From NCBI RefSeq assembly GCF_000014225.1, contig NC_008228.1, positions 3,906,001 to 3,970,000 on the forward strand: a stretch of DNA of 64,000 nt, given 5' to 3'. Position 1 is the stretch's first letter; every line of letters begins with the position of its first letter. The stretch is from Paraglaciecola sp. T6c. GTDB lineage: Bacteria; Pseudomonadota; Gammaproteobacteria; Enterobacterales; Alteromonadaceae. The position numbers and the translations under genes were made by a program. Shown here one piece after another: positions 1-64,000 of this stretch. The notes under the pieces were generated by a model. The model was not told where the DNA came from. It was given only the letters and a program-made list of their open reading frames with translations, and made no database searches.

Positions 1-1
1 A

Positions 2-2299
2 ACCGAATCTCAGCCTAAAGCGGCGCCTCAACCCGCTATAGGCACTCGACCCACTGTAGGCACTCAACAAGCGACTAGCACTCCAATTCTGCTATTTACC
101 AGCACTCAAACAACAAGCGCCAAGCAAACCAATGCAACGATAAGCAGTCAACAACTAGAACGAGTTTTAAGCTTACCACCTGGCCAAATACAGGCTGCTC
201 GCATTCCTCCGACATTATTGAGCACTCAAGCTCAAGTCGTCGCAATCGATGCTAAGTTAACAACATTGACGTTTACAAGCTCAGCTACTCAGCAAAGTTC
301 CAGTGTAAGTTTATCTACCTCTTCCCCAGCCCCTAATCCTTTCAGAAATGGGGAAATACTTAATGTGCAGCTTAAACCGGTTGGCAACCAGTGGCAGATT
401 TTACTTAATAGTCTTAACACTGGTTCTCAAAGCATTATCACCAACGTCACTAATGATCAGATCTCGCCGCTGCTTAAACAAATGCTTGTTGATGCAGCCT
501 CAAAGACGCCAGTGCAAGGCAATACGTTACAACCTCGACAGAATACTCTCCCCTTTAATCAAAACTCGCCTCAAATAGTAATTGATAGCAAGGCATTGGG
601 TCGCGCTCTGACATCGACAGCACCCCTGATACGCGACGCGAATATCGGCGCAAATACTTCACAGTCGAATGTGAGTACTTCCCAGAATATTAAAAACAAT
701 CCTCTATTAATGACGGCGTTACAAAGCTCTATCGCAACAAAATTACATTTGGCGATAAATAAAGATGGTGGGGCGGTTATTCAAAATATCGATGAGCTGA
801 ATTCAGTAACCACGAAACCGTCAGCCCAGATACAGATAACTGGAAAAAATATCGACAGCATTGCAACACTGTTAAAAACACTAAATGTCCCCGTCGACGC
901 GCAAACACACAGAGCACTACTACTTATTGCGAGCAACAGCGCGCAAAGGTCAGCCGCTCCTATCATAGATCCTTTGTTAAATCAGTCTCTAGATAGGAAA
1001 AATTTAGAGCTGCCTTCAAATCACCAGCCAATAAATAGGTCACAAAGCCATATCTCAAAGTTAGCAGGATCTGCTGCTTCATCCTTTCGCCAGGGAATAA
1101 ATCAATTTCTGAACAACATAACGGGCGATCAGCAAGCTACTGCAAAGGCGATAAACTCTGAGACAGCCAGTACCATTCTATCCAATGGCAGTAAGCCTGA
1201 TAGCGTTTCAAAATCCACAGCAATACACTCTACTGATAGCACAACGGCTAAAACTCCACCAATTGGCAGACAAGCTGGGACTTCAGTAAACAATGAACAG
1301 GTTGATAAAGCGAATATTGTCGCCCCGCAAATGACACCGAAGGTTAAAGCGCAAGCGATAGAAGTGCTGCATTCGTTATTGCGCGTTGTGCAAGCAAGAG
1401 CTGAGCAGCCCAGTGAATCATTAACCAGAATAGCCAGTGCGCTAAACGATACGCAGTTTATTGAGGAGCCAGGGGTAAAAGGTCTTAAAGAACATGTACT
1501 GGAACAAATAAAACAAAATATACCTCAAGGTAAAGAGCAGGACGCTAATCAAATACGTCAGCTATTAACAAACCAAGCACTGAGTTTAAGTGCAACGCAA
1601 ATTGTTAGCCCTGTTTCAGGGCAAGGCATGCTCAGCGGCTTAGTAACGTTAATTCAAATATCTCTGGCATCACGCTTTGCGCGCAACCAACCTCACCAAA
1701 GCGAGAAACTTTCCAAAGGGATTAATTCTCTTTTTAGTTCTGAATCGAGCGCGGGTTCTGGCAAAACGAATAGCAGCGCACCAGTCAGTTCAAAGGGGTT
1801 GAATGAGTTTGCTCAGCTAGAACAGAAGCATCAAATCTTGCGAGAAATAAGCCGTTTATTTGCTGGTCATCAAAGTAGTAAAATTGGCAACGCCGAGCAA
1901 CTCCTGCAAGGTCAAGACAGTTTTTACTACACCTTGCCCTCTGCGTTTGGCAATAAGTTGCAAGATATCGAGTTATTAGTCAGGCGTGAGAGTGATTCAA
2001 GAGAAGACGGGAAAGAGGATGCAAACGACAACAATCGAATTTGGCATTTGACCATGAAATTAAGTGCTGGTGATTTAGGGGAATTGTTGACCAAGGCCAA
2101 ATTGCGTCAAGGTACACTAGAGTTAGACTTTTATACTTCTAATGAGCAAACCAAACACCAAGTAATGAATTACTTACCTCTATTTAATAAACGCCTGACT
2201 GCGTTAGGAATAGAAGTCACCAAAACTCAGTGCCAATTAGGAAAAATTCCTGACACGTTACGTCAACGACCTTATCACCTACTGCAGACTAAAGTTTAG
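2..2299 (+). CDS. FliK-like flagellar hook-length control protein, 5' end outside window
   Basis: The frame is open from base 2 to the stop at 2299, so the gene starts before the window; the first in-frame TTG (218) is not a convincing start. About 765 residues are visible. Most of them are low-complexity and rich in Ser, Thr, Gln and Asn, as in the central part of FliK proteins. The last ~110 residues form a compact domain with the pattern WHLTMKLSAGDLGELL followed by a basic beta-rich stretch, which resembles the C-terminal Flg_hook domain of FliK. FliK measures hook length and switches flagellar export specificity through the C-terminal domain of FlhB. The next gene encodes an FlhB-C-terminal-like protein 31 bases downstream, which supports a link to type III export. 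No other flagellar gene is visible, so this may be a FliK relative outside the main flagellar cluster. Confidence 0.6.
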   Translation, partial: TESQPKAAPQPAIGTRPTVGTQQATSTPILLFTSTQTTSAKQTNATISSQQLERVLSLPPGQIQAARIPPTLLSTQAQVVAIDAKLTTLTFTSSATQQSSSVSLSTSSPAPNPFRNGEILNVQLKPVGNQWQILLNSLNTGSQSIITNVTNDQISPLLKQMLVDAASKTPVQGNTLQPRQNTLPFNQNSPQIVIDSKALGRALTSTAPLIRDANIGANTSQSNVSTSQNIKNNPLLMTALQSSIATKLHLAINKDGGAVIQNIDELNSVTTKPSAQIQITGKNIDSIATLLKTLNVPVDAQTHRALLLIASNSAQRSAAPIIDPLLNQSLDRKNLELPSNHQPINRSQSHISKLAGSAASSFRQGINQFLNNITGDQQATAKAINSETASTILSNGSKPDSVSKSTAIHSTDSTTAKTPPIGRQAGTSVNNEQVDKANIVAPQMTPKVKAQAIEVLHSLLRVVQARAEQPSESLTRIASALNDTQFIEEPGVKGLKEHVLEQIKQNIPQGKEQDANQIRQLLTNQALSLSATQIVSPVSGQGMLSGLVTLIQISLASRFARNQPHQSEKLSKGINSLFSSESSAGSGKTNSSAPVSSKGLNEFAQLEQKHQILREISRLFAGHQSSKIGNAEQLLQGQDSFYYTLPSAFGNKLQDIELLVRRESDSREDGKEDANDNNRIWHLTMKLSAGDLGELLTKAKLRQGTLELDFYTSNEQTKHQVMNYLPLFNKRLTALGIEVTKTQCQLGKIPDTLRQRPYHLLQTKV

Positions 2300-2330
2300 T
2301 CACGCTAATTCGAATTTAAATAGGTATCCC

Positions 2331-2663
2331 GTGACCGATAATACAAATAAAGACAACTCGAAAGCCAGAAGTGCTGTCGCACTGAAACACCATGAAGGTG
2401 ATAAAAAAAATGCGCCTCAGGTAGTTGCAAAAGGGTTCGGCGACTTAGCAGATGAAATCATAACGCTGGCGAAAGAAAGCGGCGTGTTGATCCATGAAGA
2501 TCCGTACTTAAGTGAATTTTTAGCGAGTTTAGATTTAGGTCAAGAAATACCAGAAGAGCTATACCACGTGATTGCCGAACTCATCAGCTTCTCCTACGTT
2601 CTGCAGGGAAAATTCCCAGAGAGCTGGGCGAAAGACTATAACAAGGTGTCCAAGCAGGTTTGA
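2331..2663 (+). CDS. FlhB C-terminal-domain-like protein (EscU/YscU/FlhB family, soluble)
   Basis: 110 residues, GTG start preceded by AGG seven bases upstream. Residues ~15-100 match the cytoplasmic domain of FlhB: APQVVAKG, then a helix ending ESGVLIHEDPYLSEFL and DLGQEIPEELYHVIAELISF. FlhB itself has four membrane helices and an NPTH self-cleavage motif before this domain. Here there are no membrane helices, and the NPTH position reads ARSAVALKH, so self-cleavage is not expected. Stand-alone proteins of this kind are found beside flagellar genes in many proteobacteria and Gram-positives. A role as an FlhB-CTD substitute or a partner of the FliK-like neighbour is inference. A bidirectional terminator follows. 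Confidence 0.8.
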   Translation: MTDNTNKDNSKARSAVALKHHEGDKKNAPQVVAKGFGDLADEIITLAKESGVLIHEDPYLSEFLASLDLGQEIPEELYHVIAELISFSYVLQGKFPESWAKDYNKVSKQV

Positions 2664-2698
2664 TCGAATTATTTTTCTGTCAACATCAATAATATAAT

Positions 2699-2722
2699 AA
2701 AAACCGCCAAGTGGCGGTTTTT
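2699..2722. terminator. Bidirectional intrinsic terminator between FlhB-like gene and recA
   Basis: A 10-bp perfect stem (AAAAACCGCC / GGCGGTTTTT) with loop AAGT. It carries an A-tract on one side and a T-tract on the other, so it can end transcription from both convergent genes. Confidence 0.9.
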
Positions 2723-2740
2723 ATTGAATACAAGCTCTAC

Positions 2741-3772
2741 TTATTCTTCGTCAGCTTTTGCAGGCTCTTCTGCTTTAACGGTTTTCTTTAATAGCAGTTC
2801 AGCGCGCAGCTTTTGCTCAATGTCGTTAGACATCTCGGTATGCTCTTTAAGGTATTTAACCACGTTAGCTTTACCCTGACCGATGCGTTCGCCATTGTAG
2901 CTGTACCAAGCGCCCGCTTTCTCAACAAGCTTCTGCTTAACGCCTAAATCAATCAATTCGGCTTCTTTACAGATCCCTTGACCGTACATGATCTGGAACT
3001 CAGCTTGTTTAAATGGCGGAGCCACTTTGTTTTTAACCACTTTCACCCGAGTTTCATTACCGACTACTTCATCACCGTCTTTAATCGCACCGATACGGCG
3101 AATATCTAAACGTACTGAAGCGTAAAACTTAAGTGCGTTACCACCAGTAGTTGTTTCAGGTGAACCAAACATCACACCAATTTTCATACGAATCTGGTTA
3201 ATGAATATGACTAAGGTGTTCGAACGCTTAATGTTACCCGTTAGCTTACGCAAGGCTTGTGACATCAAACGGGCTTGCAAGCCAACGTGTGAATCTCCCA
3301 TGTCGCCTTCGATTTCCGCTTTTGGTGTCAATGCCGCTACAGAATCGACTACAACCACATCAACTGCGCCTGAGCGAACTAACATGTCACAAATCTCTAA
3401 CGCTTGTTCACCAGTGTCCGGCTGTGACACTAACAAATCATCAATGTTAACACCCAACTTACCAGCATAAATTGGATCAAGCGCATGCTCAGCATCAACA
3501 AACGCGCAAGTTTTGCCCATTTTTTGCGCTTCAGCAATAGCTTGTAAGGTAAGCGTGGTTTTACCTGATGATTCAGGTCCGTATATTTCAACCACACGTC
3601 CACACGGTAAGCCGCCTATGCCTAAGGCGATATCTATAGTAAGAGACCCAGTAGAAATCGCTTCAATATCCATTGCTTGGTTGTCACCCAAGCGCATGAT
3701 TGCGCCTTTACCGAATTGCTTTTCGATTTGACCAAGAGCGGCGGTTAGCGCGCGAGTTTTGTTATCGTCCAT
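2741..3772 (-). CDS. recA: Recombinase RecA
   Basis: 343 residues, close to the usual ~350. RecA forms filaments on single-stranded DNA, drives homologous strand exchange and acts as co-protease for LexA in the SOS response. The Walker A motif GPESSGKT is at residues 65-72, the Walker B stretch reads [10 protein letters not shown], and the DNA-binding loop region includes the conserved [10 protein letters not shown] and [19 protein letters not shown] segments. The C-terminus is acidic (EEPAKADEE), as is normal. The start is supported by AGGA seven bases upstream. It has its own SOS promoter. recX, often next to recA, is not here; pncC, another frequent neighbour, lies upstream, separated by two small genes. 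Confidence 0.99.
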
Positions 3773-3854
3773 CAGTATGTCCTATGGTTCAGCCCGTGCA
3801 CTTACACTTGGTTAAAGTCTAAATCGACACAGATAATTGAAATTATATGGGCGT

Positions 3855-3882
3855 AGTATACTGTACAACCATACAGTTACAA
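3855..3882 (-). promoter_or_regulatory. recA SOS promoter with LexA box
   Basis: On the minus strand a -35 TTGTAA (3877-3882) and -10 TATACT (3855-3860) are 16 bases apart. The spacer 3861-3876 is exactly a LexA core of the form CTGT-N8-ACAG; the flanking bases extend it to TACTGTACAACCATACAGTT (3859-3878). A second possible -10, TATAAT, lies just downstream. The geometry predicts that LexA blocks polymerase at recA. Confidence 0.9.
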
Positions 3883-4109
3883 GTCACTTTATGAAAATAT
3901 TAACAAAGGATGAGTTTACCTTTATGTAAAGGTACGGCTTATAGAGTAACAGCTTATCAAGGCACAGAAGCTGCGAGCACTGTGAGACAGCATCAGGGTC
4001 GTAATCGCAGAGTCGTTGAATTTTAGTGTTCAAGTTCCTTTATTGCAATGCTGTCTAAGGTTTTGTCTATGTATATCTTTTACGTGCTAATTTCCGCTCA
4101 CGCATTTAG
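3883..4109. other. Non-coding stretch upstream of recA
   Basis: No convincing gene. It holds an 8-bp perfect inverted repeat with a 2-base centre (TACCTTTA TG TAAAGGTA, 3917-3934) without a T-tract. It also holds a 38-codon open frame on the plus strand (3910-4026) whose only Shine-Dalgarno-like AAGG abuts the ATG, so I do not call it a gene. Confidence 0.4.
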
Positions 4110-4514
4110 TTACTTAGGCATCGAATCGAACTTCTTGCATACTGTAACTGAGTCAAACCATGGAGCTCGTTCAGTATAAAAAATCTGACTCTGAGGTTGA
4201 ATATTAGGTTCACAATCTAAGCTGCCAGCAGGCACAACCAACGCTTTACCAGACAAAGACTTATAAGGTACAGCGCTACCACATTCACCACAGAACGCAT
4301 TGGAAATGCTACGTCCAGCAACGTTAAAGCGCATGATGAGGGCCTCTCCAGTGAGCCATTTAATATTGTCAACATCTGTAAACAGGTTTGCCGCATATGC
4401 CGAGCCAGTTGCCTTTTGACATTGCGTACAATGGCATAAGTGGAATTGACTAAAATTATTTTCGCATGCGTACGTCACTCGATTGCACAAACAGCTACCT
4501 AATACTTGCTTCAT
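4110..4514 (-). CDS. GFA/CENP-V domain protein (glutathione-dependent formaldehyde-activating family)
   Basis: 134 residues, the normal length for single-domain members. The zinc-binding cysteine pattern is clear: CxC at 8 and 10, CHCxxC at 27-32, and CGECG at 75-79, together with the usual ending in which substrates reach a tunnel near the zinc (RAPWFDSV). Family founders (Gfa) were described as condensing formaldehyde with glutathione, but most members, including this one, have no proven substrate. There is no neighbouring formaldehyde dehydrogenase. It follows the DUF3224 gene by about 48 bases on the same strand, so the two may be co-transcribed. Confidence 0.85.
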   Translation of the reverse strand: MKQVLGSCLCNRVTYACENNFSQFHLCHCTQCQKATGSAYAANLFTDVDNIKWLTGEALIMRFNVAGRSISNAFCGECGSAVPYKSLSGKALVVPAGSLDCEPNIQPQSQIFYTERAPWFDSVTVCKKFDSMPK

Positions 4515-4562
4515 TAGCTTCTCATCAATTATTTTTGAATAAATTTAAATAAAGGAAACGAG

Positions 4563-4934
4563 CTACAGTTCAAAATCTAATTCGTAACTATGTTTTCCGT
4601 CTTGCTGGATGATCCGCATCGCGCCCTTTAACCCAGCCAAATCGCCGCTGGCCGAACCTTCCAACACTGAAATATTCAGAGATTGTGTTTCAGCTGACAT
4701 GTTACCATTATGCAATAAAGAAAACGTCCCAGCCCTGCCCTTGAGCGTTCCTTCAAACTCTTCAATTGCAAAATATACTGCAACACCATTGTCTGTGCGC
4801 TTACTGATCATTTGCCCTAGCCCTTTGCCTGCCAAACCCCCTTGGTAGGTTTTATTAATTACCATACGTCCAGCGGGCGCTGCCTCGTCTTCTTGTGGTG
4901 TTAAGTCCACCTCAAAAGTGCCTGTTGCGATCAA
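4563..4934 (-). CDS. DUF3224 domain-containing protein
   Basis: 123 residues. The sequence has the DUF3224 pattern: an N-terminal strand TGTFEVDLTP, a central GRMVINKTYQGGLAGKGLGQMIS, and a C-terminal GSASGDLAGLKGAM followed by HSYELDFEL. This is a small beta-barrel-like family related in fold to allene oxide cyclase-like proteins; no activity is established. The start codon is TTG and is well supported by a strong AAGGAG six bases upstream (minus strand); no ATG lies nearby. Probably co-transcribed with the downstream GFA-family gene. Confidence 0.85.
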   Translation of the reverse strand: MIATGTFEVDLTPQEDEAAPAGRMVINKTYQGGLAGKGLGQMISKRTDNGVAVYFAIEEFEGTLKGRAGTFSLLHNGNMSAETQSLNISVLEGSASGDLAGLKGAMRIIQQDGKHSYELDFEL

Positions 4935-5038
4935 AATTAACTCCTTATCTGAATATTGCTAACGCTTAAAGAGCGCCTTTTTATCTAATATAATAGCGAA
5001 AGGTTAAATCCTACTTCCTTTGCTACAGTGGGAGTAAT

Positions 5039-5551
5039 TTACCGTTTCCCGCCCGAAGATAATGACTCTGCTTTACAATGTATGACTAACTGATTCAGTG
5101 CATACTCAATAGCTCGGGCCCTCACCTGATGCCGATCCCCCGTAAAACACTGGCAAGACGTTGTGACCTCCCCATTTACCGAAAAACCGAACCAAACGGT
5201 ACCGACAGGTTTTTCTACACTTCCGCCATCAGGCCCGGCAATTCCGCTGACCGACACAGCAACATTTGATCCAGCGGCTTTAGACGCTCCCGCCGCCATC
5301 TGTTGCACCACCGCTTGAGACACAGCGCCATGCTCGTTTAAGGTTTGCTCGCTCACGCCCAACATAACTTGCTTTGCTTCGTTTGAATAAGTGATATAAC
5401 CACTTTTAAACCAGCTTGAGCTTCCAGATGTACTTGTGATGGCGTATCCTATGCCCCCTCCAGTGCATGACTCAGCACAGGTAACACTCCAGCCTAGTCG
5501 CTGCAGATGTTCACCAAGTTGTTGTGCCAATTGAATTGAATTGTTTGTCAT
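5039..5551 (-). CDS. pncC: Nicotinamide-nucleotide amidohydrolase PncC (CinA C-terminal family)
   Basis: 170 residues, the usual size of the single-domain enzyme that deamidates nicotinamide mononucleotide to nicotinate mononucleotide in NAD recycling. The signature AESCTGGGIG is at residues 26-35, and the later VSGIAGPDGGSVEKPVGTVWFG block is typical. The N-terminal MocF/CogA domain of full-length CinA is absent. In many gammaproteobacteria the gene directly precedes recA; here GFA and DUF3224 genes separate them. It is divergent from mutS with ~130 bases between starts. Confidence 0.95.
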   Translation of the reverse strand: MTNNSIQLAQQLGEHLQRLGWSVTCAESCTGGGIGYAITSTSGSSSWFKSGYITYSNEAKQVMLGVSEQTLNEHGAVSQAVVQQMAAGASKAAGSNVAVSVSGIAGPDGGSVEKPVGTVWFGFSVNGEVTTSCQCFTGDRHQVRARAIEYALNQLVIHCKAESLSSGGKR

Positions 5552-5680
5552 AATTTACATCCATACAGGGTTATTTGACGCGCTGAAAAATATTCAGCGA
5601 ATACTATAAGCATGCCAAACAATGATCACTAAACAAAGCGTTAAAATTACATCGCGATCCCGATAAGAGTGCCGTAGCGA

Positions 5681-8350
5681 ATGCCAAAAACAAATTCATC
5701 AGCAGCGTCAACAAACGCTAATCCCTCATCTTTGCAGCAGCATACGCCTATGATGCAGCAGTATTTGAAAATTAAAGCTGAACATCCTGATATTCTATTG
5801 TTTTATCGCATGGGAGATTTTTATGAATTGTTCTTTGACGATGCTAAAAAAGCCGCCGAACTACTCGATATCTCCCTAACTGCCAGGGGGAAATCAGGCG
5901 GCAATGCCATCCCTATGGCAGGCGTTCCTTATCATGCGGTAGAAAATTATTTGGCTCGACTAGTGAAAATGGGCCAGTCAGTCGCTATCGTCGAACAGGT
6001 GGGTGACCCCGCAACCAGCAAAGGGCCTGTTGAGCGAAAAGTGCAACGTATTGTTACCCCAGGTACAGTATCAGACGAGGCACTCCTTAATGATAAACAA
6101 GACAGTATATTAGCCGCAGTTTTTTGCCCCACGCAAAAAGCAAATCAAGAATTGATATTCGGGTATGCCACCTTAGATGTAACCAGCGGTCGCTTTACGC
6201 TATGTGAGCTCAGTGGTGAGGAAGCTCTCGCTGCCGAGTTACAACGCACGAATCCTGTCGAGCTTTTATACCCTGACGATTTTGCCTACAGTCATCTTAT
6301 CAATCAGCGAAAGGGTTTACGCCGTCGCCCGCAGTGGGAGTTCGATTTACAAACCGCCACTAACCAGCTTACTAGCCAGTTTGGTACCAATGAGCTATCT
6401 GGTTTTGGCGTGCAAAACCACCAAGTCGGTATTTGTGCTGCAGGTTGCGTAATGCAATATATCAAAGACACCCAGCGCTCAGCCCTGCCCCACATTGACC
6501 GAATAGTGCTTGAATCCCACAACGACACAGTCGTGATGGACGCCGCCACACGGCGTAACTTAGAGCTAACGTTTAATTTATCTGGTGGTATTGAAAACAC
6601 GCTCGCGAGTATTCTTGATAAAACCTCAACGCCTATGGGCAGTCGTTTGTTGCAACGATGGATCCACCGTCCGTTAACAGATGTCACCGTGCTTAAAAAA
6701 CGTCAACGAAATATTCAAGGGTTGATGGAGTCACCCTATACCCAGTTACAAAGTGCCCTGAAAAAAATAGGTGACATGCAGCGCGTGTTAGCAAGGCTTG
6801 CGCTGCGCAGTGCTCGTCCGCGGGATTTTGCCCGCCTGCGCCAAGCCTTTGCACTATTGCCAGATATACAACATTATCTTGAGCACGAAATTAGTCATAC
6901 TAGCGAAAGCGCTCAGCCAAGCGATTTACTTCACTTGGCAGAAAAAATCAGTCAATACCCTGACTTCGCAGACTTGTTAGAACGTGCAGTCATTGAAGCC
7001 CCCCCAGTATTAATCCGCGATGGTGGGGTCATAAAAGAAGGTTACAACGAAGAGCTTGATCGCCTACGTGAACTGTCAAAAGGGGCGACCGACTATTTAG
7101 AAGAATTAGAGCTACGCGAAAAAGAGCGTACTGGCATCGCGAGCCTCAAAGTGGGCTACAACCGAGTGCATGGTTACTTTATTGAAGTCAGCCGCAGTCA
7201 ATCTGACCTCGTGCCTGTAGAGTATGTTCGTCGCCAAACGCTGAAAAATAACGAACGTTACATTATCCCAGAACTCAAAGAGCACGAAGACAATGTGCTT
7301 AGCAGCCAAAGTCGCTCATTAGCCCTTGAAAAGCGCTTATACGATGAGCTTTTCGATTTACTCTTACCGCAATTAACACAACTAATGCAAAGTGCTGATG
7401 CACTAGCAGAATTAGATGTACTCACTAATTTAGCCGAGCGCGCTGAAAGCCTTGATTATCACCGCCCAGAATTATGCCCCCAAAGCGGCATTCACTTTAG
7501 TCAAGGTCGCCACCCTGTTGTAGAGCAGGTATCAGATGCCCCCTTTATCGCCAACCCAATTAACGTTAACCCAGATCGCAGAATGTTGGTGATCACCGGC
7601 CCGAACATGGGCGGTAAATCAACGTACATGCGTCAAACCGCCCTCATCGTGTTGATGGCCTATATCGGCAGCTATATACCTGCGCAAGATGCTCAGATTG
7701 GCCCGATAGACCGCATATTTACCCGCATTGGTGCTTCCGACGATTTAGCCTCTGGCCGATCCACCTTCATGGTAGAAATGACCGAAACCGCTAACATTTT
7801 GAACAACGCCACGGCGAATAGCTTGGTATTAATGGATGAAATTGGCCGAGGTACCAGTACCTATGATGGCCTTTCTTTAGCGTGGGCCTGCGCTGAGTAT
7901 TTAGCGACCAAGCTGCAGTCTTTCACCTTATTTGCTACCCATTACTTCGAGTTAACAGGGCTAGCGGATGCATTGCCAGAGTTAGCCAATGTGCATCTAG
8001 ATGCCGTTGAGCACGGTGAAAGCATTCGTTTTATGCACGCAGTGCAAGATGGTGCAGCCAATAAAAGCTATGGTTTGCAAGTAGCTCAACTCGCAGGCGT
8101 GCCGAAATTAGTGGTACAAGCGGCTAAACGCAAATTACATGAACTTGAAACGGGTGATATTTCCAAACAAGGTCGACAAGAGACATCGCCAGTCAATACA
8201 GTTTATGCAACAGAAAAAGTAGAGACGCAGCTGGACTTGCTCAGTCAGACAAGCGAAGCCGAAGACTTACTGCACAGTATTCAGCCCGATGATTTAACGC
8301 CTAAGCAGGCCCTTGATTACTTGTACCAACTAAAAAAATTGGTTCGATAA
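5681..8350 (+). CDS. mutS: DNA mismatch repair protein MutS
   Basis: 889 residues, slightly longer than the E. coli protein (853). MutS recognises mispairs and small loops and recruits MutL. The mismatch-reading motif FYE is at residues 47-49 (in [11 protein letters not shown]). The connector, lever and clamp regions follow, then the ATPase with Walker A GPNMGGKS at 640-647, Walker [13 protein letters not shown] and the [10 protein letters not shown] segment. The C-terminal tail ends in a short helix-forming stretch ([19 protein letters not shown]) like the tetramer domain of E. coli MutS. The Shine-Dalgarno sequence is weak. A GC-rich hairpin with a run of eight C follows the stop but lacks a T-tract. 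Confidence 0.99.
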
Positions 8351-8650
8351 ATAAATATCTTTTAGAGGGGAAATGACTATTCCCCCCCCTCGGACGTGCT
8401 GAACTTTGCAGTTCATTTTTGTAGCGGTCTGTGTGCTGTTTAGGCAAGGCGAATGGTTGAAGATCTAGTGCGCTAAATCAAAACCATTCAACGCGGTATA
8501 AACAGTACATATGCGCTACCCGCAGGGTTCTTGGAAGTCTTTTACTCGTTATTACAGTTCTTTAACTTAACCCGCTAGGCTCACAGGACTGTTTTGCGAA
8601 TAAAACGCTTCTATTTAGACCAAAATTCGTACAGCAATGTTTAACACGCC
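8351..8650. other. 300-bp gap after mutS holding a long imperfect inverted repeat
   Basis: No open frame of note. Just after the mutS stop there is a stem GAGGGGAA / TTCCCCCCCCTC that could slow polymerase. The centre is filled by the repeat described separately at 8421-8519. The remaining ~130 bases before the response-regulator stop show nothing I recognise. Confidence 0.5.
8421..8519. repeat. 99-bp imperfect inverted repeat (hairpin element)
   Basis: Arms pair in nested order: GTAGCG (8421-8426) with CGCTAC (8514-8519); TGTGCTGTTTA (8432-8442) with TAAACAGTACA (8499-8509), one G-T pair; GAATGGTT (8451-8458) with AACCATTC (8482-8489), continued by GA...TC. The tip is the near-palindrome TAGTGCGCTA. 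The whole can fold as one long stem with internal bulges. It could be a small non-autonomous mobile element (MITE-like), a REP-type repeat or a structured RNA. No target duplication is visible, and I saw no second copy in the window. Confidence 0.6.
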
Positions 8651-9013
8651 CTAGAGCCGCTCCATTAAACTCAATAAGCTCATGGGAGTAACAGGTTTTT
8701 CCAAAAAACCCACTGCACCAATTTCGTATGCCAGATTAACGGTTTCTTCTGACGTATCAGCGGAACACATGACTATTTTTGCGTCAGGAATTTCATCGTG
8801 AAGAATGCTTAGTAATTCCAAGCCATCCACTTTAGGTAATTTGATATCCATCAGAATCAATTGGTAATCTTTGCGACAAACTCTAGACATGACTTCTGCT
8901 GAATCGTGAGCGGTATCAACATGCACATATCCATTCCCTTGTAACACAGTGCATATAAAGGTGCAGATGGCTTCAACGTCATCAACAACCAAAATGGGAC
9001 GCAATTTATCCAT
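8651..9013 (-). CDS. Single-domain response regulator (CheY-like)
   Basis: 120 residues made only of a receiver domain. The acidic pair is D11-D12, the phosphoacceptor D56 (in LILMDIKLPKVDG), the switch Ser S84 and the conserved lysine K106 (in FLEKPV). AAGGA eight bases upstream supports the start. With no output domain it must act by protein contact, for example on a flagellar motor, a kinase or a diguanylate cyclase. No histidine kinase is adjacent, so it is an orphan and its partner cannot be told from the window. It is divergent from pyrG. Confidence 0.92.
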   Translation of the reverse strand: MDKLRPILVVDDVEAICTFICTVLQGNGYVHVDTAHDSAEVMSRVCRKDYQLILMDIKLPKVDGLELLSILHDEIPDAKIVMCSADTSEETVNLAYEIGAVGFLEKPVTPMSLLSLMERL

Positions 9014-9182
9014 AAAGCGGATCCTTTTACTATTTGCTCAGTAGTGTAAACCAATAAAATCTCATTTTCCGTATATTTTTTGCAAAGCTGGAGCGGTTTT
9101 CAATTGTCTGTAGGGCTGCGTTTGAGTATACTATTGCGCCGTCCGGTACTGAATAATGTCACGCCTATTTAAAGGCAGCTAG

Positions 9183-10865
<1,683 letters not shown>

Positions 10866-10959
10866 AGCCAGTTAACATTGGGGCCTCGTGTGCCCCGCGT
10901 AAAAACTAGGCAGAGTAACGATTGAAAACTCAGAATATCTGCTCGCAGATAAACGATAA

Positions 10960-12276
<1,317 letters not shown>

Positions 12277-12292
12277 GACCTATATCTGAAGC

Positions 12293-12316
12293 GCCCTAGT
12301 GCTTATTAGGGCTTTT
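12293..12316 (+). terminator. Intrinsic terminator after eno
   Basis: Stem GCCCTA / TAGGGC with an 8-base loop, followed by TTTT. A second perfect inverted repeat (GGGCAGCA CA TGCTGCCC) follows at 12327-12344 and lies upstream of the next gene's probable start. Confidence 0.75.
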
Positions 12317-12354
12317 AGATGTAAGTGGGCAGCACATGCTGCCCCTCATTTATT

Positions 12355-13038
12355 ATGGTCACGCCTCCCGCGCAGCCCCAAGTAAATATATTCACTGACT
12401 CACATCAGCAGACTCATTTTGCTGAAATTTGCAATGCGCTTTATGAGCGTGAGCTAATGACCTTAGCGCAACACCCTTTTACTAACATCAGTTTACTACA
12501 GCGCAAGCTTGGTGGTTTACGCCATCATATTAAACGCGCCGCCTATCACTTTATTCATCATAACGGCCCGCTATTAGTGGATGTACACAATGCCAGTTGG
12601 CAAGCCAAACAAAGTGCAAATTGCATTGCTAAAAAACATGACGCTAGCAAAACTGAATCGTGGTTTACTCAATATGCCCGCTCTGGCCTGCCTGTCGCTA
12701 TTTATATAAGCGATTTGAATGGCGATCACCTAGAGCTTGATTCCATTGATCGAATTGATACCGACAACCAGCGTTTACATAGTAATAAATGTGGTTGGTT
12801 CAATATGGATGGAACGAGCGTAAACACAGACCAAGCTAGCGTTGCGGCGTTTCAAAACCCTGCAAATTCACCGAACACTGCAAACAGTCAACAGCTTCTA
12901 TTGCGCCCCAGCAAAGCCGTTTTTAGCGCCGCTTGCTGTGGCCACACATGGAATCACAAAGGTCGCAGCCAACCTCGCACCCTAACACTGCGCGAGTTAC
13001 TTTTATCTGGCAGTATCAACTGGAAAAACTTCCGCTGA
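12355..13038 (+). CDS. Hypothetical protein, function unknown
   Basis: 227 residues from the ATG at 12355. A longer frame from a GTG at 12325 is less likely because it would run through a perfect inverted repeat (12327-12344). I do not recognise a family. The protein is soluble, with no signal peptide or membrane segment. It is rich in His, Asn and Ser, and has a helical N-terminal part (LYERELMTLAQHPFTNISLL), a His-rich stretch (LRHHIKRAAYHFIHHNG), a later NKCGWFNMDG and a CC pair near the C-terminus (SAACCGHTWNH). The His and Cys content could reflect metal binding, but no classic motif is present. It lies between the eno terminator and the leu promoter, so it is probably transcribed alone. 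No clear Shine-Dalgarno. Confidence 0.6.
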   Translation: MVTPPAQPQVNIFTDSHQQTHFAEICNALYERELMTLAQHPFTNISLLQRKLGGLRHHIKRAAYHFIHHNGPLLVDVHNASWQAKQSANCIAKKHDASKTESWFTQYARSGLPVAIYISDLNGDHLELDSIDRIDTDNQRLHSNKCGWFNMDGTSVNTDQASVAAFQNPANSPNTANSQQLLLRPSKAVFSAACCGHTWNHKGRSQPRTLTLRELLLSGSINWKNFR

Positions 13039-13147
13039 GAAAAGCCATGGGGCAAAGTCCCTTTGATAATCTGGTCGGATTAGCTTGTATTCCTATAGAA
13101 ATCAAACTTATATGCAATTTTGTTCTATGCCAATTTGTTAACTAAGG

Positions 13148-13176
13148 TTGACGCATAAGCCGCAAAGAGTTACAAA
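13148..13176 (+). promoter_or_regulatory. Probable leuABCD promoter
   Basis: -35 TTGACG (13148-13153) and -10 TACAAA (13171-13176) with 17-base spacing. Transcription would start near 13183, about 20 bases before the leader peptide. The -10 is only a 4 of 6 match. Confidence 0.55.
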
Positions 13177-13205
13177 TACCGCACTGACGTTTCGAGCTTA
13201 TAATA

Positions 13206-13262
13206 ATGACATCATTACTACTATCAACTCTACTTCTGCTGGCAGCAAGACTGCACGGGTAG
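13206..13262 (+). CDS. leuL: leu operon leader peptide
   Basis: An 18-codon open frame reads MTSLLLSTLLLLAARLHG and stops at TAG 13260-13262. Eight of its residues are leucine, including a run of four, which is the hallmark of a leucine-sensing attenuator peptide as in enteric leuL. Its last codons (CAC GGG TAG) are themselves the antiterminator strand described below. The ribosome-binding site is weak (GAG nine bases upstream). The peptide is expected to have no function other than ribosome timing. Confidence 0.85.
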   Translation: MTSLLLSTLLLLAARLHG

Positions 13263-13301
13263 GTTGTAAGCGAAACGCAAACAATAACTAAAAACCCGTG
13301 C
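13253..13301 (+). promoter_or_regulatory. Antiterminator pairing of leu attenuator
   Basis: GCACGGGT at 13253-13260, inside the end of the leader peptide, is identical to the 3' arm of the terminator and can pair instead with the terminator's 5' arm ACCCGTGC (13294-13301). A ribosome stalled at the leucine codons leaves this strand free, so the antiterminator forms. A ribosome that reaches the stop codon covers it, and the terminator forms. Confidence 0.75.
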
Positions 13302-13320
13302 TTAGCAGCACGGGTTTTTT
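13293..13320 (+). terminator. leu attenuator terminator
   Basis: Perfect 10-bp stem AACCCGTGCT / AGCACGGGTT, loop TAGC, ending in a run of six T. It lies between the leader peptide and leuA, 47 bases before the leuA start, so it must be bypassed for expression. Confidence 0.9.
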
Positions 13321-13366
13321 CGTTTAAGTGCCTAAACAAGCGCTGATCATTCAAAGAGGAAAACAC

Positions 13367-14926
13367 ATGTCCAACCAAGTCAAAATATTCGACACCACAT
13401 TACGTGATGGCGAACAAGCGCTAGCAGCCAGTTTGAGTATGAAAGAAAAACTACAAATTGCCTTAGCGCTGGAACGACTTGGTGTGGACATCATTGAGGC
13501 GGGCTTTCCGGTTTCCTCCCCTGGCGACTTTCGCTCAGTTCGCAGCATCGCACAAGAAGTAAAAAATGCCACAGTCTGCGGCTTATCTCGCGCCTTAGAA
13601 AAAGACATAGATGCCTGCGGCGAAGCATTAAGTGTTGCCGACAATTTCAGAATACACACCTTCATCGCCACCTCAGATATTCATGTCGCTAACAAATTGC
13701 GTAAGTCTCAAGACGAAGTCGTCGAGATGGCCGTTAACGCCATTAAGCACGCAGGGCGTTACACTGACGACATTGAGTTTTCTTGTGAGGATGCGGGCCG
13801 AACCCCGATTGATTACTTATGCCGCATGGTTGAGTCAGCGATTAACGCTGGCGCGACGACGGTTAACATTCCTGACACCGTTGGCTACACCACCCCCACG
13901 GAGTTTGGCGGTATTATTCAAAACTTATTTAATCGCGTGCCCAATATCGATAAAGCGACTATTTCTGTGCATTGCCACAACGATTTAGGACTGGCGGTTG
14001 CCAACTCGTTAGTCGCAGTTGAGTACGGCGCTCGTCAAATCGAATGCACTATTAACGGTATTGGTGAGCGTGCGGGTAATTGCTCGCTAGAAGAAATCGC
14101 CATGATTTTGCAAACCCGTCAAGCCATGTTAGGCCTGAACACCAACATTCGTAGTCACGAGATATCTCGCACCTCAAAACTAGTCAGCCAACTATGTAAT
14201 ATGCCGGTACAATCAAATAAAGCGATTGTCGGTGCCAATGCCTTTAGTCATTCTTCGGGGATTCACCAAGATGGCGTCTTAAAAGCGCAAAACACTTATG
14301 AGATAATGACCCCTGAAAGTGTCGGGATCAATAAAAACAACTTAAACCTAACCTCTCGTTCGGGTCGTCACGTTATCAAGCACCGTCTTGAGGAACTTGG
14401 CTATAAAGCCGAAGATTACGACCTAGATACTTTGTATGCCTCATTTGTAAAATTAGCGGATAAAAAAGGCCAAGTGTTCGATTACGACCTTGAAGCCTTG
14501 CTGTTTTTCGACAAACAAAAACCTGCTGACGAACACTACAAGCTACTTTATTTACAAGCCAGTTCGGGCAAAGAGATCATCCCGAGCGCGACGGTGAAGT
14601 TACAAGTGGGCGAAGAGGAAATCATCGAGTCTTGTACCGGCAACGGCCCAGTAGATGCCGCCTACAAAGCAATCATTAAAGTACTAGGCCATGAACAACT
14701 TGAAATAGTCGACTTCAAGCTTGATTCAAAAGGAGAAGGCGCTGATGCCCTCGCCCAAGTTAGCGTTATTGTTGAATATAATGGTCGTCGTTTTAACGGT
14801 ATTGGTCTAGCCACAGATATCGTTGAATCAGGCGTCAAAGCCCTGATCCACGTATTGAATAACACTCATTTAGCCGATCAAATTGATCACCAGAAAAAGC
14901 AACAAACACAAACTGCCGGAGTTTAA
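13367..14926 (+). CDS. leuA: 2-isopropylmalate synthase
   Basis: 519 residues from ATG 13367, preceded by AAAGAGGA seven bases upstream; an upstream in-frame GTG at 13328 sits just after the attenuator and is not the start. The enzyme condenses acetyl-CoA with 2-oxoisovalerate, the first committed step of leucine synthesis. The catalytic TIM barrel starts [12 protein letters not shown] and carries the metal-binding SVHCHNDLG and the GIGERAGN segment. The C-terminal ~130 residues form the leucine-binding regulatory domain, which gives feedback inhibition. First gene of leuABCD, seven bases before leuB. Confidence 0.98.
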
Positions 14927-14930
14927 GTAG

Positions 14931-16034
<1,104 letters not shown>

Positions 16035-16046
16035 AGGAAAGACCAG

Positions 16047-17453
16047 ATGAGTACCACCTTATACGACAAAATATTTCAGGCCCATATTGTCGATGAAATC
16101 GGCGACGATGCATTATTGTATATCGATCGTCATTTAATCCATGAAGTTACCTCCCCGCAAGCGTTCGATGGCTTGGCGCAAAAAGGACGTAAAGTCCGTC
16201 GTCCTGATCTGACCTTCGCCACCATGGATCACAGCATATCAACGCGCTCTCTCGCCATAGATGCGTGCGGCCCAGCGAACAAACTACAACTTCAAACCCT
16301 AGCAGACAATTGCGAAGCTAACGGCATTCAGTTGTTCCCTGTGGGTCATCAAAAGCAAGGTATTGTACATGTAATGGGCCCTGAACTTGGCCTAATCAAA
16401 CCAGGAATGACTGTGGTTTGTGGCGATTCACACACAGCCACCCACGGTGCTTTCGGCGCACTTGCCTTTGGTATTGGAACGTCTCAAGTTGAGCACGTAT
16501 TCGCGACCCAAACTCTTAAGCAGAGTAAAGGTAAGTGCATGCAAGTTAAGGTCAATGGCGCTCGCCCACTTGGGGTAACGGCAAAAGACATCATCTTAGC
16601 CATTATTGGTAAAATTGGTCATGCCGGTGCCACAGGATGCGTTATCGAATATTGCGGTGACACCATTGAAGGTTTGAGCATGGAAGAGCGCATGACAGTA
16701 TGTAACATGAGCATTGAAGCCGGTGCAAAGGCTGGCTTAATTGCCCCTGACCAAACCACATTTGACTACCTTGCAGGTCGTGAATATGCGCCAAAAGGCG
16801 CAGACTGGGATGCCGCTGTAGCCTATTGGAAGACCCTTAAATCAGATACAGATGCTAAATTTGATATTGTGGTAGAACTGGCCGCTACAGACATCGCACC
16901 ACAAGTGACTTGGGGCACCAACCCAGGCCAAGTGATTGGGGTCAATCAGCCTATTCCTGCGCCAGAAGACTTTAGTGATCCTATCGACCGTGACTCAGCC
17001 GTTAAAGCGTTGAAATACATGGATATACAAGCAGGTCAAAAATTAGCAGATCTAACCGTAAATCACGTATTTATCGGCTCATGTACCAATGGCCGTATTG
17101 AAGATATGCGTGCGGCTGCCGCGATTGCTAAGCAAGGCAAAGTCGCAGAGAACGTCACCGCTATTGTGGTACCAGGTTCTGTGGCAGTTAAAGCACAAGC
17201 AGAAGCCGAGCAACTCGATAAAATCTTCCTCGATGCAGGCTTTGAGTGGCGCTTACCTGGTTGTTCAATGTGCCTAGGCATGAATGATGACATTCTAAGC
17301 CAAGGTGATCGCTGTGCTTCTACCAGCAACCGTAACTTTGAGGGTCGCCAAGGCCGCGGTGCTCGTACACACTTGGTCAGCCCTGCAATGGCCGCAGCAG
17401 CAGCTTTAGCCGGGCGTTTCGCCGATACCCGTGACTTCATTGCCAACGATTAA
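16047..17453 (+). CDS. leuC: 3-isopropylmalate dehydratase large subunit
   Basis: 468 residues. With LeuD it isomerises 2- to 3-isopropylmalate through a 4Fe-4S cluster. The cluster ligands are the Cys in [10 protein letters not shown] and the pair in GCSMCLGMN; the HTATHGAFG and [14 protein letters not shown] segments are characteristic of the aconitase family. AAGGAAAG upstream of the ATG supports the start. Third gene of leuABCD, 12 bases after leuB. Confidence 0.98.
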
Positions 17454-17468
17454 TTATTAGGAATAACC

Positions 17469-18095
17469 ATGAGCAATCAATCTAGCCCAGCCAATGCTGG
17501 CATCAGCGTTCATACCGGTCATGTGGCGCCGTTAAATCAAGCCAATGTCGATACTGACCAAATCATTCCTAAGCAGTTTTTAACGTCAGTGACGAAAAGC
17601 GGTTACGGAAAGCATTTATTTCATGATTGGCGTTATTTGGATCTTCACGAACAAGAGCCAAACCCTGATTTCGTGTTAAACAAACCTGAGTATCAAGGGG
17701 CCAGTATTTTGCTAACCCGTGAAAACTTTGGTTGTGGTTCTAGCCGCGAACATGCGCCTTGGTCCCTCGATGATTACGGCTTTAAAGTCGTTATCGCGAC
17801 CAGCTTTGCTGATATTTTTTACGGTAACTGCATCAATAACAGTCTGTTACCTGTGCAACTTGAAAGCGCGCAAATTGACGCCCTCTTCGACGCTGTTGCA
17901 CAAGATCCAGCATGTCAGGTCGTGGTAGATTTACCCCAACAACAAGTGCGTTTTCATGAGCAGGTGATAGGTTTTGATATTGCCCCTCACCATAAAAACA
18001 ATTTGATTAAGGGTTTAGACGCCATTGGGCAAACCTTAGAGCTTGATGCCAAAATTAAAGCATTTGAAGACCAACAACCCGCTTGGCAGCACTAG
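17469..18095 (+). CDS. leuD: 3-isopropylmalate dehydratase small subunit
   Basis: 208 residues. Swivel-domain partner of LeuC. Typical blocks are [13 protein letters not shown], the [12 protein letters not shown] substrate-binding motif and the [12 protein letters not shown] segment. AGGA lies six bases before the ATG. Last gene of the operon; the following hairpin (GTAGCCA / TGGCTAC at 18122-18145) lacks a T-tract, so the operon end is not clearly marked. Confidence 0.98.
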
Positions 18096-18288
18096 ACACG
18101 CTGCCTATCAATAATCACAGTGTAGCCATGTTTATGCGTGGCTACGCACCCTGTGCATAATTATCATACAAATGAAAAGCCTTTTTGCTTTCATTTCCCA
18201 CTAATATCATTTACGCCGAAAATAATATAACACTCTGATTCATATTAGTTTTTTCACCTGATAGTTTTGCATTCCAGTTAAGACAATT

Positions 18289-18302
18289 TGAAAACGTTTA
18301 CA
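18289..18302 (+). promoter_or_regulatory. Putative LacI-family operator at the regulator gene
   Basis: TGAAAACGTTTACA, a near-palindrome centred on CG as in LacI-family operators. It matches the sites at 24222 (two differences) and 31063 (identical to the reverse complement of that site). It lies 60 bases before the lacI-type start, directly after a -10-like GACAAT, and suggests autoregulation. Confidence 0.65.
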
Positions 18303-18361
18303 GGTTGCTTTTCTGCGGCTAACCTATGCTTAATCACGGCTATCGAACAAGAGAGAATTTT

Positions 18362-19384
18362 TTGGCTAAGTTAGGCATTAAGGACATTGCAGCTATTTCT
18401 GGGGTATCCCCAGCCACAGTGTCGCGGACACTGCGCAATCCCGATATTGTCAGTGAAGAAACCCGCAAAAAAGTCATGAAGGCAGTCGAAGAAGGCGGAT
18501 ATACCCCGAGTCGATTCGGCGCCAATCTGCGCACCCAAAAAAGTGGCAATATTATCGTTGTCATGCCGGACATCACCAATCAAGTTAATGCTGGTATTAT
18601 CCGCGCGATTGAAAGTGAAGCGCAAAAAGCCGGTTATTCTATTTTACTGGGTGACACCCAAGGCTTAGCCGAGCGTGAAAAGCACTATGCGAATATGGCG
18701 CAATCGGGCCAAGCAGACGGTGTACTCTTGTTCACCTTCCACATGCCATTTAATCTCAATGAAAATCAACCTGCGGCCAAACAACTGCCGCCTATCGTCA
18801 ACTCTTGTGAATCAATCCCTATCGAAGGTATTAGCAAAGTCATGATTGACAATAACGCTGGGGCTCGTACAGCAGTTGAGCACCTTTTAAGCCTTGGTCA
18901 CACGCGTATTGCTGCCGTCATGGGCCCGCGGGACACACCTAGCACGCTCGAGCGCTTAGAAGGTTATCAAGCCGCACTTTATAACGCCGGCATCGAGGTA
19001 GACGAGCAGTTAATCATTCGCGGAGATTACGGCTTAGATTCAGGCATCGGCGCCATGGAGCAGTTACTCAAATTGCGACTTAGACCCACCGCAGTGTTTT
19101 GCTTCAGTGATGATATGGCCATCGGCGCCATGAGTGTCTTGCAAGAGAATGGTTTTCGCATTCCCCAAGACATATCTATCATGGGGTTTGATGATATTCG
19201 CTACGCTAGGTTAATGACCCCAGCCCTGACCACGATCCACCAGCCCTTGGAAGATATAGGCAAGGCCTGTATGGCGCTGTTACTAGAGCAACTATCGGGT
19301 AAATCTGATCAAGCAAGATACGTTGAATTGCCGTTTGAGCTAATCGTTCGCCAAAGTACAGGCCCTGCGCCTAACGATACTTAA
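18362..19384 (+). CDS. LacI-family transcriptional regulator
   Basis: 340 residues from a TTG at 18362, preceded by AAGAGAG; the ATG at 18326 has no ribosome-binding site and would add an unusual N-terminal extension. The helix-turn-helix is at once recognisable (LGIKDIAAISGVSPATVSRTLRNP), with the hinge helix after it. The rest is a periplasmic-binding-protein-like effector domain with GDTQGLAEREKHYANM, IDNNAGARTAVEHLLSLGHTRI and CFSDDMAIGAMSVL, all typical of sugar-responsive members. It is the only regulator next to the cellobiose/TonB-receptor genes, and palindromes suited to this family sit at their promoters. Its inducer is unknown; a cello-oligosaccharide or other locus product is likely. 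Confidence 0.93.
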   Translation: MAKLGIKDIAAISGVSPATVSRTLRNPDIVSEETRKKVMKAVEEGGYTPSRFGANLRTQKSGNIIVVMPDITNQVNAGIIRAIESEAQKAGYSILLGDTQGLAEREKHYANMAQSGQADGVLLFTFHMPFNLNENQPAAKQLPPIVNSCESIPIEGISKVMIDNNAGARTAVEHLLSLGHTRIAAVMGPRDTPSTLERLEGYQAALYNAGIEVDEQLIIRGDYGLDSGIGAMEQLLKLRLRPTAVFCFSDDMAIGAMSVLQENGFRIPQDISIMGFDDIRYARLMTPALTTIHQPLEDIGKACMALLLEQLSGKSDQARYVELPFELIVRQSTGPAPNDT

Positions 19385-19447
19385 CAAGATATTTATCCCA
19401 TCAAAAATCCATTACACTAAAGAAAACATCCCCTTAGTGAGTGAGAT

Positions 19448-19912
19448 ATGAATAAAATACTAGTCGTCATCAGCAGTGTATTTCTGTTAAGTGCATGTGA
19501 TTCAAACGAAGTGGGTGATGTGAGCTTAGGCTTATTTACCACCAAAGACATTAAGCTAAATATACTGCAAGACCCCATTGTCAGTGGTGTAACCTGCCAT
19601 GTAGCAAGCATTGAAGCCGATCTTAGTTTTTCCGATCCATCGGACAGCTCTATCGCTTGTCGTCAAACTGGGGAAATCACCCCTGAAATGATTGCCCAAA
19701 TCGACAAGTCAGAATCCGGAGATGTGGTCTTCAAAAAATCCAAAAGTGTATTTTTCAAGAGCATGAAAATACGCCGAATTTTTGATGCACGCAGTCAAAC
19801 CCTAATGTATGTTTCTTACTCCACGAAAGAGACATCAGGCAGCTTTAAACATAGTCTTTCGACCGTTCCCTTGTGGGGAACAAAAGCATTCAACACCTAT
19901 ACTGGCTCTTAA
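19448..19912 (+). CDS. creA: CreA family lipoprotein
   Basis: 154 residues. The N-terminus is a lipoprotein signal with lipobox LLSAC (Cys 17). The mature part follows the CreA pattern: EVGDVSLGLFTTKDIKL, DPIVSGVTCHVA, SSIACRQTG, VFKKSKSVFFKSMKIRRIFD and SYSTKETSGSFKHSLSTVP. CreA proteins are exported and their function is not known. It is 60 bases downstream of the LacI-type gene on the same strand and may ride on its transcript, but a role in sugar use is not implied by sequence. Confidence 0.88.
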   Translation: MNKILVVISSVFLLSACDSNEVGDVSLGLFTTKDIKLNILQDPIVSGVTCHVASIEADLSFSDPSDSSIACRQTGEITPEMIAQIDKSESGDVVFKKSKSVFFKSMKIRRIFDARSQTLMYVSYSTKETSGSFKHSLSTVPLWGTKAFNTYTGS

Positions 19913-19940
19913 CCGAATAAAGGCAATCAAAAGGTCATAA

Positions 19941-19972
19941 AACGCCCTCGATGCTTATGCAGCGAGGGCGTT
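19941..19972. terminator. Bidirectional terminator between creA and cellobiose phosphorylase gene
   Basis: Stem AACGCCCTCG / CGAGGGCGTT, with TT(A) on one side and AA on the other, between two convergent genes. Confidence 0.85.
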
Positions 19973-20006
19973 ATTCACACCTCAACAGACCGCTAGCGTG
20001 CTCTGC

Positions 20007-22475
20007 TTAACCGACGATTGTCGCGATCACGTGATGCTCACCGTTGAATTGACTGTAATCAACGAGATTGCCCTGCACTTTTTTACCATCAATTTCTAGC
20101 TGCACCTTGCCTGACCCAAGGCCATCGGGATTACGTACCTCAATACTATAATGCGCACCTCTGAAGCGGCGCGACACAGCAAAGCTAGGCCAATCAGCAG
20201 GAATGCAAGGCGCTATCGTTAAGCCCGCATAGTCCGGTTTAATGCCCAATATATATTGGCTGGCCGCGTAATAGCACCAAGCCGCTGTACCCGTTAGCCA
20301 TGAGTTTTTAGCTTGGCCCGGCGTTGCAGCATCAGTCCCAGCAATCATCTGGCTGTACACATAGGGCTCTGTTTTATGCAGGCTTTTAACGTCTTGCAAG
20401 TAAGCAGGCGAAATACTGGAAAAATATTCGAGTGCTTTATCGCCCCGCCCTAGCATGGCCTCTGCCACCATGATCCACGGATTGTTATGACAAAATATGC
20501 CCGCGTTCTCTTTATAACCGGGCGGGTATGAAGATATCTCCCCCAAATATTTATCGTACTCGCTAAACGCTGGTTGGTTCAGCATGATGCCGTGAGGCGT
20601 GGCTAATCGTTTTCCAACAGAATCGAGTGCTTGGCGTGCCTTGCCATCTTGCATGCCAATTCCTGCCATCACGCAGAACCCTTGAGATTCTATGAATATT
20701 TGGCCTTCTTTATTTTCGTGACTGCCTATTTTTTCGCCCTTGGCATTGTAGGCCCGCAAAAACCACTCCCCATCCCAACCATGCTTGAGCACAGCATCGC
20801 GCATTGCATCGACTTGCTTTTGTGCATAATGGGCCAGTTCAGCCTTGCCTAGTTGCAAGCAGAGTTGCACAAAATCTTGACCGTAAAGCACAAACTGGCC
20901 CGCGATCATCAAAGACTCTGCAACGTCAGACTTACCGCGCTGGGTGGTTTGATAGGATTCGTTTGGATCGTCAGAAAAACAATTAAGGTTTAAGCAATCA
21001 TTCCAGTCTGCTCGGCCAATTAACGGTAACCCATGGGGCCCAAGGTTGTTAACCACATGCTCGAAAGCACGCTTCAAATGTTCAAAATGGTCTGGCTCCC
21101 CAGTTTCATCACCGTCAAACCCCACCTTTTCAGTGAGAATCGAAAAATCCCCCGTCTCTTTAATATAATTAACCGTTGATAACACCATCCACATGGGATC
21201 ATCGTTAAAGTTGCCACCTATATTGGCATTACCTTTTTTAGTCAGAGGCTGATACTGATGATATGCCGAGCCGTCTGATTTTTGCGTCGCACTGAGATCT
21301 AAAATTCGCTCTTTGACCTTATCCGGCACCATATGGGCAAAACCAATGGTATCTTGATTTGAATCACGAAAGCCCATGCCGCGCCCGATCCCTGATTCAT
21401 AAAATGAAGCGCTGCGTGACAAATTAAAAGTCACCATGTTCTGATATTGATTCCAGATATTAAGTGAGCGATTAAATTTTCTGTCTGGGCTGTTAATTTG
21501 AAAGTTACCCAACAAGGTGTCCCAGTGTGTCGCCAAATGATCTAACGCCCGTTGCACACTGTGGTTATCGGCGTAGCGCTTGATCAGTTCTTGCGCCGGC
21601 GTTTTATTGATGACCCCTGGAGATAGCCATTTTTGAGCTTTTTCCACTTCACAGTAACCCAAAACAAACACTAGGGTACGCTCTTCACCCGGCGCTAACT
21701 CGACTTCTACATGATGTGAAGCGATAGGCGACCAGCCATGGGCATGAGAATTCGCAGACTGGCCCTGTTCAACGCATAAGGGGTTTTCAACACCTCGATA
21801 AGGCCCTAAAAAATGCTCTCTGTCGGTATCAAACCCGTTGATGGGTTGATTAACCGAGTAAAATGCATAGTGATCTCGGCGCTCGCGGTATTCGGTTTTG
21901 TGATAAATAACACCGTCTTCTACTTCCACTTCACCAGTGGACAAATTCCGTTGAAAATTAGTGCCGTCATCCTCGGCGTTCCACAAACACCACTCGATAT
22001 AAGAAAACAAACTGATTTTTCGGTGCCTAGCGCCAGTATTTTTAAGGGTCAATCGATGCACTTCAGCCTTTTCACCTAAAGGTACAAAGCAAGTAAGTTC
22101 AGAATTGATCCCTTGGTGACTCACGAGAAAACGGCTGTAACCCATACCATGTCGGCATTGGTATTTTTCGGGTTGGTTAGCCACAGGTCGGCCCGAGGCA
22201 GACCAAATCTCATCATCACATTTTAAGTAGAAATAACGGCCTGACGTATCGACGGGCACACTGTTATAGCGATAACGCGTTAAACGGCGAAACTTGGGAT
22301 CTTGATAAAAACTATAGCCACCAGCAGTATTCGAAATTAACCCGTAAAACCCATCGTTACCTAGGTAGTTTATCCATGGGGATGGCGTAAACGGCGTGGA
22401 AATGACATATTCTTTTTGCTGATCATCAAAATAGCCAAATTCGGTATTCATGGCATCAGTGGACGGCTCGATCAT
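20007..22475 (-). CDS. Cellobiose phosphorylase (glycoside hydrolase family 94)
   Basis: 822 residues, the length of characterised cellobiose phosphorylases. These cytoplasmic enzymes split cellobiose with phosphate to alpha-glucose 1-phosphate and glucose, saving ATP. The N-terminal beta-sandwich begins FGYFDDQQKEYVI and TPSPWINYLGNDGF; the (alpha/alpha)6 barrel carries the general-acid motif GRADWNDCLNLNCFS with Asp490, the phosphate-side PPGYKENAGIFCHNNPW and the closing SWLTGTAAW. FRDSNQD and SAYHQYQPLTKKGN fit cellobiose rather than chitobiose or cyclic glucan phosphorylases. The ATG has AGAGAGAG seven bases upstream. It lies 45 bases after the symporter gene and is surely co-transcribed with it. 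Confidence 0.95.
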   Translation of the reverse strand: MIEPSTDAMNTEFGYFDDQQKEYVISTPFTPSPWINYLGNDGFYGLISNTAGGYSFYQDPKFRRLTRYRYNSVPVDTSGRYFYLKCDDEIWSASGRPVANQPEKYQCRHGMGYSRFLVSHQGINSELTCFVPLGEKAEVHRLTLKNTGARHRKISLFSYIEWCLWNAEDDGTNFQRNLSTGEVEVEDGVIYHKTEYRERRDHYAFYSVNQPINGFDTDREHFLGPYRGVENPLCVEQGQSANSHAHGWSPIASHHVEVELAPGEERTLVFVLGYCEVEKAQKWLSPGVINKTPAQELIKRYADNHSVQRALDHLATHWDTLLGNFQINSPDRKFNRSLNIWNQYQNMVTFNLSRSASFYESGIGRGMGFRDSNQDTIGFAHMVPDKVKERILDLSATQKSDGSAYHQYQPLTKKGNANIGGNFNDDPMWMVLSTVNYIKETGDFSILTEKVGFDGDETGEPDHFEHLKRAFEHVVNNLGPHGLPLIGRADWNDCLNLNCFSDDPNESYQTTQRGKSDVAESLMIAGQFVLYGQDFVQLCLQLGKAELAHYAQKQVDAMRDAVLKHGWDGEWFLRAYNAKGEKIGSHENKEGQIFIESQGFCVMAGIGMQDGKARQALDSVGKRLATPHGIMLNQPAFSEYDKYLGEISSYPPGYKENAGIFCHNNPWIMVAEAMLGRGDKALEYFSSISPAYLQDVKSLHKTEPYVYSQMIAGTDAATPGQAKNSWLTGTAAWCYYAASQYILGIKPDYAGLTIAPCIPADWPSFAVSRRFRGAHYSIEVRNPDGLGSGKVQLEIDGKKVQGNLVDYSQFNGEHHVIATIVG

Positions 22476-22520
22476 GGGAAAACTCTCTCTAAGTAAATAC
22501 GCGGCCTAAAAGCCAAAGCG

Positions 22521-24062
22521 CTATTGATGATTAGTTTGAATGGCGTTTCTGCGCTCAATAAGCTGGGTGTTCATTAGCTGTTGCTTTTTATCCGTTAATG
22601 GATAAAACAGCATCAGCAATGCTCCGGCTAACCCAAAAGCTGCGGGAATAAAGCTCATAAGCTGTTGCATGCCAGGGAGTGAGGCTTCAATCGTGCTCGC
22701 ATCCATACCGTCATAGCCATAGCCCGCCAACACAACCAGCACCAACGCGCCTGCGAAACCGTTACCGGTTTTTTGCACAAAAGTCCCCGCGGAATATACA
22801 AGGCCAGTCGCCCGGCGACCGTTCCGCCATTCTGAGTAATCAGCGGCATCACCTAACATGCTAAAGAATAAGGTTGGCATCATTGCAGCAAAAAATTCCG
22901 CGCTACAGCCAAGAATAAATATGTAGCCAATGTCTTCCCCTGGTATCCAATAAAACCCGCACGTTAGGGCACTACTTAGAAGCAGGGCAACAATAAACAA
23001 ATTTCGCCGACCAAGCTTATTCGCTAAGTAGCTAGTGCACAGTGCACCTATGATTGACACTACCAACAAGGCGATAAAATACTGGCCTGTGAGTAACTCA
23101 TCGCCCACAAAGTACTTGAAGTAATATGCAATCACGCTGTACTTAATACCGTTGAACATCATAGTAAGAAAGCCCATCCCAAGTAGAATAAGCCAAGGGC
23201 GATTCGTCAACAGATCGAGCATGTCTTGCTGGGTACCTGACACATCTCCCCGAGGACGACTTAACATCCGGCGCACCAACCAGGTAGCGGTTGCGAAAAC
23301 CAGCACAAACAGAACGCCAGTCGCAAGATTGCGGTAATAGAAAAATAGGCTCATTGAGAGCAGTGGCACAAGTACAAAAGGAGATTGTTTGGCTAAATCC
23401 CATAACTCACTGCGAAAGCTGCCGCGCACTTGTTCAATGGGAATAACCCGCTCTTTTGTCGTTGCGACGGATGTCACCATAAGAGCCATTAATAGGCCTG
23501 CGAACACATACATGGTGTACTGATACCCTTGCACGTCGTCACCGCTCCCTAACATAGCTACTAGGCTTGGCAGAAAACCCATCACAAATAAGCCTCCCAC
23601 GAAGGCACCAGCAAAACGAAATCCAGACAAGCTAGTGCGCTCTTTATCATCTTCGGTCATCACCCCCATCAAAGCAGAATAAGGGACGTTATTAACGGTG
23701 TACGCCAGCGTTAGACCTATGTAGGTCAAATAGGCATAAACTAATTTGCCTGTGTCACTCAAGTTTGGTGTGGTGAAGCACAGCACCATAAACGCCCCTA
23801 AAAAAGGGGTAGACCACAAAATCCAAGGTCGAAATTTACCCCAAGCGGTGTGAGTACGATCAGCAATCATCCCCATGATGATGTCTGTTACACCATCGGT
23901 CAGGCGCACCACCAAAAATAAAATAGCCGCAGCAGACGCTGCCAAGCCAAACGTATCGGTATAGAACACAGCTAAGTAAGCTAAGGCGCCACGCCACACC
24001 AAATTCGCAGCCGCGTCCCCCATGGCGTAGCCAATTTTCTCGTATAAGGGTAAGGTTTTCAT
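22521..24062 (-). CDS. GPH-family sugar:cation symporter (MFS type)
   Basis: 513 residues from ATG 24062, with ~12 hydrophobic segments. It matches the glycoside-pentoside-hexuronide symporter family: LPLYEKIGYAMGDAAANLVWRG at the start, then the LTDGVTDIIMGMIADRT loop and GKFRPWILW. A longer frame from a TTG at 24155 has no ribosome-binding site and a low-complexity Asn-rich start. The ATG at 24062 overlaps the stop of a short upstream frame (see 24059-24106). Placed directly before cellobiose phosphorylase, it probably imports cellobiose or a related oligosaccharide with Na+ or H+. An operator-like palindrome lies 160 bases upstream. Confidence 0.92.
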   Translation of the reverse strand: MKTLPLYEKIGYAMGDAAANLVWRGALAYLAVFYTDTFGLAASAAAILFLVVRLTDGVTDIIMGMIADRTHTAWGKFRPWILWSTPFLGAFMVLCFTTPNLSDTGKLVYAYLTYIGLTLAYTVNNVPYSALMGVMTEDDKERTSLSGFRFAGAFVGGLFVMGFLPSLVAMLGSGDDVQGYQYTMYVFAGLLMALMVTSVATTKERVIPIEQVRGSFRSELWDLAKQSPFVLVPLLSMSLFFYYRNLATGVLFVLVFATATWLVRRMLSRPRGDVSGTQQDMLDLLTNRPWLILLGMGFLTMMFNGIKYSVIAYYFKYFVGDELLTGQYFIALLVVSIIGALCTSYLANKLGRRNLFIVALLLSSALTCGFYWIPGEDIGYIFILGCSAEFFAAMMPTLFFSMLGDAADYSEWRNGRRATGLVYSAGTFVQKTGNGFAGALVLVVLAGYGYDGMDASTIEASLPGMQQLMSFIPAAFGLAGALLMLFYPLTDKKQQLMNTQLIERRNAIQTNHQ

Positions 24063-24106
24063 AAATGATGCGTACTGTTGAGGGGATACTGGCTGCGTTG
24101 AAGCAT
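24059..24106 (-). CDS. Possible 15-codon upstream ORF coupled to symporter
   Basis: Starts at ATG 24106 with AGGA nine bases upstream and reads MLQRSQYPLNSTHHL. Its TGA overlaps the symporter ATG in an ATGA arrangement. The symporter start itself lacks a Shine-Dalgarno, so re-initiation after this peptide is a plausible way to translate it. Very short; coding is not proven. Confidence 0.4.
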   Translation of the reverse strand: MLQRSQYPLNSTHHL

Positions 24107-24441
24107 TGTTATTATTCCTATTCCAGTGCAATTGGGGCGACTGTCTTTGTAACAACAGTACAAGATTAACGTGGTGATAAACCTAGTCTTAGGTAATTGT
24201 TAGCGTAACGTTAAATGCAAATGAAAACGTTTTCAAGACTTTTGTATCTTTTTCTTTAAGCCGCTTAAGATAGAGCCGTCATTCGAACGCTAGAGCGAAG
24301 ATTAAAATATTGAAAGGTAACTATTTAGACCCGACACTAGGCCAGTCTTGGTATGCCTAAGGTGCTTTTGTCTTACCGGTCGTTACAGTCTAGGCGCACT
24401 AAAGCAGTAGCCCTATGTACACTGCAACACCGTTCAAACAC
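24107..24441. other. 335-bp control region upstream of symporter
   Basis: No gene. On the minus strand a weak promoter, CTTAAG-17-TACAAA, ends five bases before the operator at 24222. The part from 24300 to 24441 downstream of the halogenase stop shows no clear terminator. Confidence 0.4.
24222..24235 (-). promoter_or_regulatory. Putative LacI-family operator at symporter/phosphorylase operon
   Basis: Perfect 14-bp palindrome TGAAAACGTTTTCA centred on CG. It is placed just after the presumed -10, so a bound repressor would block the symporter-phosphorylase promoter. Confidence 0.75.
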
Positions 24442-26004
24442 TTACACTTTTTGAAAACCGTACTGCTTAACGTGACTGAGCAATTGACGATTGCTTTTCA
24501 GCCCAGCCATGAGTTTACGCACATGCTGCTGGTTTTCTTGCAAGTGTTTGACGGCACTTTGTGGCGTGTCAAATTCCCTTGATGACACATCATTCAAGGT
24601 TTCAAAGCCCATACCGTACAAAACATATTGGTAACTGGCTGATGGAAACATGATTTCATTTTGCACAAAGTCATTGCGACTAGGTGGTTGAAAACGCCAC
24701 TGCGTGAGTAATGAGCTGAGCCGTGGGGATATCGACTCAGGTGCACGCATTTGATGCCAGTACGGCTCACTGCGCGCGCTTAAAACATAATGCAACTTTA
24801 GAAATTCGACTATGTTTTCCCAGTGCAAAAGGAATCGTCGGTTAAAGTTATCCTGGGTAACCTTCATATGATCTGTTGTTACAGGCAGGTTTTCAGCAAT
24901 GGCGGTAGCCGAGAGCTCAACCAATGCTAATGCAGATGCCTCTAAGGGCTCTAAAAATCCTGCTGACAAGCCAACCGCGACACAGTTTTTATGCCAAAAA
25001 TGACTACGGTGCCCAGGTTCAAAATTGATCTTTCGTGCTTTGAGCGCATTAGCACGTTCTGGCCCAATAGACTGCGCCACATAGGCTTTAAGTGTTCGCT
25101 GCGCCTGCTCATCGTCAGTATGCTTGCTAGAATAGGTATACCCCACCCCTCGTCGGTCTTGTAAGCCGATATCCCATATCCACCCGGCCTCTTGGGCAGT
25201 TGATACGGTCGCCGAGACGATAGGGTCATCATCATTAGTGTATGGCACGTGCAGCGCCATAGCACTGTTGTTAAACAGCACGTCGCTTTTATCGATAAAT
25301 GGCACATTAAAATGTTGCCCTAGTAATAACGAACGCGCCCCTGTGCAATCGATAAATAAGTCGCCGGTTAGCTCACCACTTTGACGCGTTTGTAATGCTT
25401 TAATGTCGCCATCATCGTGACTGATCACACCTTCAACGTGATCTTGAATATGGCGAACGCCTAGCTTAGCCACGCAGTGCTGCTGGATTAACTGGCCAAA
25501 TTTGCCTGCATCAAGGTGGTAACCGTAATTGAGCACCCCTGCATATTCAGGGGTAGCGTTTTGTTTTGGGGCTAACCCTGCCTGACAAATATGACTTTGC
25601 GCACAAACCACGTCAGCAAAAGGATGCTCAGAGGCATAGGTTTTCCACGCGCTGTATTGATTTGCTTTGCCGTAGCCGCTTGGGATCACAAAAGGGTGGT
25701 AGTAAAAGTCATTGTCTGCGCCGTTTTTCCAGCCGACAAACTTTGAGCCCTGTTTAAACGCTGCGCCGCAGTGGCGAATAAATTCAGTTTCGCTAATCCC
25801 CATGCGCTGCAAAGAGTTACGCATTGAAGGCCAAGTTCCCTCCCCCACGCCAATAATATCCACATCGGGTGATTCAATTAGGCTGACGCAGATTTTGCTT
25901 TGCTGTGAGCCACATTGGTGCTCTGCGGCAATGATCCCAGCGGTTAACCAACCTGCACTGCCACCACCGACGACAACGATATTTTTGATACTGCGGTTAC
26001 TCAT
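24442..26004 (-). CDS. Flavin-dependent tryptophan-halogenase-family protein 1
   Basis: 520 residues. The FAD-binding GGGSAGW is at residues 13-19, and the conserved GVGEGTWPSMRNSL and AAFKQGSKFVGW follow; Lys84 is at the position of the catalytic lysine of PrnA-type halogenases by motif alignment. The second halogenase signature, normally WxWxIP, reads WIWDIG here (GWIWDIGLQDRRGVGY). Such enzymes use reduced FAD, oxygen and halide to chlorinate or brominate indoles or other electron-rich rings, and need a flavin reductase, which is not in the window. The neighbours are a TonB receptor and sugar genes, a context known for related halogenases such as BrvH. The substrate is unknown and hydroxylation or another reaction cannot be excluded. 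Confidence 0.85.
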   Translation of the reverse strand: MSNRSIKNIVVVGGGSAGWLTAGIIAAEHQCGSQQSKICVSLIESPDVDIIGVGEGTWPSMRNSLQRMGISETEFIRHCGAAFKQGSKFVGWKNGADNDFYYHPFVIPSGYGKANQYSAWKTYASEHPFADVVCAQSHICQAGLAPKQNATPEYAGVLNYGYHLDAGKFGQLIQQHCVAKLGVRHIQDHVEGVISHDDGDIKALQTRQSGELTGDLFIDCTGARSLLLGQHFNVPFIDKSDVLFNNSAMALHVPYTNDDDPIVSATVSTAQEAGWIWDIGLQDRRGVGYTYSSKHTDDEQAQRTLKAYVAQSIGPERANALKARKINFEPGHRSHFWHKNCVAVGLSAGFLEPLEASALALVELSATAIAENLPVTTDHMKVTQDNFNRRFLLHWENIVEFLKLHYVLSARSEPYWHQMRAPESISPRLSSLLTQWRFQPPSRNDFVQNEIMFPSASYQYVLYGMGFETLNDVSSREFDTPQSAVKHLQENQQHVRKLMAGLKSNRQLLSHVKQYGFQKV

Positions 26005-26160
26005 TTGTGACTACCCATGTTAAACATGACATGCTATTTACGGACGCTTTGGCACAATACTCTTTATACTACCCCATCTAAGTGGATGACACGCAACAAC
26101 TGCTTTATGTTTTCTTTTGCTGCGTATTCGCGGCCTACCCGTCACTCTGCTTGCTAGTGC

Positions 26161-27693
26161 TTATGACGCTTTGCAATAGCGCTGAATAAACTGTTGATGA
26201 CTAGGCAATTGGGCAACTCGTTGCTCTATTGCGCTGCGCATGCCGGCTAAAAAGCGCGTTAACTCATCCTTATTCATTTCATTCACGATATGGTGATACT
26301 GCTCTGGCGCTAGGCCTTGCCCCAACATGACTTGCGTCCAAGAATCGACGCGGAATATATCGCCATCATCTAAAAAGACTCTGCCCGTTCCTTTAAATAA
26401 GCGAATTTTGTGGGCCAAAGATGCAGGCACTTCCATGCTTTGGCAATGCTGCCAAAACGGTGAGTCATCACGAGTGGTAACCTTATAGTGCAAAACAATA
26501 AAATCACGAATACTGTGCAGTTCACTGGTGAGTTTTTCATTGTATTCATCAATAGTGGATTGGCACACACCATCGAAGGGGAACAAGCGCATTAGTCGTA
26601 CGATGCCTGTCATAATCAAATGAATGCTGGTGGACTCAAGTGGCTCTACAAACCCACTGGCTAAGCCCAATGCCACACAGTTTTTGTTCCAGCCCTTGCG
26701 TCTGCGGCCGGTCTTGAACTTAATCACTCTGGGTTCGTTAATGGGGACGCCATCCAGGTTAGCGAGCAAAGTGGTTTTTGCTTGGTCGTCACTCGTGTAT
26801 CGGCTACAGAATACCATGCCATTGCCTACGCGATGCTGTAACGGAATTCGCCACTGCCAACCAGATTCATGGGCGGTAGCACGGGTATAAGGTAGAGGAT
26901 CAGAATTGGCTTGAGTTTGCACCGCGACTGCGCTGTCGCACGGTAACCAATGTGACCAATCCTCGTAACCAGTATGTAAGGCTTCTTCTATCAGCAGACC
27001 TTTGAATCCTGTGCAGTCAATAAAAAAGTCTCCCTCAACAACTTGACCTGATTCAAGTGTTAAAGATTGAATGAAGCCACTCTCTTGATGCTTATTCACC
27101 TGTTGAATTTTACCTTCAATTCGTGTCACCGAATCGGCGCAAAAATTCCGTAGAAACTTAGCGTATAGCGTGGCATCTAAATGGTAGGCAAAGTTCATTG
27201 GCGCATTTGCAGAGAAGGCAAACTTCCCTTGCTTTGAAGCCTGAAGCTCGTAGCAGTAATCCCCGAAAGGGACGTCTATTCCCAGCTCTTTTCCCCGTAG
27301 CCAGAAATGATGGAACTCCCCAGCCCAGCACTCTTTTCCCGTGACACCGAAGGAGTGAATATAACTGTCATCTTTTTGTCCCCAGTTATTAAATTCAATT
27401 CCCAGTTTGAAGGTACTATTGGTGGCTCGCATAAATGCTTGCTCGTCGATATTCAGCAGTTTGTGTAGTGTTCGAATGGGCGGAATAGTGGCTTCGCCTA
27501 CCCCTACCGTGCCAATCTCGTCTGACTCAACCAAAGTGACATCGAGTGATTTTCCCAGTAATTTAGATAGCGAAGCAGCGGCCATCCAACCTGCCGTTCC
27601 ACCACCTGCGATAACCACTTTTTGTACTCTTTGTCGTTTCTGCCCATTCTGGGTGCTCTGCGTTTTCTCGTTGTTCAAGACTAACCTCGCCAT
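26161..27693 (-). CDS. Flavin-dependent tryptophan-halogenase-family protein 2
   Basis: 510 residues from ATG 27693. The longer frame begins at a TTG (27768) that falls inside the T-tract of the receptor terminator and is unlikely. The FAD motif GGGTAGW, the GVGEATIPPIRTLHKLLNID block and the TFKLGIEFNNW lysine are present, and the second signature WQWRIP fits the halogenase WxWxIP rule exactly. It is clearly a paralogue of its downstream neighbour but is diverged from it. It follows the TonB-dependent receptor on the same strand and lies 156 bases upstream of halogenase 1. Likely a halide-using flavoenzyme; substrate unknown. Confidence 0.88.
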   Translation of the reverse strand: MARLVLNNEKTQSTQNGQKRQRVQKVVIAGGGTAGWMAAASLSKLLGKSLDVTLVESDEIGTVGVGEATIPPIRTLHKLLNIDEQAFMRATNSTFKLGIEFNNWGQKDDSYIHSFGVTGKECWAGEFHHFWLRGKELGIDVPFGDYCYELQASKQGKFAFSANAPMNFAYHLDATLYAKFLRNFCADSVTRIEGKIQQVNKHQESGFIQSLTLESGQVVEGDFFIDCTGFKGLLIEEALHTGYEDWSHWLPCDSAVAVQTQANSDPLPYTRATAHESGWQWRIPLQHRVGNGMVFCSRYTSDDQAKTTLLANLDGVPINEPRVIKFKTGRRRKGWNKNCVALGLASGFVEPLESTSIHLIMTGIVRLMRLFPFDGVCQSTIDEYNEKLTSELHSIRDFIVLHYKVTTRDDSPFWQHCQSMEVPASLAHKIRLFKGTGRVFLDDGDIFRVDSWTQVMLGQGLAPEQYHHIVNEMNKDELTRFLAGMRSAIEQRVAQLPSHQQFIQRYCKAS

Positions 27694-27759
27694 CCAAATA
27701 ATTAGGTTGAGTACGTTTGGTTCAAAGCTCTTTTTTAAAGCTCTTGTTTCAATATAACT

Positions 27760-27786
27760 AAAAAACAAGCCGCGATAAATCGCGGC
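27760..27786 (-). terminator. Intrinsic terminator after the TonB-dependent receptor gene
   Basis: Stem GCCGCGAT / ATCGCGGC with a 2-base centre (27769-27786), followed on the minus strand by TTGTTTTTT. It lies between the receptor and the halogenases, so halogenase transcription needs read-through or an own promoter. Confidence 0.85.
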
Positions 27787-27836
27787 TTTAAATGCCGATT
27801 AACTCGGCAGACCTACAGGTACACACTTGTTACACA

Positions 27837-30800
27837 TTAGAACGTATATCGGGCACCTAGCGCGTAGCGCGCGCCAAGTTGTTCCAAGTTCCATAATTGA
27901 GCGGACGTACGCCCGTGACGGCGACTGTTCTCATCCGTAATGTTTATCCCTTCAAGGAATACAGATAAATCATCATTCACTTGATACGACACATTAAAAT
28001 CGATTTGCGAGTAAGACTCGGTAAAGCCCGGTTCATTCACATATTGACTCGTGGTGTCCAAAAACTTATCACGCCAGTTGTAAGCAATACGCCCCTGCCA
28101 GCCATCTTTCTCATACATGGCAACCAAGTTTGCCGTATCACTTAAGCCCACTAACGCGAATTGCGTTACCGATGGGTTAGCAGTGATATCGTAACTTACA
28201 TCACCATTGACTGTGGTGTAGTTAGCTTGTAAACCAAAGCCCGTGTCTCCGAAGAAGTGCTGAGCAGCCAGCTCGAAGCCATAAATATTGGCGTTCTTAT
28301 TATTCACTGGTTTTGAATTAATAAAGGTTAAGAATGGGTCATCTTCATTAGGTAACACATCATACTGGGCTTCGAATTGCTCTATGGTTAACGAGTCATA
28401 AGCGATGTTGTTTTCCATGGCTGCCACCATGTTAAACAAATTAGTATCGGTTAACGGTTGTCCAATACGTTCAAGTTCAGCGGCCGCAGCCTCTGCACGT
28501 GGACCAGCGGTCGCATCACGTAGACCGAATACGCTTTCTTCCACCTGCTCGTTACCAATAAAGTTCTTCACTCGTTTATCGTAGAAGCCTAACGATACAT
28601 AACTGGTATCTTCAAAATAGTATTCAACGGATAAATCGATATTGTCAGATTCAAGTGGCACCAAAGAGGGGTTACCTGAGCTAGCGGTTGCAGTTGCGCC
28701 TTGGGTGATTAGCGTTGGACCGCTTGGCGTGCCCACGGATGCTGCCGCGCTCAAGTTATTGTACGTTGGGCGAGCAATGGTCTTGCTGTAAGACAAACGC
28801 GCCTTAACGCCATCCATCACTTCAATATCAAAATCAATACTAGGTAGAATATGGTCGTAGTCAGAATCAACAGCCACGTCTTGAGTCTCAGAGCCAAAGC
28901 GCACATTAAAATCGTTATTACCTTCCCACGCTATTGCACTGGGCAAGCTGATGTTAGCGACCGACGTAGAATCAGTGCTTTCGTAACGAACACCCGCAAG
29001 GATATTGTACGGACGACCACCTAACTCTCCGTCTAATTCAAACTCTACATAAGCCGCAAATATGTCTTCTTCAATTGTGCGATTAGTGGCGAACGGGTTA
29101 TCGGCTGCAAATGCGAAGCCGTATTCCTGCGCGGCAAATGCGCCAATCTGTGCTACATCACCAGTGAAACCTTGGCTGAAAATGCCGTTGGTGTTGTAGT
29201 CATCAAACTCGTCGGCAAAACTAAACGGCGTTAAGTAGTCCGCTGGCAATTCACCCGGGTTTTCAATACCCCAGTTACCCATGGTACGTCTGGTTAATGA
29301 TTGCAGTGACGTGCTTTCCATTGAGCGCGATTCAACACCGAAATTAATCCCGCCATCGTCAAATGAGTACTCACCATCCAAACGGAATTGGGTGATATCC
29401 GTGCGCTGAGAATTAAAATTCATATCAAGAATTGCAGTACCTACATCATCTTGGTCAAGCACGCCATTACCGTTTAAGTTGTCACGCGCAGCGTCATCAA
29501 AATCTACCGTCATGATAGGGAAATCACCAGAGAAGTCAGCCCCCTGCCCACGGTTAACATTGGCCCCTAACCCTAGGTTAGTCCAGGTACCATAAGGCGC
29601 ATCTGGGCGCCCTTCGGCTGATGAATCATGCACATCGAAGAACATGACTAAGCTGTCGTTGACGTGGTACTCAACATTAAAACCAACAGATTTGTTTTCA
29701 TTGACTTGGTTCAGCTCCTGAATGGCTAGCCCCAAATCGCGCGGCAGTAAATCACGGCGTTCTTGTTCAATCAATATAGGGGTTTTAACCACTTCGTCGT
29801 CAAAGGTAAGCTCTGAGAAGTAGCCATCATCCATCCAGATGGATTGCTCTGCGCGAGCCTCGTATAGGTCCTGTTTTGAATAGGTGTAATCCAAGGTTGC
29901 GGTTAAATCTTCTGATGGGGCATATTGAAAAGTAAGCTGCGCATTAGTACGTTTACGTTCACGATCAGCAATTGAGTAACGTAAATCAGCTGGAATGGCA
30001 AACAGTTGACCGTCTGCTGGACCATTGTTTACCACCACCGCTGGCCCATTAAAGCCAGGTAAATTAGGATCGGTTTGGTTAGGTGATTGTGGAATGCTGC
30101 CCTCGTATGGGTTAACACGCCATTCATTAACAAATGCACCCACTGCTGAGCTGTCACGCTCTTGTACACTGGCAGATAAAGACACACCAAAAATGCCGTC
30201 GTCATCAACAAAATTAAAGAACCCTGATACTTCAGGCGTTACGTCATCCCCCACACGGTTAGTGGTGTCCATCAATGCTTTTGCGCCAACAGAGCCGGTA
30301 AAGCCGCTTTCCAGTGCGTCTAGTGGGCGCGCCGTCTTAATGTTAACGGTTGCCCCGATACCGCCCGTTGCTATGCTAGCACGACCAGTTTTGTACACTT
30401 CCACACCACGTACGCTTTCAGAGGCTAAATCGGCAAAATCAAAAGCCCGTGAATTTGGCGTGCCACCACCGCCAGGAATAGCAGCACCTGGCATGGCACG
30501 ACCATTTAGCGTCACCATATTAAAATCAGGTCCAAAGCCTCGAGCCGTAATCTGGCTTCCCTCACCGTTACTCCGACTAATAGAAATACCCGTGATGCGT
30601 TGCAAAGATTCCGCTAAGTTAGTATCCGGAAACTTACCTATGTCTTCTGCAGAAATGGCATCAACCACACCAGCAGAATCACGTTTAATCCCCATAGATT
30701 CTTGAATACTCGAGCGCATGCCTCGTACTTGGATCACCTCCAAGTCATTCGCGCTTTCTTGAGCAACGGCAACCACAGGAGCAAGTACTGTCGTACCAAG

Positions 30801-30857
30801 CAGTATTGAAATACTCTTGGTCAGTAGTGACTTATTAAATTTCGCATATGTGTTCAT
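27837..30857 (-). CDS. TonB-dependent outer-membrane receptor
   Basis: 1006 residues. A signal peptide (about 1-32) is followed by a TonB-box-like stretch (EVIQVRGMRSSIQ), the plug domain (DIGKFPDTNLAESLQRITG, then GFGPDFNMVTLNGRAMPG) and a long beta-barrel that ends in the typical aromatic C-terminus (ALGARYTF). The length and the FPDTNLAE plug pattern match the large carbohydrate-type receptors of Alteromonadales and Caulobacterales rather than siderophore receptors. AGGA nine bases upstream supports the ATG. It sits behind a strong promoter with an operator over the start site, upstream of two halogenases; the ligand is probably a plant or algal glycan fragment or a decorated derivative. 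Confidence 0.95.
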   Translation of the reverse strand: MNTYAKFNKSLLTKSISILLGTTVLAPVVAVAQESANDLEVIQVRGMRSSIQESMGIKRDSAGVVDAISAEDIGKFPDTNLAESLQRITGISISRSNGEGSQITARGFGPDFNMVTLNGRAMPGAAIPGGGGTPNSRAFDFADLASESVRGVEVYKTGRASIATGGIGATVNIKTARPLDALESGFTGSVGAKALMDTTNRVGDDVTPEVSGFFNFVDDDGIFGVSLSASVQERDSSAVGAFVNEWRVNPYEGSIPQSPNQTDPNLPGFNGPAVVVNNGPADGQLFAIPADLRYSIADRERKRTNAQLTFQYAPSEDLTATLDYTYSKQDLYEARAEQSIWMDDGYFSELTFDDEVVKTPILIEQERRDLLPRDLGLAIQELNQVNENKSVGFNVEYHVNDSLVMFFDVHDSSAEGRPDAPYGTWTNLGLGANVNRGQGADFSGDFPIMTVDFDDAARDNLNGNGVLDQDDVGTAILDMNFNSQRTDITQFRLDGEYSFDDGGINFGVESRSMESTSLQSLTRRTMGNWGIENPGELPADYLTPFSFADEFDDYNTNGIFSQGFTGDVAQIGAFAAQEYGFAFAADNPFATNRTIEEDIFAAYVEFELDGELGGRPYNILAGVRYESTDSTSVANISLPSAIAWEGNNDFNVRFGSETQDVAVDSDYDHILPSIDFDIEVMDGVKARLSYSKTIARPTYNNLSAAASVGTPSGPTLITQGATATASSGNPSLVPLESDNIDLSVEYYFEDTSYVSLGFYDKRVKNFIGNEQVEESVFGLRDATAGPRAEAAAAELERIGQPLTDTNLFNMVAAMENNIAYDSLTIEQFEAQYDVLPNEDDPFLTFINSKPVNNKNANIYGFELAAQHFFGDTGFGLQANYTTVNGDVSYDITANPSVTQFALVGLSDTANLVAMYEKDGWQGRIAYNWRDKFLDTTSQYVNEPGFTESYSQIDFNVSYQVNDDLSVFLEGINITDENSRRHGRTSAQLWNLEQLGARYALGARYTF

Positions 30858-31062
30858 TTTTGTGCGTCCTTTGTGTTTCTATTAGTAGAATTAACCTAAA
30901 CCATACAAGTTGGAAGTCAGCTACTGCTCTTGACCACTTTTTTATTTTCATTAATGAAAGCCGGTCTTCCCAAATACGTTGCGCGGTCGCTGTAACATCA
31001 ATACCCTCAGGGCATAAATACATGTTTTGCGTTTACCCAATTGAGTCTCGCCCAACCACCAA

Positions 31063-31076
31063 TGTAAACGTTTTCA
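31063..31076 (-). promoter_or_regulatory. Putative LacI-family operator at TonB receptor promoter
   Basis: TGTAAACGTTTTCA, one mismatch from the perfect palindrome at 24222 and the reverse complement of the site at 18289. It covers the predicted transcription start two bases after the -10, an ideal repressor position. Confidence 0.75.
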
Positions 31077-31078
31077 TA

Positions 31079-31107
31079 ATGCTAGGTTTATTTTAACAAT
31101 TCGTCAA
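31079..31107 (-). promoter_or_regulatory. TonB receptor promoter
   Basis: On the minus strand -35 TTGACG (31102-31107) and -10 TAGCAT (31079-31084) with 17-base spacing. The transcript would have a leader of ~210 bases before the receptor ATG. Confidence 0.7.
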
Positions 31108-31944
31108 CATTTTTAGTCGATAAGCCGTTTAATTTTAAACATCACTATCAAGCTAATGAAATGTTACAAATACATTAATACAAACTCGACCAGTGTGGGT
31201 ATCACAAAATCGGTGACTAATATGACAAATTCGGCGCTAAGATAGCTATAAGTTAACAAAGGCCTTATAAACAAAGGGTAAAGATGGACAGCGAAAATAT
31301 TAATAATTATATGTTTGCCTATACCTAAAACGTTAAAATGTTAATGAAAGTAGACAAATAAGCGTTAAAATTATATGTGAAGCACTGTGCAACATGCGCA
31401 AATAACGACAAGAAGTCGTGCATTAAATACAAGAACAATGAGATATAGGTTAACAAAGTAACCTGAAAATATTGAGATCCAAAGCATAGCGAATGAAAAT
31501 TGATGAAAACGAAAACATTTACAGTACGTATCGTATACGATGATACTGCTGCACCTATCAGGCAGACTGGTACTAATAATTGGCTTATATCAAGGTGCAA
31601 CGTCGCCACTGTGTGCATAATGACCATTCAGGATGAAGCTTAATGGGTCACAAAAATAGCGCTAGTGTCTGCAAATTCCATCGAGTCAAGATAATATGCA
31701 TTAGTAAATGAGTGAAATGCAGCGTAACTATCTTTGATGAAAATCTGCCGAAAAAGTCGACACTGTTTCTACATTTGAGGGATCGGCATATTCATAAGAC
31801 CCACCCGCTTATGATGCAATACGCTAAAACATGTTAACTCGCGCTGTATGCTCTACAGAAAACGTTTTCAGATGAAATTTTGTAGATGTAGCGGTTTGAA
31901 AGCGTTATGAAATAGGAGATATAAGGGGTTGAGGGTTGATATAC
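31108..31944. other. Long AT-rich gap without a recognisable gene
   Basis: About 840 bases between the receptor promoter and the solute-binding protein stop. The only open frame of size (31325-31627, minus) encodes a hydrophobic, low-complexity sequence with no ribosome-binding site. Structure that is present: a 12-bp palindrome ATCGTATACGAT (31530-31541), a degenerate TGAAAACGAAAACATTTACA, and the clean operator at 31858. The region could hold an unrecognised small RNA or be a decayed gene. Confidence 0.4.
31858..31869. promoter_or_regulatory. Orphan LacI-type operator-like palindrome
   Basis: GAAAACGTTTTC, a perfect 12-bp palindrome identical to the core of the site at 24222. No gene starts nearby on either strand; it is 790 bases upstream of the receptor operator. 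Confidence 0.55.
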
Positions 31945-32859
31945 CTAGGATGAATTTGAGTCGAGTAGTCGAATAAACTTATTATCTATTTCCGCTTTCG
32001 CGCCGCTTTTAATCAAACGTTGAAACGCGCGATCGAACTTATCCATCCACATTTTCGCTTCGGGGTAAGACGTTGAAATGATGAAATGCAAAGGCACTTG
32101 CTCTACATACTTTTTAAGCACAACCAGCTTACTGTCTGTTAAGCGGTCATTATTGACCTCATTCACAGAAACATAGTCATTTGTCAGGCCAGCGTCACTC
32201 CACCCCCGCTGCACATGTCCTATGCATGCGGCGCCATCAACCACGCGATTAATCTTCAAATTGAGACTTTCCACTACACCACCTTTCACAAATTCGGCCG
32301 AATAGCCGTAAGGTAAGCATAAGCGTTTATCCTTCAATTGTTGTACATCAGTAAAATTCGATGCCTTGCTGACATAGAAACGTACTGGGATAAAATTGAT
32401 AGGCTTAGAAAAATAGTATTTCTTAGCCCGCTGAGCAGAATAGACATAAGGAAATGTCCCCAGGAAACGTTGCTCTGTAGTCCATCGTTCTCCCCTACTC
32501 CATGGCAAAATGTGTATATCAACATTGAGCCCCATCTCTGCAAACGTACGTGTTACAAGCGCTTGAGACCAGCCACCGTGGGGCATCTTGGCGGATATAA
32601 AAGGGAAGTAGCTTTGGCCGGTTGTTAAGCGTATCCGCTTATTCACCGCTTCAAAAGGTTTAGGGGCAGCGCCCTGGTCATCCGTATATATGACGCGAGC
32701 ATCATTAGGCTGATGCAAATCGTCTTGATTAGCGTGAGGGAGGCTTGGACTGTCTGATGCATTTGCCACCTTCAGAATACTAATTACCAAGAAGAGTAAG
32801 CAGGCCTTCGAGGCGAAGGTAAAGTGCAGCAAACAAAAGTGCGGTTCCTTGGCAGCCAT
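31945..32859 (-). CDS. Periplasmic solute-binding protein, family 3-like
   Basis: 304 residues with an N-terminal signal peptide (about residues 17-35, a hydrophobic run ending NAS). The mature part has the extracellular solute-binding family 3 pattern: RIRLTTGQSYFPFISAKMPHGGW, RTFAEMGLNVDIHILPWSRG, YFSKPINFIPVRFYVSK, LKDKRLCLPYGYSAEFV, and a C-terminal helix. Many Alteromonadales encode such proteins without an ABC permease; some act as sensors. No permease is adjacent here. The ribosome-binding site (AGGA) is 13 bases from the ATG, so the start is uncertain. Ligand unknown, possibly an amino acid or a small acid. Confidence 0.75.
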   Translation of the reverse strand: MAAKEPHFCLLHFTFASKACLLFLVISILKVANASDSPSLPHANQDDLHQPNDARVIYTDDQGAAPKPFEAVNKRIRLTTGQSYFPFISAKMPHGGWSQALVTRTFAEMGLNVDIHILPWSRGERWTTEQRFLGTFPYVYSAQRAKKYYFSKPINFIPVRFYVSKASNFTDVQQLKDKRLCLPYGYSAEFVKGGVVESLNLKINRVVDGAACIGHVQRGWSDAGLTNDYVSVNEVNNDRLTDSKLVVLKKYVEQVPLHFIISTSYPEAKMWMDKFDRAFQRLIKSGAKAEIDNKFIRLLDSNSS

Positions 32860-32992
32860 GTCTGGTTGATATTCCTATTTGCGGTAAACGAGCAAGTAAT
32901 AAACGCATTATGCATATTACTTGCTGCAGTTCTACATAATCATGGTCACTATAAAGGTGGTCGGTTGTGTAGCCCACTGGCGAGTGATAATT

Positions 32993-34138
32993 TTACCACT
33001 CGCTAAGTGCCGACATACTGAACGTTTGCCCCTGATAGTTCAGGATCACATGTTGTGGCTCTATATGCTCGATACGCACTTTATCTGCAATCATATCCCC
33101 TTCATTCAGCGTCCTGTTATTCACCTTTACCCATCTATCTTGCGCTGAAGATGCATACATGTGCGTGGTAAAAACCATGGGGGGCAGTTGTGTTAACACC
33201 CATGCAGGCAACTGATCAATGCGCGGGGTATCTTCACTTTTTGTTTGCGTGGCTTCGAATGGCTGTTCGGGCTCTTTGTCCAATTCTGTGATCACCTTCT
33301 CAAAGCGCTTTAATAAGTCAGACGATATTCTGGGGCTTGGCTCTGGCTCTGGCTCTGGCTCTGGCTCTGCTTCAGGTCTGGGGTTGACTTGCTGTTCAAA
33401 GGGAGTCGTTGTCTTAAGTTGAGTATTACTATGCGGCTGGTTAACGGCCATTGCGACAGACTCATTAACTGCATTTTGATTGCCGCGTGTTTGAGCAACA
33501 TCTGGCTCGTTCGATTTTACCATTAAGACTTTTTCGTTGTTCTTCCCAGAAGGTTTATCTCCCCCAGGATCCTTCTCGCTCGTGCGCAAATTATCAGCAA
33601 GGGTTCCATTAGTGTCTATCGCAGAACTCGCATTTTCTCGACTGCCTCCAGCGAAACCTTCAACAATGGCGGCGTCATCTTGTGCCGCTGGACTGGTGAG
33701 CTTGGCTAACAATGACGGGGCGATTGCTACGCCCCACCCTAATGCAAATCCAATAAATACCACCACCACGCCTTGCAATAGCGGCTTGGTATAGTATTGC
33801 CAGCGAGAAGGTAACGCCTGGATTGACGGTAAAAACAAACTGCGATTGAATTGATCTGACACCGCCGCATCAGCGCCATGCAGAGCTCTAGCCCCAGCGA
33901 CGCGCTCACTTTCGAGTAATTTCTGCGTTTGTGATTTTTGTACTTTAGGCCGGTCAATCTCCACGGTTTGGGCAGGGTCAATTTCCACCTGCTGTACGCC
34001 CATTTCCCCTAACCCTGTGACCATTTCCATGCTGGTCACTAAACCGGACTTACGTATTTTAATTGGGCCGTTTTGCTGCGTAATCTTTACTATCACCATG
34101 CCAGGCAGTAAGGCATCAATATTGATGAGGTTATCCAT
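32993..34138 (-). CDS. gspB: GspB-type protein with extra N-terminal DUF3391-like domain
   Basis: 381 residues. The C-terminal ~75 residues (LPAWVLTQLPPMVFTTHMYAS ... VILNYQGQTFSMSAL) match GspB/ExeB, which with GspA helps to place the type II secretin in the outer membrane. One membrane helix lies near residue 130 (LLQGVVVVFIGFALGWGVAI), followed by a disordered, acidic Pro-rich linker with five Glu-Pro repeats. The first ~60 residues (INIDALLPGMVIVKI ... LGEMGVQQVEID) resemble the DUF3391 domain usually fused to HD-GYP proteins; this would be cytoplasmic and is not part of classical GspB. The gene overlaps gspA by 8 bases. The rest of the gsp cluster is not in the window. Confidence 0.82.
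   Translation of the reverse strand: MDNLINIDALLPGMVIVKITQQNGPIKIRKSGLVTSMEMVTGLGEMGVQQVEIDPAQTVEIDRPKVQKSQTQKLLESERVAGARALHGADAAVSDQFNRSLFLPSIQALPSRWQYYTKPLLQGVVVVFIGFALGWGVAIAPSLLAKLTSPAAQDDAAIVEGFAGGSRENASSAIDTNGTLADNLRTSEKDPGGDKPSGKNNEKVLMVKSNEPDVAQTRGNQNAVNESVAMAVNQPHSNTQLKTTTPFEQQVNPRPEAEPEPEPEPEPSPRISSDLLKRFEKVITELDKEPEQPFEATQTKSEDTPRIDQLPAWVLTQLPPMVFTTHMYASSAQDRWVKVNNRTLNEGDMIADKVRIEHIEPQHVILNYQGQTFSMSALSEW
33339..33368 (-). repeat. Hexanucleotide tandem repeat in gspB
   Basis: Five perfect copies of GGCTCT on the plus strand, coding Glu-Pro on the minus strand. Copy-number change would lengthen or shorten the periplasmic linker without a frameshift. Confidence 0.85.
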
Positions 34139-35042
34139 ACCAATGGCCTCCCATAAAGCCTAACCCGAAGGCCAGTACAAACAAGCCTGCGAGTATTAGG
34201 GTACGCTGTTTTCCTCTGCGCTGAGCCACCACATCAGCGCCCAAGATTTGCTCTGCGGCAGCATAAAATATATGGGTATGTACCACGGGAGCTTGTTTAG
34301 TAAACGTTAACGTTAACGCCCTGTCACATAGTAAATTAATCACCCTCGGTATACCGCCAGTGACCTGATACACAGCGCCCAGTGCGCCTGCACTAAAAAC
34401 ACTGCTATCGCCATTTGCTACCCCTAATCGGTGATGAATATAGGCTTTTACTTCACCAGAAGTGAGCGGTAGCAAGTGGTAACGGGCGGTGATGCGCTGG
34501 GCTAATTGGCGCAGCTCGTTACGTTTCAACAATTGCTGCAATTCTGGCTGACCGATTAACACCACTTTGAGCAGCTTTTCCCGGTTGGTCTCAAGGTTGG
34601 TCAACAAACGTAACTGCTCAAGCACCTCTGGCAACAAATGCTGGGCTTCATCCACAATCAATATCGTGTTCAAGCCTGCGTTGTGATTAATCACCAGCTT
34701 GTTGAGGATCAAATCCGTAAAGTATTTTAGGCTCGCTCGTTCGTGTTGATAATCTATGCTTAGCTCGTCACAAATGGTGGCGAGTAACTCAATGGCTGAG
34801 AGCGTTGGGTTAAGCACCATGGCGACCTGAGTATTATCAGGCAGCTGTTGTAATAACTTACGCGACACGGTGGTTTTCCCCGTTCCGACTTCGCCTGTTA
34901 ACATCACAAAACCGCCACTTTCCCGTAACCCAAAGGTCAAATGAGCAAGGGCTTCCTTGTGTCTTGGACTCATATATAGGTACGCGGGATTAGGTGCGAT
35001 AGAAAACGGATTATCTGAAAGTCCGAAATAATTAAGATACAT
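34131..35042 (-). CDS. gspA: GspA/ExeA-type AAA ATPase
   Basis: 303 residues from ATG 35042 (a longer frame from TTG 35111 lacks a ribosome-binding site). The N-terminus YLNYFGLSDNPFSIAPNP is the standard ExeA opening. Walker A reads GEVGTGKTT, Walker B TILIVDEAQ, and a C-terminal membrane helix (LILAGLFVLAFGLGFMGG) follows. ExeA/GspA couples ATP hydrolysis at the inner membrane to assembly of the type II secretin, partly through peptidoglycan binding; a periplasmic PG-binding domain, present in Aeromonas ExeA, is absent here since the protein ends right after the helix. It overlaps gspB, indicating coupled translation. Confidence 0.88.
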   Translation of the reverse strand: MYLNYFGLSDNPFSIAPNPAYLYMSPRHKEALAHLTFGLRESGGFVMLTGEVGTGKTTVSRKLLQQLPDNTQVAMVLNPTLSAIELLATICDELSIDYQHERASLKYFTDLILNKLVINHNAGLNTILIVDEAQHLLPEVLEQLRLLTNLETNREKLLKVVLIGQPELQQLLKRNELRQLAQRITARYHLLPLTSGEVKAYIHHRLGVANGDSSVFSAGALGAVYQVTGGIPRVINLLCDRALTLTFTKQAPVVHTHIFYAAAEQILGADVVAQRRGKQRTLILAGLFVLAFGLGFMGGHWYG

Positions 35043-35305
35043 AGCTGCGGTTCTAGTGGCCGATTGAGGATAAGCGGAAGATAAACTAACGGCTTCATTC
35101 AAGCTTGTCAAAGGTAAGACGCGTTATGCATAAAGCTGATGTCTACAGTTTTAGCACTGCAATTTCGCCCCCGCCAATTCGAGTAAATTCAACTGCTAAG
35201 TGACTTTCACAGGCGATACACATTATTAATCGCTTATTCCTATGCGTATTTTTGCTCATCGGATAAATCAGGCATAATAAGGCGATTCTCAAATTTAAGG
35301 TGACT

Positions 35306-36523
35306 ATGCAAGTATATTTAGTAGGTGGGGCAGTACGGGATAAGCTACTCGAGCGACCAGTAAAAGATAAGGACTGGGTTGTCGTGGGTGCTAGCGAAGC
35401 CGATATGCTGGCCAAGGGCTTTCAGCAAGTGGGTAAAGACTTTCCAGTATTTTTACACCCTAAAACCCAGCAAGAATACGCCCTAGCCCGCACCGAGCGT
35501 AAAATAGGCCAAGGCTATGCCGGGTTTGAGTGCGACACCTCTACCAATGTCACGCTCGAGCAGGACTTACTGCGCCGGGACCTAACCGTGAACGCCATGG
35601 CAATGGACGACAACGGCAACATTATCGATCCCTTCAATGGCCAAAAAGACCTTAGAAATCGCGTTTTGCGCCATGTGTCTGACGCGTTTGAGGAAGACCC
35701 GCTGCGCGTATTACGCGTTGCACGGTTTGCAGCGCGCTACGCGAGTTATGGCTTTAGCATAGCGGATGAAACCAAAACCTTAATGGCTAACATAACCCAA
35801 TCGGGGGAGCTCAGTCATTTAAGCGCTGAGCGTGTGTGGGTCGAAACCGCAAAGAGCTTACTTGAAGATACCCCCCAAATATATTTTGAAACCCTGCGCG
35901 AATGCGGCGCCTTAAAAGTGTGGTTTGCTGAGCTTGATTGCTTATGGGGCATTCCTAATCCAGCCAAATGGCATCCCGAAATTGACACTGGGATCCACAG
36001 CATGATGGTACTGGAACAATCTGTGCGGGTATCTCATAAGCTCAGCGTACGTTTTGCCGCTTTAGTGCACGACCTAGGCAAGGGGTTAACACCACCAGAA
36101 GAGTGGCCGTCACACCGCGGGCATGAAAAACGTGGCCTCGTGCCCATTAACACCCTTTGTGAGCGGCTAAAAGTACCCAATGACTGTCGTGATTTAGCGT
36201 TATTAATGAGTGAATTTCATAGTCATGTGCATCATGCGTTTAAGCTCAAAGCCGCCACGATCAATGATTTTTTAGACAAATGTGACGTATGGCGAAAGCC
36301 TGAGCGCTTTGCCGATTTATTGCTGGCCTGTACCGCAGATGCGAAAGGGCGAACGGGCTTTGAAGAGCGCCCCTACCCCAACGCAGACTATATTTGGCAA
36401 GCCTATTTGCTCGCCAAAGAGGTCAACGTACAAGAAATAGTGCAAGCAGGTTATAAAGGCGCAGAAATAAAACAACAACTCAGACAAAAACGCATTCATG
36501 CTATCGCCACAAACGTGGCATAA
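35306..36523 (+). CDS. cca: CCA tRNA nucleotidyltransferase (multifunctional, with HD domain)
   Basis: 405 residues from ATG 35306, preceded by TAAGG; a GTG six bases earlier is the alternative. The enzyme adds or repairs the CCA end of tRNAs. The nucleotidyltransferase domain opens with MQVYLVGGAVRDKLL and the DxD-type KDKDWVVVG, then LLRRDLTVNAMAM and the RFAARYASYGF neck region. The HD phosphohydrolase domain is shown by RFAALVHDLGKG and FHSHVHHAF. The length matches the E. coli type (412), which also has phosphatase and 2',3'-cyclic phosphodiesterase activity. Confidence 0.97.
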   Translation: MQVYLVGGAVRDKLLERPVKDKDWVVVGASEADMLAKGFQQVGKDFPVFLHPKTQQEYALARTERKIGQGYAGFECDTSTNVTLEQDLLRRDLTVNAMAMDDNGNIIDPFNGQKDLRNRVLRHVSDAFEEDPLRVLRVARFAARYASYGFSIADETKTLMANITQSGELSHLSAERVWVETAKSLLEDTPQIYFETLRECGALKVWFAELDCLWGIPNPAKWHPEIDTGIHSMMVLEQSVRVSHKLSVRFAALVHDLGKGLTPPEEWPSHRGHEKRGLVPINTLCERLKVPNDCRDLALLMSEFHSHVHHAFKLKAATINDFLDKCDVWRKPERFADLLLACTADAKGRTGFEERPYPNADYIWQAYLLAKEVNVQEIVQAGYKGAEIKQQLRQKRIHAIATNVA

Positions 36524-36577
36524 TAGTCGTCCGCTTTTGTAGCATCCAAACGATAAACAGAACACACAAGGCTTACC

Positions 36578-37234
36578 ATGTTATCCACCACTCAATTAAA
36601 CACCATGCTGACACTGCAAGACGGCATGAACCGAAAAGTTAACCCACAATGGCTTAGCGCAAATTACGCCTATTTACGCGCCGCTATGATCGAGTCGGTT
36701 GAAGGTATTGAGCATCACGGCTGGAAATGGTGGAAAGCCCAACAAAAAGACTTGCCTCAGCTACAGATGGAGTTAGTCGATATTTGGCATTTCGCGCTAT
36801 CGTCAATCATTATTCAGTTTGACGGTGACATTGCCCAATCGTCTAGCACGATTGCTCAGCAACTTGCATCAAATACCAGCAGTGTGACGTTTGATGGTAA
36901 ACCCTATGATTTTACCAATTTAGATATACTCGACAATTTACAATTAATGGCTGGCCTGTGCGCCGCTAATCGTTTTGACGTACCTTTGTTCATCAAAATC
37001 GTTGAGCAGGCTGAAATGAACGCCGACGAACTTTATCGTCAATATGTGGGCAAAAATGTTCTAAACTTCTTCCGTCAAGATAACGGTTACAAAGAAGGCA
37101 GCTACCATAAATTATGGAATGGCCGTGAAGATAACGAACACTTGGTTGATGTGTTAAACGCCTTAGATATTGCCTTACCAGATTACAGCGACCAAGTGTA
37201 TCAGGGTTTACAACAGCGCTATCCCACTGCTTAA
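36578..37234 (+). CDS. dUTPase-2 family protein (all-alpha NTP pyrophosphohydrolase)
   Basis: 218 residues. The metal-binding motif pairs of the dimeric all-alpha dUTPase family are visible: ESVEGIEHHGWKWWK in the first helix and QMELVDIWHFALS in the second, with a later EMNADELYRQYVGKNVLNFFRQDNGYKEGSY block that contacts substrate. The family hydrolyses dUTP to dUMP, keeping uracil out of DNA, though some members prefer other nucleotides. AAGG six bases upstream supports the ATG. It lies 54 bases after cca and 87 before srmB on the same strand, so it may be part of a short operon. Confidence 0.88.
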   Translation: MLSTTQLNTMLTLQDGMNRKVNPQWLSANYAYLRAAMIESVEGIEHHGWKWWKAQQKDLPQLQMELVDIWHFALSSIIIQFDGDIAQSSSTIAQQLASNTSSVTFDGKPYDFTNLDILDNLQLMAGLCAANRFDVPLFIKIVEQAEMNADELYRQYVGKNVLNFFRQDNGYKEGSYHKLWNGREDNEHLVDVLNALDIALPDYSDQVYQGLQQRYPTA

Positions 37235-37321
37235 ACACGCAGTGAAAATAACATCTCGGAGGCTCAACAATTTTGTAGCCACCATAATATTAAGTACAAC
37301 GTTAAGAAGCATATAAACGCC

Positions 37322-38560
37322 ATGTTTGAGCAATTAGAATTAGATGATGAACTTTGCCGCGCAGTCGCCGATTTAGGTTACAGCGAACCCACCAGCATTC
37401 AACAGTTGGTCATTCCAGCGGCGATGGAAGGTAAAGACATACTCGCATCCGCCCCAACCGGCACAGGTAAAACGGCGGCGTTTCTATTGCCCGTATGCCA
37501 ATTCTTATTAGATTACCCGCGCCGCCATCCTGGCTCGACCCGTATTTTGATTTTAACCCCAACCCGAGAATTAGCTCAGCAGGTTTATAACCAAGCACTT
37601 GAGTTAAGTCGCTACACAGACATAGTGTGCGGCGTGATCACAGGTGGCATCAACTACGGCACCGATCGCGATACTTTTGAGAAAAACCTCGATATATTGG
37701 TGGCCACTCCAGGGCGCTTGTTCGAGCACATCGAACAAGAAAGCTTTGATTGTCGTGACATCGAGTGCCTGATTTTAGATGAAGCTGACCGTATGCTCGA
37801 CATGGGCTTCTCATCAATCGTTAATCAAATATCGGCTGAAGCCCGCTGGCGCAAGCAAAGCATGTTGTTTTCTGCCACTCTAGAAGGCACTGGCATTAGT
37901 CGTTTCGCCAAAGACATACTCAACGACCCCGTTGAGTTGGAGGCTGCATCTAGTCGTAAAGAGCAAGGTAAAATTCATCAATGGCTACATATCGCCGATG
38001 ATGCAAAGCATAAATATGCTCTGCTAAAACATATTCTGACCCATCAAGTGGAATCTGCCGTGGTGTTTGTGAAAACCCGCGACCGCCTGAATGAGTTAAA
38101 GCAAATTCTGGAGCGCGACGGCTTTACCGTGTGCTGGCTACAGGGCGAAATGCCCCAAGACAAACGTAACTTGTCCATGGCAAAATTCCGCTCTGGTGAA
38201 GTCAAAATATTGATTGCCACCGACGTTGCCGCCCGTGGTATTGATGTTGAAAGCATCAGTCATGTTATCAACTATGATATGCCGCGTACCGCAGACGTTT
38301 ATGTACACCGTATCGGTCGAACAGGTCGCGCTGGCAACAAGGGTACGGCCATTTCTTTGGTTGAAGCACACGACATTGGCATAGTGCCCAAAATCGAACG
38401 CTACACCGAGCAGCCGCTTAAACGCCGGGTAATCGACGAATTACGCCCGAAAAATAAAGAAGCCAAGCCACCAGCCAAAAGAAAGATCAGCAACAAAGCG
38501 AAAAAAGCCGCCGGTATACCGCTGAAAAAGAAAGCCAAAAAGAAAAAGAATCGCGGTTAA
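37322..38560 (+). CDS. srmB: ATP-dependent RNA helicase SrmB
   Basis: 412 residues. DEAD-box helicase for early 50S subunit assembly. Motifs in order: the Q motif region SEPTSIQQ, Walker A APTGTGKT, PTRELAQQV, LDEADRMLDMGF, SATLEGTG, then in the second RecA-like domain ATDVAARGID and HRIGRTGRAG. LILDEADRMLDMGFSS, RWRKQSMLFSATLEG and ISLVEAHD followed by VIDELRPK are specific to SrmB rather than RhlE or DeaD. The C-terminal tail is strongly basic with Lys-rich repeats for RNA contact. A strong terminator follows. Confidence 0.95.
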   Translation: MFEQLELDDELCRAVADLGYSEPTSIQQLVIPAAMEGKDILASAPTGTGKTAAFLLPVCQFLLDYPRRHPGSTRILILTPTRELAQQVYNQALELSRYTDIVCGVITGGINYGTDRDTFEKNLDILVATPGRLFEHIEQESFDCRDIECLILDEADRMLDMGFSSIVNQISAEARWRKQSMLFSATLEGTGISRFAKDILNDPVELEAASSRKEQGKIHQWLHIADDAKHKYALLKHILTHQVESAVVFVKTRDRLNELKQILERDGFTVCWLQGEMPQDKRNLSMAKFRSGEVKILIATDVAARGIDVESISHVINYDMPRTADVYVHRIGRTGRAGNKGTAISLVEAHDIGIVPKIERYTEQPLKRRVIDELRPKNKEAKPPAKRKISNKAKKAAGIPLKKKAKKKKNRG

Positions 38561-38633
38561 AGCCTGTCGTTTTAGCCAGCCGGTTTGACGCCAACTTTCA
38601 CATTTAATACGTCTAGCTAAGCTGAATGTAACG

Positions 38634-38668
38634 CACAAAAAACCTGCAAATTTGCAGGTTTTTTTGTG
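38634..38668. terminator. Bidirectional terminator after srmB
   Basis: Near-perfect inverted repeat centred on CAAATTTG with the stem AAAACCTGC / GCAGGTTTT, long A and T tracts on each side. It serves srmB and the convergent small gene. Confidence 0.92.
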
Positions 38669-38750
38669 TTAGTTAAGTGTGGTGTTAGTTCGTACTGGTG
38701 GGCTCGGTGAGTACTTTAAATGTTGTAACTCAATACAAATCCCCTCACGC

Positions 38751-39152
38751 TTACCATGCTGGATGACCCTTAAGCAGTGTTCTTTTTAATTCGCCATTTC
38801 TGGCATCCTGCTCGGTCCAACTTTCTCCTAATTTACGGTTTATTAGATTAAGACAATACTCTTTTGGCGGGTCATTTGGTTGTGCAAAGATGGTGACACA
38901 CATACTATCAGTCGTTACTCGCCACTTCCCTTTACTCGTTTGACCTTGCTCTGCAAGGTGTTCAAAAGAGCCATCAGGATCAAAATATATAATGCTTGCA
39001 CCAAACCTATTGGTTATTTTTAGGGCGTTACCCGATATTAACGTTTGAATTTTCTCAACGCCCAAATCTGAAGCGCCTGCATTCATACAAAAAAACATAA
39101 GAATAATAGCAATCAGTGATATTGGTTTGCGAGCTTTCAAAGTGCTGTACAT
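38751..39152 (-). CDS. Small secreted protein, unknown function
   Basis: 133 residues from ATG 39152, which has a good AGGA six bases upstream; the frame extends further to 39215 but without such a site. A signal peptide is clear (hydrophobic LIAIILMFFCMNAGA). The mature part contains FDPDGSFEHLAEQGQTSKGKWRVTTDSMCVTIF and YCLNL; a GKW-type turn and two Cys suggest a small beta-barrel, reminiscent of proteins that report a per-sample measure in a lipocalin-like fold. I do not recognise a family with confidence. Confidence 0.65.
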   Translation of the reverse strand: MYSTLKARKPISLIAIILMFFCMNAGASDLGVEKIQTLISGNALKITNRFGASIIYFDPDGSFEHLAEQGQTSKGKWRVTTDSMCVTIFAQPNDPPKEYCLNLINRKLGESWTEQDARNGELKRTLLKGHPAW

Positions 39153-39296
39153 GTTAAGTCCTAGATTCTGGCGAGCACACAACATTAAAGTTCCATTGCC
39201 GCCATATATTGACAAACATAAGGGTGAAACCCAAAGCCCCCTTATATTCCAGCCTATTTGTTTATACTCGTTGCCACATATGCAGACAGACTGAAA

Positions 39297-40403
39297 TCAA
39301 CTCTGCTCACTCTTGGTGGGTATTTCTAGCAAGGTGAATTGGCTGTCGGTATCTCCTACCACCCTTACACTGCAACGTCCCCAACTAGCGGGTATATTCC
39401 ATGTGCTGTCTGTGGTCGCTGTGTATAACTCGCTTTTATTGTGACAACGCAGTTCCACTGTATTTAGGGTGCCGTTCACGTCATGTAAACTAAAGGCGCG
39501 CCTGCTCAGGGCATGCCACCAATCACCGTCTTGTTTGACTTTCCCTGGAATGGCTATGACTTGGTCGCTTTTGAGCACATTGAGTATTTGGGTCACATAA
39601 GGTTTGAGCATGGCGATGCTTTCGTCGTTATTTTCTTGCGTCTCAACCCGCTGAAACGTATCTAAGGCGTCAAGGTATTGGGACTGATTGATTTGCAGCA
39701 CAAACTTACGGTTTAACAATAATCGATGCGCTTCGCTGCCCAAGTACTTGCCTTTGCTATCAGTATTCAATATATGTTGAACGTGCTTAAGCTCAGCCAC
39801 CTCATCCGCTTCAGCCTTTGCCAAGTCAGCACGTAGCAACGAATAAAAGCTAAACTCTATGCTATTGAGCAAGCCTTTGTCTTTCATGTTGTCACTCAAC
39901 TCACGCGCTAAGGCAATATCATTGCTGCTTAGTGCAGCACGCACACTCTCATAATTGCGTTTAAACTTGCGCCTAACCCCTCTTTCCCCCCCGTCTAACT
40001 TAAAGTCCATTTGTACTTTGTTGTGGCATTGCTCAATTGGTTTGCCATCAACAAAAGCCGGGCTGTATTGCCAGTTTTTCATTGCTTTTATTGCTGCGCT
40101 TTCAAAGGCTTTCATACCACTTGAATCAACCACAACGATATTGTTGACGCTGCCGTCAGTACCCACCACAAAATTCAATTGCACCCAGCCCTCAGCGCCT
40201 TTTCGTGCCATGCTCACTGGATATTTAGGTGCTACACGTTCAATAGGTTCGGGGAGCTTAGCGGACTCCAAAAGCACAGTGCTTGGTTCGCTGATTGCGA
40301 TGTGGTGGGCCTGTGCTTCCGTTTGAGGCTTATTGATAGCACTCGCATTACCAGTGATTAAACTTGCACTACTAATGAGGAGTAATTTGGCGGTAAATGT
40401 CAT
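39297..40403 (-). CDS. Secreted TonB C-terminal-domain protein
   Basis: 369 residues from ATG 40403, supported by AAGGA six bases upstream. The longest frame (to 40685) would overlap the divergent rdgB gene and is rejected. A signal peptide occupies residues 1-22. Residues ~50-130 form a TonB C-terminal domain (IERVAPKYPVSMARKGAEGWVQLNF ... AIKAMKNWQYSPAFVDGKPIEQ). Unlike true TonB there is no N-terminal membrane anchor followed by a Pro-rich spacer, so energy transfer from ExbBD is unlikely. The remaining ~200 residues form a helical repeat-like region and a C-terminal beta-rich end (ELRCHNKSELYTATTDSTW). The role is unknown; such proteins are common in Alteromonadales. Confidence 0.8.
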   Translation of the reverse strand: MTFTAKLLLISSASLITGNASAINKPQTEAQAHHIAISEPSTVLLESAKLPEPIERVAPKYPVSMARKGAEGWVQLNFVVGTDGSVNNIVVVDSSGMKAFESAAIKAMKNWQYSPAFVDGKPIEQCHNKVQMDFKLDGGERGVRRKFKRNYESVRAALSSNDIALARELSDNMKDKGLLNSIEFSFYSLLRADLAKAEADEVAELKHVQHILNTDSKGKYLGSEAHRLLLNRKFVLQINQSQYLDALDTFQRVETQENNDESIAMLKPYVTQILNVLKSDQVIAIPGKVKQDGDWWHALSRRAFSLHDVNGTLNTVELRCHNKSELYTATTDSTWNIPASWGRCSVRVVGDTDSQFTLLEIPTKSEQS

Positions 40404-40611
40404 AAAGCATCCTTGCGCTACTAAGCGGTTAAGTTTGGAAAAAGACAATATTGAAAGGAATAACGTTGCGAACAACTTCCGATATTCAATAGATAGTATT
40501 AAGACTAAATAATTTACCCAACTACAGCAAGGCGTATTTGTTATGGGTAGCCCCCATATCGACAAAAGAGGTGAAAGCGCAATATCAATTACATCTCTAA
40601 ACAGGTAAAAT

Positions 40612-41259
40612 TTGCCGATAATAGACCAATGCATGAGTTTCCCCTTGTCACGTAAAATCGTTTTAGCCACAGGCAACAAAGGCAAAGTGGCTGAGCTTAG
40701 TCAGTTGCTTAGCCCACTACACATAAACATTATTCCACAGAGTGAATTTGACGTTCCTGAGGTGGCCGAAACAGGTACCACCTTCGTCGAAAACGCCATC
40801 ATCAAGGCCCGTCACGCAGCCAAGATTACGGGCTTGCCCGCTATTGCTGACGATTCTGGTTTAGCCGTAGATGCCTTAGGCGGAGCACCTGGCGTATACT
40901 CAGCACGCTATGCCGGTAGCCATGCCACAGATAGTGATAATATTGATAAGTTGCTTCACTCACTAAGTGATATTGCACCAGTGAAACGCCAAGCGCGTTT
41001 CTTATGTGTATTGGTGTATATGCGCAGCAGTGAAGACCCCACCCCCATCATTTGCCAAGGCGAATGGCATGGCGAAATAACCCTCGAGCGTAGTGGTGAA
41101 AGTGGCTTTGGTTACGACCCTGTGTTCTGGGTAGAACAAAAAAAGTGTACTTCTGCACAACTAACAAAAGAGCAAAAGAACGCCCTAAGTCATCGCGGCC
41201 AAGCGTTACAACAGCTATTAGTAAAACTGAGCGCAGATTTTGAAAAAGCAGGTGAATAG
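40612..41259 (+). CDS. rdgB: XTP/dITP diphosphatase (RdgB/HAM1)
   Basis: 215 residues from a TTG at 40612 with AGGT at good spacing; the ATG at 40633 (208 residues) is the other choice, without a clear ribosome-binding site. The enzyme hydrolyses dITP, ITP and XTP so that damaged purines do not enter DNA or RNA. Signatures: [47 protein letters not shown] and [10 protein letters not shown]. Followed immediately by hemW, the order seen in E. coli (yggV-yggW). Confidence 0.95.
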
Positions 41260-41263
41260 CGTA

Positions 41264-42454
41264 ATGGCAAACACTTGCGAAATGAATGACGCCGGTGAAA
41301 CGAACACAACGCTCCCCCCTGTTGCCTTGTATATTCATATTCCTTGGTGCGTGCAAAAGTGCCCCTATTGTGACTTTAACTCCCATGGTCAAAAGCAGGA
41401 CTCCTTGCCAGAAGCTGAATATGTCAGTCATTTACTAGATGATTTAGCCCAAGACGCCAACCTGATTGGCGATCGTCCCGTGCACAGTATTTTCATCGGT
41501 GGCGGCACTCCGAGTCTGTTTTCGCCCGATGCCATAGGGCGCCTATTAACAGGGGTGCGTGAGCGCGTCAATTTAGCAGTCGATGCCGAAATAACCCTTG
41601 AAGCTAACCCTGGCACAGTGGAAAGCGAACGTTTTAATGGCTTTGCCCAAGCTGGGGTAAACCGTATATCAATTGGCGTGCAAAGCTTTCAGCAAGAGAA
41701 ATTGGAAAGACTTGGGCGTATCCACGATGAGCAACAAGCGTTAAATGCTGCCGGTTACGCACGCAATGCTGGCCTGAATAGTTTCAACCTTGATTTGATG
41801 CATGGCTTGCCTGAGCAGTCCATTGACGATGCCTTGTTTGATTTGCGCCAAGGCATTGCCCAGCAGCCGCCGCATCTGTCTTGGTACCAGCTGACGATTG
41901 AACCCAATACTCAGTTTCATTCTAAGCCGCCGACGTTGCCAGAGGATGACATATTGTGGGACATTCAAGAGCAAGGCCATGACATACTGACCGCAGCAGG
42001 TTATGAGCAATACGAAATATCGGGCTACAGCTTGGCCGGCCAACAATGTCAGCACAATCTTAATTATTGGCGCTTTGGTGATTATTTAGGGATTGGCTGT
42101 GGTGCCCACGGTAAAATCACACTGAAAGACTCGGGCCAGATTTTACGCACGGTTAAAGTGAAACACCCTAAGGGCTATATGGATCTCACGCGCTCATACA
42201 TGCACCAACAACATACTGTGCAAGATGAGGAGTTACCGTTCGAGTTTTTCATGAATCGATTACGCTTACTTGAGCCTTGCCCAAAACAAGACTTTAGCGC
42301 TTTCACTGGTTTAGTCTTTGATGAGCAAACAGACCTAAAAGAAAACCTGGCCAGTGCAGTGAACAAGGGCTTACTTGCCGAATCAGACACCCATTGGCAA
42401 GTCACACCACTTGGCAGGCGCTACCTTAATTCATTGTTAGAAATGTTGGTGTAA
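41264..42454 (+). CDS. hemW: Radical SAM protein HemW (heme chaperone)
   Basis: 396 residues from ATG 41264, four bases after the rdgB stop, with AGGTG upstream inside rdgB. The radical-SAM cysteines are in HIPWCVQKCPYCDFNSH (CxxxCxxC), followed by GGGTPSLF and the VNRISIGVQSFQ segment. It resembles coproporphyrinogen dehydrogenase HemN but has the HemW form of the Cys cluster (no fourth Cys of the HemN type), and HemW proteins are now regarded as heme-binding chaperones. Translationally coupled to rdgB. Confidence 0.94.
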   Translation: MANTCEMNDAGETNTTLPPVALYIHIPWCVQKCPYCDFNSHGQKQDSLPEAEYVSHLLDDLAQDANLIGDRPVHSIFIGGGTPSLFSPDAIGRLLTGVRERVNLAVDAEITLEANPGTVESERFNGFAQAGVNRISIGVQSFQQEKLERLGRIHDEQQALNAAGYARNAGLNSFNLDLMHGLPEQSIDDALFDLRQGIAQQPPHLSWYQLTIEPNTQFHSKPPTLPEDDILWDIQEQGHDILTAAGYEQYEISGYSLAGQQCQHNLNYWRFGDYLGIGCGAHGKITLKDSGQILRTVKVKHPKGYMDLTRSYMHQQHTVQDEELPFEFFMNRLRLLEPCPKQDFSAFTGLVFDEQTDLKENLASAVNKGLLAESDTHWQVTPLGRRYLNSLLEMLV

Positions 42455-42512
42455 TATCCGCAAAATGGCGACACTTTGTCCTTTTGCCCGTGTTGCCATC
42501 AGCTCTATTACC

Positions 42513-43169
42513 CTAGCATCCTAAACGTTTAACCGCGTGCTCATGTGCCGAAGGTGATAAGTCGGCACCTTGCCACTCTCGATTACAATTTTGAGCAGCC
42601 ACTAGGGTCGCTCCTGAGCCAAAGAAAGGGTCGATAACCAAATCACCTTCACTCGAGCTTTGTACAATCAGCTTTTCAATCAAGGGCACGGGCTTTTCTG
42701 TAGGATAGCCTCGCCATACGCGCTTTTCTTGCAGCACATCAGGCATGCTTAAATCCTGTAATTTACGTTTGCCTTTTTCAAAAAACAGAATGAATTCATA
42801 GCGTGCGCGGTAGTGATACCCCATACCAATGGCGCACTTGTCCCACACTAAGGGTTTCCAGAACTTGAACCCTGCCGCTTCTGCTAGCGGCTTGATCACA
42901 AACATCGTTTCTTGGTCGCAGAACAAATAAAAATGGCTGTTGTGCTTTAGAACGCGATAAATCTCTGCCACCAGCTCAATGAAGCGCGTATTCGGAAAAA
43001 TGGCAAACCACTCGTTGCTTGAAGATTTACTGTGCTTTAAACGAGTAGTCGTGCCTTTGGCTCTATGCTTTTCTAACGATTCATAAGGCGGGTCGGTAAT
43101 GACCAAATCAACGCTGTTGGCTGGTAAGCTCTGCAACCATTCAACGGCATCTTGCTGGAATAAACGCAT
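42513..43169 (-). CDS. Orphan DNA methyltransferase (N6-adenine/N4-cytosine, beta class)
   Basis: 218 residues. The catalytic DPPY is at residues 26-29 and the SAM-binding motif DPFFGSGAT at 180-188; the order (motif IV before motif I) is that of beta-class enzymes such as CcrM and YhdJ. LDLVI/VDLVITDPPY, the HFYLFCDQ segment and EKPVPLIEKLI fit the family. The protein is shorter than CcrM and lacks its C-terminal DNA-binding extension. No restriction endonuclease gene is nearby, so a regulatory or protective solitary methyltransferase is more likely than half of a restriction pair. The target sequence cannot be told from the protein alone. Confidence 0.88.
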   Translation of the reverse strand: MRLFQQDAVEWLQSLPANSVDLVITDPPYESLEKHRAKGTTTRLKHSKSSSNEWFAIFPNTRFIELVAEIYRVLKHNSHFYLFCDQETMFVIKPLAEAAGFKFWKPLVWDKCAIGMGYHYRARYEFILFFEKGKRKLQDLSMPDVLQEKRVWRGYPTEKPVPLIEKLIVQSSSEGDLVIDPFFGSGATLVAAQNCNREWQGADLSPSAHEHAVKRLGC

Positions 43170-43236
43170 GGGGGATTTCTTAGGACTGAAAAAACGGCGG
43201 CTATCTTAATCGTAAAACATTGGCTAAACCAGCAAC

Positions 43237-44016
43237 TTAATGGCTATGGCCTTGCTCACTGGTGACTACATCATATTTCGTGAGTTGGGGTATATCACGG
43301 CGTAAGCGGTCTTCGACCCGATCTAAGCGTTTAAACTCATTACAAAACCAGTGGGCTTTTTGTTGCAGGGTTTGGCTTTTCGGGCTGATGACGGCGTCAA
43401 CGGTATTCCCGATGTTGTCAATTTTCTCAGCCAGTTTTGCGATTTTTTCTTCTGTGCTGGTGCTTTCTGACACTAAGCCGCCTATGGCCGATAGAATGCC
43501 ACCTAATGAGGTATTCATGGCCTCTTCAATTTGCGCTTCTAATTCGCGGTCAACTAAGTCGTCGACGTTCTCTAATGTGCCAGGGCCCATATAGAAATTA
43601 CTGCCCGCATGAATGAATTTTTCTTTGACTCTGGCCTGCACTCTGGCTAAAGACGAACGCAATTTCTCGTAACTTTCGTGCTCTTCACCTACTAAGCCAA
43701 TATACACGTGTTCCACAGTTTCTATCGCCAGTTCAACACCTTCACTGGCCAGTAAAATCATTTTAGGTACGACGTGATGCACACCGTCGGCCAGCTCTTT
43801 TAATTCAGCTTGTTGCTGCACAGACAAGGATATCCATTGCCCCTGAACAATAAGCTGATCGTCGTTATTAATTTGGTAAACAGTACGGCTATTATCGATA
43901 ATACGTATCTGATCGTTCGTCACGACCAAACCGTAGTTTAGCTCTACATCACACTTATAATCGGCTTTCACATTCGCGGCGTAAAAACCCAGAAAAAATA
44001 ACCACAAAAAACGCAT
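43237..44016 (-). CDS. DUF2884 family protein (YggN-like)
   Basis: 259 residues with a signal peptide (about 1-18). It begins YKCDVELNYGLVVTNDQIRI and continues with QWISLSVQQQAELKELADGVHHVVPKM-type sequence typical of YggN. A long helical, acidic region in the second half has coiled-coil character. YggN is a periplasmic protein of unknown role. In E. coli yggN also lies close to yggW (hemW), so the association is conserved across families. Confidence 0.85.
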   Translation of the reverse strand: MRFLWLFFLGFYAANVKADYKCDVELNYGLVVTNDQIRIIDNSRTVYQINNDDQLIVQGQWISLSVQQQAELKELADGVHHVVPKMILLASEGVELAIETVEHVYIGLVGEEHESYEKLRSSLARVQARVKEKFIHAGSNFYMGPGTLENVDDLVDRELEAQIEEAMNTSLGGILSAIGGLVSESTSTEEKIAKLAEKIDNIGNTVDAVISPKSQTLQQKAHWFCNEFKRLDRVEDRLRRDIPQLTKYDVVTSEQGHSH

Positions 44017-44106
44017 ATCGGATCGCTAGCTTAAAAAGACCAACACATTCTGACCAGTTAACGGGTAATTTAAAAGCTCGATACGATAATCGAATTAAAA
44101 TATACG

Positions 44107-44604
44107 TTAATCGACTGTTCTGACCAGCCGCGTGTATACGAATAAACTTTTTTCTTTCAACGCATTACTGCTGTTGAAAAACGCTACCACCCAGGCACGA
44201 TCCGCATCGACGACAGAAGGGGTAGAAGTCCAGTAATCATCAGACAAGGTATCAGGAAATACACTTTCATCTATGGCTGGTCGCACGCAAGCTCGCTCTG
44301 TTAACGTAGCCAATTCTTTTAAATTCGGTACTCTCCAACCGCTGTATCCTGCATATGTGAAACCGTGGGCTTCACTTAACGCTTGTTGCCAATTCAATTC
44401 GTCGGCTTCACCCACACAACTACCAGCGCTATAGGTTTGCCCGATGCTACAGCGCATCCACATCAAACCACTGCTGATATGCGTTGCAGTGCCATCGGTG
44501 TTGACCGTAAATTGTTCTTCGTTGGCCGTTTCAGTTACGTCCCCTAGGCACGTTTGGGCAAGGCTATTAAAACTAAGTAACGCCAAAAACAATATCTTTT
44601 TCAT
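44107..44604 (-). CDS. DUF1566 domain-containing secreted protein (small)
   Basis: 165 residues with a signal peptide (1-16). The mature protein is one DUF1566 domain: DGTATHISSGLMWMRCSIG, WQQALSEAHGFTYAGYSGWRVPNLKELATL and a C-terminal WTSTPSVVDADRAWVVAFFN. The Leu/Trp-rich core gives the C-type-lectin-like fold of this family; function is unknown but members are surface or periplasmic. AGGA supports the start. It begins one base after the stop of the larger DUF1566 gene, so the two form an operon. Confidence 0.88.
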   Translation of the reverse strand: MKKILFLALLSFNSLAQTCLGDVTETANEEQFTVNTDGTATHISSGLMWMRCSIGQTYSAGSCVGEADELNWQQALSEAHGFTYAGYSGWRVPNLKELATLTERACVRPAIDESVFPDTLSDDYWTSTPSVVDADRAWVVAFFNSSNALKEKSLFVYTRLVRTVD

Positions 44605-44605
44605 A

Positions 44606-46321
44606 TTATCGTCCTGCTCTGACTAAACGAACGTTAGCCGCTGTGGATTTATTTAAAAAGTTGTCATTCCCGCTAGAGAAATCGATCGCCCATGCATTTT
44701 GCGCTTCCTCGTTGGTACCATCGACGCTGGTTTGTGATGTCCAGTACCATATATTGCTGGTTTGCCCGTTATCTGCGTAGGGAAAATAATCGGTATCTAA
44801 CATAGGACTGGTAGATTTGCCAAAATGCATAATTGAAAGAAGTTCGTTATGACTGGGTAGCTTCCAGTCGTAAAAACCACACAGGCCCTGGTCATTGACG
44901 GCTTCAACAAAATCCTGCGTATTGCAGTCGCCCAGCGAACAGCTAGGAGTGGCTGGATTCAACGGACCACTATATCCACCATTGTTCTCTTCTGAATACC
45001 AGCTGTAGGTATGGCGTCGGCCATGTAAGTCACCATTGGTGGTTTTAATTTCCCACACTAAACCGGTCACATTATCGCGTACACAGCGCCATGGCTGGCT
45101 GGTATCGTCCACTTCATCGCCTATGTCATCTAGGCGGGTAAAGTCAAAGCCACCTTCACCCCGCCCGGCCTTGGTAAGCATATTGTTAGTCGCAATAACG
45201 TCTCGCCCCCGTTGCCCGTCTTGCGCAGGGTAATCGCCTTGATGCGAGCTGTTCACTGCGTTCACACTGCCTTGGCGCATCACCCCCGTATCGTTTATTA
45301 AACTACGAGGAAACGGTTGTACTGTTACCGAAATACTGTCGTCCACCTCATTACCGTTGGCATCATTAACCTCTAAGGTGAAGGTCAACACCTGACTCGT
45401 GGTGACCATAGGCGCAACAGCGTATGTCTGTAACACATTGGCGTTATTAATTTGTGGCTCTAAGGTAGAGTCAGTTAACCACAAGTAGGTTAATGGCTTT
45501 GCAGAGGGAATAGCAGTATCGGCCGTTCCTGAAAGTAAAATGCTCTCTCCAGAAAACACTTGATGATCGACACCAGCATCAACAGTGGGCACATTATTAC
45601 TTGCACTTAATATGGTGATAGTCAGCTCTTCGGTGTCCGTTGCGCCTTCTTGATCAGTGACGGTCAACTCGAAGGTTAACGTGTTGTCTTCATCGACAAT
45701 CGGTGTGGTAAAGGTAATGTTACTTGCATCTCTACTGACCCCAGAAAGCACATCAACTCCGGCAAGTTGTTGCCATTGATATGCGGCAATAGGGTTATCT
45801 GCATCCGTCGTATCGGCGTCTGTGCTGGTGTCGCCATTTAAGGTAACGTCTGTGCCAGCTGGAAAGATATTATTAGAAAAACCGTCAATCGGTTGATAGG
45901 AAATGATCGCGCTTGGCGCAGTGTTTAACGGCAAAACGGTCACTTCTAGACTGTCAGAGCCAACGTTGCCATTGCCATCAGTTGCCTGAAGGGTTAGCTG
46001 ATAAGTCAATGTATCGCTGGTGGTTGGCGCCACAAACGATGCCACACCCGTGGTGGTATCGTCATGGGTAATCGTTAATGCCGGCGAGGCAGACCAAGCG
46101 TAGGTCAAGGCATCGGTGGTGCCTAGCGCATCACCTTGCAAGTTGACTGTCGTCCCCTCATTAACCGTAGAGCTTGGTCCCGCATTCACAATGACATCAG
46201 GCGTGTTATCAGAGTCTGAGTCTGAGTCTGAAGAGCCACCACCGCCGCATGCTGTTAGCACCACACTCGTGAAAAACACGAATAACCAAATGTGAATAGA
46301 ATCGTCCGCTACTTTACGCAT
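44606..46321 (-). CDS. Large DUF1566 lipoprotein with Ig/PKD-like repeats
   Basis: 571 residues. A lipoprotein signal ends at LTAC (Cys 25), followed by a GGGG and Ser-Asp repeat linker. Residues ~40-340 hold three PKD/Ig-like repeats with recurring LTYAWSASP, YQWQQLAG and LTYLWLTDS strands and 'LTFELTVTDQEGATD'-type ends. The C-terminal ~200 residues are a DUF1566 domain (TGLVWEIKTTN ... FYDWKLPSHNELLSIM ... IWYWTSQTS). It is probably anchored at the outer membrane and exposed. Binding to a polymer or cell surface is plausible but not shown. It is the upstream partner of the small DUF1566 gene. Confidence 0.87.
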   Translation of the reverse strand: MRKVADDSIHIWLFVFFTSVVLTACGGGGSSDSDSDSDNTPDVIVNAGPSSTVNEGTTVNLQGDALGTTDALTYAWSASPALTITHDDTTTGVASFVAPTTSDTLTYQLTLQATDGNGNVGSDSLEVTVLPLNTAPSAIISYQPIDGFSNNIFPAGTDVTLNGDTSTDADTTDADNPIAAYQWQQLAGVDVLSGVSRDASNITFTTPIVDEDNTLTFELTVTDQEGATDTEELTITILSASNNVPTVDAGVDHQVFSGESILLSGTADTAIPSAKPLTYLWLTDSTLEPQINNANVLQTYAVAPMVTTSQVLTFTLEVNDANGNEVDDSISVTVQPFPRSLINDTGVMRQGSVNAVNSSHQGDYPAQDGQRGRDVIATNNMLTKAGRGEGGFDFTRLDDIGDEVDDTSQPWRCVRDNVTGLVWEIKTTNGDLHGRRHTYSWYSEENNGGYSGPLNPATPSCSLGDCNTQDFVEAVNDQGLCGFYDWKLPSHNELLSIMHFGKSTSPMLDTDYFPYADNGQTSNIWYWTSQTSVDGTNEEAQNAWAIDFSSGNDNFLNKSTAANVRLVRAGR

Positions 46322-46407
46322 AAATATATTAACCCGTGTGTACCGCCCCCATTACAATAATCATGGGGCGTTGCTAACTTAGCGGAAAGTTTGCAGTATT
46401 CGTACCA

Positions 46408-47121
46408 CTAGCTGATAAGAAAAAAAATAATCGGCAGAATAATGGCCGTTAGTACCCCATTTATGCACAAACCTATGGTGGCAAATGCACCTATTTTCTG
46501 ACTCATCTGAAATCCTTGAGCAGTGCCTATAGCGTGGGCTACAGTACCTAAAGCAAGTCCTTGCGCTTGAGGGGACGTGACGCGAAATATGCGATACGTT
46601 ATGGAGCCAAATACAGCCCCCACTATGCCAGTGAAAATAACAATCACGACTGCAAGCCCAGGAATACCGCCAATATGTTGACTGGTCTCAATCGCCAATG
46701 GACTTGTAATCGACTTGGTCAGCAAGCTTAACTTTACGTCGCTGTCCAAAGGCACAAAATACAAACCGGCCAGAGCCAAAATAGGCGCAATGGCACCACC
46801 AATCAAAATCGGCAGCATAATGCCTAGGCCATTTCCGCGAAGACTTCTTATTTGACTGTAGAGAGGAACGGCCAACGCCACTGTCGCTGGGCCTAACAAC
46901 CACGTCAGCAGGCTCGTATCTCCTTGGTATGATTCAACAGTGACGCCAGCATAGAAGAGCACAACCGCGAGCATGGCAATGCAAAAGATCATTGGATGAA
47001 ATGCCGGACGTCGCCCTAATAGGCGAAAAACGGTCAATGAAAGCAAATACACGCCCACGGTAATGGTCGTCCACATCAACGCAGAGACGAGAGGGTATTG
47101 CTCGCTGTAATTGTTTAGCAT
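46408..47121 (-). CDS. lrgB: LrgB family membrane protein
   Basis: 237 residues, almost all hydrophobic with 6-8 membrane helices. It has the LrgB/CidB pattern VTVESYQGDTSLLTWLLGPATVALAVPLY, KSITSPLAIE and GLALGTVAHAIGTA. With LrgA it forms a module linked to control of murein hydrolase export in staphylococci and to glycolate, pyruvate or related organic-acid traffic in other bacteria and plastids (PLGG1). The substrate here is open. It follows lrgA by 42 bases. Confidence 0.92.
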   Translation of the reverse strand: MLNNYSEQYPLVSALMWTTITVGVYLLSLTVFRLLGRRPAFHPMIFCIAMLAVVLFYAGVTVESYQGDTSLLTWLLGPATVALAVPLYSQIRSLRGNGLGIMLPILIGGAIAPILALAGLYFVPLDSDVKLSLLTKSITSPLAIETSQHIGGIPGLAVVIVIFTGIVGAVFGSITYRIFRVTSPQAQGLALGTVAHAIGTAQGFQMSQKIGAFATIGLCINGVLTAIILPIIFFLIS

Positions 47122-47163
47122 GATGTCACTATCAATTGCATTTGTTTAGCCTTGGCTGAGATG

Positions 47164-47541
47164 TCAATCTTCATGAGGCGCAGACGGGTGTTGGTTGGTC
47201 GATTGCCATAAGCGTTGGCAAATCCATGCGGTTATTCCAAGACTGAGCACGGTGCTGACAACAATACTCAATATTAGCCACAATAGATTATCCGCTAACT
47301 TTTCAGCGTAAAGTAGCACCCCCATGGTCGCTGGCACAAAGAGCACCAGCATATGCCCAAGCACAAACTGCGACACTTTGAGCAAAGCAGAAGGAACGCG
47401 CTTAAGCCACATCAAACCCAGTAGCAATACTAACAAACCTAATAAAGAAGCAGGCAAGGGTATAAATGTGCTTAGGCCTAACCCTACAAACCATAAGCCA
47501 ACCAACGACAACAAAGCTAATGTGTATTTGAGCCACCGCAT
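47164..47541 (-). CDS. lrgA: CidA/LrgA family membrane protein
   Basis: 125 residues with four predicted membrane helices. The family pattern is PLPASLLGLLVLLLGLM followed by LFVPATMGVLLYAEKLADN. It is the small holin-like partner of LrgB. The gene lies 64 bases after prsR on the same strand; no terminator or clear promoter separates them, so it may share the prsKR transcript. That link is inference. Confidence 0.92.
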   Translation of the reverse strand: MRWLKYTLALLSLVGLWFVGLGLSTFIPLPASLLGLLVLLLGLMWLKRVPSALLKVSQFVLGHMLVLFVPATMGVLLYAEKLADNLLWLILSIVVSTVLSLGITAWICQRLWQSTNQHPSAPHED

Positions 47542-47605
47542 TTATATATGCTCAAACACAAGGCTTAGCCGAACGTCGGGTAACCCTTCACACACGTTGT
47601 TCACA

Positions 47606-48964
47606 TTAGGAACCAGTTTTAATGTCCTCTAGATGGTACTTATCAATCAGCGAATAAAGCGTAGGGCGTGTCACCCCAAGTAATTCAGCAGTGCGCGACA
47701 TATTGCGCTCGGCCACTTGAAACGCATAACGAATAGCTTTGCTCTCAGCTTCCTCGCGCACTTCACGCAGGTTAAGTGTGCGCATGGTGTTGAGTTCTTC
47801 ATTTACCTGCAAACCTAAATCATCTGGTTGAATGTAAGCTGACTCAGCCATGATCACCGCAGATTTAAGCTTGTTCTGTAATTCACGAATGTTACCCGGC
47901 CAGCGATGCTGCAACATGGCTTGTGCTGCGCTGTCACTGAAGCCCTTCACTTTTGTTTTGAAGTCTTCGTTGTATTGATTTAAGAAGGTTTTACCCAGCA
48001 AAATCACATCGTTACCACGCTCACGCAGTGGCGGTATCACGATGTTGATTTCCCCTATCCGGTAATACAAATCTTCGCGAAATGTCTCTTGTGCGACCAT
48101 GCTATTTAAATCACGATGGGTCGCGCAAATAACACGAATATCGACTGGGATCTCAGTACGCCCGCCTACTCGCTCGATAACACGCTCTTGTAAAAAACGC
48201 AGCATCTTAGCTTGTAAGCCTACAGGCATATCACCGATTTCATCTAGAAAAAGTGTGCCGCCTTGAGCACTTTCAATTTTACCTGGTGTGGTTTTATTTG
48301 CGCCTGTAAACGCGCCTTTCTCATAACCAAACAGTTCACTTTCGAGCAAATTTTCTGGGATCGAGGCACAGTTAATAGCAACGAAGGCTTTGTTTTTGCG
48401 TAAGCTGTGTTCGTGAATGCTGCGCGCAAACACTTCTTTACCCGTGCCACTCTCCCCTAATAACAGCGTACTGATATCAGTTTGGGCAATGCGTTCAGCT
48501 TTTTTACTGACCGCTAAAATCTGTTCACTGTTGCCTATAATACGATCCATTGAGGGCGCCACCGCAGACAAGTGACGATTTTCTTGCTCTAAATCGTAGA
48601 GCTGTGCTGCTCTGCTGACCAATACTTGAATGGTATCTGAGTCAATGGGTTTCTGATAAAAGTCATACGCACCAAGCTCAATCGCTTTTAAGGCATTCAC
48701 TTTGTCGTTGTTGCCAGTTACCACAATCACTTTGGTGTTAGGGGATAACGCAAGTATTTCTTGAAGCGCAGCTAGGCCTTCAGTGGCATTGGCAGGATCT
48801 GGCGGCAACCCTAAATCAAGGGTAATCACCTTAGGCTCATGCCGGCGTAACTGAGTGATCGCAGAGGTGCGATCATCTGCAAACACCACATCATAGCCCG
48901 AGAAGCTCCACTTCAACTGCTTTTGAATACCTAAGTCGTCATCAACGACTAAAATCTTTTCCAT
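47606..48964 (-). CDS. prsR: PEP-CTERM-box response regulator (sigma-54 activator) PrsR
   Basis: 452 residues. Receiver domain with phosphoacceptor D50; AAA+ sigma-54 interaction domain with Walker A GESGTGKE at 170-177 and the sigma-54 contact loop GAFTGA at 217-222; C-terminal Fis-type helix-turn-helix (AELLGVTRPTLYSLIDKY). The sequence around the receiver (GLPPDPANATEGL, KPIDSDTIQVLVSRA) is that of PrsR, which controls PEP-CTERM/exopolysaccharide genes. AAGGA supports the start. It is 25 bases after prsK. A sigma-54 promoter is present at the PEP-CTERM gene at 58.99 kb. Confidence 0.93.
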   Translation of the reverse strand: MEKILVVDDDLGIQKQLKWSFSGYDVVFADDRTSAITQLRRHEPKVITLDLGLPPDPANATEGLAALQEILALSPNTKVIVVTGNNDKVNALKAIELGAYDFYQKPIDSDTIQVLVSRAAQLYDLEQENRHLSAVAPSMDRIIGNSEQILAVSKKAERIAQTDISTLLLGESGTGKEVFARSIHEHSLRKNKAFVAINCASIPENLLESELFGYEKGAFTGANKTTPGKIESAQGGTLFLDEIGDMPVGLQAKMLRFLQERVIERVGGRTEIPVDIRVICATHRDLNSMVAQETFREDLYYRIGEINIVIPPLRERGNDVILLGKTFLNQYNEDFKTKVKGFSDSAAQAMLQHRWPGNIRELQNKLKSAVIMAESAYIQPDDLGLQVNEELNTMRTLNLREVREEAESKAIRYAFQVAERNMSRTAELLGVTRPTLYSLIDKYHLEDIKTGS

Positions 48965-48989
48965 GCCTTTATCCTTGCAACCTATTCTA

Positions 48990-51008
48990 TTAGTTCGCTG
49001 GTATGTTCAACGTAAAGACTGTACCAACATTCTCTTCACTTTGAACATGTAAAAACCCACCTATTTTCTCTAAAAACGTTTTAGCATCATAAGCACCTAT
49101 GCCCATACCGGCATTGCCTTTAGTGGTATCAAAAGGCGTAAATAAGCGCTGCTGAATAAAACTCTTGCTCATGCCCGAGCCATTATCAGAAATAGTCACC
49201 ACCATGTTTTCGTTTTGTGGGGCATGGCAGACATCTACACGCACAAAACCATCGTCGGCGGTGGCTTGTTGCGCGTTGCTGATCAAGTGATACATCACAT
49301 TGGCGAACTTTTCTTGGTCAAGCACAACATCTATTTCACTATCGATCCTCAATTCTGGCTTGGGCAAGTATGTTGCACAGCGCTGTTCAATGACGTTTTC
49401 GATACACCCCGACAAATTGACTAACCTGTGCTGACTCGCTGGCTCTGCATTCTTCTCTGACAACTGGCGTAACATTTTATCCATACGAGCCTTGGTGTGA
49501 TGCAGCGTTTCAAAGGTATCCTCGATAAATTCGGGGTTATCCTTATGCTGCTCAGCATTACACAAAATTAAGTCAATTTGTGCCAAAACATTTTTCAAAT
49601 CGTGCAACACGAAAGCCGACATACGGGTGAATGCAGCGAACTGAGCATTTTCAGCCACTTCTTTTGCGGCCTCATGATGAAATAAAAAGTTAGTGATTTG
49701 CGCGGTCACCGCAGTAAGGTAGTCACGTAATTCCCAATTTAAACTGCGCGATGTGTCATTGGTGTTGCCCATCAACACTAACCCCCACAGCGTATCGCCT
49801 CGATAGATAGGGATAACCAATTGGAATGCAATTTTATTCAAGGTCCCGTGATTCACTTTTAAGCCCTCGTACACATAGGGCTTGGTGCGCAGCTCCGCCA
49901 TATCGATGATCCAGTTTTTCTGCTCAAAAAACGCAAAAAATTGCCTCATCACTTCGAGCTGCTCTTCGCATAAAGGTTCAGCGTCTACATCTGCTAGGTA
50001 TTCTACTTTGCTATCGACTCGCTTAAGTAGCAAGCCAGATTGGTAATCCATCGCCTGCAAAAAAGCGTTTAGCACAGTTTGATAAACAGCCTGCCCAGAC
50101 TGATTACTTTCTAACGATTTGGTTAACTTGACCCACTCATAACGATAGTCAAACTGATTGGCAAAAAAGTGTTTAGTAATAAACACTTTGACCTTGGTGC
50201 GAAAGCTCGTTGACAAAAATACCGTGGCAAGCAACGCCAACGACAGGAATATTAGCGCGACTTGGATTGAAGTACTCCACTCTCCCCCGTAGTATTTCAC
50301 CACATAGCCGATAAGCGACATGACAAACAAATAACACCCTGCCACCAGTAGCAAAGAGCTGTGCAACACCACCTCACGACTAACAAATATGTCAACGCCC
50401 CAATGCTGTACACGGCGTATGGCAAGCACCAGTAGCGGGATCATAGCGGTGTAAATAAAGCCTCTGGCGGCGATATACGTCAAGTCGATTTGCTCGACCA
50501 TAAGCGCGTTGGCGAAGGTGACAAATTCAAACAGGTTTGTGGCGCCTAAGTATAAAATTAGCGGTTTAAACGCCCAACGGTTTTCACCTGATTGGCGGTA
50601 GATAATCTCTAATAAAACCAACACTTGTAGTGCCAGAATGGTTTGCAGTAAAAACAACCAACTGTCGTTAACATCTAGAAACAGAGGAATAATTATGCCA
50701 GTAATTGGCAACGCCAGAATTAACCATGTTTCAGGGCGCTTAAGCACGCCCACCAAGCTGGTAAAGTTATCTTTTAAACACGCCGCCAGAAATAGCAGCC
50801 AGAACAATTGTTTGACGTTATCAAAAACGATGAGACGCTCTACGGTCAATTCGCCAATGAAAAAAGGTGAAAGGGACCACACACACGTAGCAGCTGTGGC
50901 CAATATTAATAAATATTTAGCTAAGCCCGACTTGCGCGATGTTAACAATAACAGCAGCAACAGTGCGTAACCCAAAGCACTGGCTGCATATCCCCAAACT
51001 GCTAGCAT
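48990..51008 (-). CDS. prsK: PEP-CTERM system histidine kinase PrsK
   Basis: 672 residues. The N-terminal ~270 residues hold about eight membrane helices, then a GAF-like domain (about 310-450, QSGLLLKRVDSKVEYLADV). The phosphoacceptor is probably H469 in FVLHDLKNVLAQ, and the ATPase domain ends the protein with ISDNGSGMSKSF, FTPFDTTKGNAGMGIGAY and a G2-type turn. The HDLKN form of the His motif and the domain order are those of PrsK. It forms a two-component system with PrsR immediately downstream. The membrane part suggests that an envelope signal is sensed. Confidence 0.93.
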   Translation of the reverse strand: MLAVWGYAASALGYALLLLLLLTSRKSGLAKYLLILATAATCVWSLSPFFIGELTVERLIVFDNVKQLFWLLFLAACLKDNFTSLVGVLKRPETWLILALPITGIIIPLFLDVNDSWLFLLQTILALQVLVLLEIIYRQSGENRWAFKPLILYLGATNLFEFVTFANALMVEQIDLTYIAARGFIYTAMIPLLVLAIRRVQHWGVDIFVSREVVLHSSLLLVAGCYLFVMSLIGYVVKYYGGEWSTSIQVALIFLSLALLATVFLSTSFRTKVKVFITKHFFANQFDYRYEWVKLTKSLESNQSGQAVYQTVLNAFLQAMDYQSGLLLKRVDSKVEYLADVDAEPLCEEQLEVMRQFFAFFEQKNWIIDMAELRTKPYVYEGLKVNHGTLNKIAFQLVIPIYRGDTLWGLVLMGNTNDTSRSLNWELRDYLTAVTAQITNFLFHHEAAKEVAENAQFAAFTRMSAFVLHDLKNVLAQIDLILCNAEQHKDNPEFIEDTFETLHHTKARMDKMLRQLSEKNAEPASQHRLVNLSGCIENVIEQRCATYLPKPELRIDSEIDVVLDQEKFANVMYHLISNAQQATADDGFVRVDVCHAPQNENMVVTISDNGSGMSKSFIQQRLFTPFDTTKGNAGMGIGAYDAKTFLEKIGGFLHVQSEENVGTVFTLNIPAN

Positions 51009-51068
51009 AATGGTGTTGTCCCTGACGTGATTGCTATTGTGTTTTTCAAGCGCCTTAGCGTAACAAGG

Positions 51069-52193
51069 TTACCTTTTTCTGACTAACAAACTGCCGATGG
51101 AATATCCTGCGCCAAATGAACACAGTAAACCGTAATCCCCGGCCTGTAAGTCTTTGTGGTGTAGATTGAACGCAATGATTGAGCCAGCAGATGCCGTATT
51201 GGCGTACCTGTCTAATACAATCGGCGCTTCTTCAACAGTCGCTTCACGGCCTAGTAGTCTTTTACTAATAAGCGTGTTCATGTTGATGTTTGCTTGGTGT
51301 AACCACCAACGCTTCACATCAGCACTGGTTAACTGATGTCGCTCTAAGTGCTCGCTAATATGCTCAGCCGCCATAGGGCACACCTCTTTAAAAACTTTAC
51401 GTCCTTCTTGATGAAACAGCTTATCTGCTCCATAGGGGTCAACATCATTAGCCCGGCTAACATAACCAAAGTTTGAGCGAATATTATTTGAATATTGAGT
51501 AATCGCTTTGGTACTTAAAATATCAAACACATGCTCAGATGTCGCGGTATCTGCATGCTCCACTACCATAGCGGTTGCCACGTCTCCGAAAATAAAGTGG
51601 CTGTCACGGTCACAATAATTGACTTGTGGTGAAGTCAATTCAGGGTTTATCACTAATACCCCTTTTGCCGTTCCGGCACTGATCATTTCATAAGCACGAT
51701 GCAAAGCGAATGTTGCTGCTGAACACGCCACTAGCATATCAAAACCAAAACCTTTGATCCCCAAAGCGCCTTGCACTTCGATGGCTAACGCGGGATAAGA
51801 GCGCTGCGTATATGCACAAGATACAATCACTACGTCGATATCTTCAGCGGTTTTATTTGCCGCTTCAAGGGCCAGTTTAGCCGCATTGATCGCCATTTCG
51901 GCCTGATCAGATAATTCTTCTTCACCGCGCTCAGGAATGATGGGACGCATACGGTTAATATCCAGTACCCCATCTTTCATATAGCAATAACGGCTGCGTA
52001 TACCGGATGCTTTTTGAATAAATTCAGCGCTAGAGAAAGGTTTCGCTGTTATCGCACCTGATTCAATCTCATCGGCATTTTGCTCATTAAACTGCTGAGC
52101 ATACGCATTGTACGCATCTACTAACTCTTCGTTTGAGATGCTATGTGGTGGATTCCATAATCCTGAACCACTGATCACTACAGAATTTGTCAT
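51069..52193 (-). CDS. Beta-ketoacyl-ACP synthase III family protein
   Basis: 374 residues. The catalytic triad is clear: C157 (LVACSAATFAL), H299 (WWLHQANINM) and N332 (RYANTASAGS). The family starts fatty-acid chains by condensing an acyl-CoA with malonyl-ACP; longer members like this one often use medium or branched acyl groups. It lacks the compact ~320-residue length of housekeeping FabH, with an insertion near residues 35-95. Sitting away from other fab genes, it may serve a special lipid or be the FabH paralogue of this genus. Confidence 0.88.
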   Translation of the reverse strand: MTNSVVISGSGLWNPPHSISNEELVDAYNAYAQQFNEQNADEIESGAITAKPFSSAEFIQKASGIRSRYCYMKDGVLDINRMRPIIPERGEEELSDQAEMAINAAKLALEAANKTAEDIDVVIVSCAYTQRSYPALAIEVQGALGIKGFGFDMLVACSAATFALHRAYEMISAGTAKGVLVINPELTSPQVNYCDRDSHFIFGDVATAMVVEHADTATSEHVFDILSTKAITQYSNNIRSNFGYVSRANDVDPYGADKLFHQEGRKVFKEVCPMAAEHISEHLERHQLTSADVKRWWLHQANINMNTLISKRLLGREATVEEAPIVLDRYANTASAGSIIAFNLHHKDLQAGDYGLLCSFGAGYSIGSLLVRKR

Positions 52194-52616
52194 GTTTGTT
52201 TTTCCACTTGAAATATCCCCTTAGCTTATCGCTTTGGCGAGGAAATGTCATGAGCGTTCAAACGTTTACCTCTTCTATCATGCATATAATCAGCCCATAA
52301 ATAGATCTGTAAGCGCCCATCGCCCTTTGATTAGGGGCTCTAGAAGGTAAAGAGAACACAGAAGTTATGTAACAATTATCGACAACGAGCTGACGATATT
52401 AGGTTTTTTGGATCTTAAAGGAAGTGCCTAGTCTTGTTGTATGCTAAGTAAGTTCACGCTGCGCGAGAGCTGCCTGCAAAGCTCTCCCATCTCTAGTCTC
52501 AACAGGGGTGAAACAGAGAGGGGCAGACTTTGAGCTTGTAGAAACTATAAGTTTGGTGCTAAGGGCTAGCACCCAACTTATAGCTTAAGCCTTACGCTGA
52601 TGCCCTACGGCTCTTA
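52194..52616. other. 423-bp gap between glpT and KAS III genes
   Basis: No gene seen. It contains a perfect 7-bp stem GAGAGCT / AGCTCTC (52465-52486) and the stronger hairpin annotated at 52545. TTCAAACGTTTACC at 52257-52270 looks like a weak relative of the LacI-type operators but is not a good palindrome. Confidence 0.45.
52545..52583 (-). terminator. Probable terminator after glpT
   Basis: 17-bp stem with one mismatch (CTATAAGTTTGGTGCTA / TAGCACCCAACTTATAG), loop AGGGC, about 33 bases past the glpT stop. The T-tract on the minus strand is short (TTT). Confidence 0.55.
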
Positions 52617-53990
52617 CTATTGACTTTCTTGGAGTTGAGCGCCTTCTTCCCGCTGATGACTTTCATGTGCGACTTCGTGTTTTAAGGTTAACGCGATAAG
52701 TAAAATAGCGCCTATGCAACCGCCAACCAATAATACAAAGCCACCGTCCCAGCCGAAATGGTCAACCGTATAGCCAAGCGCAATATTGGCTACAACTGCT
52801 CCACCTAAATAGCCAAATAACCCGGTTAAGCCAGCGGCAGTGCCAGCAGCCTTTTTAGGTACCAGCTCAAGAGCGAATAAACCGATTAGCATGACAGGTC
52901 CATAAATCAAGAAGCCAATTGCCATGAGAGCAGCGATATCGATGGTCGGATTACCTGCTGGGTTCAACCAGTAAACCACAACTGCCACCAATACCAATAA
53001 CATATACAATATGGCCGCAGGTGCTCGTCGACCTTTAAACCATCGGTCGCTTATCCAGCCACATAGTAGGGTGCCGGGAATACCTGCCCACTCGTAAAGA
53101 AAGTAAGCCCATGAGCTTTTATCAAATGAAAAGTCTTTTACTTCATACAAGTAGGTAGGCGCCCAATCAAGCACGCCGTAACGTATTAAATAGACAAACG
53201 CATTCGCCACAGCGATGAACCACAACAATTTGTTATTCAGTACAAACTGCATAAATATTTGCTTTGCCGTTAGTTCTTCTTCATGGCTTTGAGAATACTG
53301 AGCAGGGTAATCGTTTCGATACTCTTCTATTGGCGGCAAACCACATGACTGGGGTGTATCGCGCATTACAAAATAGATAAACACGGCAATTAAGCTTGCT
53401 GCAGCAGCTGGCATATAAAAAGCACTGTGCCAGTCATTGAACCACGCCATACCTAAAATAAATATTGGACCAATCAAGCCACCGCCAACATTGTGCGCAA
53501 TATTCCAAAACGAGACCGTACGGCCTCGTTCATTTCCTGAATACCAGTGAACCATGGTCCGCCCACATGCTGGCCATCCCATGCCTTGTGCCCAACCATT
53601 GATAAACAGCAACACAAAGATACTAGCAACACTTTGGGTAGCCCAGTCGGCGAAACCAAATAGAAACATTACGCCGGAGGATACTAGTAATCCTGTCATC
53701 AAAAAATAACGGGGGTTACTGCGGTCAGACACACTGCCCATTAAAAATTTGCTCAGGCCATAAGCAATAGAGACCGCCGATAATGCAATCCCCAACTGGC
53801 CCTTGGTAAAACCTTGTTCTTCAATCAGAAAAGGCATTGCCAAAGAAAAGTTTTTGCGCACTAAATAATAACCAGCGTAGCCCACAAAAATACCGATAAA
53901 CACTTGCCAACGCAGGGCTTTGTATTCTTTGTCTATTTCTTCTTTGGGGAGTCGAGGTTGGTGTGAAGCAGGTTTAAAAATACCAAACAT
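52617..53990 (-). CDS. glpT: Glycerol-3-phosphate transporter (GlpT)
   Basis: 457 residues, organophosphate:phosphate antiporter of the MFS. The sequence follows E. coli GlpT very closely: [15 protein letters not shown] at the start, [14 protein letters not shown] with the substrate Arg R45, [52 protein letters not shown] with R270 (R269 in E. coli) and [19 protein letters not shown]. It imports glycerol 3-phosphate in exchange for phosphate. No glpQ or glpD is adjacent. The ribosome-binding site is weak. Confidence 0.95.
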
Positions 53991-54137
53991 AGAGTTACTT
54001 TTTACTTATAATTTTGCTAATTAAAACAGATGTTAAGCGTTAATGATATGTTGCGAATATGACATTTTGACGTCCCTTAGCGGCACAGCAACATTTCGAC
54101 GACCTCAATAGCGCCTTCATAATGTTGACGACGGGTC

Positions 54138-55439
54138 TTAATTTTTAGGGCTTGCAGCCGATGCCGAGCGCAATTTCTTGACCTTTTTGGCCAATAGCAA
54201 AGCGCAAAAACAGCCAATAAACATAATCGCGGCAATAAATAAAAAATAATACGCAAAGCCGTTTTGTCCGGCATCCAGCATACGACCGGAGATAGATGCA
54301 AAGAAAATATCGGGGGTAAAACCCAGTACTGATATGATCCCGACAGCAGTGCCTGTCGCCCCCATACGAATTTGACTCTCGTCTACCAACGCGAAGTAAA
54401 TTCCACGCAAAGCGAATACTGCAAAAAAGGTAAACAGCAACATGGCTAACACCAGTGTTACTCCTGCATTGAAATGCGTCATCCACGCAATCGCCGCAAA
54501 GATCGCCCCCAGTGCGGCAAACAGTAAGTAAGTCATTTTACTCGTACGTAAGCGATCGGCGAGTAACCCTGCCCCAATCGCGGCTACGGGGCGCATATAA
54601 CTGGCAAACGTAATAAACTTGGCACCTTCCACTTGTGACCAACCATAGTGCTGCACGACGAAAAGGCTGTAATTGTCCAGCGCTTTATAGCCACAATAAG
54701 CGCAAATAACGATCCCTCCTTGCAGCCATACCAAGGGATTAATAAGCGTCGAAGCGAATGACAAACCAGGTGCTTGTTGCTGCTGTTGAGCGTACGTGTC
54801 AGATGGATTATCAGCTTGAGAACTGACAAAAAACCAAGTTAACCCAGCTGCTAATGCTGTTAACGTGCTGTAGTAGATAATCAGCATGCCCATAGCATCG
54901 AACGCTTCAGTTGAGCTGTTGAAATCGCCTTGCGAGCTGAATGTCCCAAGGCTCAATAACAATATGCCTACACTGGCAAACAGACTTGCCGCTAACCCAC
55001 GCCCCCCATCGAGCAAACCAAATGCGAACCCTTGACGATGGGGCGGAGCCGAAAGCCGAGTGGCTTTAATCATCGCCGCCCAAAAAACCAAAACAGTGGT
55101 TGCGCCCCAATAAGCAAAAAGCAGTGTAAGTCCCAAATGACTCGGCCTGCTGAGTAAATATAAGCCCCCCGCCGCTGTCGCCAACAGTGAAATGCTCATA
55201 AGGCGATTTGGGGGGTACTTGTCAGCAATTATGCCTCCGGGGAAATATGACAGCATAGCCACAACGCCATAGACAGCGAAAATATCGCCTAATTGGGTGT
55301 TCGTTAGCTCGAACGCTTGTAGGAACGTTGGTCGAAAAAAGCGTGCTAGATGAAAAGGTAAAGCGAAAATCAACTCTCCCGCCAGTATAATAATGAGGAT
55401 ATGACCGAATACCGATGTCACCTTTTCGTCGCGCTGCAT
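54138..55439 (-). CDS. MFS transporter, substrate unknown
   Basis: 433 residues with ~12 membrane helices. The N-terminal half has a typical MFS opening, GDIFAVYGVVAMLSYFPGGIIADKYPPNRLM, and a mid-protein cytoplasmic loop with Gln repeats (AQQQQQAPG). The sequence does not carry the GlpT or GPH hallmarks. It lies upstream of glpT on the same strand with a ~150-base gap, so a link through glycerol phosphate or phospholipid-derived compounds is possible but not shown. Confidence 0.88.
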   Translation of the reverse strand: MQRDEKVTSVFGHILIIILAGELIFALPFHLARFFRPTFLQAFELTNTQLGDIFAVYGVVAMLSYFPGGIIADKYPPNRLMSISLLATAAGGLYLLSRPSHLGLTLLFAYWGATTVLVFWAAMIKATRLSAPPHRQGFAFGLLDGGRGLAASLFASVGILLLSLGTFSSQGDFNSSTEAFDAMGMLIIYYSTLTALAAGLTWFFVSSQADNPSDTYAQQQQQAPGLSFASTLINPLVWLQGGIVICAYCGYKALDNYSLFVVQHYGWSQVEGAKFITFASYMRPVAAIGAGLLADRLRTSKMTYLLFAALGAIFAAIAWMTHFNAGVTLVLAMLLFTFFAVFALRGIYFALVDESQIRMGATGTAVGIISVLGFTPDIFFASISGRMLDAGQNGFAYYFLFIAAIMFIGCFCALLLAKKVKKLRSASAASPKN

Positions 55440-55692
55440 AAATTATCGAATGTCTGTCAAAGAGTTCACGGTAGGGTTCCTGCTTTGTGTATAACTGTCA
55501 AGTAAGTACATAATTGCCCCCCTGGTAATGTGCAATTGGCACAGAGATAAATAAACCTCAAAGCACTCAAATTGAGTGATTCTCAGTTGAGTCGGTATCC
55601 GCTAAAGGGTAAACTGCGCGGCAAACACACACGCTACCCCACACCGCTCAGTTTTAAATAAACACAGAGTGACTGCCTTAGTTGGACTCTTT

Positions 55693-58089
55693 ATGCAAAA
55701 TACACATTCCAGATGGATTAAAATATTCATCGCCGTCATTCTTGTCTGTTCGGGTTGCGCGACCATTGCCAATCTTGATTTCAACAAGCTTTATGGCCAC
55801 GAAGCCCCAGTGAACCGCGCACCAGCCAGTGTCACGCAAGCGTTATTAGAAAGCCCTGCCACCGCATTCTACCAAACCAAAGTAGCACCCGTAATTGAAG
55901 GGCGTTGTGTTGTGTGCCATGCCTGCTACGACGCCCCTTGCCAGCTTAAGATGAGCTCGCCAGAAGGAATAGATCGCGGCGCGAGTAAAGAAGTTGTCTA
56001 CCATGGCTCGCGTATACTTGCCGCCACGCCAAATCGATTGTTTTTAGACGCATTAGATTCTCCCGACTGGCGCAAGCGTGGCTTTTATCCTGTGCTAAAT
56101 GAGCGAGAACAAACCCCTATTGCCAACACGCAGGCGTCAGTTTTAGCAAAAATGCTGAAGCTTAAACAGCAACACCCTTTACCTGACGACAAATTATTAG
56201 ACGAACGCTTCGATGTCTCTATCGATCGCAGCCAACAATGTCCTACCATTTCGGAATTTGATGGCTATGCCACAAGCCAAGCATTTGGTGGAATGCCCTA
56301 CGCTCTCCCAGAATTAACCGGTGAGGAGCACAATATACTCATGAGTTGGATGGAGAGCGGCGCTTATATGCCTGCTCGCGCACCACTGTCTGAAGCCCAA
56401 GAGACAGCGATAAACTCGTTAGAAGACTTTTTAAATGCTGACGATTTGAAAATGCAGTTAAGTGCTCGCTACATTTATGAACACTTGTTTAGCTCTCATT
56501 TGTACTTTAGTGAGATAACCGCGCCTAATACCCAGCCACAGTTTTTTAATCTTGTGCGTTCAAGAACGCCATCAGGGCAAGCTATTGATGTCATTCCGAG
56601 TCGCCGCCCTTTTGATGAGCCAGGGGTAAAGCGCGTTTATTACCGCTTGCAGCCTGTTATGTCGACCATAGTCAACAAAACACACCAGCCTTATGCTATT
56701 CACAAAGCACTCACCGACAAATGGCAGAAGTGGTTTGTAGACGCTGACTACACAGTGACCGAGTTACCTAGCTATCAGCCAAAAGTAGCGGCAAACCCGC
56801 TAACGGCTTTCACTCAATTACCGGAAAACGCGCGCTACCGCTTTATGCTCGAGCGTGCACAGAACACCATTATGGGTTACATCAAAGGGCCCGTTTGTCG
56901 TGGTCAGGTGGCGTTGAATGTCATCAATGATCGTTTCTGGGTTTACTTTGTAAAACCAGAAGTGGCAGATTCACCCAAGATACACGCCTTCTACGAATCA
57001 CAAAAAGACAACCTTCGCCTCCCTGCGGAACACGAGAGCACCGCATTTGCGGTAACTTGGCTTGAATATGCCTCACGACAAGGTGATTACATGCGTGCAC
57101 GGCATGATTTCATGGCAACCGCCTTGGAAGATGGCCAGCATTTCACTGCTAACGATATATGGGATGGTGACGGTGAAAATGACAACGCCACGCTGACGGT
57201 GTTTCGTCACTTTGACAATGCCACCGTCATTAAAGGCTTAGTGGGTAAGCCTCCCAAAACCGCTTGGGTTATCGACTACGCATTACTAGAGCGTATTCAC
57301 TACCTGTTAGTCGCTGGGTTTGATGTGTATGGCAATTATGGCCATCAATTGATGACGCGCCTGTACATGGACTTTCTGCGCATGGAAGGTGAATCAAACT
57401 TTTTGGCCTTTTTACCGCCTAAAACGCGTCACGAAGAGTTGGCCTCTTGGTATCAAAAAGCTGGGCCAGAGCTAACCGAATTTGTTGAGGGTAAAATCAA
57501 CCCGTTCGATCAACCTAGTGGTATGCAGTTTAAAACCCAGCACCACAAGAAAGAATTATATGATATTTTTGCTGAACATGTGAAAGACGTGCAACCCAGC
57601 CGTTACCGATTACAAGACAGCGAATTAGGTCAAAATAGCAAAGCCCTGCTCGGACAATTAGCCAACATCAAAGGCCAAAGCGCCTCAATATTGCCCGAGC
57701 TGAGCATGATCATGGTCGAGCCCACAGACAGTGATAAACCAGAGATTTTCACCTTGGTGAGAAACAGTGCGCATTTCAATGTGAACAGCTTGTTTTCTGA
57801 AGATGCTAATCGCGACCACGCCAATGATGACGTGACGTTAGTACATGGGTTACTCGGTAGTTATCCCGATGTATTCTGGCGGGTAAAAGAAGCAGATCTG
57901 GCCAAATTAGTGGCGAAAGCTCAGCAAATTGAAAACGAGCAAAATTATGAAGCCTTCTTGGATCTATTTGCGGTAAGGCGCACAACCAAAGATTTTTGGG
58001 CATTCAGCGACAAACTCAATCAAACCTTCATGGAGCACAATCCGATCGAAGGTGGACTGCTGGATTACAATCGATTAGAAAACCGTTAG
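55693..58089 (+). CDS. cti: Fatty acid cis/trans isomerase
   Basis: 798 residues from ATG 55693; an in-frame GTG at 55669 is less likely. The N-terminus is a signal with a lipobox-like CSGC (Cys 22). Heme-binding CVVCH is at residues 72-76, next to ACYDAPC. Periplasmic Cti converts cis-unsaturated fatty acids of membrane phospholipids to the trans form, stiffening the membrane under solvent, heat or salt stress; it is known from Pseudomonas and Vibrio. The length and TPIANTQASVLAKML segment fit. It is divergent from the MFS gene with ~250 bases between. Confidence 0.93.
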   Translation: MQNTHSRWIKIFIAVILVCSGCATIANLDFNKLYGHEAPVNRAPASVTQALLESPATAFYQTKVAPVIEGRCVVCHACYDAPCQLKMSSPEGIDRGASKEVVYHGSRILAATPNRLFLDALDSPDWRKRGFYPVLNEREQTPIANTQASVLAKMLKLKQQHPLPDDKLLDERFDVSIDRSQQCPTISEFDGYATSQAFGGMPYALPELTGEEHNILMSWMESGAYMPARAPLSEAQETAINSLEDFLNADDLKMQLSARYIYEHLFSSHLYFSEITAPNTQPQFFNLVRSRTPSGQAIDVIPSRRPFDEPGVKRVYYRLQPVMSTIVNKTHQPYAIHKALTDKWQKWFVDADYTVTELPSYQPKVAANPLTAFTQLPENARYRFMLERAQNTIMGYIKGPVCRGQVALNVINDRFWVYFVKPEVADSPKIHAFYESQKDNLRLPAEHESTAFAVTWLEYASRQGDYMRARHDFMATALEDGQHFTANDIWDGDGENDNATLTVFRHFDNATVIKGLVGKPPKTAWVIDYALLERIHYLLVAGFDVYGNYGHQLMTRLYMDFLRMEGESNFLAFLPPKTRHEELASWYQKAGPELTEFVEGKINPFDQPSGMQFKTQHHKKELYDIFAEHVKDVQPSRYRLQDSELGQNSKALLGQLANIKGQSASILPELSMIMVEPTDSDKPEIFTLVRNSAHFNVNSLFSEDANRDHANDDVTLVHGLLGSYPDVFWRVKEADLAKLVAKAQQIENEQNYEAFLDLFAVRRTTKDFWAFSDKLNQTFMEHNPIEGGLLDYNRLENR

Positions 58090-58104
58090 AGATTAAATTA
58101 AGTA

Positions 58105-58152
58105 AAAAGGGCAGCTACCTCAATCATCTCATTGAGGTAGCAGCCCTTTTAA
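58105..58152. terminator. Bidirectional terminator after cti
   Basis: Long stem AAGGGC-A-GCTACCTCAAT / ATTGAGGTAGC-A-GCCCTT with one internal A-A mismatch and A/T tracts on both sides. It serves cti and the convergent PEP-CTERM gene. Confidence 0.92.
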
Positions 58153-58179
58153 TTAGCTTTTTTAGTGACTCTTTAGCCG

Positions 58180-58989
58180 TTATCTATTTTGTTTTCTACG
58201 TTTGCGCAACCCTGCAAAACTAAGCGCAAATACACCTGCAAATAAGCATGCAAAAGTCGATGGTGCTGACACCGGGACACTTCCAACCACAATATCAATT
58301 GAACTGGTGGCCAATTCTCCACCATTTGCATCTAGTACCGTCAAGTTATAAGTAAACATGCCCTCAGTAGCCGCATCAAGCAGGCCAGAATAGCCAAAGC
58401 CGCGATTCTGAGAATTCTGCGCAACACTATAATTACTTAAATTAGAGGCGTAGTTAGCAACATCCACTAACCCATCACCATTCGCAGTGCCGCTATCGCC
58501 CAGTTCGTTGTCAGTCTTTAAGGTAATGATATCGAAACTGACAAAGTCAGTGCCGGCTGTGGGGTCTACATCAAACTCAAACAGATAAGTAAAATCATCT
58601 AACATCGCGCCCGATGCGTTAGCGCCCGCGTCAACATTCACCGCGTACTCGAAATTAAATACTGAACGATTTGCAGGTAATAAGCTTAAGGTAGGGTCAA
58701 ATGTATAAGTACGATCGCCGTCGTAGTTAAAGGTATTTTCAGGACTTCCGGAAGCGTTATATCTTAGCTTTCCTCGCAGGGCTACTTCAACGCCATTCAA
58801 TGCTTCCCCTGTCCACGAGCCGTTTGCATTACCATCGCCAAAAATGACGTCAGGCGTAATATTGCCTGTACCATTGATGGGTGTCGCTAAAGCATTAAAA
58901 GACAAACTGAGTACAGCGGTTAAACTCAGCAGTTTGGCCATCTTAGTGATCAAGTTAGAACGTATTTTTTTGCTATTATTCTTCTGCAT
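58180..58989 (-). CDS. PEP-CTERM-type sorting-domain protein (variant motif)
   Basis: 269 residues. A signal peptide (about 1-35, KLLSLTAVLSLSFNALA) is followed by a beta-rich, acidic and Asn/Gly-rich mature part (GTGNITPDVIFGDGNANGSWTG, TYLFEFDVDPTAGTDF). The C-terminal 29 residues have the tripartite sorting layout: short motif, hydrophobic helix and basic tail (VSAPSTFACLFAG ... LRKRRKQNR). The usual Pro-Glu-Pro reads Ser-Ala-Pro. Such tails are cut by an exosortase (not in the window) and occur on proteins released with exopolysaccharide. AAGGA supports the ATG. The sigma-54 promoter upstream ties it to PrsR. Confidence 0.85.
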   Translation of the reverse strand: MQKNNSKKIRSNLITKMAKLLSLTAVLSLSFNALATPINGTGNITPDVIFGDGNANGSWTGEALNGVEVALRGKLRYNASGSPENTFNYDGDRTYTFDPTLSLLPANRSVFNFEYAVNVDAGANASGAMLDDFTYLFEFDVDPTAGTDFVSFDIITLKTDNELGDSGTANGDGLVDVANYASNLSNYSVAQNSQNRGFGYSGLLDAATEGMFTYNLTVLDANGGELATSSIDIVVGSVPVSAPSTFACLFAGVFALSFAGLRKRRKQNR

Positions 58990-59024
58990 GTGACATTCCT
59001 TTTAGTAAAATCACAGCCTTACCA

Positions 59025-59039
59025 GCAAGAACAACACCA
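59025..59039 (-). promoter_or_regulatory. Sigma-54 promoter of the PEP-CTERM gene
   Basis: On the minus strand TGGTGT-N5-TTGC, with GG (59037-59038) and GC (59025-59026) separated by exactly 10 bases as sigma-54 requires. Transcription would start near 59013, 24 bases before the ATG. Confidence 0.75.
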
Positions 59040-59100
59040 CTTTAATTTTAACTTATGTATCAGACATTTAAAAAATCACAAAATACGAACGGCAGGCAAA

Positions 59101-59117
59101 TGTAAATTAATTTGACA
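59101..59117 (-). promoter_or_regulatory. Candidate PrsR-binding dyad (upstream activating site)
   Basis: TGTAAATTAATTTGACA, a dyad of the form TGTNAA-N5-TTNACA, about 90-105 bases upstream of the sigma-54 start, which is the usual position for an enhancer of this promoter class. Assignment to PrsR is inference. Confidence 0.4.
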
Positions 59118-59224
59118 GAAAACTAACATAAATCACTATTTATAGTTTGAAAAGCAGTGAAATAGCACTGGGTAAAAATATACTCATCCTGAACTAAAGT
59201 ACAAATACTTCACCGCGCGCCACT

Positions 59225-59473
59225 TTAAGGTTTACTGGTTTCAAGCGTCTCTTGGCGCTCACGTTCATACTCTTCAAAACGCTTGGCCTCCACATTTTCA
59301 CACTCTCTGAATTGTACGTCAGAAAGTGCTGAACGCTCGCATTCACTCTTCTGATAAGACTGCCCTGCTTTGTAGAGTTGCTTATTCGTACAGGCAGATA
59401 TCATCATCAATATCGCAACTGACACTGTCACCTGAGGTAAATAGCGCGATGTATTCTTCTTATGAGTGAGCAT
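59225..59473 (-). CDS. Small lipoprotein, unknown function
   Basis: 82 residues. Signal sequence with lipobox ISAC (Cys 28). The mature part is short, helical and strongly charged, with Arg/Glu-rich ends (EEYERERQETLE). AAAGG six bases upstream supports the ATG. Small helical lipoproteins of this kind are common in Alteromonadales and have no known role. It stands alone between the PEP-CTERM control region and the LysR gene. Confidence 0.7.
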   Translation of the reverse strand: MLTHKKNTSRYLPQVTVSVAILMMISACTNKQLYKAGQSYQKSECERSALSDVQFRECENVEAKRFEEYERERQETLETSKP

Positions 59474-59554
59474 ATAAAGCCTTTTTTGATAAATTTTAAA
59501 GAATTCAATCTATTGATATACTCAATCCTATAAAAGTTCATATTTCAATATTCA

Positions 59555-60451
59555 TCAATTTGTAACCCGCACTATATCCGCTTGCCAACGCTCGACGAGA
59601 AAATCAATAAAAGCCCGCACCACATTTTGCTGGTGGTCACGAGACAAATACACCGCCCACAGATTACTGCCAGGTGTGTTGTAATCAGGCAGCACTTGAA
59701 CCAGTTCACGGTTCAGCAAATAATGATTGGCCAAATCACTTGGTAAACACGCAATGCCTAACCCGCGCAGCGCCGCCTTTAAAATAACGCCCATTTCATT
59801 GGCTTGTATGTTGCCTGATACAGGGACTTTCTCGTCGCTTGTTGCACTGACTACCCGCCAATGAGGGTTACTACTGTGAACAAGACAATTATGCGCGAGC
59901 AAATCACTGGGTTGATTCAATTTGGCGTGCTCCGCAATATAGCCAGGAGTTGCACACAGAACGCTATCGATGTGCATTAGCCTTCTAGCAATTAATTGCT
60001 GATGTGGTTGATCAATATAGCGCAGCGCAATATCAACTCGCTCATCCACTAGCTGCGACAGCCCATCAGATAACACCATTTGAATATGGGTTTTGGGGTG
60101 AATAGCCACAAATGCTTGAATGGCATCAAACAGCATATTTTGACCAAGGCCAATTGGGGTCGCAACTCGAATGGTCCCAACGAGTTCGTGGTTGTGACTA
60201 TGAGCACGGCTCTCCAGATCCGAAACCGAACTGAGTATTTGCTTAGCAAACCCCAACGTTTCTTCGCCTTGTAGAGTCAAACTTACTTTACGTGTGGTGC
60301 GATGAAACAAGCGTAAACCTAACCACTGTTCAATATCTTGAACGTGGCGAGTCACTTGCAAACGACTTAATCCAATACTATCTGCCGCCTTAGTAAAGCT
60401 GCTACAACGCGCCACCTCTATGAAGCTTTGCAATGATGTGATCCGGTCCAT
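59555..60451 (-). CDS. LysR-family transcriptional regulator
   Basis: 298 residues from ATG 60451 (GGGA upstream); an ATG seven codons earlier is less well supported. The N-terminal winged helix-turn-helix reads LQSFIEVARCSSFTKAADSIGLSRLQVTRHVQDIEQWLG; the C-terminal effector domain ends SRDHQQNVVRAFIDFLVERW. The substrate-binding region resembles members such as those controlling quinone or aldehyde reductases. It is divergent from the NAD(P)-binding protein gene at 60567, the typical position for control of the neighbour, and the 94-base gap probably holds its site. Confidence 0.93.
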   Translation of the reverse strand: MDRITSLQSFIEVARCSSFTKAADSIGLSRLQVTRHVQDIEQWLGLRLFHRTTRKVSLTLQGEETLGFAKQILSSVSDLESRAHSHNHELVGTIRVATPIGLGQNMLFDAIQAFVAIHPKTHIQMVLSDGLSQLVDERVDIALRYIDQPHQQLIARRLMHIDSVLCATPGYIAEHAKLNQPSDLLAHNCLVHSSNPHWRVVSATSDEKVPVSGNIQANEMGVILKAALRGLGIACLPSDLANHYLLNRELVQVLPDYNTPGSNLWAVYLSRDHQQNVVRAFIDFLVERWQADIVRVTN

Positions 60452-60566
60452 TAGCATCCCAAAGTGAAACAATGTTAATCATTAATCTGTATTTATCACT
60501 TATTCCAACACAAGTAAACTGGCTTCACTTTCTTAACGCAACACAGTAAACAATTGGAGAAACAAT

Positions 60567-61199
60567 ATGAAAATCGCAGTTTTAGGTGCAACAGGTTGGA
60601 TTGGTAGCACAGTAGTAACAGAAGCGAAAAGTCGAGGACATGAAGTAGTGGCAATCGTACGTGATGCTGCGAAGTTAAACGCTCAAGACGTTACCTCCCG
60701 GGTTTATGATTTACAAAGCACTGCAGACTTCGCGCCTGTCGTTGCCGATGCGGATGTGGTTATCGCGTCTGTTGGTGGACGCGCAGCAGGTAATCATGAA
60801 ATAGTCGCAAAAACAGCTGAGCGTCTACTGGCATCTCTTGCCAATAGCAGTAAACGTTTAATATGGGTAGGCGGCGCCGGTAGTTTAGAAATAGCGCCGG
60901 GTGTAGCGCTTGTTACCTCACCTGACTTCCCTGCTGAATATAAAGATGAGGCCATCGCCCAAGGTGAAGCCCTCGATGTATTTCGCAGCACTAAATCGAA
61001 AACACCCTGGACCTTCGTTAGCCCTGCGGCTGTGCTCTACCCAGGTGATAGCGTAGGACAATTTCGTATTGGCGGTGATGCATTTTTCACCAACAGTGAC
61101 GGTGAGAGTAAAATATCGGTCACTGATTACGCCAAAGCCTTAGTGGATGAAGCAGAAAATGCTGAGCATGTAAATCAGCGCATTAGCGTCGCTTACTAA
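60567..61199 (+). CDS. NAD(P)H-binding oxidoreductase (atypical SDR)
   Basis: 210 residues. Rossmann opening KIAVLGATGWIGSTVVTEAKSRGHEVVAIVRD (GxxGxxG). The C-terminal half contains WTFVSPAAVLYPGD and ISVTDYAKALVDEAE, typical of the NmrA/atypical SDR subgroup that lacks the Tyr-Lys catalytic pair. Such proteins reduce quinones or flavins or act as redox sensors. Likely controlled by the divergent LysR regulator. Confidence 0.9.
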   Translation: MKIAVLGATGWIGSTVVTEAKSRGHEVVAIVRDAAKLNAQDVTSRVYDLQSTADFAPVVADADVVIASVGGRAAGNHEIVAKTAERLLASLANSSKRLIWVGGAGSLEIAPGVALVTSPDFPAEYKDEAIAQGEALDVFRSTKSKTPWTFVSPAAVLYPGDSVGQFRIGGDAFFTNSDGESKISVTDYAKALVDEAENAEHVNQRISVAY

Positions 61200-61224
61200 T
61201 TCGTACTCTGTGACTAGCAAAAAT

Positions 61225-61259
61225 AAAATAGCTCAACGTTGTTGGCGTTGAGCTATTTT
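61225..61259. terminator. Bidirectional terminator after oxidoreductase gene
   Basis: Perfect 14-bp stem AAAATAGCTCAACG / CGTTGAGCTATTTT with a 7-base loop, between convergent genes. Confidence 0.93.
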
Positions 61260-61303
61260 CAGGTAAGTTACAGCCTCGAAGTCAAACTCGGCAGTTGAGT
61301 ATA

Positions 61304-61834
61304 TTACTCCTGTAATGTGTCTTTCTTCGGCCCTAAATTTTCTGTCACTTGCGTCGCGTCAAAACTGGTGCCTGAATTAGGTTGTGCCCCCTTACCCATC
61401 TCAATATTTAAAATACTCTCAATTTCACTTTGCTCAGAGCCGCCAATAAACACGCCTGTCTCGAATTGACTGCGGGGAAAGCGAGAGGTCCGGCAGGTCA
61501 ACGCCCCACAGTCGGTTACTGTGGCGTAGCGGCGGCTAAAACCAACCTGCGGGCTAAGTTGCACGTTTTCTTTATCCACTAAGGTTTCCCTGTCTGTGAC
61601 TACGAACCAGTCGTAACCTTGCTCTAAGGTCAGTTCCGCGGCGCGCAACATGGCGTAATCCATTGCTTTTGATTTATCCGTGCCTCGGCCTTTAAAGTTC
61701 ACGCGATATTGAGTGTCAGTAAATTTGCTTTCGGTATAGCCAAAGCCCCCTTTGGTCGCTTCACGATAGTCAGGCTGACTTTCACAGCCACCTAGCAGAA
61801 TCGCAGTGAGTAATAGCACTATATTCGTTTTCAT
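61304..61834 (-). CDS. CC0125/CC1285-type lipoprotein
   Basis: 176 residues with lipobox LLGGC (Cys 17). The mature part follows the pattern of this small family: GGFGYTESKFTDTQYRVNFKGRGTDKSKAMDYAMLRAAELTLEQGYDWFVV-like sequence, a central region with YWNP-type aromatic turns replaced by a CRTSRFPRS loop, and a C-terminal acidic tail. The family is outer-membrane and has no known role. It is single and follows the terminator on the minus strand. Confidence 0.75.
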   Translation of the reverse strand: MKTNIVLLLTAILLGGCESQPDYREATKGGFGYTESKFTDTQYRVNFKGRGTDKSKAMDYAMLRAAELTLEQGYDWFVVTDRETLVDKENVQLSPQVGFSRRYATVTDCGALTCRTSRFPRSQFETGVFIGGSEQSEIESILNIEMGKGAQPNSGTSFDATQVTENLGPKKDTLQE

Positions 61835-62166
61835 TTTTGTGTCCCTCTTTTGGCCGGAGCCACCCAGCGTCTCATGATTGCCTGATGGTTTAGTTTGATG
61901 TATTGCACGCGACGTTATGAATTACTTTACCTTGTCGTTTTCGTTTTTTCGCCTTTCTATTTACCGTTTTGGTTTGTGTTTTGTAAAATGCAAAACCAGC
62001 GTGAAACTGAGTATAACATCCAGTGAACAACAAAAATGTGTACCCCAAGAGCTGAAGCCAATTGTGTTATTTCGAACGACCTCAATCATGCATACTCCCG
62101 TTGCCCGTTTCACAGATCCAAAACCCCTTGCGGTTTTAAGCTTCAACACTCTGCGTTCCAACGGGC
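61835..62166. other. 332-bp gap between CC0125-type lipoprotein and MgtC genes
   Basis: No gene supported. A plus-strand frame (61917-62201) has biased composition and overlaps the MgtC end, so it is rejected. A weak hairpin AAAACC / GGTTTT with TTTT on the minus strand (62119-62137) may end the mgtC transcript. Confidence 0.35.
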
Positions 62167-62640
62167 TTAATCGTCTAGGTGCTTCGCTCTTTGAACCTTG
62201 ACGCTACGGGCGAACCGGAAAATGCAGAAATTCATCAAGGATAAAATCAGCGCGATTTCGTAGTTTTGATAGGCCACTGCCACACCTATCGCCCCAGTAT
62301 TCCATATACCCGCTGCGGTTGCTGTGCCACTGGCGCCATTTTCTTGCTTAAAAATAGCGCCACCACCAATAAAGCCGATCCCCGTGACGATACCATACAT
62401 CACTCTTGCTTCTGCCTCGCCGTCACCTTCAGCATAAGCATTCATAGCAATGAGCATAAACGCGCACGACGCTAGTGCCACTAAAGGAAAGGTACGCAGC
62501 CCCGCGCCTTTTGAACCACTTTCTCGGTTCAAGGCAATGGGCAACGCAAACAGAAATGCCAGACCTAGCTGGAACAAGTGATACACCACCAACTGAAGAT
62601 CGATTTCAAAATTAATAAGATGCTCAGGAATAATATCCAT
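62167..62640 (-). CDS. MgtC/SapB family membrane protein
   Basis: 157 residues from ATG 62640, supported by AGGG seven bases upstream; the frame extends to 62709 without such a site. Four predicted membrane helices; the family pattern FALPIALNRESGSKGAGLRTF and GIVTGIGFIGGGAIFKQENG is clear. The C-terminal cytoplasmic domain of virulence-type MgtC is absent. MgtC proteins are linked to growth at low magnesium and to control of membrane energy; the substrate, if any, is not known. Confidence 0.9.
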   Translation of the reverse strand: MDIIPEHLINFEIDLQLVVYHLFQLGLAFLFALPIALNRESGSKGAGLRTFPLVALASCAFMLIAMNAYAEGDGEAEARVMYGIVTGIGFIGGGAIFKQENGASGTATAAGIWNTGAIGVAVAYQNYEIALILSLMNFCIFRFARSVKVQRAKHLDD

Positions 62641-62926
62641 TTTAAGGCCCTGCTTTGTATATAAATGCTTGTTGTTTAATGCTTTACATTGCAACGCCTT
62701 GTATTTCAAAGAAGCGTATTACTGTGTAGTAAAGCGGTTGTAGTGGAGAGCAAAGCAAAAGCAGCGCCAGATAAATATTAATTAAAAATCATGAGCTTAT
62801 GAAAAAAAGAAGGCGTCAATCAAGCGAATAGGTAGGAGGTTGTGTAAATTTTACCGTGACATTTAACCGTATTATTTAACCATGCGTGTTCCCATGACAA
62901 GTGAATCAAGAAGGATGAGATAGAAA

Positions 62927-63013
62927 ATGAGAAAAACGAAGAAGCAGATGAAAGCGGTAGATAAGAAGCTGAAAAAAATAGCGTTTACAGTAGACGCGGA
63001 ACCACCATTGTAA
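62927..63013 (+). CDS. Possible 28-residue basic small protein
   Basis: ATG AGA AAA ACG... gives MRKTKKQMKAVDKKLKKIAF followed by eight residues ending at TAA 63011-63013. Nine of 28 residues are Lys, so an RNA- or membrane-binding peptide is conceivable. GAAGGA lies 11 bases upstream, a little far. Its stop codon is inside a perfect 13-bp inverted repeat. Not recognised; weakly supported. Confidence 0.3.
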   Translation: MRKTKKQMKAVDKKLKKIAFTVDAEPPL

Positions 63014-63036
63014 ACACAGCGCCGTGTTTACAATGG
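63005..63036. repeat. Perfect 13-bp inverted repeat
   Basis: CCATTGTAAACAC / GTGTTTACAATGG around the 6-base loop AGCGCC. No T-tract on either side, so it is not a standard terminator; an operator or an RNA stem is possible. Confidence 0.75.
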
Positions 63037-63094
63037 CAAAACAAATCTACCATCCCACTTACCAATCCATAGCGTAAGGGAGTTACTATCGTTG

Positions 63095-64000
63095 TTATTT
63101 TTTAGGCGCTAGGGTCTCGAAGTGCAGTCCCTTGGCCGTGCGGTTTCCAAAGCCTTTCCAATAAGTATGTTCTGGTTTCGGCTCACCTTCTTCGTCAAGG
63201 GCGTAAACACCGCCGTTTGAATCGGGCACAATATCCAAATACGCTTCTTTAGACGTATCGTTTTTCAAGTATTTATCTAGCCATGCGGTCACAAAATGCT
63301 GTGCAATATTGTTCATGCGTGCATTATCCCAAACAGCATCGATATAATGCTCACTGATATTAAAACCTAATTCCTTATCAAACATATAGGACTCTTCTGG
63401 TGCCGGCATCACCGCACCCGCATTATGATTGGCATTATCATAGGTCAGAAGTGAGCGATTCACGTTGCTGGCCCCCTGCCAAATGGCACGAACGCCGTTC
63501 TCATAACCCGATACGTCGTCCTGAGAGCCTGCGATGAGCAACATAGGCACACTGATTTCTTTAAGGGTATCATTGCTAAACATGTGGTAATTCATACCCC
63601 ATGGCGCAAACGCTATAACGGTCTTTAAACGCTTGTCTGCCCCTGACTTAATGCCTGACTGATGACGTTTGAGCGTACCAAACGGCGGGCTTTGCTTGCT
63701 CGCTACCACTTGTTCAGTTACCCCAGCCCCGGCGTTAATCACCGCGCCGTAACCTCCCATTGAATACCCGATTAGACCGGTGTCAGAGGTATCAACCAAA
63801 CCGTACAAAAATGAATCTTTGTCTTTCGCCATGCCCTCTATTTGTGATAACACGAAAAGCTGATCCACCGGGCGATTAACTAAAGTCGAAGAAAACGCCG
63901 CTTTAGTGCGATAAGTTGAGTCGGTGTGATCGATAGACACCACTACATAACCCTTCGAAGCAATATTTTCAGCTAAGTGCGCGAGCAAAAAACGATTCCC
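63095..64000 (-). CDS. Alpha/beta hydrolase family protein, 5' end outside window
   Basis: 301 residues visible; the frame runs to the window edge and the start is beyond it (the TTG at 63988 is inside the conserved GNRFLLAHLAE stretch, so not the start). The nucleophile elbow GYSMGG is present in GLIGYSMGGYGAV, and the Asp/His part of the triad is probably in LLIAGSQDDVSGYE and YDNANHNAG. It resembles the large secreted or periplasmic dienelactone-hydrolase/PAF-acetylhydrolase-like proteins of Alteromonadales. The substrate is unknown. Confidence 0.85.
   Translation of the reverse strand, partial: GNRFLLAHLAENIASKGYVVVSIDHTDSTYRTKAAFSSTLVNRPVDQLFVLSQIEGMAKDKDSFLYGLVDTSDTGLIGYSMGGYGAVINAGAGVTEQVVASKQSPPFGTLKRHQSGIKSGADKRLKTVIAFAPWGMNYHMFSNDTLKEISVPMLLIAGSQDDVSGYENGVRAIWQGASNVNRSLLTYDNANHNAGAVMPAPEESYMFDKELGFNISEHYIDAVWDNARMNNIAQHFVTAWLDKYLKNDTSKEAYLDIVPDSNGGVYALDEEGEPKPEHTYWKGFGNRTAKGLHFETLAPKK

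Follow-up and report, generated by a model that had tools for sequence, protein, structure and literature searches.

The window, i.e. the whole 64,000-nucleotide stretch of Paraglaciecola sp. T6c DNA analysed here, carries on its minus strand a gene for a secreted protein (referred to as the target gene) together with the prsK and prsR genes. Three short elements lie upstream of the target gene. The relevant features are as follows, in window coordinates.

47606–48964, minus strand: prsR, response regulator with a sigma-54 interaction domain, a GAFTGA loop and a Fis-type HTH
48990–51008, minus strand: prsK, histidine kinase of the PEP-CTERM system
58114–58141, minus strand: terminator-like hairpin, 3' of the target gene
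58180–58989, minus strand: target gene, encoding a 269-aa secreted protein with a PEP-CTERM-type tail (VSAPST, a hydrophobic stretch and RKRRK)
59013, minus strand: predicted transcription start, placed from the promoter position by the usual -12 rule of sigma-54 promoters and coinciding with the first coordinate given in the original prediction
59024–59039, minus strand: sigma-54 promoter, TGGTGTTGTTCTTGCT (-24 GG at 59038–59037 and -12 GC at 59026–59025)
59058–59070: IHF-type box, TATCAGACATTTA on the plus strand and TAAATGTCTGATA on the minus strand, matching WATCARNNNNTTR at 9 of 9 positions and starting 31 nt before the TGG of the promoter
59101–59117, minus strand: motif 1, TGTCAAATTAATTTACA, predicted PrsR binding site (enhancer)

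The ATG of the target gene is located at 58989, and 34 nt separate it from the 16-nt promoter element. The PEP-CTERM tail is borderline, scoring 15.5 bits alone and 16 bits with its neighbours against TIGR02595 (cut-off, 16), and profile searches identified no family match of the protein at E ≤ 0.001 or E ≤ 0.01. Nine relatives were found in the genome contigs searched. The gene has relatives in Paraglaciecola, Aliiglaciecola and, more distantly, Phycisphaerales; orthologs of the protein end in VPAP and VPTP tails. PrsR and PrsK match their equivalog models with 701.6 bits (TIGR02915; cut-off, 502.6) and 601.4 bits (TIGR02916; cut-off, 300), respectively, and the GAFTGA sigma-54 contact loop that had been attributed to PrsR is present. 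The genome contains one RpoN (510.8 bits) and one EpsH/exosortase match (188.7 bits).

The original prediction placed prsKR 8 kb from the target gene, which holds as proximity and not as an exact figure, the distances being 7.2 kb to prsK and 9.2 kb to prsR. All four Paraglaciecola loci searched (L052–L055) share this arrangement. Proximity was nevertheless set aside as evidence, because in Aliiglaciecola (L057) the module is intact and a search of the 10-kb flanks did not detect PrsK. Autoregulation of prsKR was also considered: a motif-1-like site with one mismatch (52368–52384) is followed, after 71 nt, by GG-N10-GC. This candidate was dropped because four relatives conserve neither its TGTC half nor its promoter. 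The minus-strand region 52194–52400, upstream of the beta-ketoacyl-ACP synthase III–prsK–prsR cluster, contains the octamer TTGTTACA and a long leader stretch, both conserved among five Paraglaciecola sequences; this region is not a PrsR module.

The promoter had been described as TGGTGT-N5-TTGC with GG-N10-GC spacing, and TGGTGT-TGTTC-TTGC is indeed found at 59039–59025 on the minus strand, with GG and GC ten bases apart. The dyad TGTNAA-N5-TTNACA, described at enhancer distance, reads TGTAAA-TTAAT-TTGACA on the plus strand (TGTCAAATTAATTTACA on the gene's strand) and is separated from the promoter by a 61-nt spacer. The observation of a sigma-54 promoter plus an upstream dyad was thus confirmed. 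Both elements correspond to those given in the available part of PMC1569441 (Haft et al. 2006): TGTCAAATTAATTTACA has the exact core of the 17-nt motif 1 ending in TTTACA, and TGGTGTTGTTCTTGCT, with its 61-nt spacer, agrees with motif 2 (GG-N10-GC, 32–92 nt after motif 1). The exact 17-mer core of motif 1 occurs once in the window, but seven matches with at most one mismatch are present against 5.3 expected, so that the dyad alone is a weak signal. The module, i.e. the dyad plus a correctly spaced promoter (TGTC-N7-TTTACA, 45–75 nt, TGG-N10-GC), is found at 10 places in the 5.19-Mb genome (5,187,005 bases), whereas its reversed control does not occur at all; the pair is therefore not a product of chance. 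A control pattern with GG-N11-GC, one base off, occurs once genome-wide.

In eight aligned orthologous upstream regions, motif 1 and the promoter stand out as islands, most of the remainder having diverged. Motif 1 is exact in seven of the eight and the promoter is conserved in all, as is the IHF-type box, which lies at the same place with 8 or 9 of 9 positions matching. Both islands are kept in the Paraglaciecola and Aliiglaciecola orthologs, except in P. mesophila KMM 241 (L052, L062), where about 55 nt containing motif 1 are gone and the IHF-type box and promoter are retained. The protein of this strain is 95% identical to that of the window, and the loss of motif 1 counts against the model; judged from the draft contig, the strain carries a natural enhancer-deletion allele of the target gene. 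Among more distant homologs, motif 1 is exact at L069–L072 and at a second copy in G021 (L074), and it has one mismatch at L068 and L073. No module is present at the three Phycisphaerales (planctomycete) homologs (L058, L059 and L060; 35–43% identical). Unlike the protein family, the switch does not extend across phyla.

Eleven PEP-CTERM genes reach the TIGR02595 cut-off in this genome, the target gene barely so. The same promoter plus dyad had been expected before other PEP-CTERM genes, and this expectation was borne out, because a strict module is present at five of the 11 (L001, L006, L008, L010 and L011; spacers of 51–63 nt). L004 has a degenerate copy, and L002, which shows a weak cohesin match, lies 48 nt behind a module-bearing gene for an IgGFc-binding-domain protein (PF17517), with which it likely forms an operon. 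These two genes (L044/L002; genome positions 3348519–3351249) possibly encode a surface pair. A proper module is absent from the remaining four genes, which counts against the model: a weak candidate is all that precedes L003, L007 carries motif 1 but no promoter match, and no module lies before L005 or L009 (the upstream region of L005 falls outside its locus, and a strict copy was excluded by the genome-wide search). The five further modules found genome-wide lie before a gene for a nidogen-domain protein with a PEP-CTERM-like tail recognized by eye (L031/L050), before the IgGFc-binding gene, before a gene for a short protein with a twin-arginine-type N-terminus (L025), before L027/L042, and inside an ORF (L028/L043); the last was taken as false owing to this position. 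The L027/L042 module (genome positions 2816273–2816378) is of the PrsR type, with a 74-nt spacer, and precedes a gene for a Trans_reg_C regulator; the regulon could thus be a cascade.

The distribution of the module was compared with that of PrsR in 295 genomes of the order, representing 27 families, using module spacings of 40–70 nt and PrsR matches over the cut-off. The module was found in 80 genomes and PrsR in 90, and the module was present in 68 of the 90 PrsR-positive genomes versus 12 of the 205 PrsR-negative ones (both, 68; PrsR only, 22; module only, 12; neither, 193), giving a Fisher p of ~1e-34 with genomes counted without correction for relatedness. By hand-summed counts, 275 of the 288 modules are located in PrsR-positive genomes and 13 in the others. 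The 22 PrsR-positive genomes without a module at 40–70 nt, some of which have longer-spaced modules, count against the model. A sample of 120 of the 288 matches was drawn, consisting of 100 of the 101 outside G000 in the first family and 20 of the 41 in family f9 (G089, G207 and G043 complete, one of eight from G141, and none from G068, G169 and G156).

Complete downstream ORFs of at least 80 aa were identified for 154 of 168 modules examined, and 124 of these ORFs have a PEP-CTERM-like tail by a loose, simple pattern devised for this analysis; several of the other 30 look like variants by eye. Seven module targets, each in a different genome (L080, L089, L141, L149, L166, L025 and L214), are twin-arginine-type proteins of ~180–240 aa, and in five of these genomes the spacer is short (50–53 nt). 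The one copy tested (L025) had no Pfam match and a chance-level NCBIfam match (E 0.088). This family is probably a recurrent non-PEP-CTERM member of the regulon, a claim that forms part of the joint reading given below.

Spacer lengths in 128 sampled modules are unevenly distributed: 25 are 49–54 nt, none 55–58 nt, 100 are 59–65 nt, and three lie elsewhere. A search at 69–99 nt yielded 98 matches, including 52 at 72–74 nt and 17 at 82–85 nt; the peak heights of these two sets are not comparable, as they derive from different genome sets. The class means are 50.8, 62.2, 73.4 and 83.9, and the best single period is 11.25 bp. Enhancer–promoter spacers therefore fall into classes near 50, 62, 73 and 84 bp, approximately one helical turn apart. 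Most simply, these classes can be read as a requirement for PrsR and the polymerase to be turned towards one another over a loop that is short. Among 398 genomes of the phylum, modules outside the order fall into similar classes, as read by eye from the listing. In family f63, which lies outside the window's class (G442, G446, G406, G552, G579, G629, G632 and G652), several modules have spacers of 64–66 nt that contain a GTTAACC-like stretch, perhaps another bender.

Positional analysis of the modules revealed a conserved stretch within the spacer that resembles the IHF consensus, for which WATCARNNNNTTR was used (PMC8421141, available part). Read on the gene's strand as YAANNNNYTGATW, a box with 8–9 of 9 matching positions is found at -33 to -29 from the TGG in 51 of 94 non-redundant modules of the 62 class (shuffle mean 1.5, maximum 6) and in 17 of 39 of the 73 class (shuffle mean 0.5). 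Other intervals of equal width in the 62 class contain at most four box matches in the same orientation and at most nine in the opposite one. In the 73-class sample (40 of the 52 modules with spacers of 72–74 nt), a slightly stricter consensus gave boxes fixed relative to the promoter in 15 of 40 modules and relative to motif 1 in none of the 40. The box thus stays ~31 nt upstream of the promoter, irrespective of how far away the enhancer lies. In the 50 class, the box is rarer in the standard orientation (6 of 23), and the inverted consensus occurs at -19 to -14 in 10 of 24 modules, nine of them at -18. As IHF wraps ~35 bp asymmetrically about its consensus (PMC8421141, available part), the two orientations would place the bend at nearly the same position. 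A good IHF-type box is missing from about half of the modules, which counts against the model, and the box is therefore either not obligatory or often degenerate.

We read the stretch as a three-part PrsR/sigma-54 promoter of a PEP-CTERM gene, with a probability of about 85%. This reading draws on sequence-level findings, namely the three elements and their conservation, their links to PrsR and to PEP-CTERM genes, the spacing classes and the place of the box. The sigma-54 polymerase would wait in the closed state at 59039–59024. PrsK would sense a signal and phosphorylate PrsR, which would then assemble on TGTCAAATTAATTTACA and reach the polymerase via a DNA loop, where its AAA+ domain with the GAFTGA loop would remodel the sigma-54 polymerase and open the promoter. 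A bend at 59058–59070, with IHF as the most likely bender, would help the loop to close; as the loop is short, the face of the helix occupied by PrsR would have to be fixed. The direct PrsK–PrsR control proposed in the original prediction is supported by the modules before other PEP-CTERM genes, by the tracking of PrsR by the module in 295 genomes and by the single RpoN, and direct binding and activation are what we infer. The switch is probably a way in which bacteria turn on proteins bound for the outer surface.

One alternative accepts the sigma-54 promoter as real and assigns it to an NtrC-type activator other than PrsR, the dyad being the site of that protein. Fis-type activators often bind TGT...ACA dyads, and the genome encodes further NtrC-family regulators: four of the five candidates scored match the PrsR model with E ≤ 1e-100, of which the window's PrsR is the one listed above the cut-off. 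However, the module tracks true PrsR, whereas weaker NtrC-family matches are present in 245 of the 295 genomes, and the module targets are nearly all PEP-CTERM genes; we consider another activator quite improbable. We give almost no credence to a chance resemblance of the two elements in an A+T-rich intergenic region, with a sigma-70 promoter driving the gene. The chance-level frequency of the one-mismatch dyad in the window and a single weak sigma-70-like match at 59072–59045 speak for it, but chance resemblance was rejected on the genome-wide controls (10 versus 0 for the pair) and the conserved islands in orthologs, and a sigma-70 origin because sigma-70-like matches are at the shuffle level (5 versus 4.1).

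The third alternative concerns the IHF part only: the box at 59058–59070 might be an A+T-rich stretch contacted by the alpha subunit of the polymerase or by another protein. Its fixed distance to the promoter is what a polymerase contact would also show, and the box is missing from half of the modules, IHF binding itself being a prediction. The match, however, is to the asymmetric IHF consensus with its conserved TGA, the 50-class box is often inverted (10 of 24) with the deduced bend centre nearly unchanged, and IHF-assisted looping is standard at sigma-54 promoters according to the available part of PMC7057263. This alternative is unlikely, although a serious one, and IHF remains the most likely protein at the box. 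For PrsR promoters in general, we consider it reasonably probable, as one joint claim, that they share a three-part geometry in which an IHF-type bend has a set position with respect to the sigma-54 promoter, its box taking one of two orientations that hardly alter the bend centre, and the enhancer may slide only in whole helical turns (~50, 62, 73 or 84 bp), that P. mesophila KMM 241 represents an enhancer-deletion allele, and that the twin-arginine-type family belongs to the regulon.

Motif 1, motif 2, their spacing and PrsK/PrsR/PrsT are all described in the available part of PMC1569441, which locates sites upstream of 99 of 167 proteobacterial PEP-CTERM genes and gives the spacing as mean, SD, minimum and maximum. 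The module of the window is alike in having motif 1, a sigma-54 motif 2 and a comparable spacer (mean of 62.8 nt there versus 61 nt here), and in both cases most targets are single PEP-CTERM genes and the system is linked phylogenetically to PrsR/PrsK. The original prediction is therefore a correct rediscovery, as an almost identical one was published in 2006. The one-turn spacing classes and the IHF-type third element are described here and were not found in the available part of that paper, in which the term 'integration host factor' has 0 occurrences. In the literature searched, which includes few subscription journals, no paper combined PEP-CTERM with IHF and no title or abstract start dealt with the spacing classes; relative to that literature, the spacing classes and the conserved IHF-type box are new.

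The available part of a 2023 study (PMC9850573) describes the RpoN1-dependent pepA promoter of Aquincola tertiaricarbonis (-24/-12, TGGCAC/CTGCTT) with a mapped start, a transcript lost in the rpoN1 mutant and a predicted upstream enhancer. Like the target gene, pepA is a PEP-CTERM gene with a sigma-54 promoter and a predicted upstream enhancer, but it is a different gene in a different organism, and its RpoN dependence was proven by experiment, whereas that of the target gene is deduced from sequence. In the same source, a prsK or prsK–prsR plasmid did not restore flocculation to a prsK mutant, which counts against the model. The control of PEP-CTERM genes by PrsK–PrsR was predicted computationally in 2006; in the literature searched, RpoN dependence has been shown for one PEP-CTERM gene, and no demonstration of PrsR action was found. 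The present analysis adds a rule for the spacing, a third element that is probably an IHF site, an enhancer deletion of natural origin and a recurrent target outside the PEP-CTERM group. The spacing rule, the third element and the enhancer deletion make the prediction testable at the bench, and the sharper description of the module allows a cleaner listing of the genes under the PrsK–PrsR system.

At nifH and Pu, an activator site, an IHF bend and a sigma-54 promoter lie in line. The module of the window has the same order of elements as these IHF-assisted sigma-54 promoters (PMC7057263, available part). Unlike at nifH and Pu, the box here, with its predicted IHF binding, keeps its place relative to the promoter, the enhancer shifts by whole helical turns, and the arrangement extends over a large gene family.
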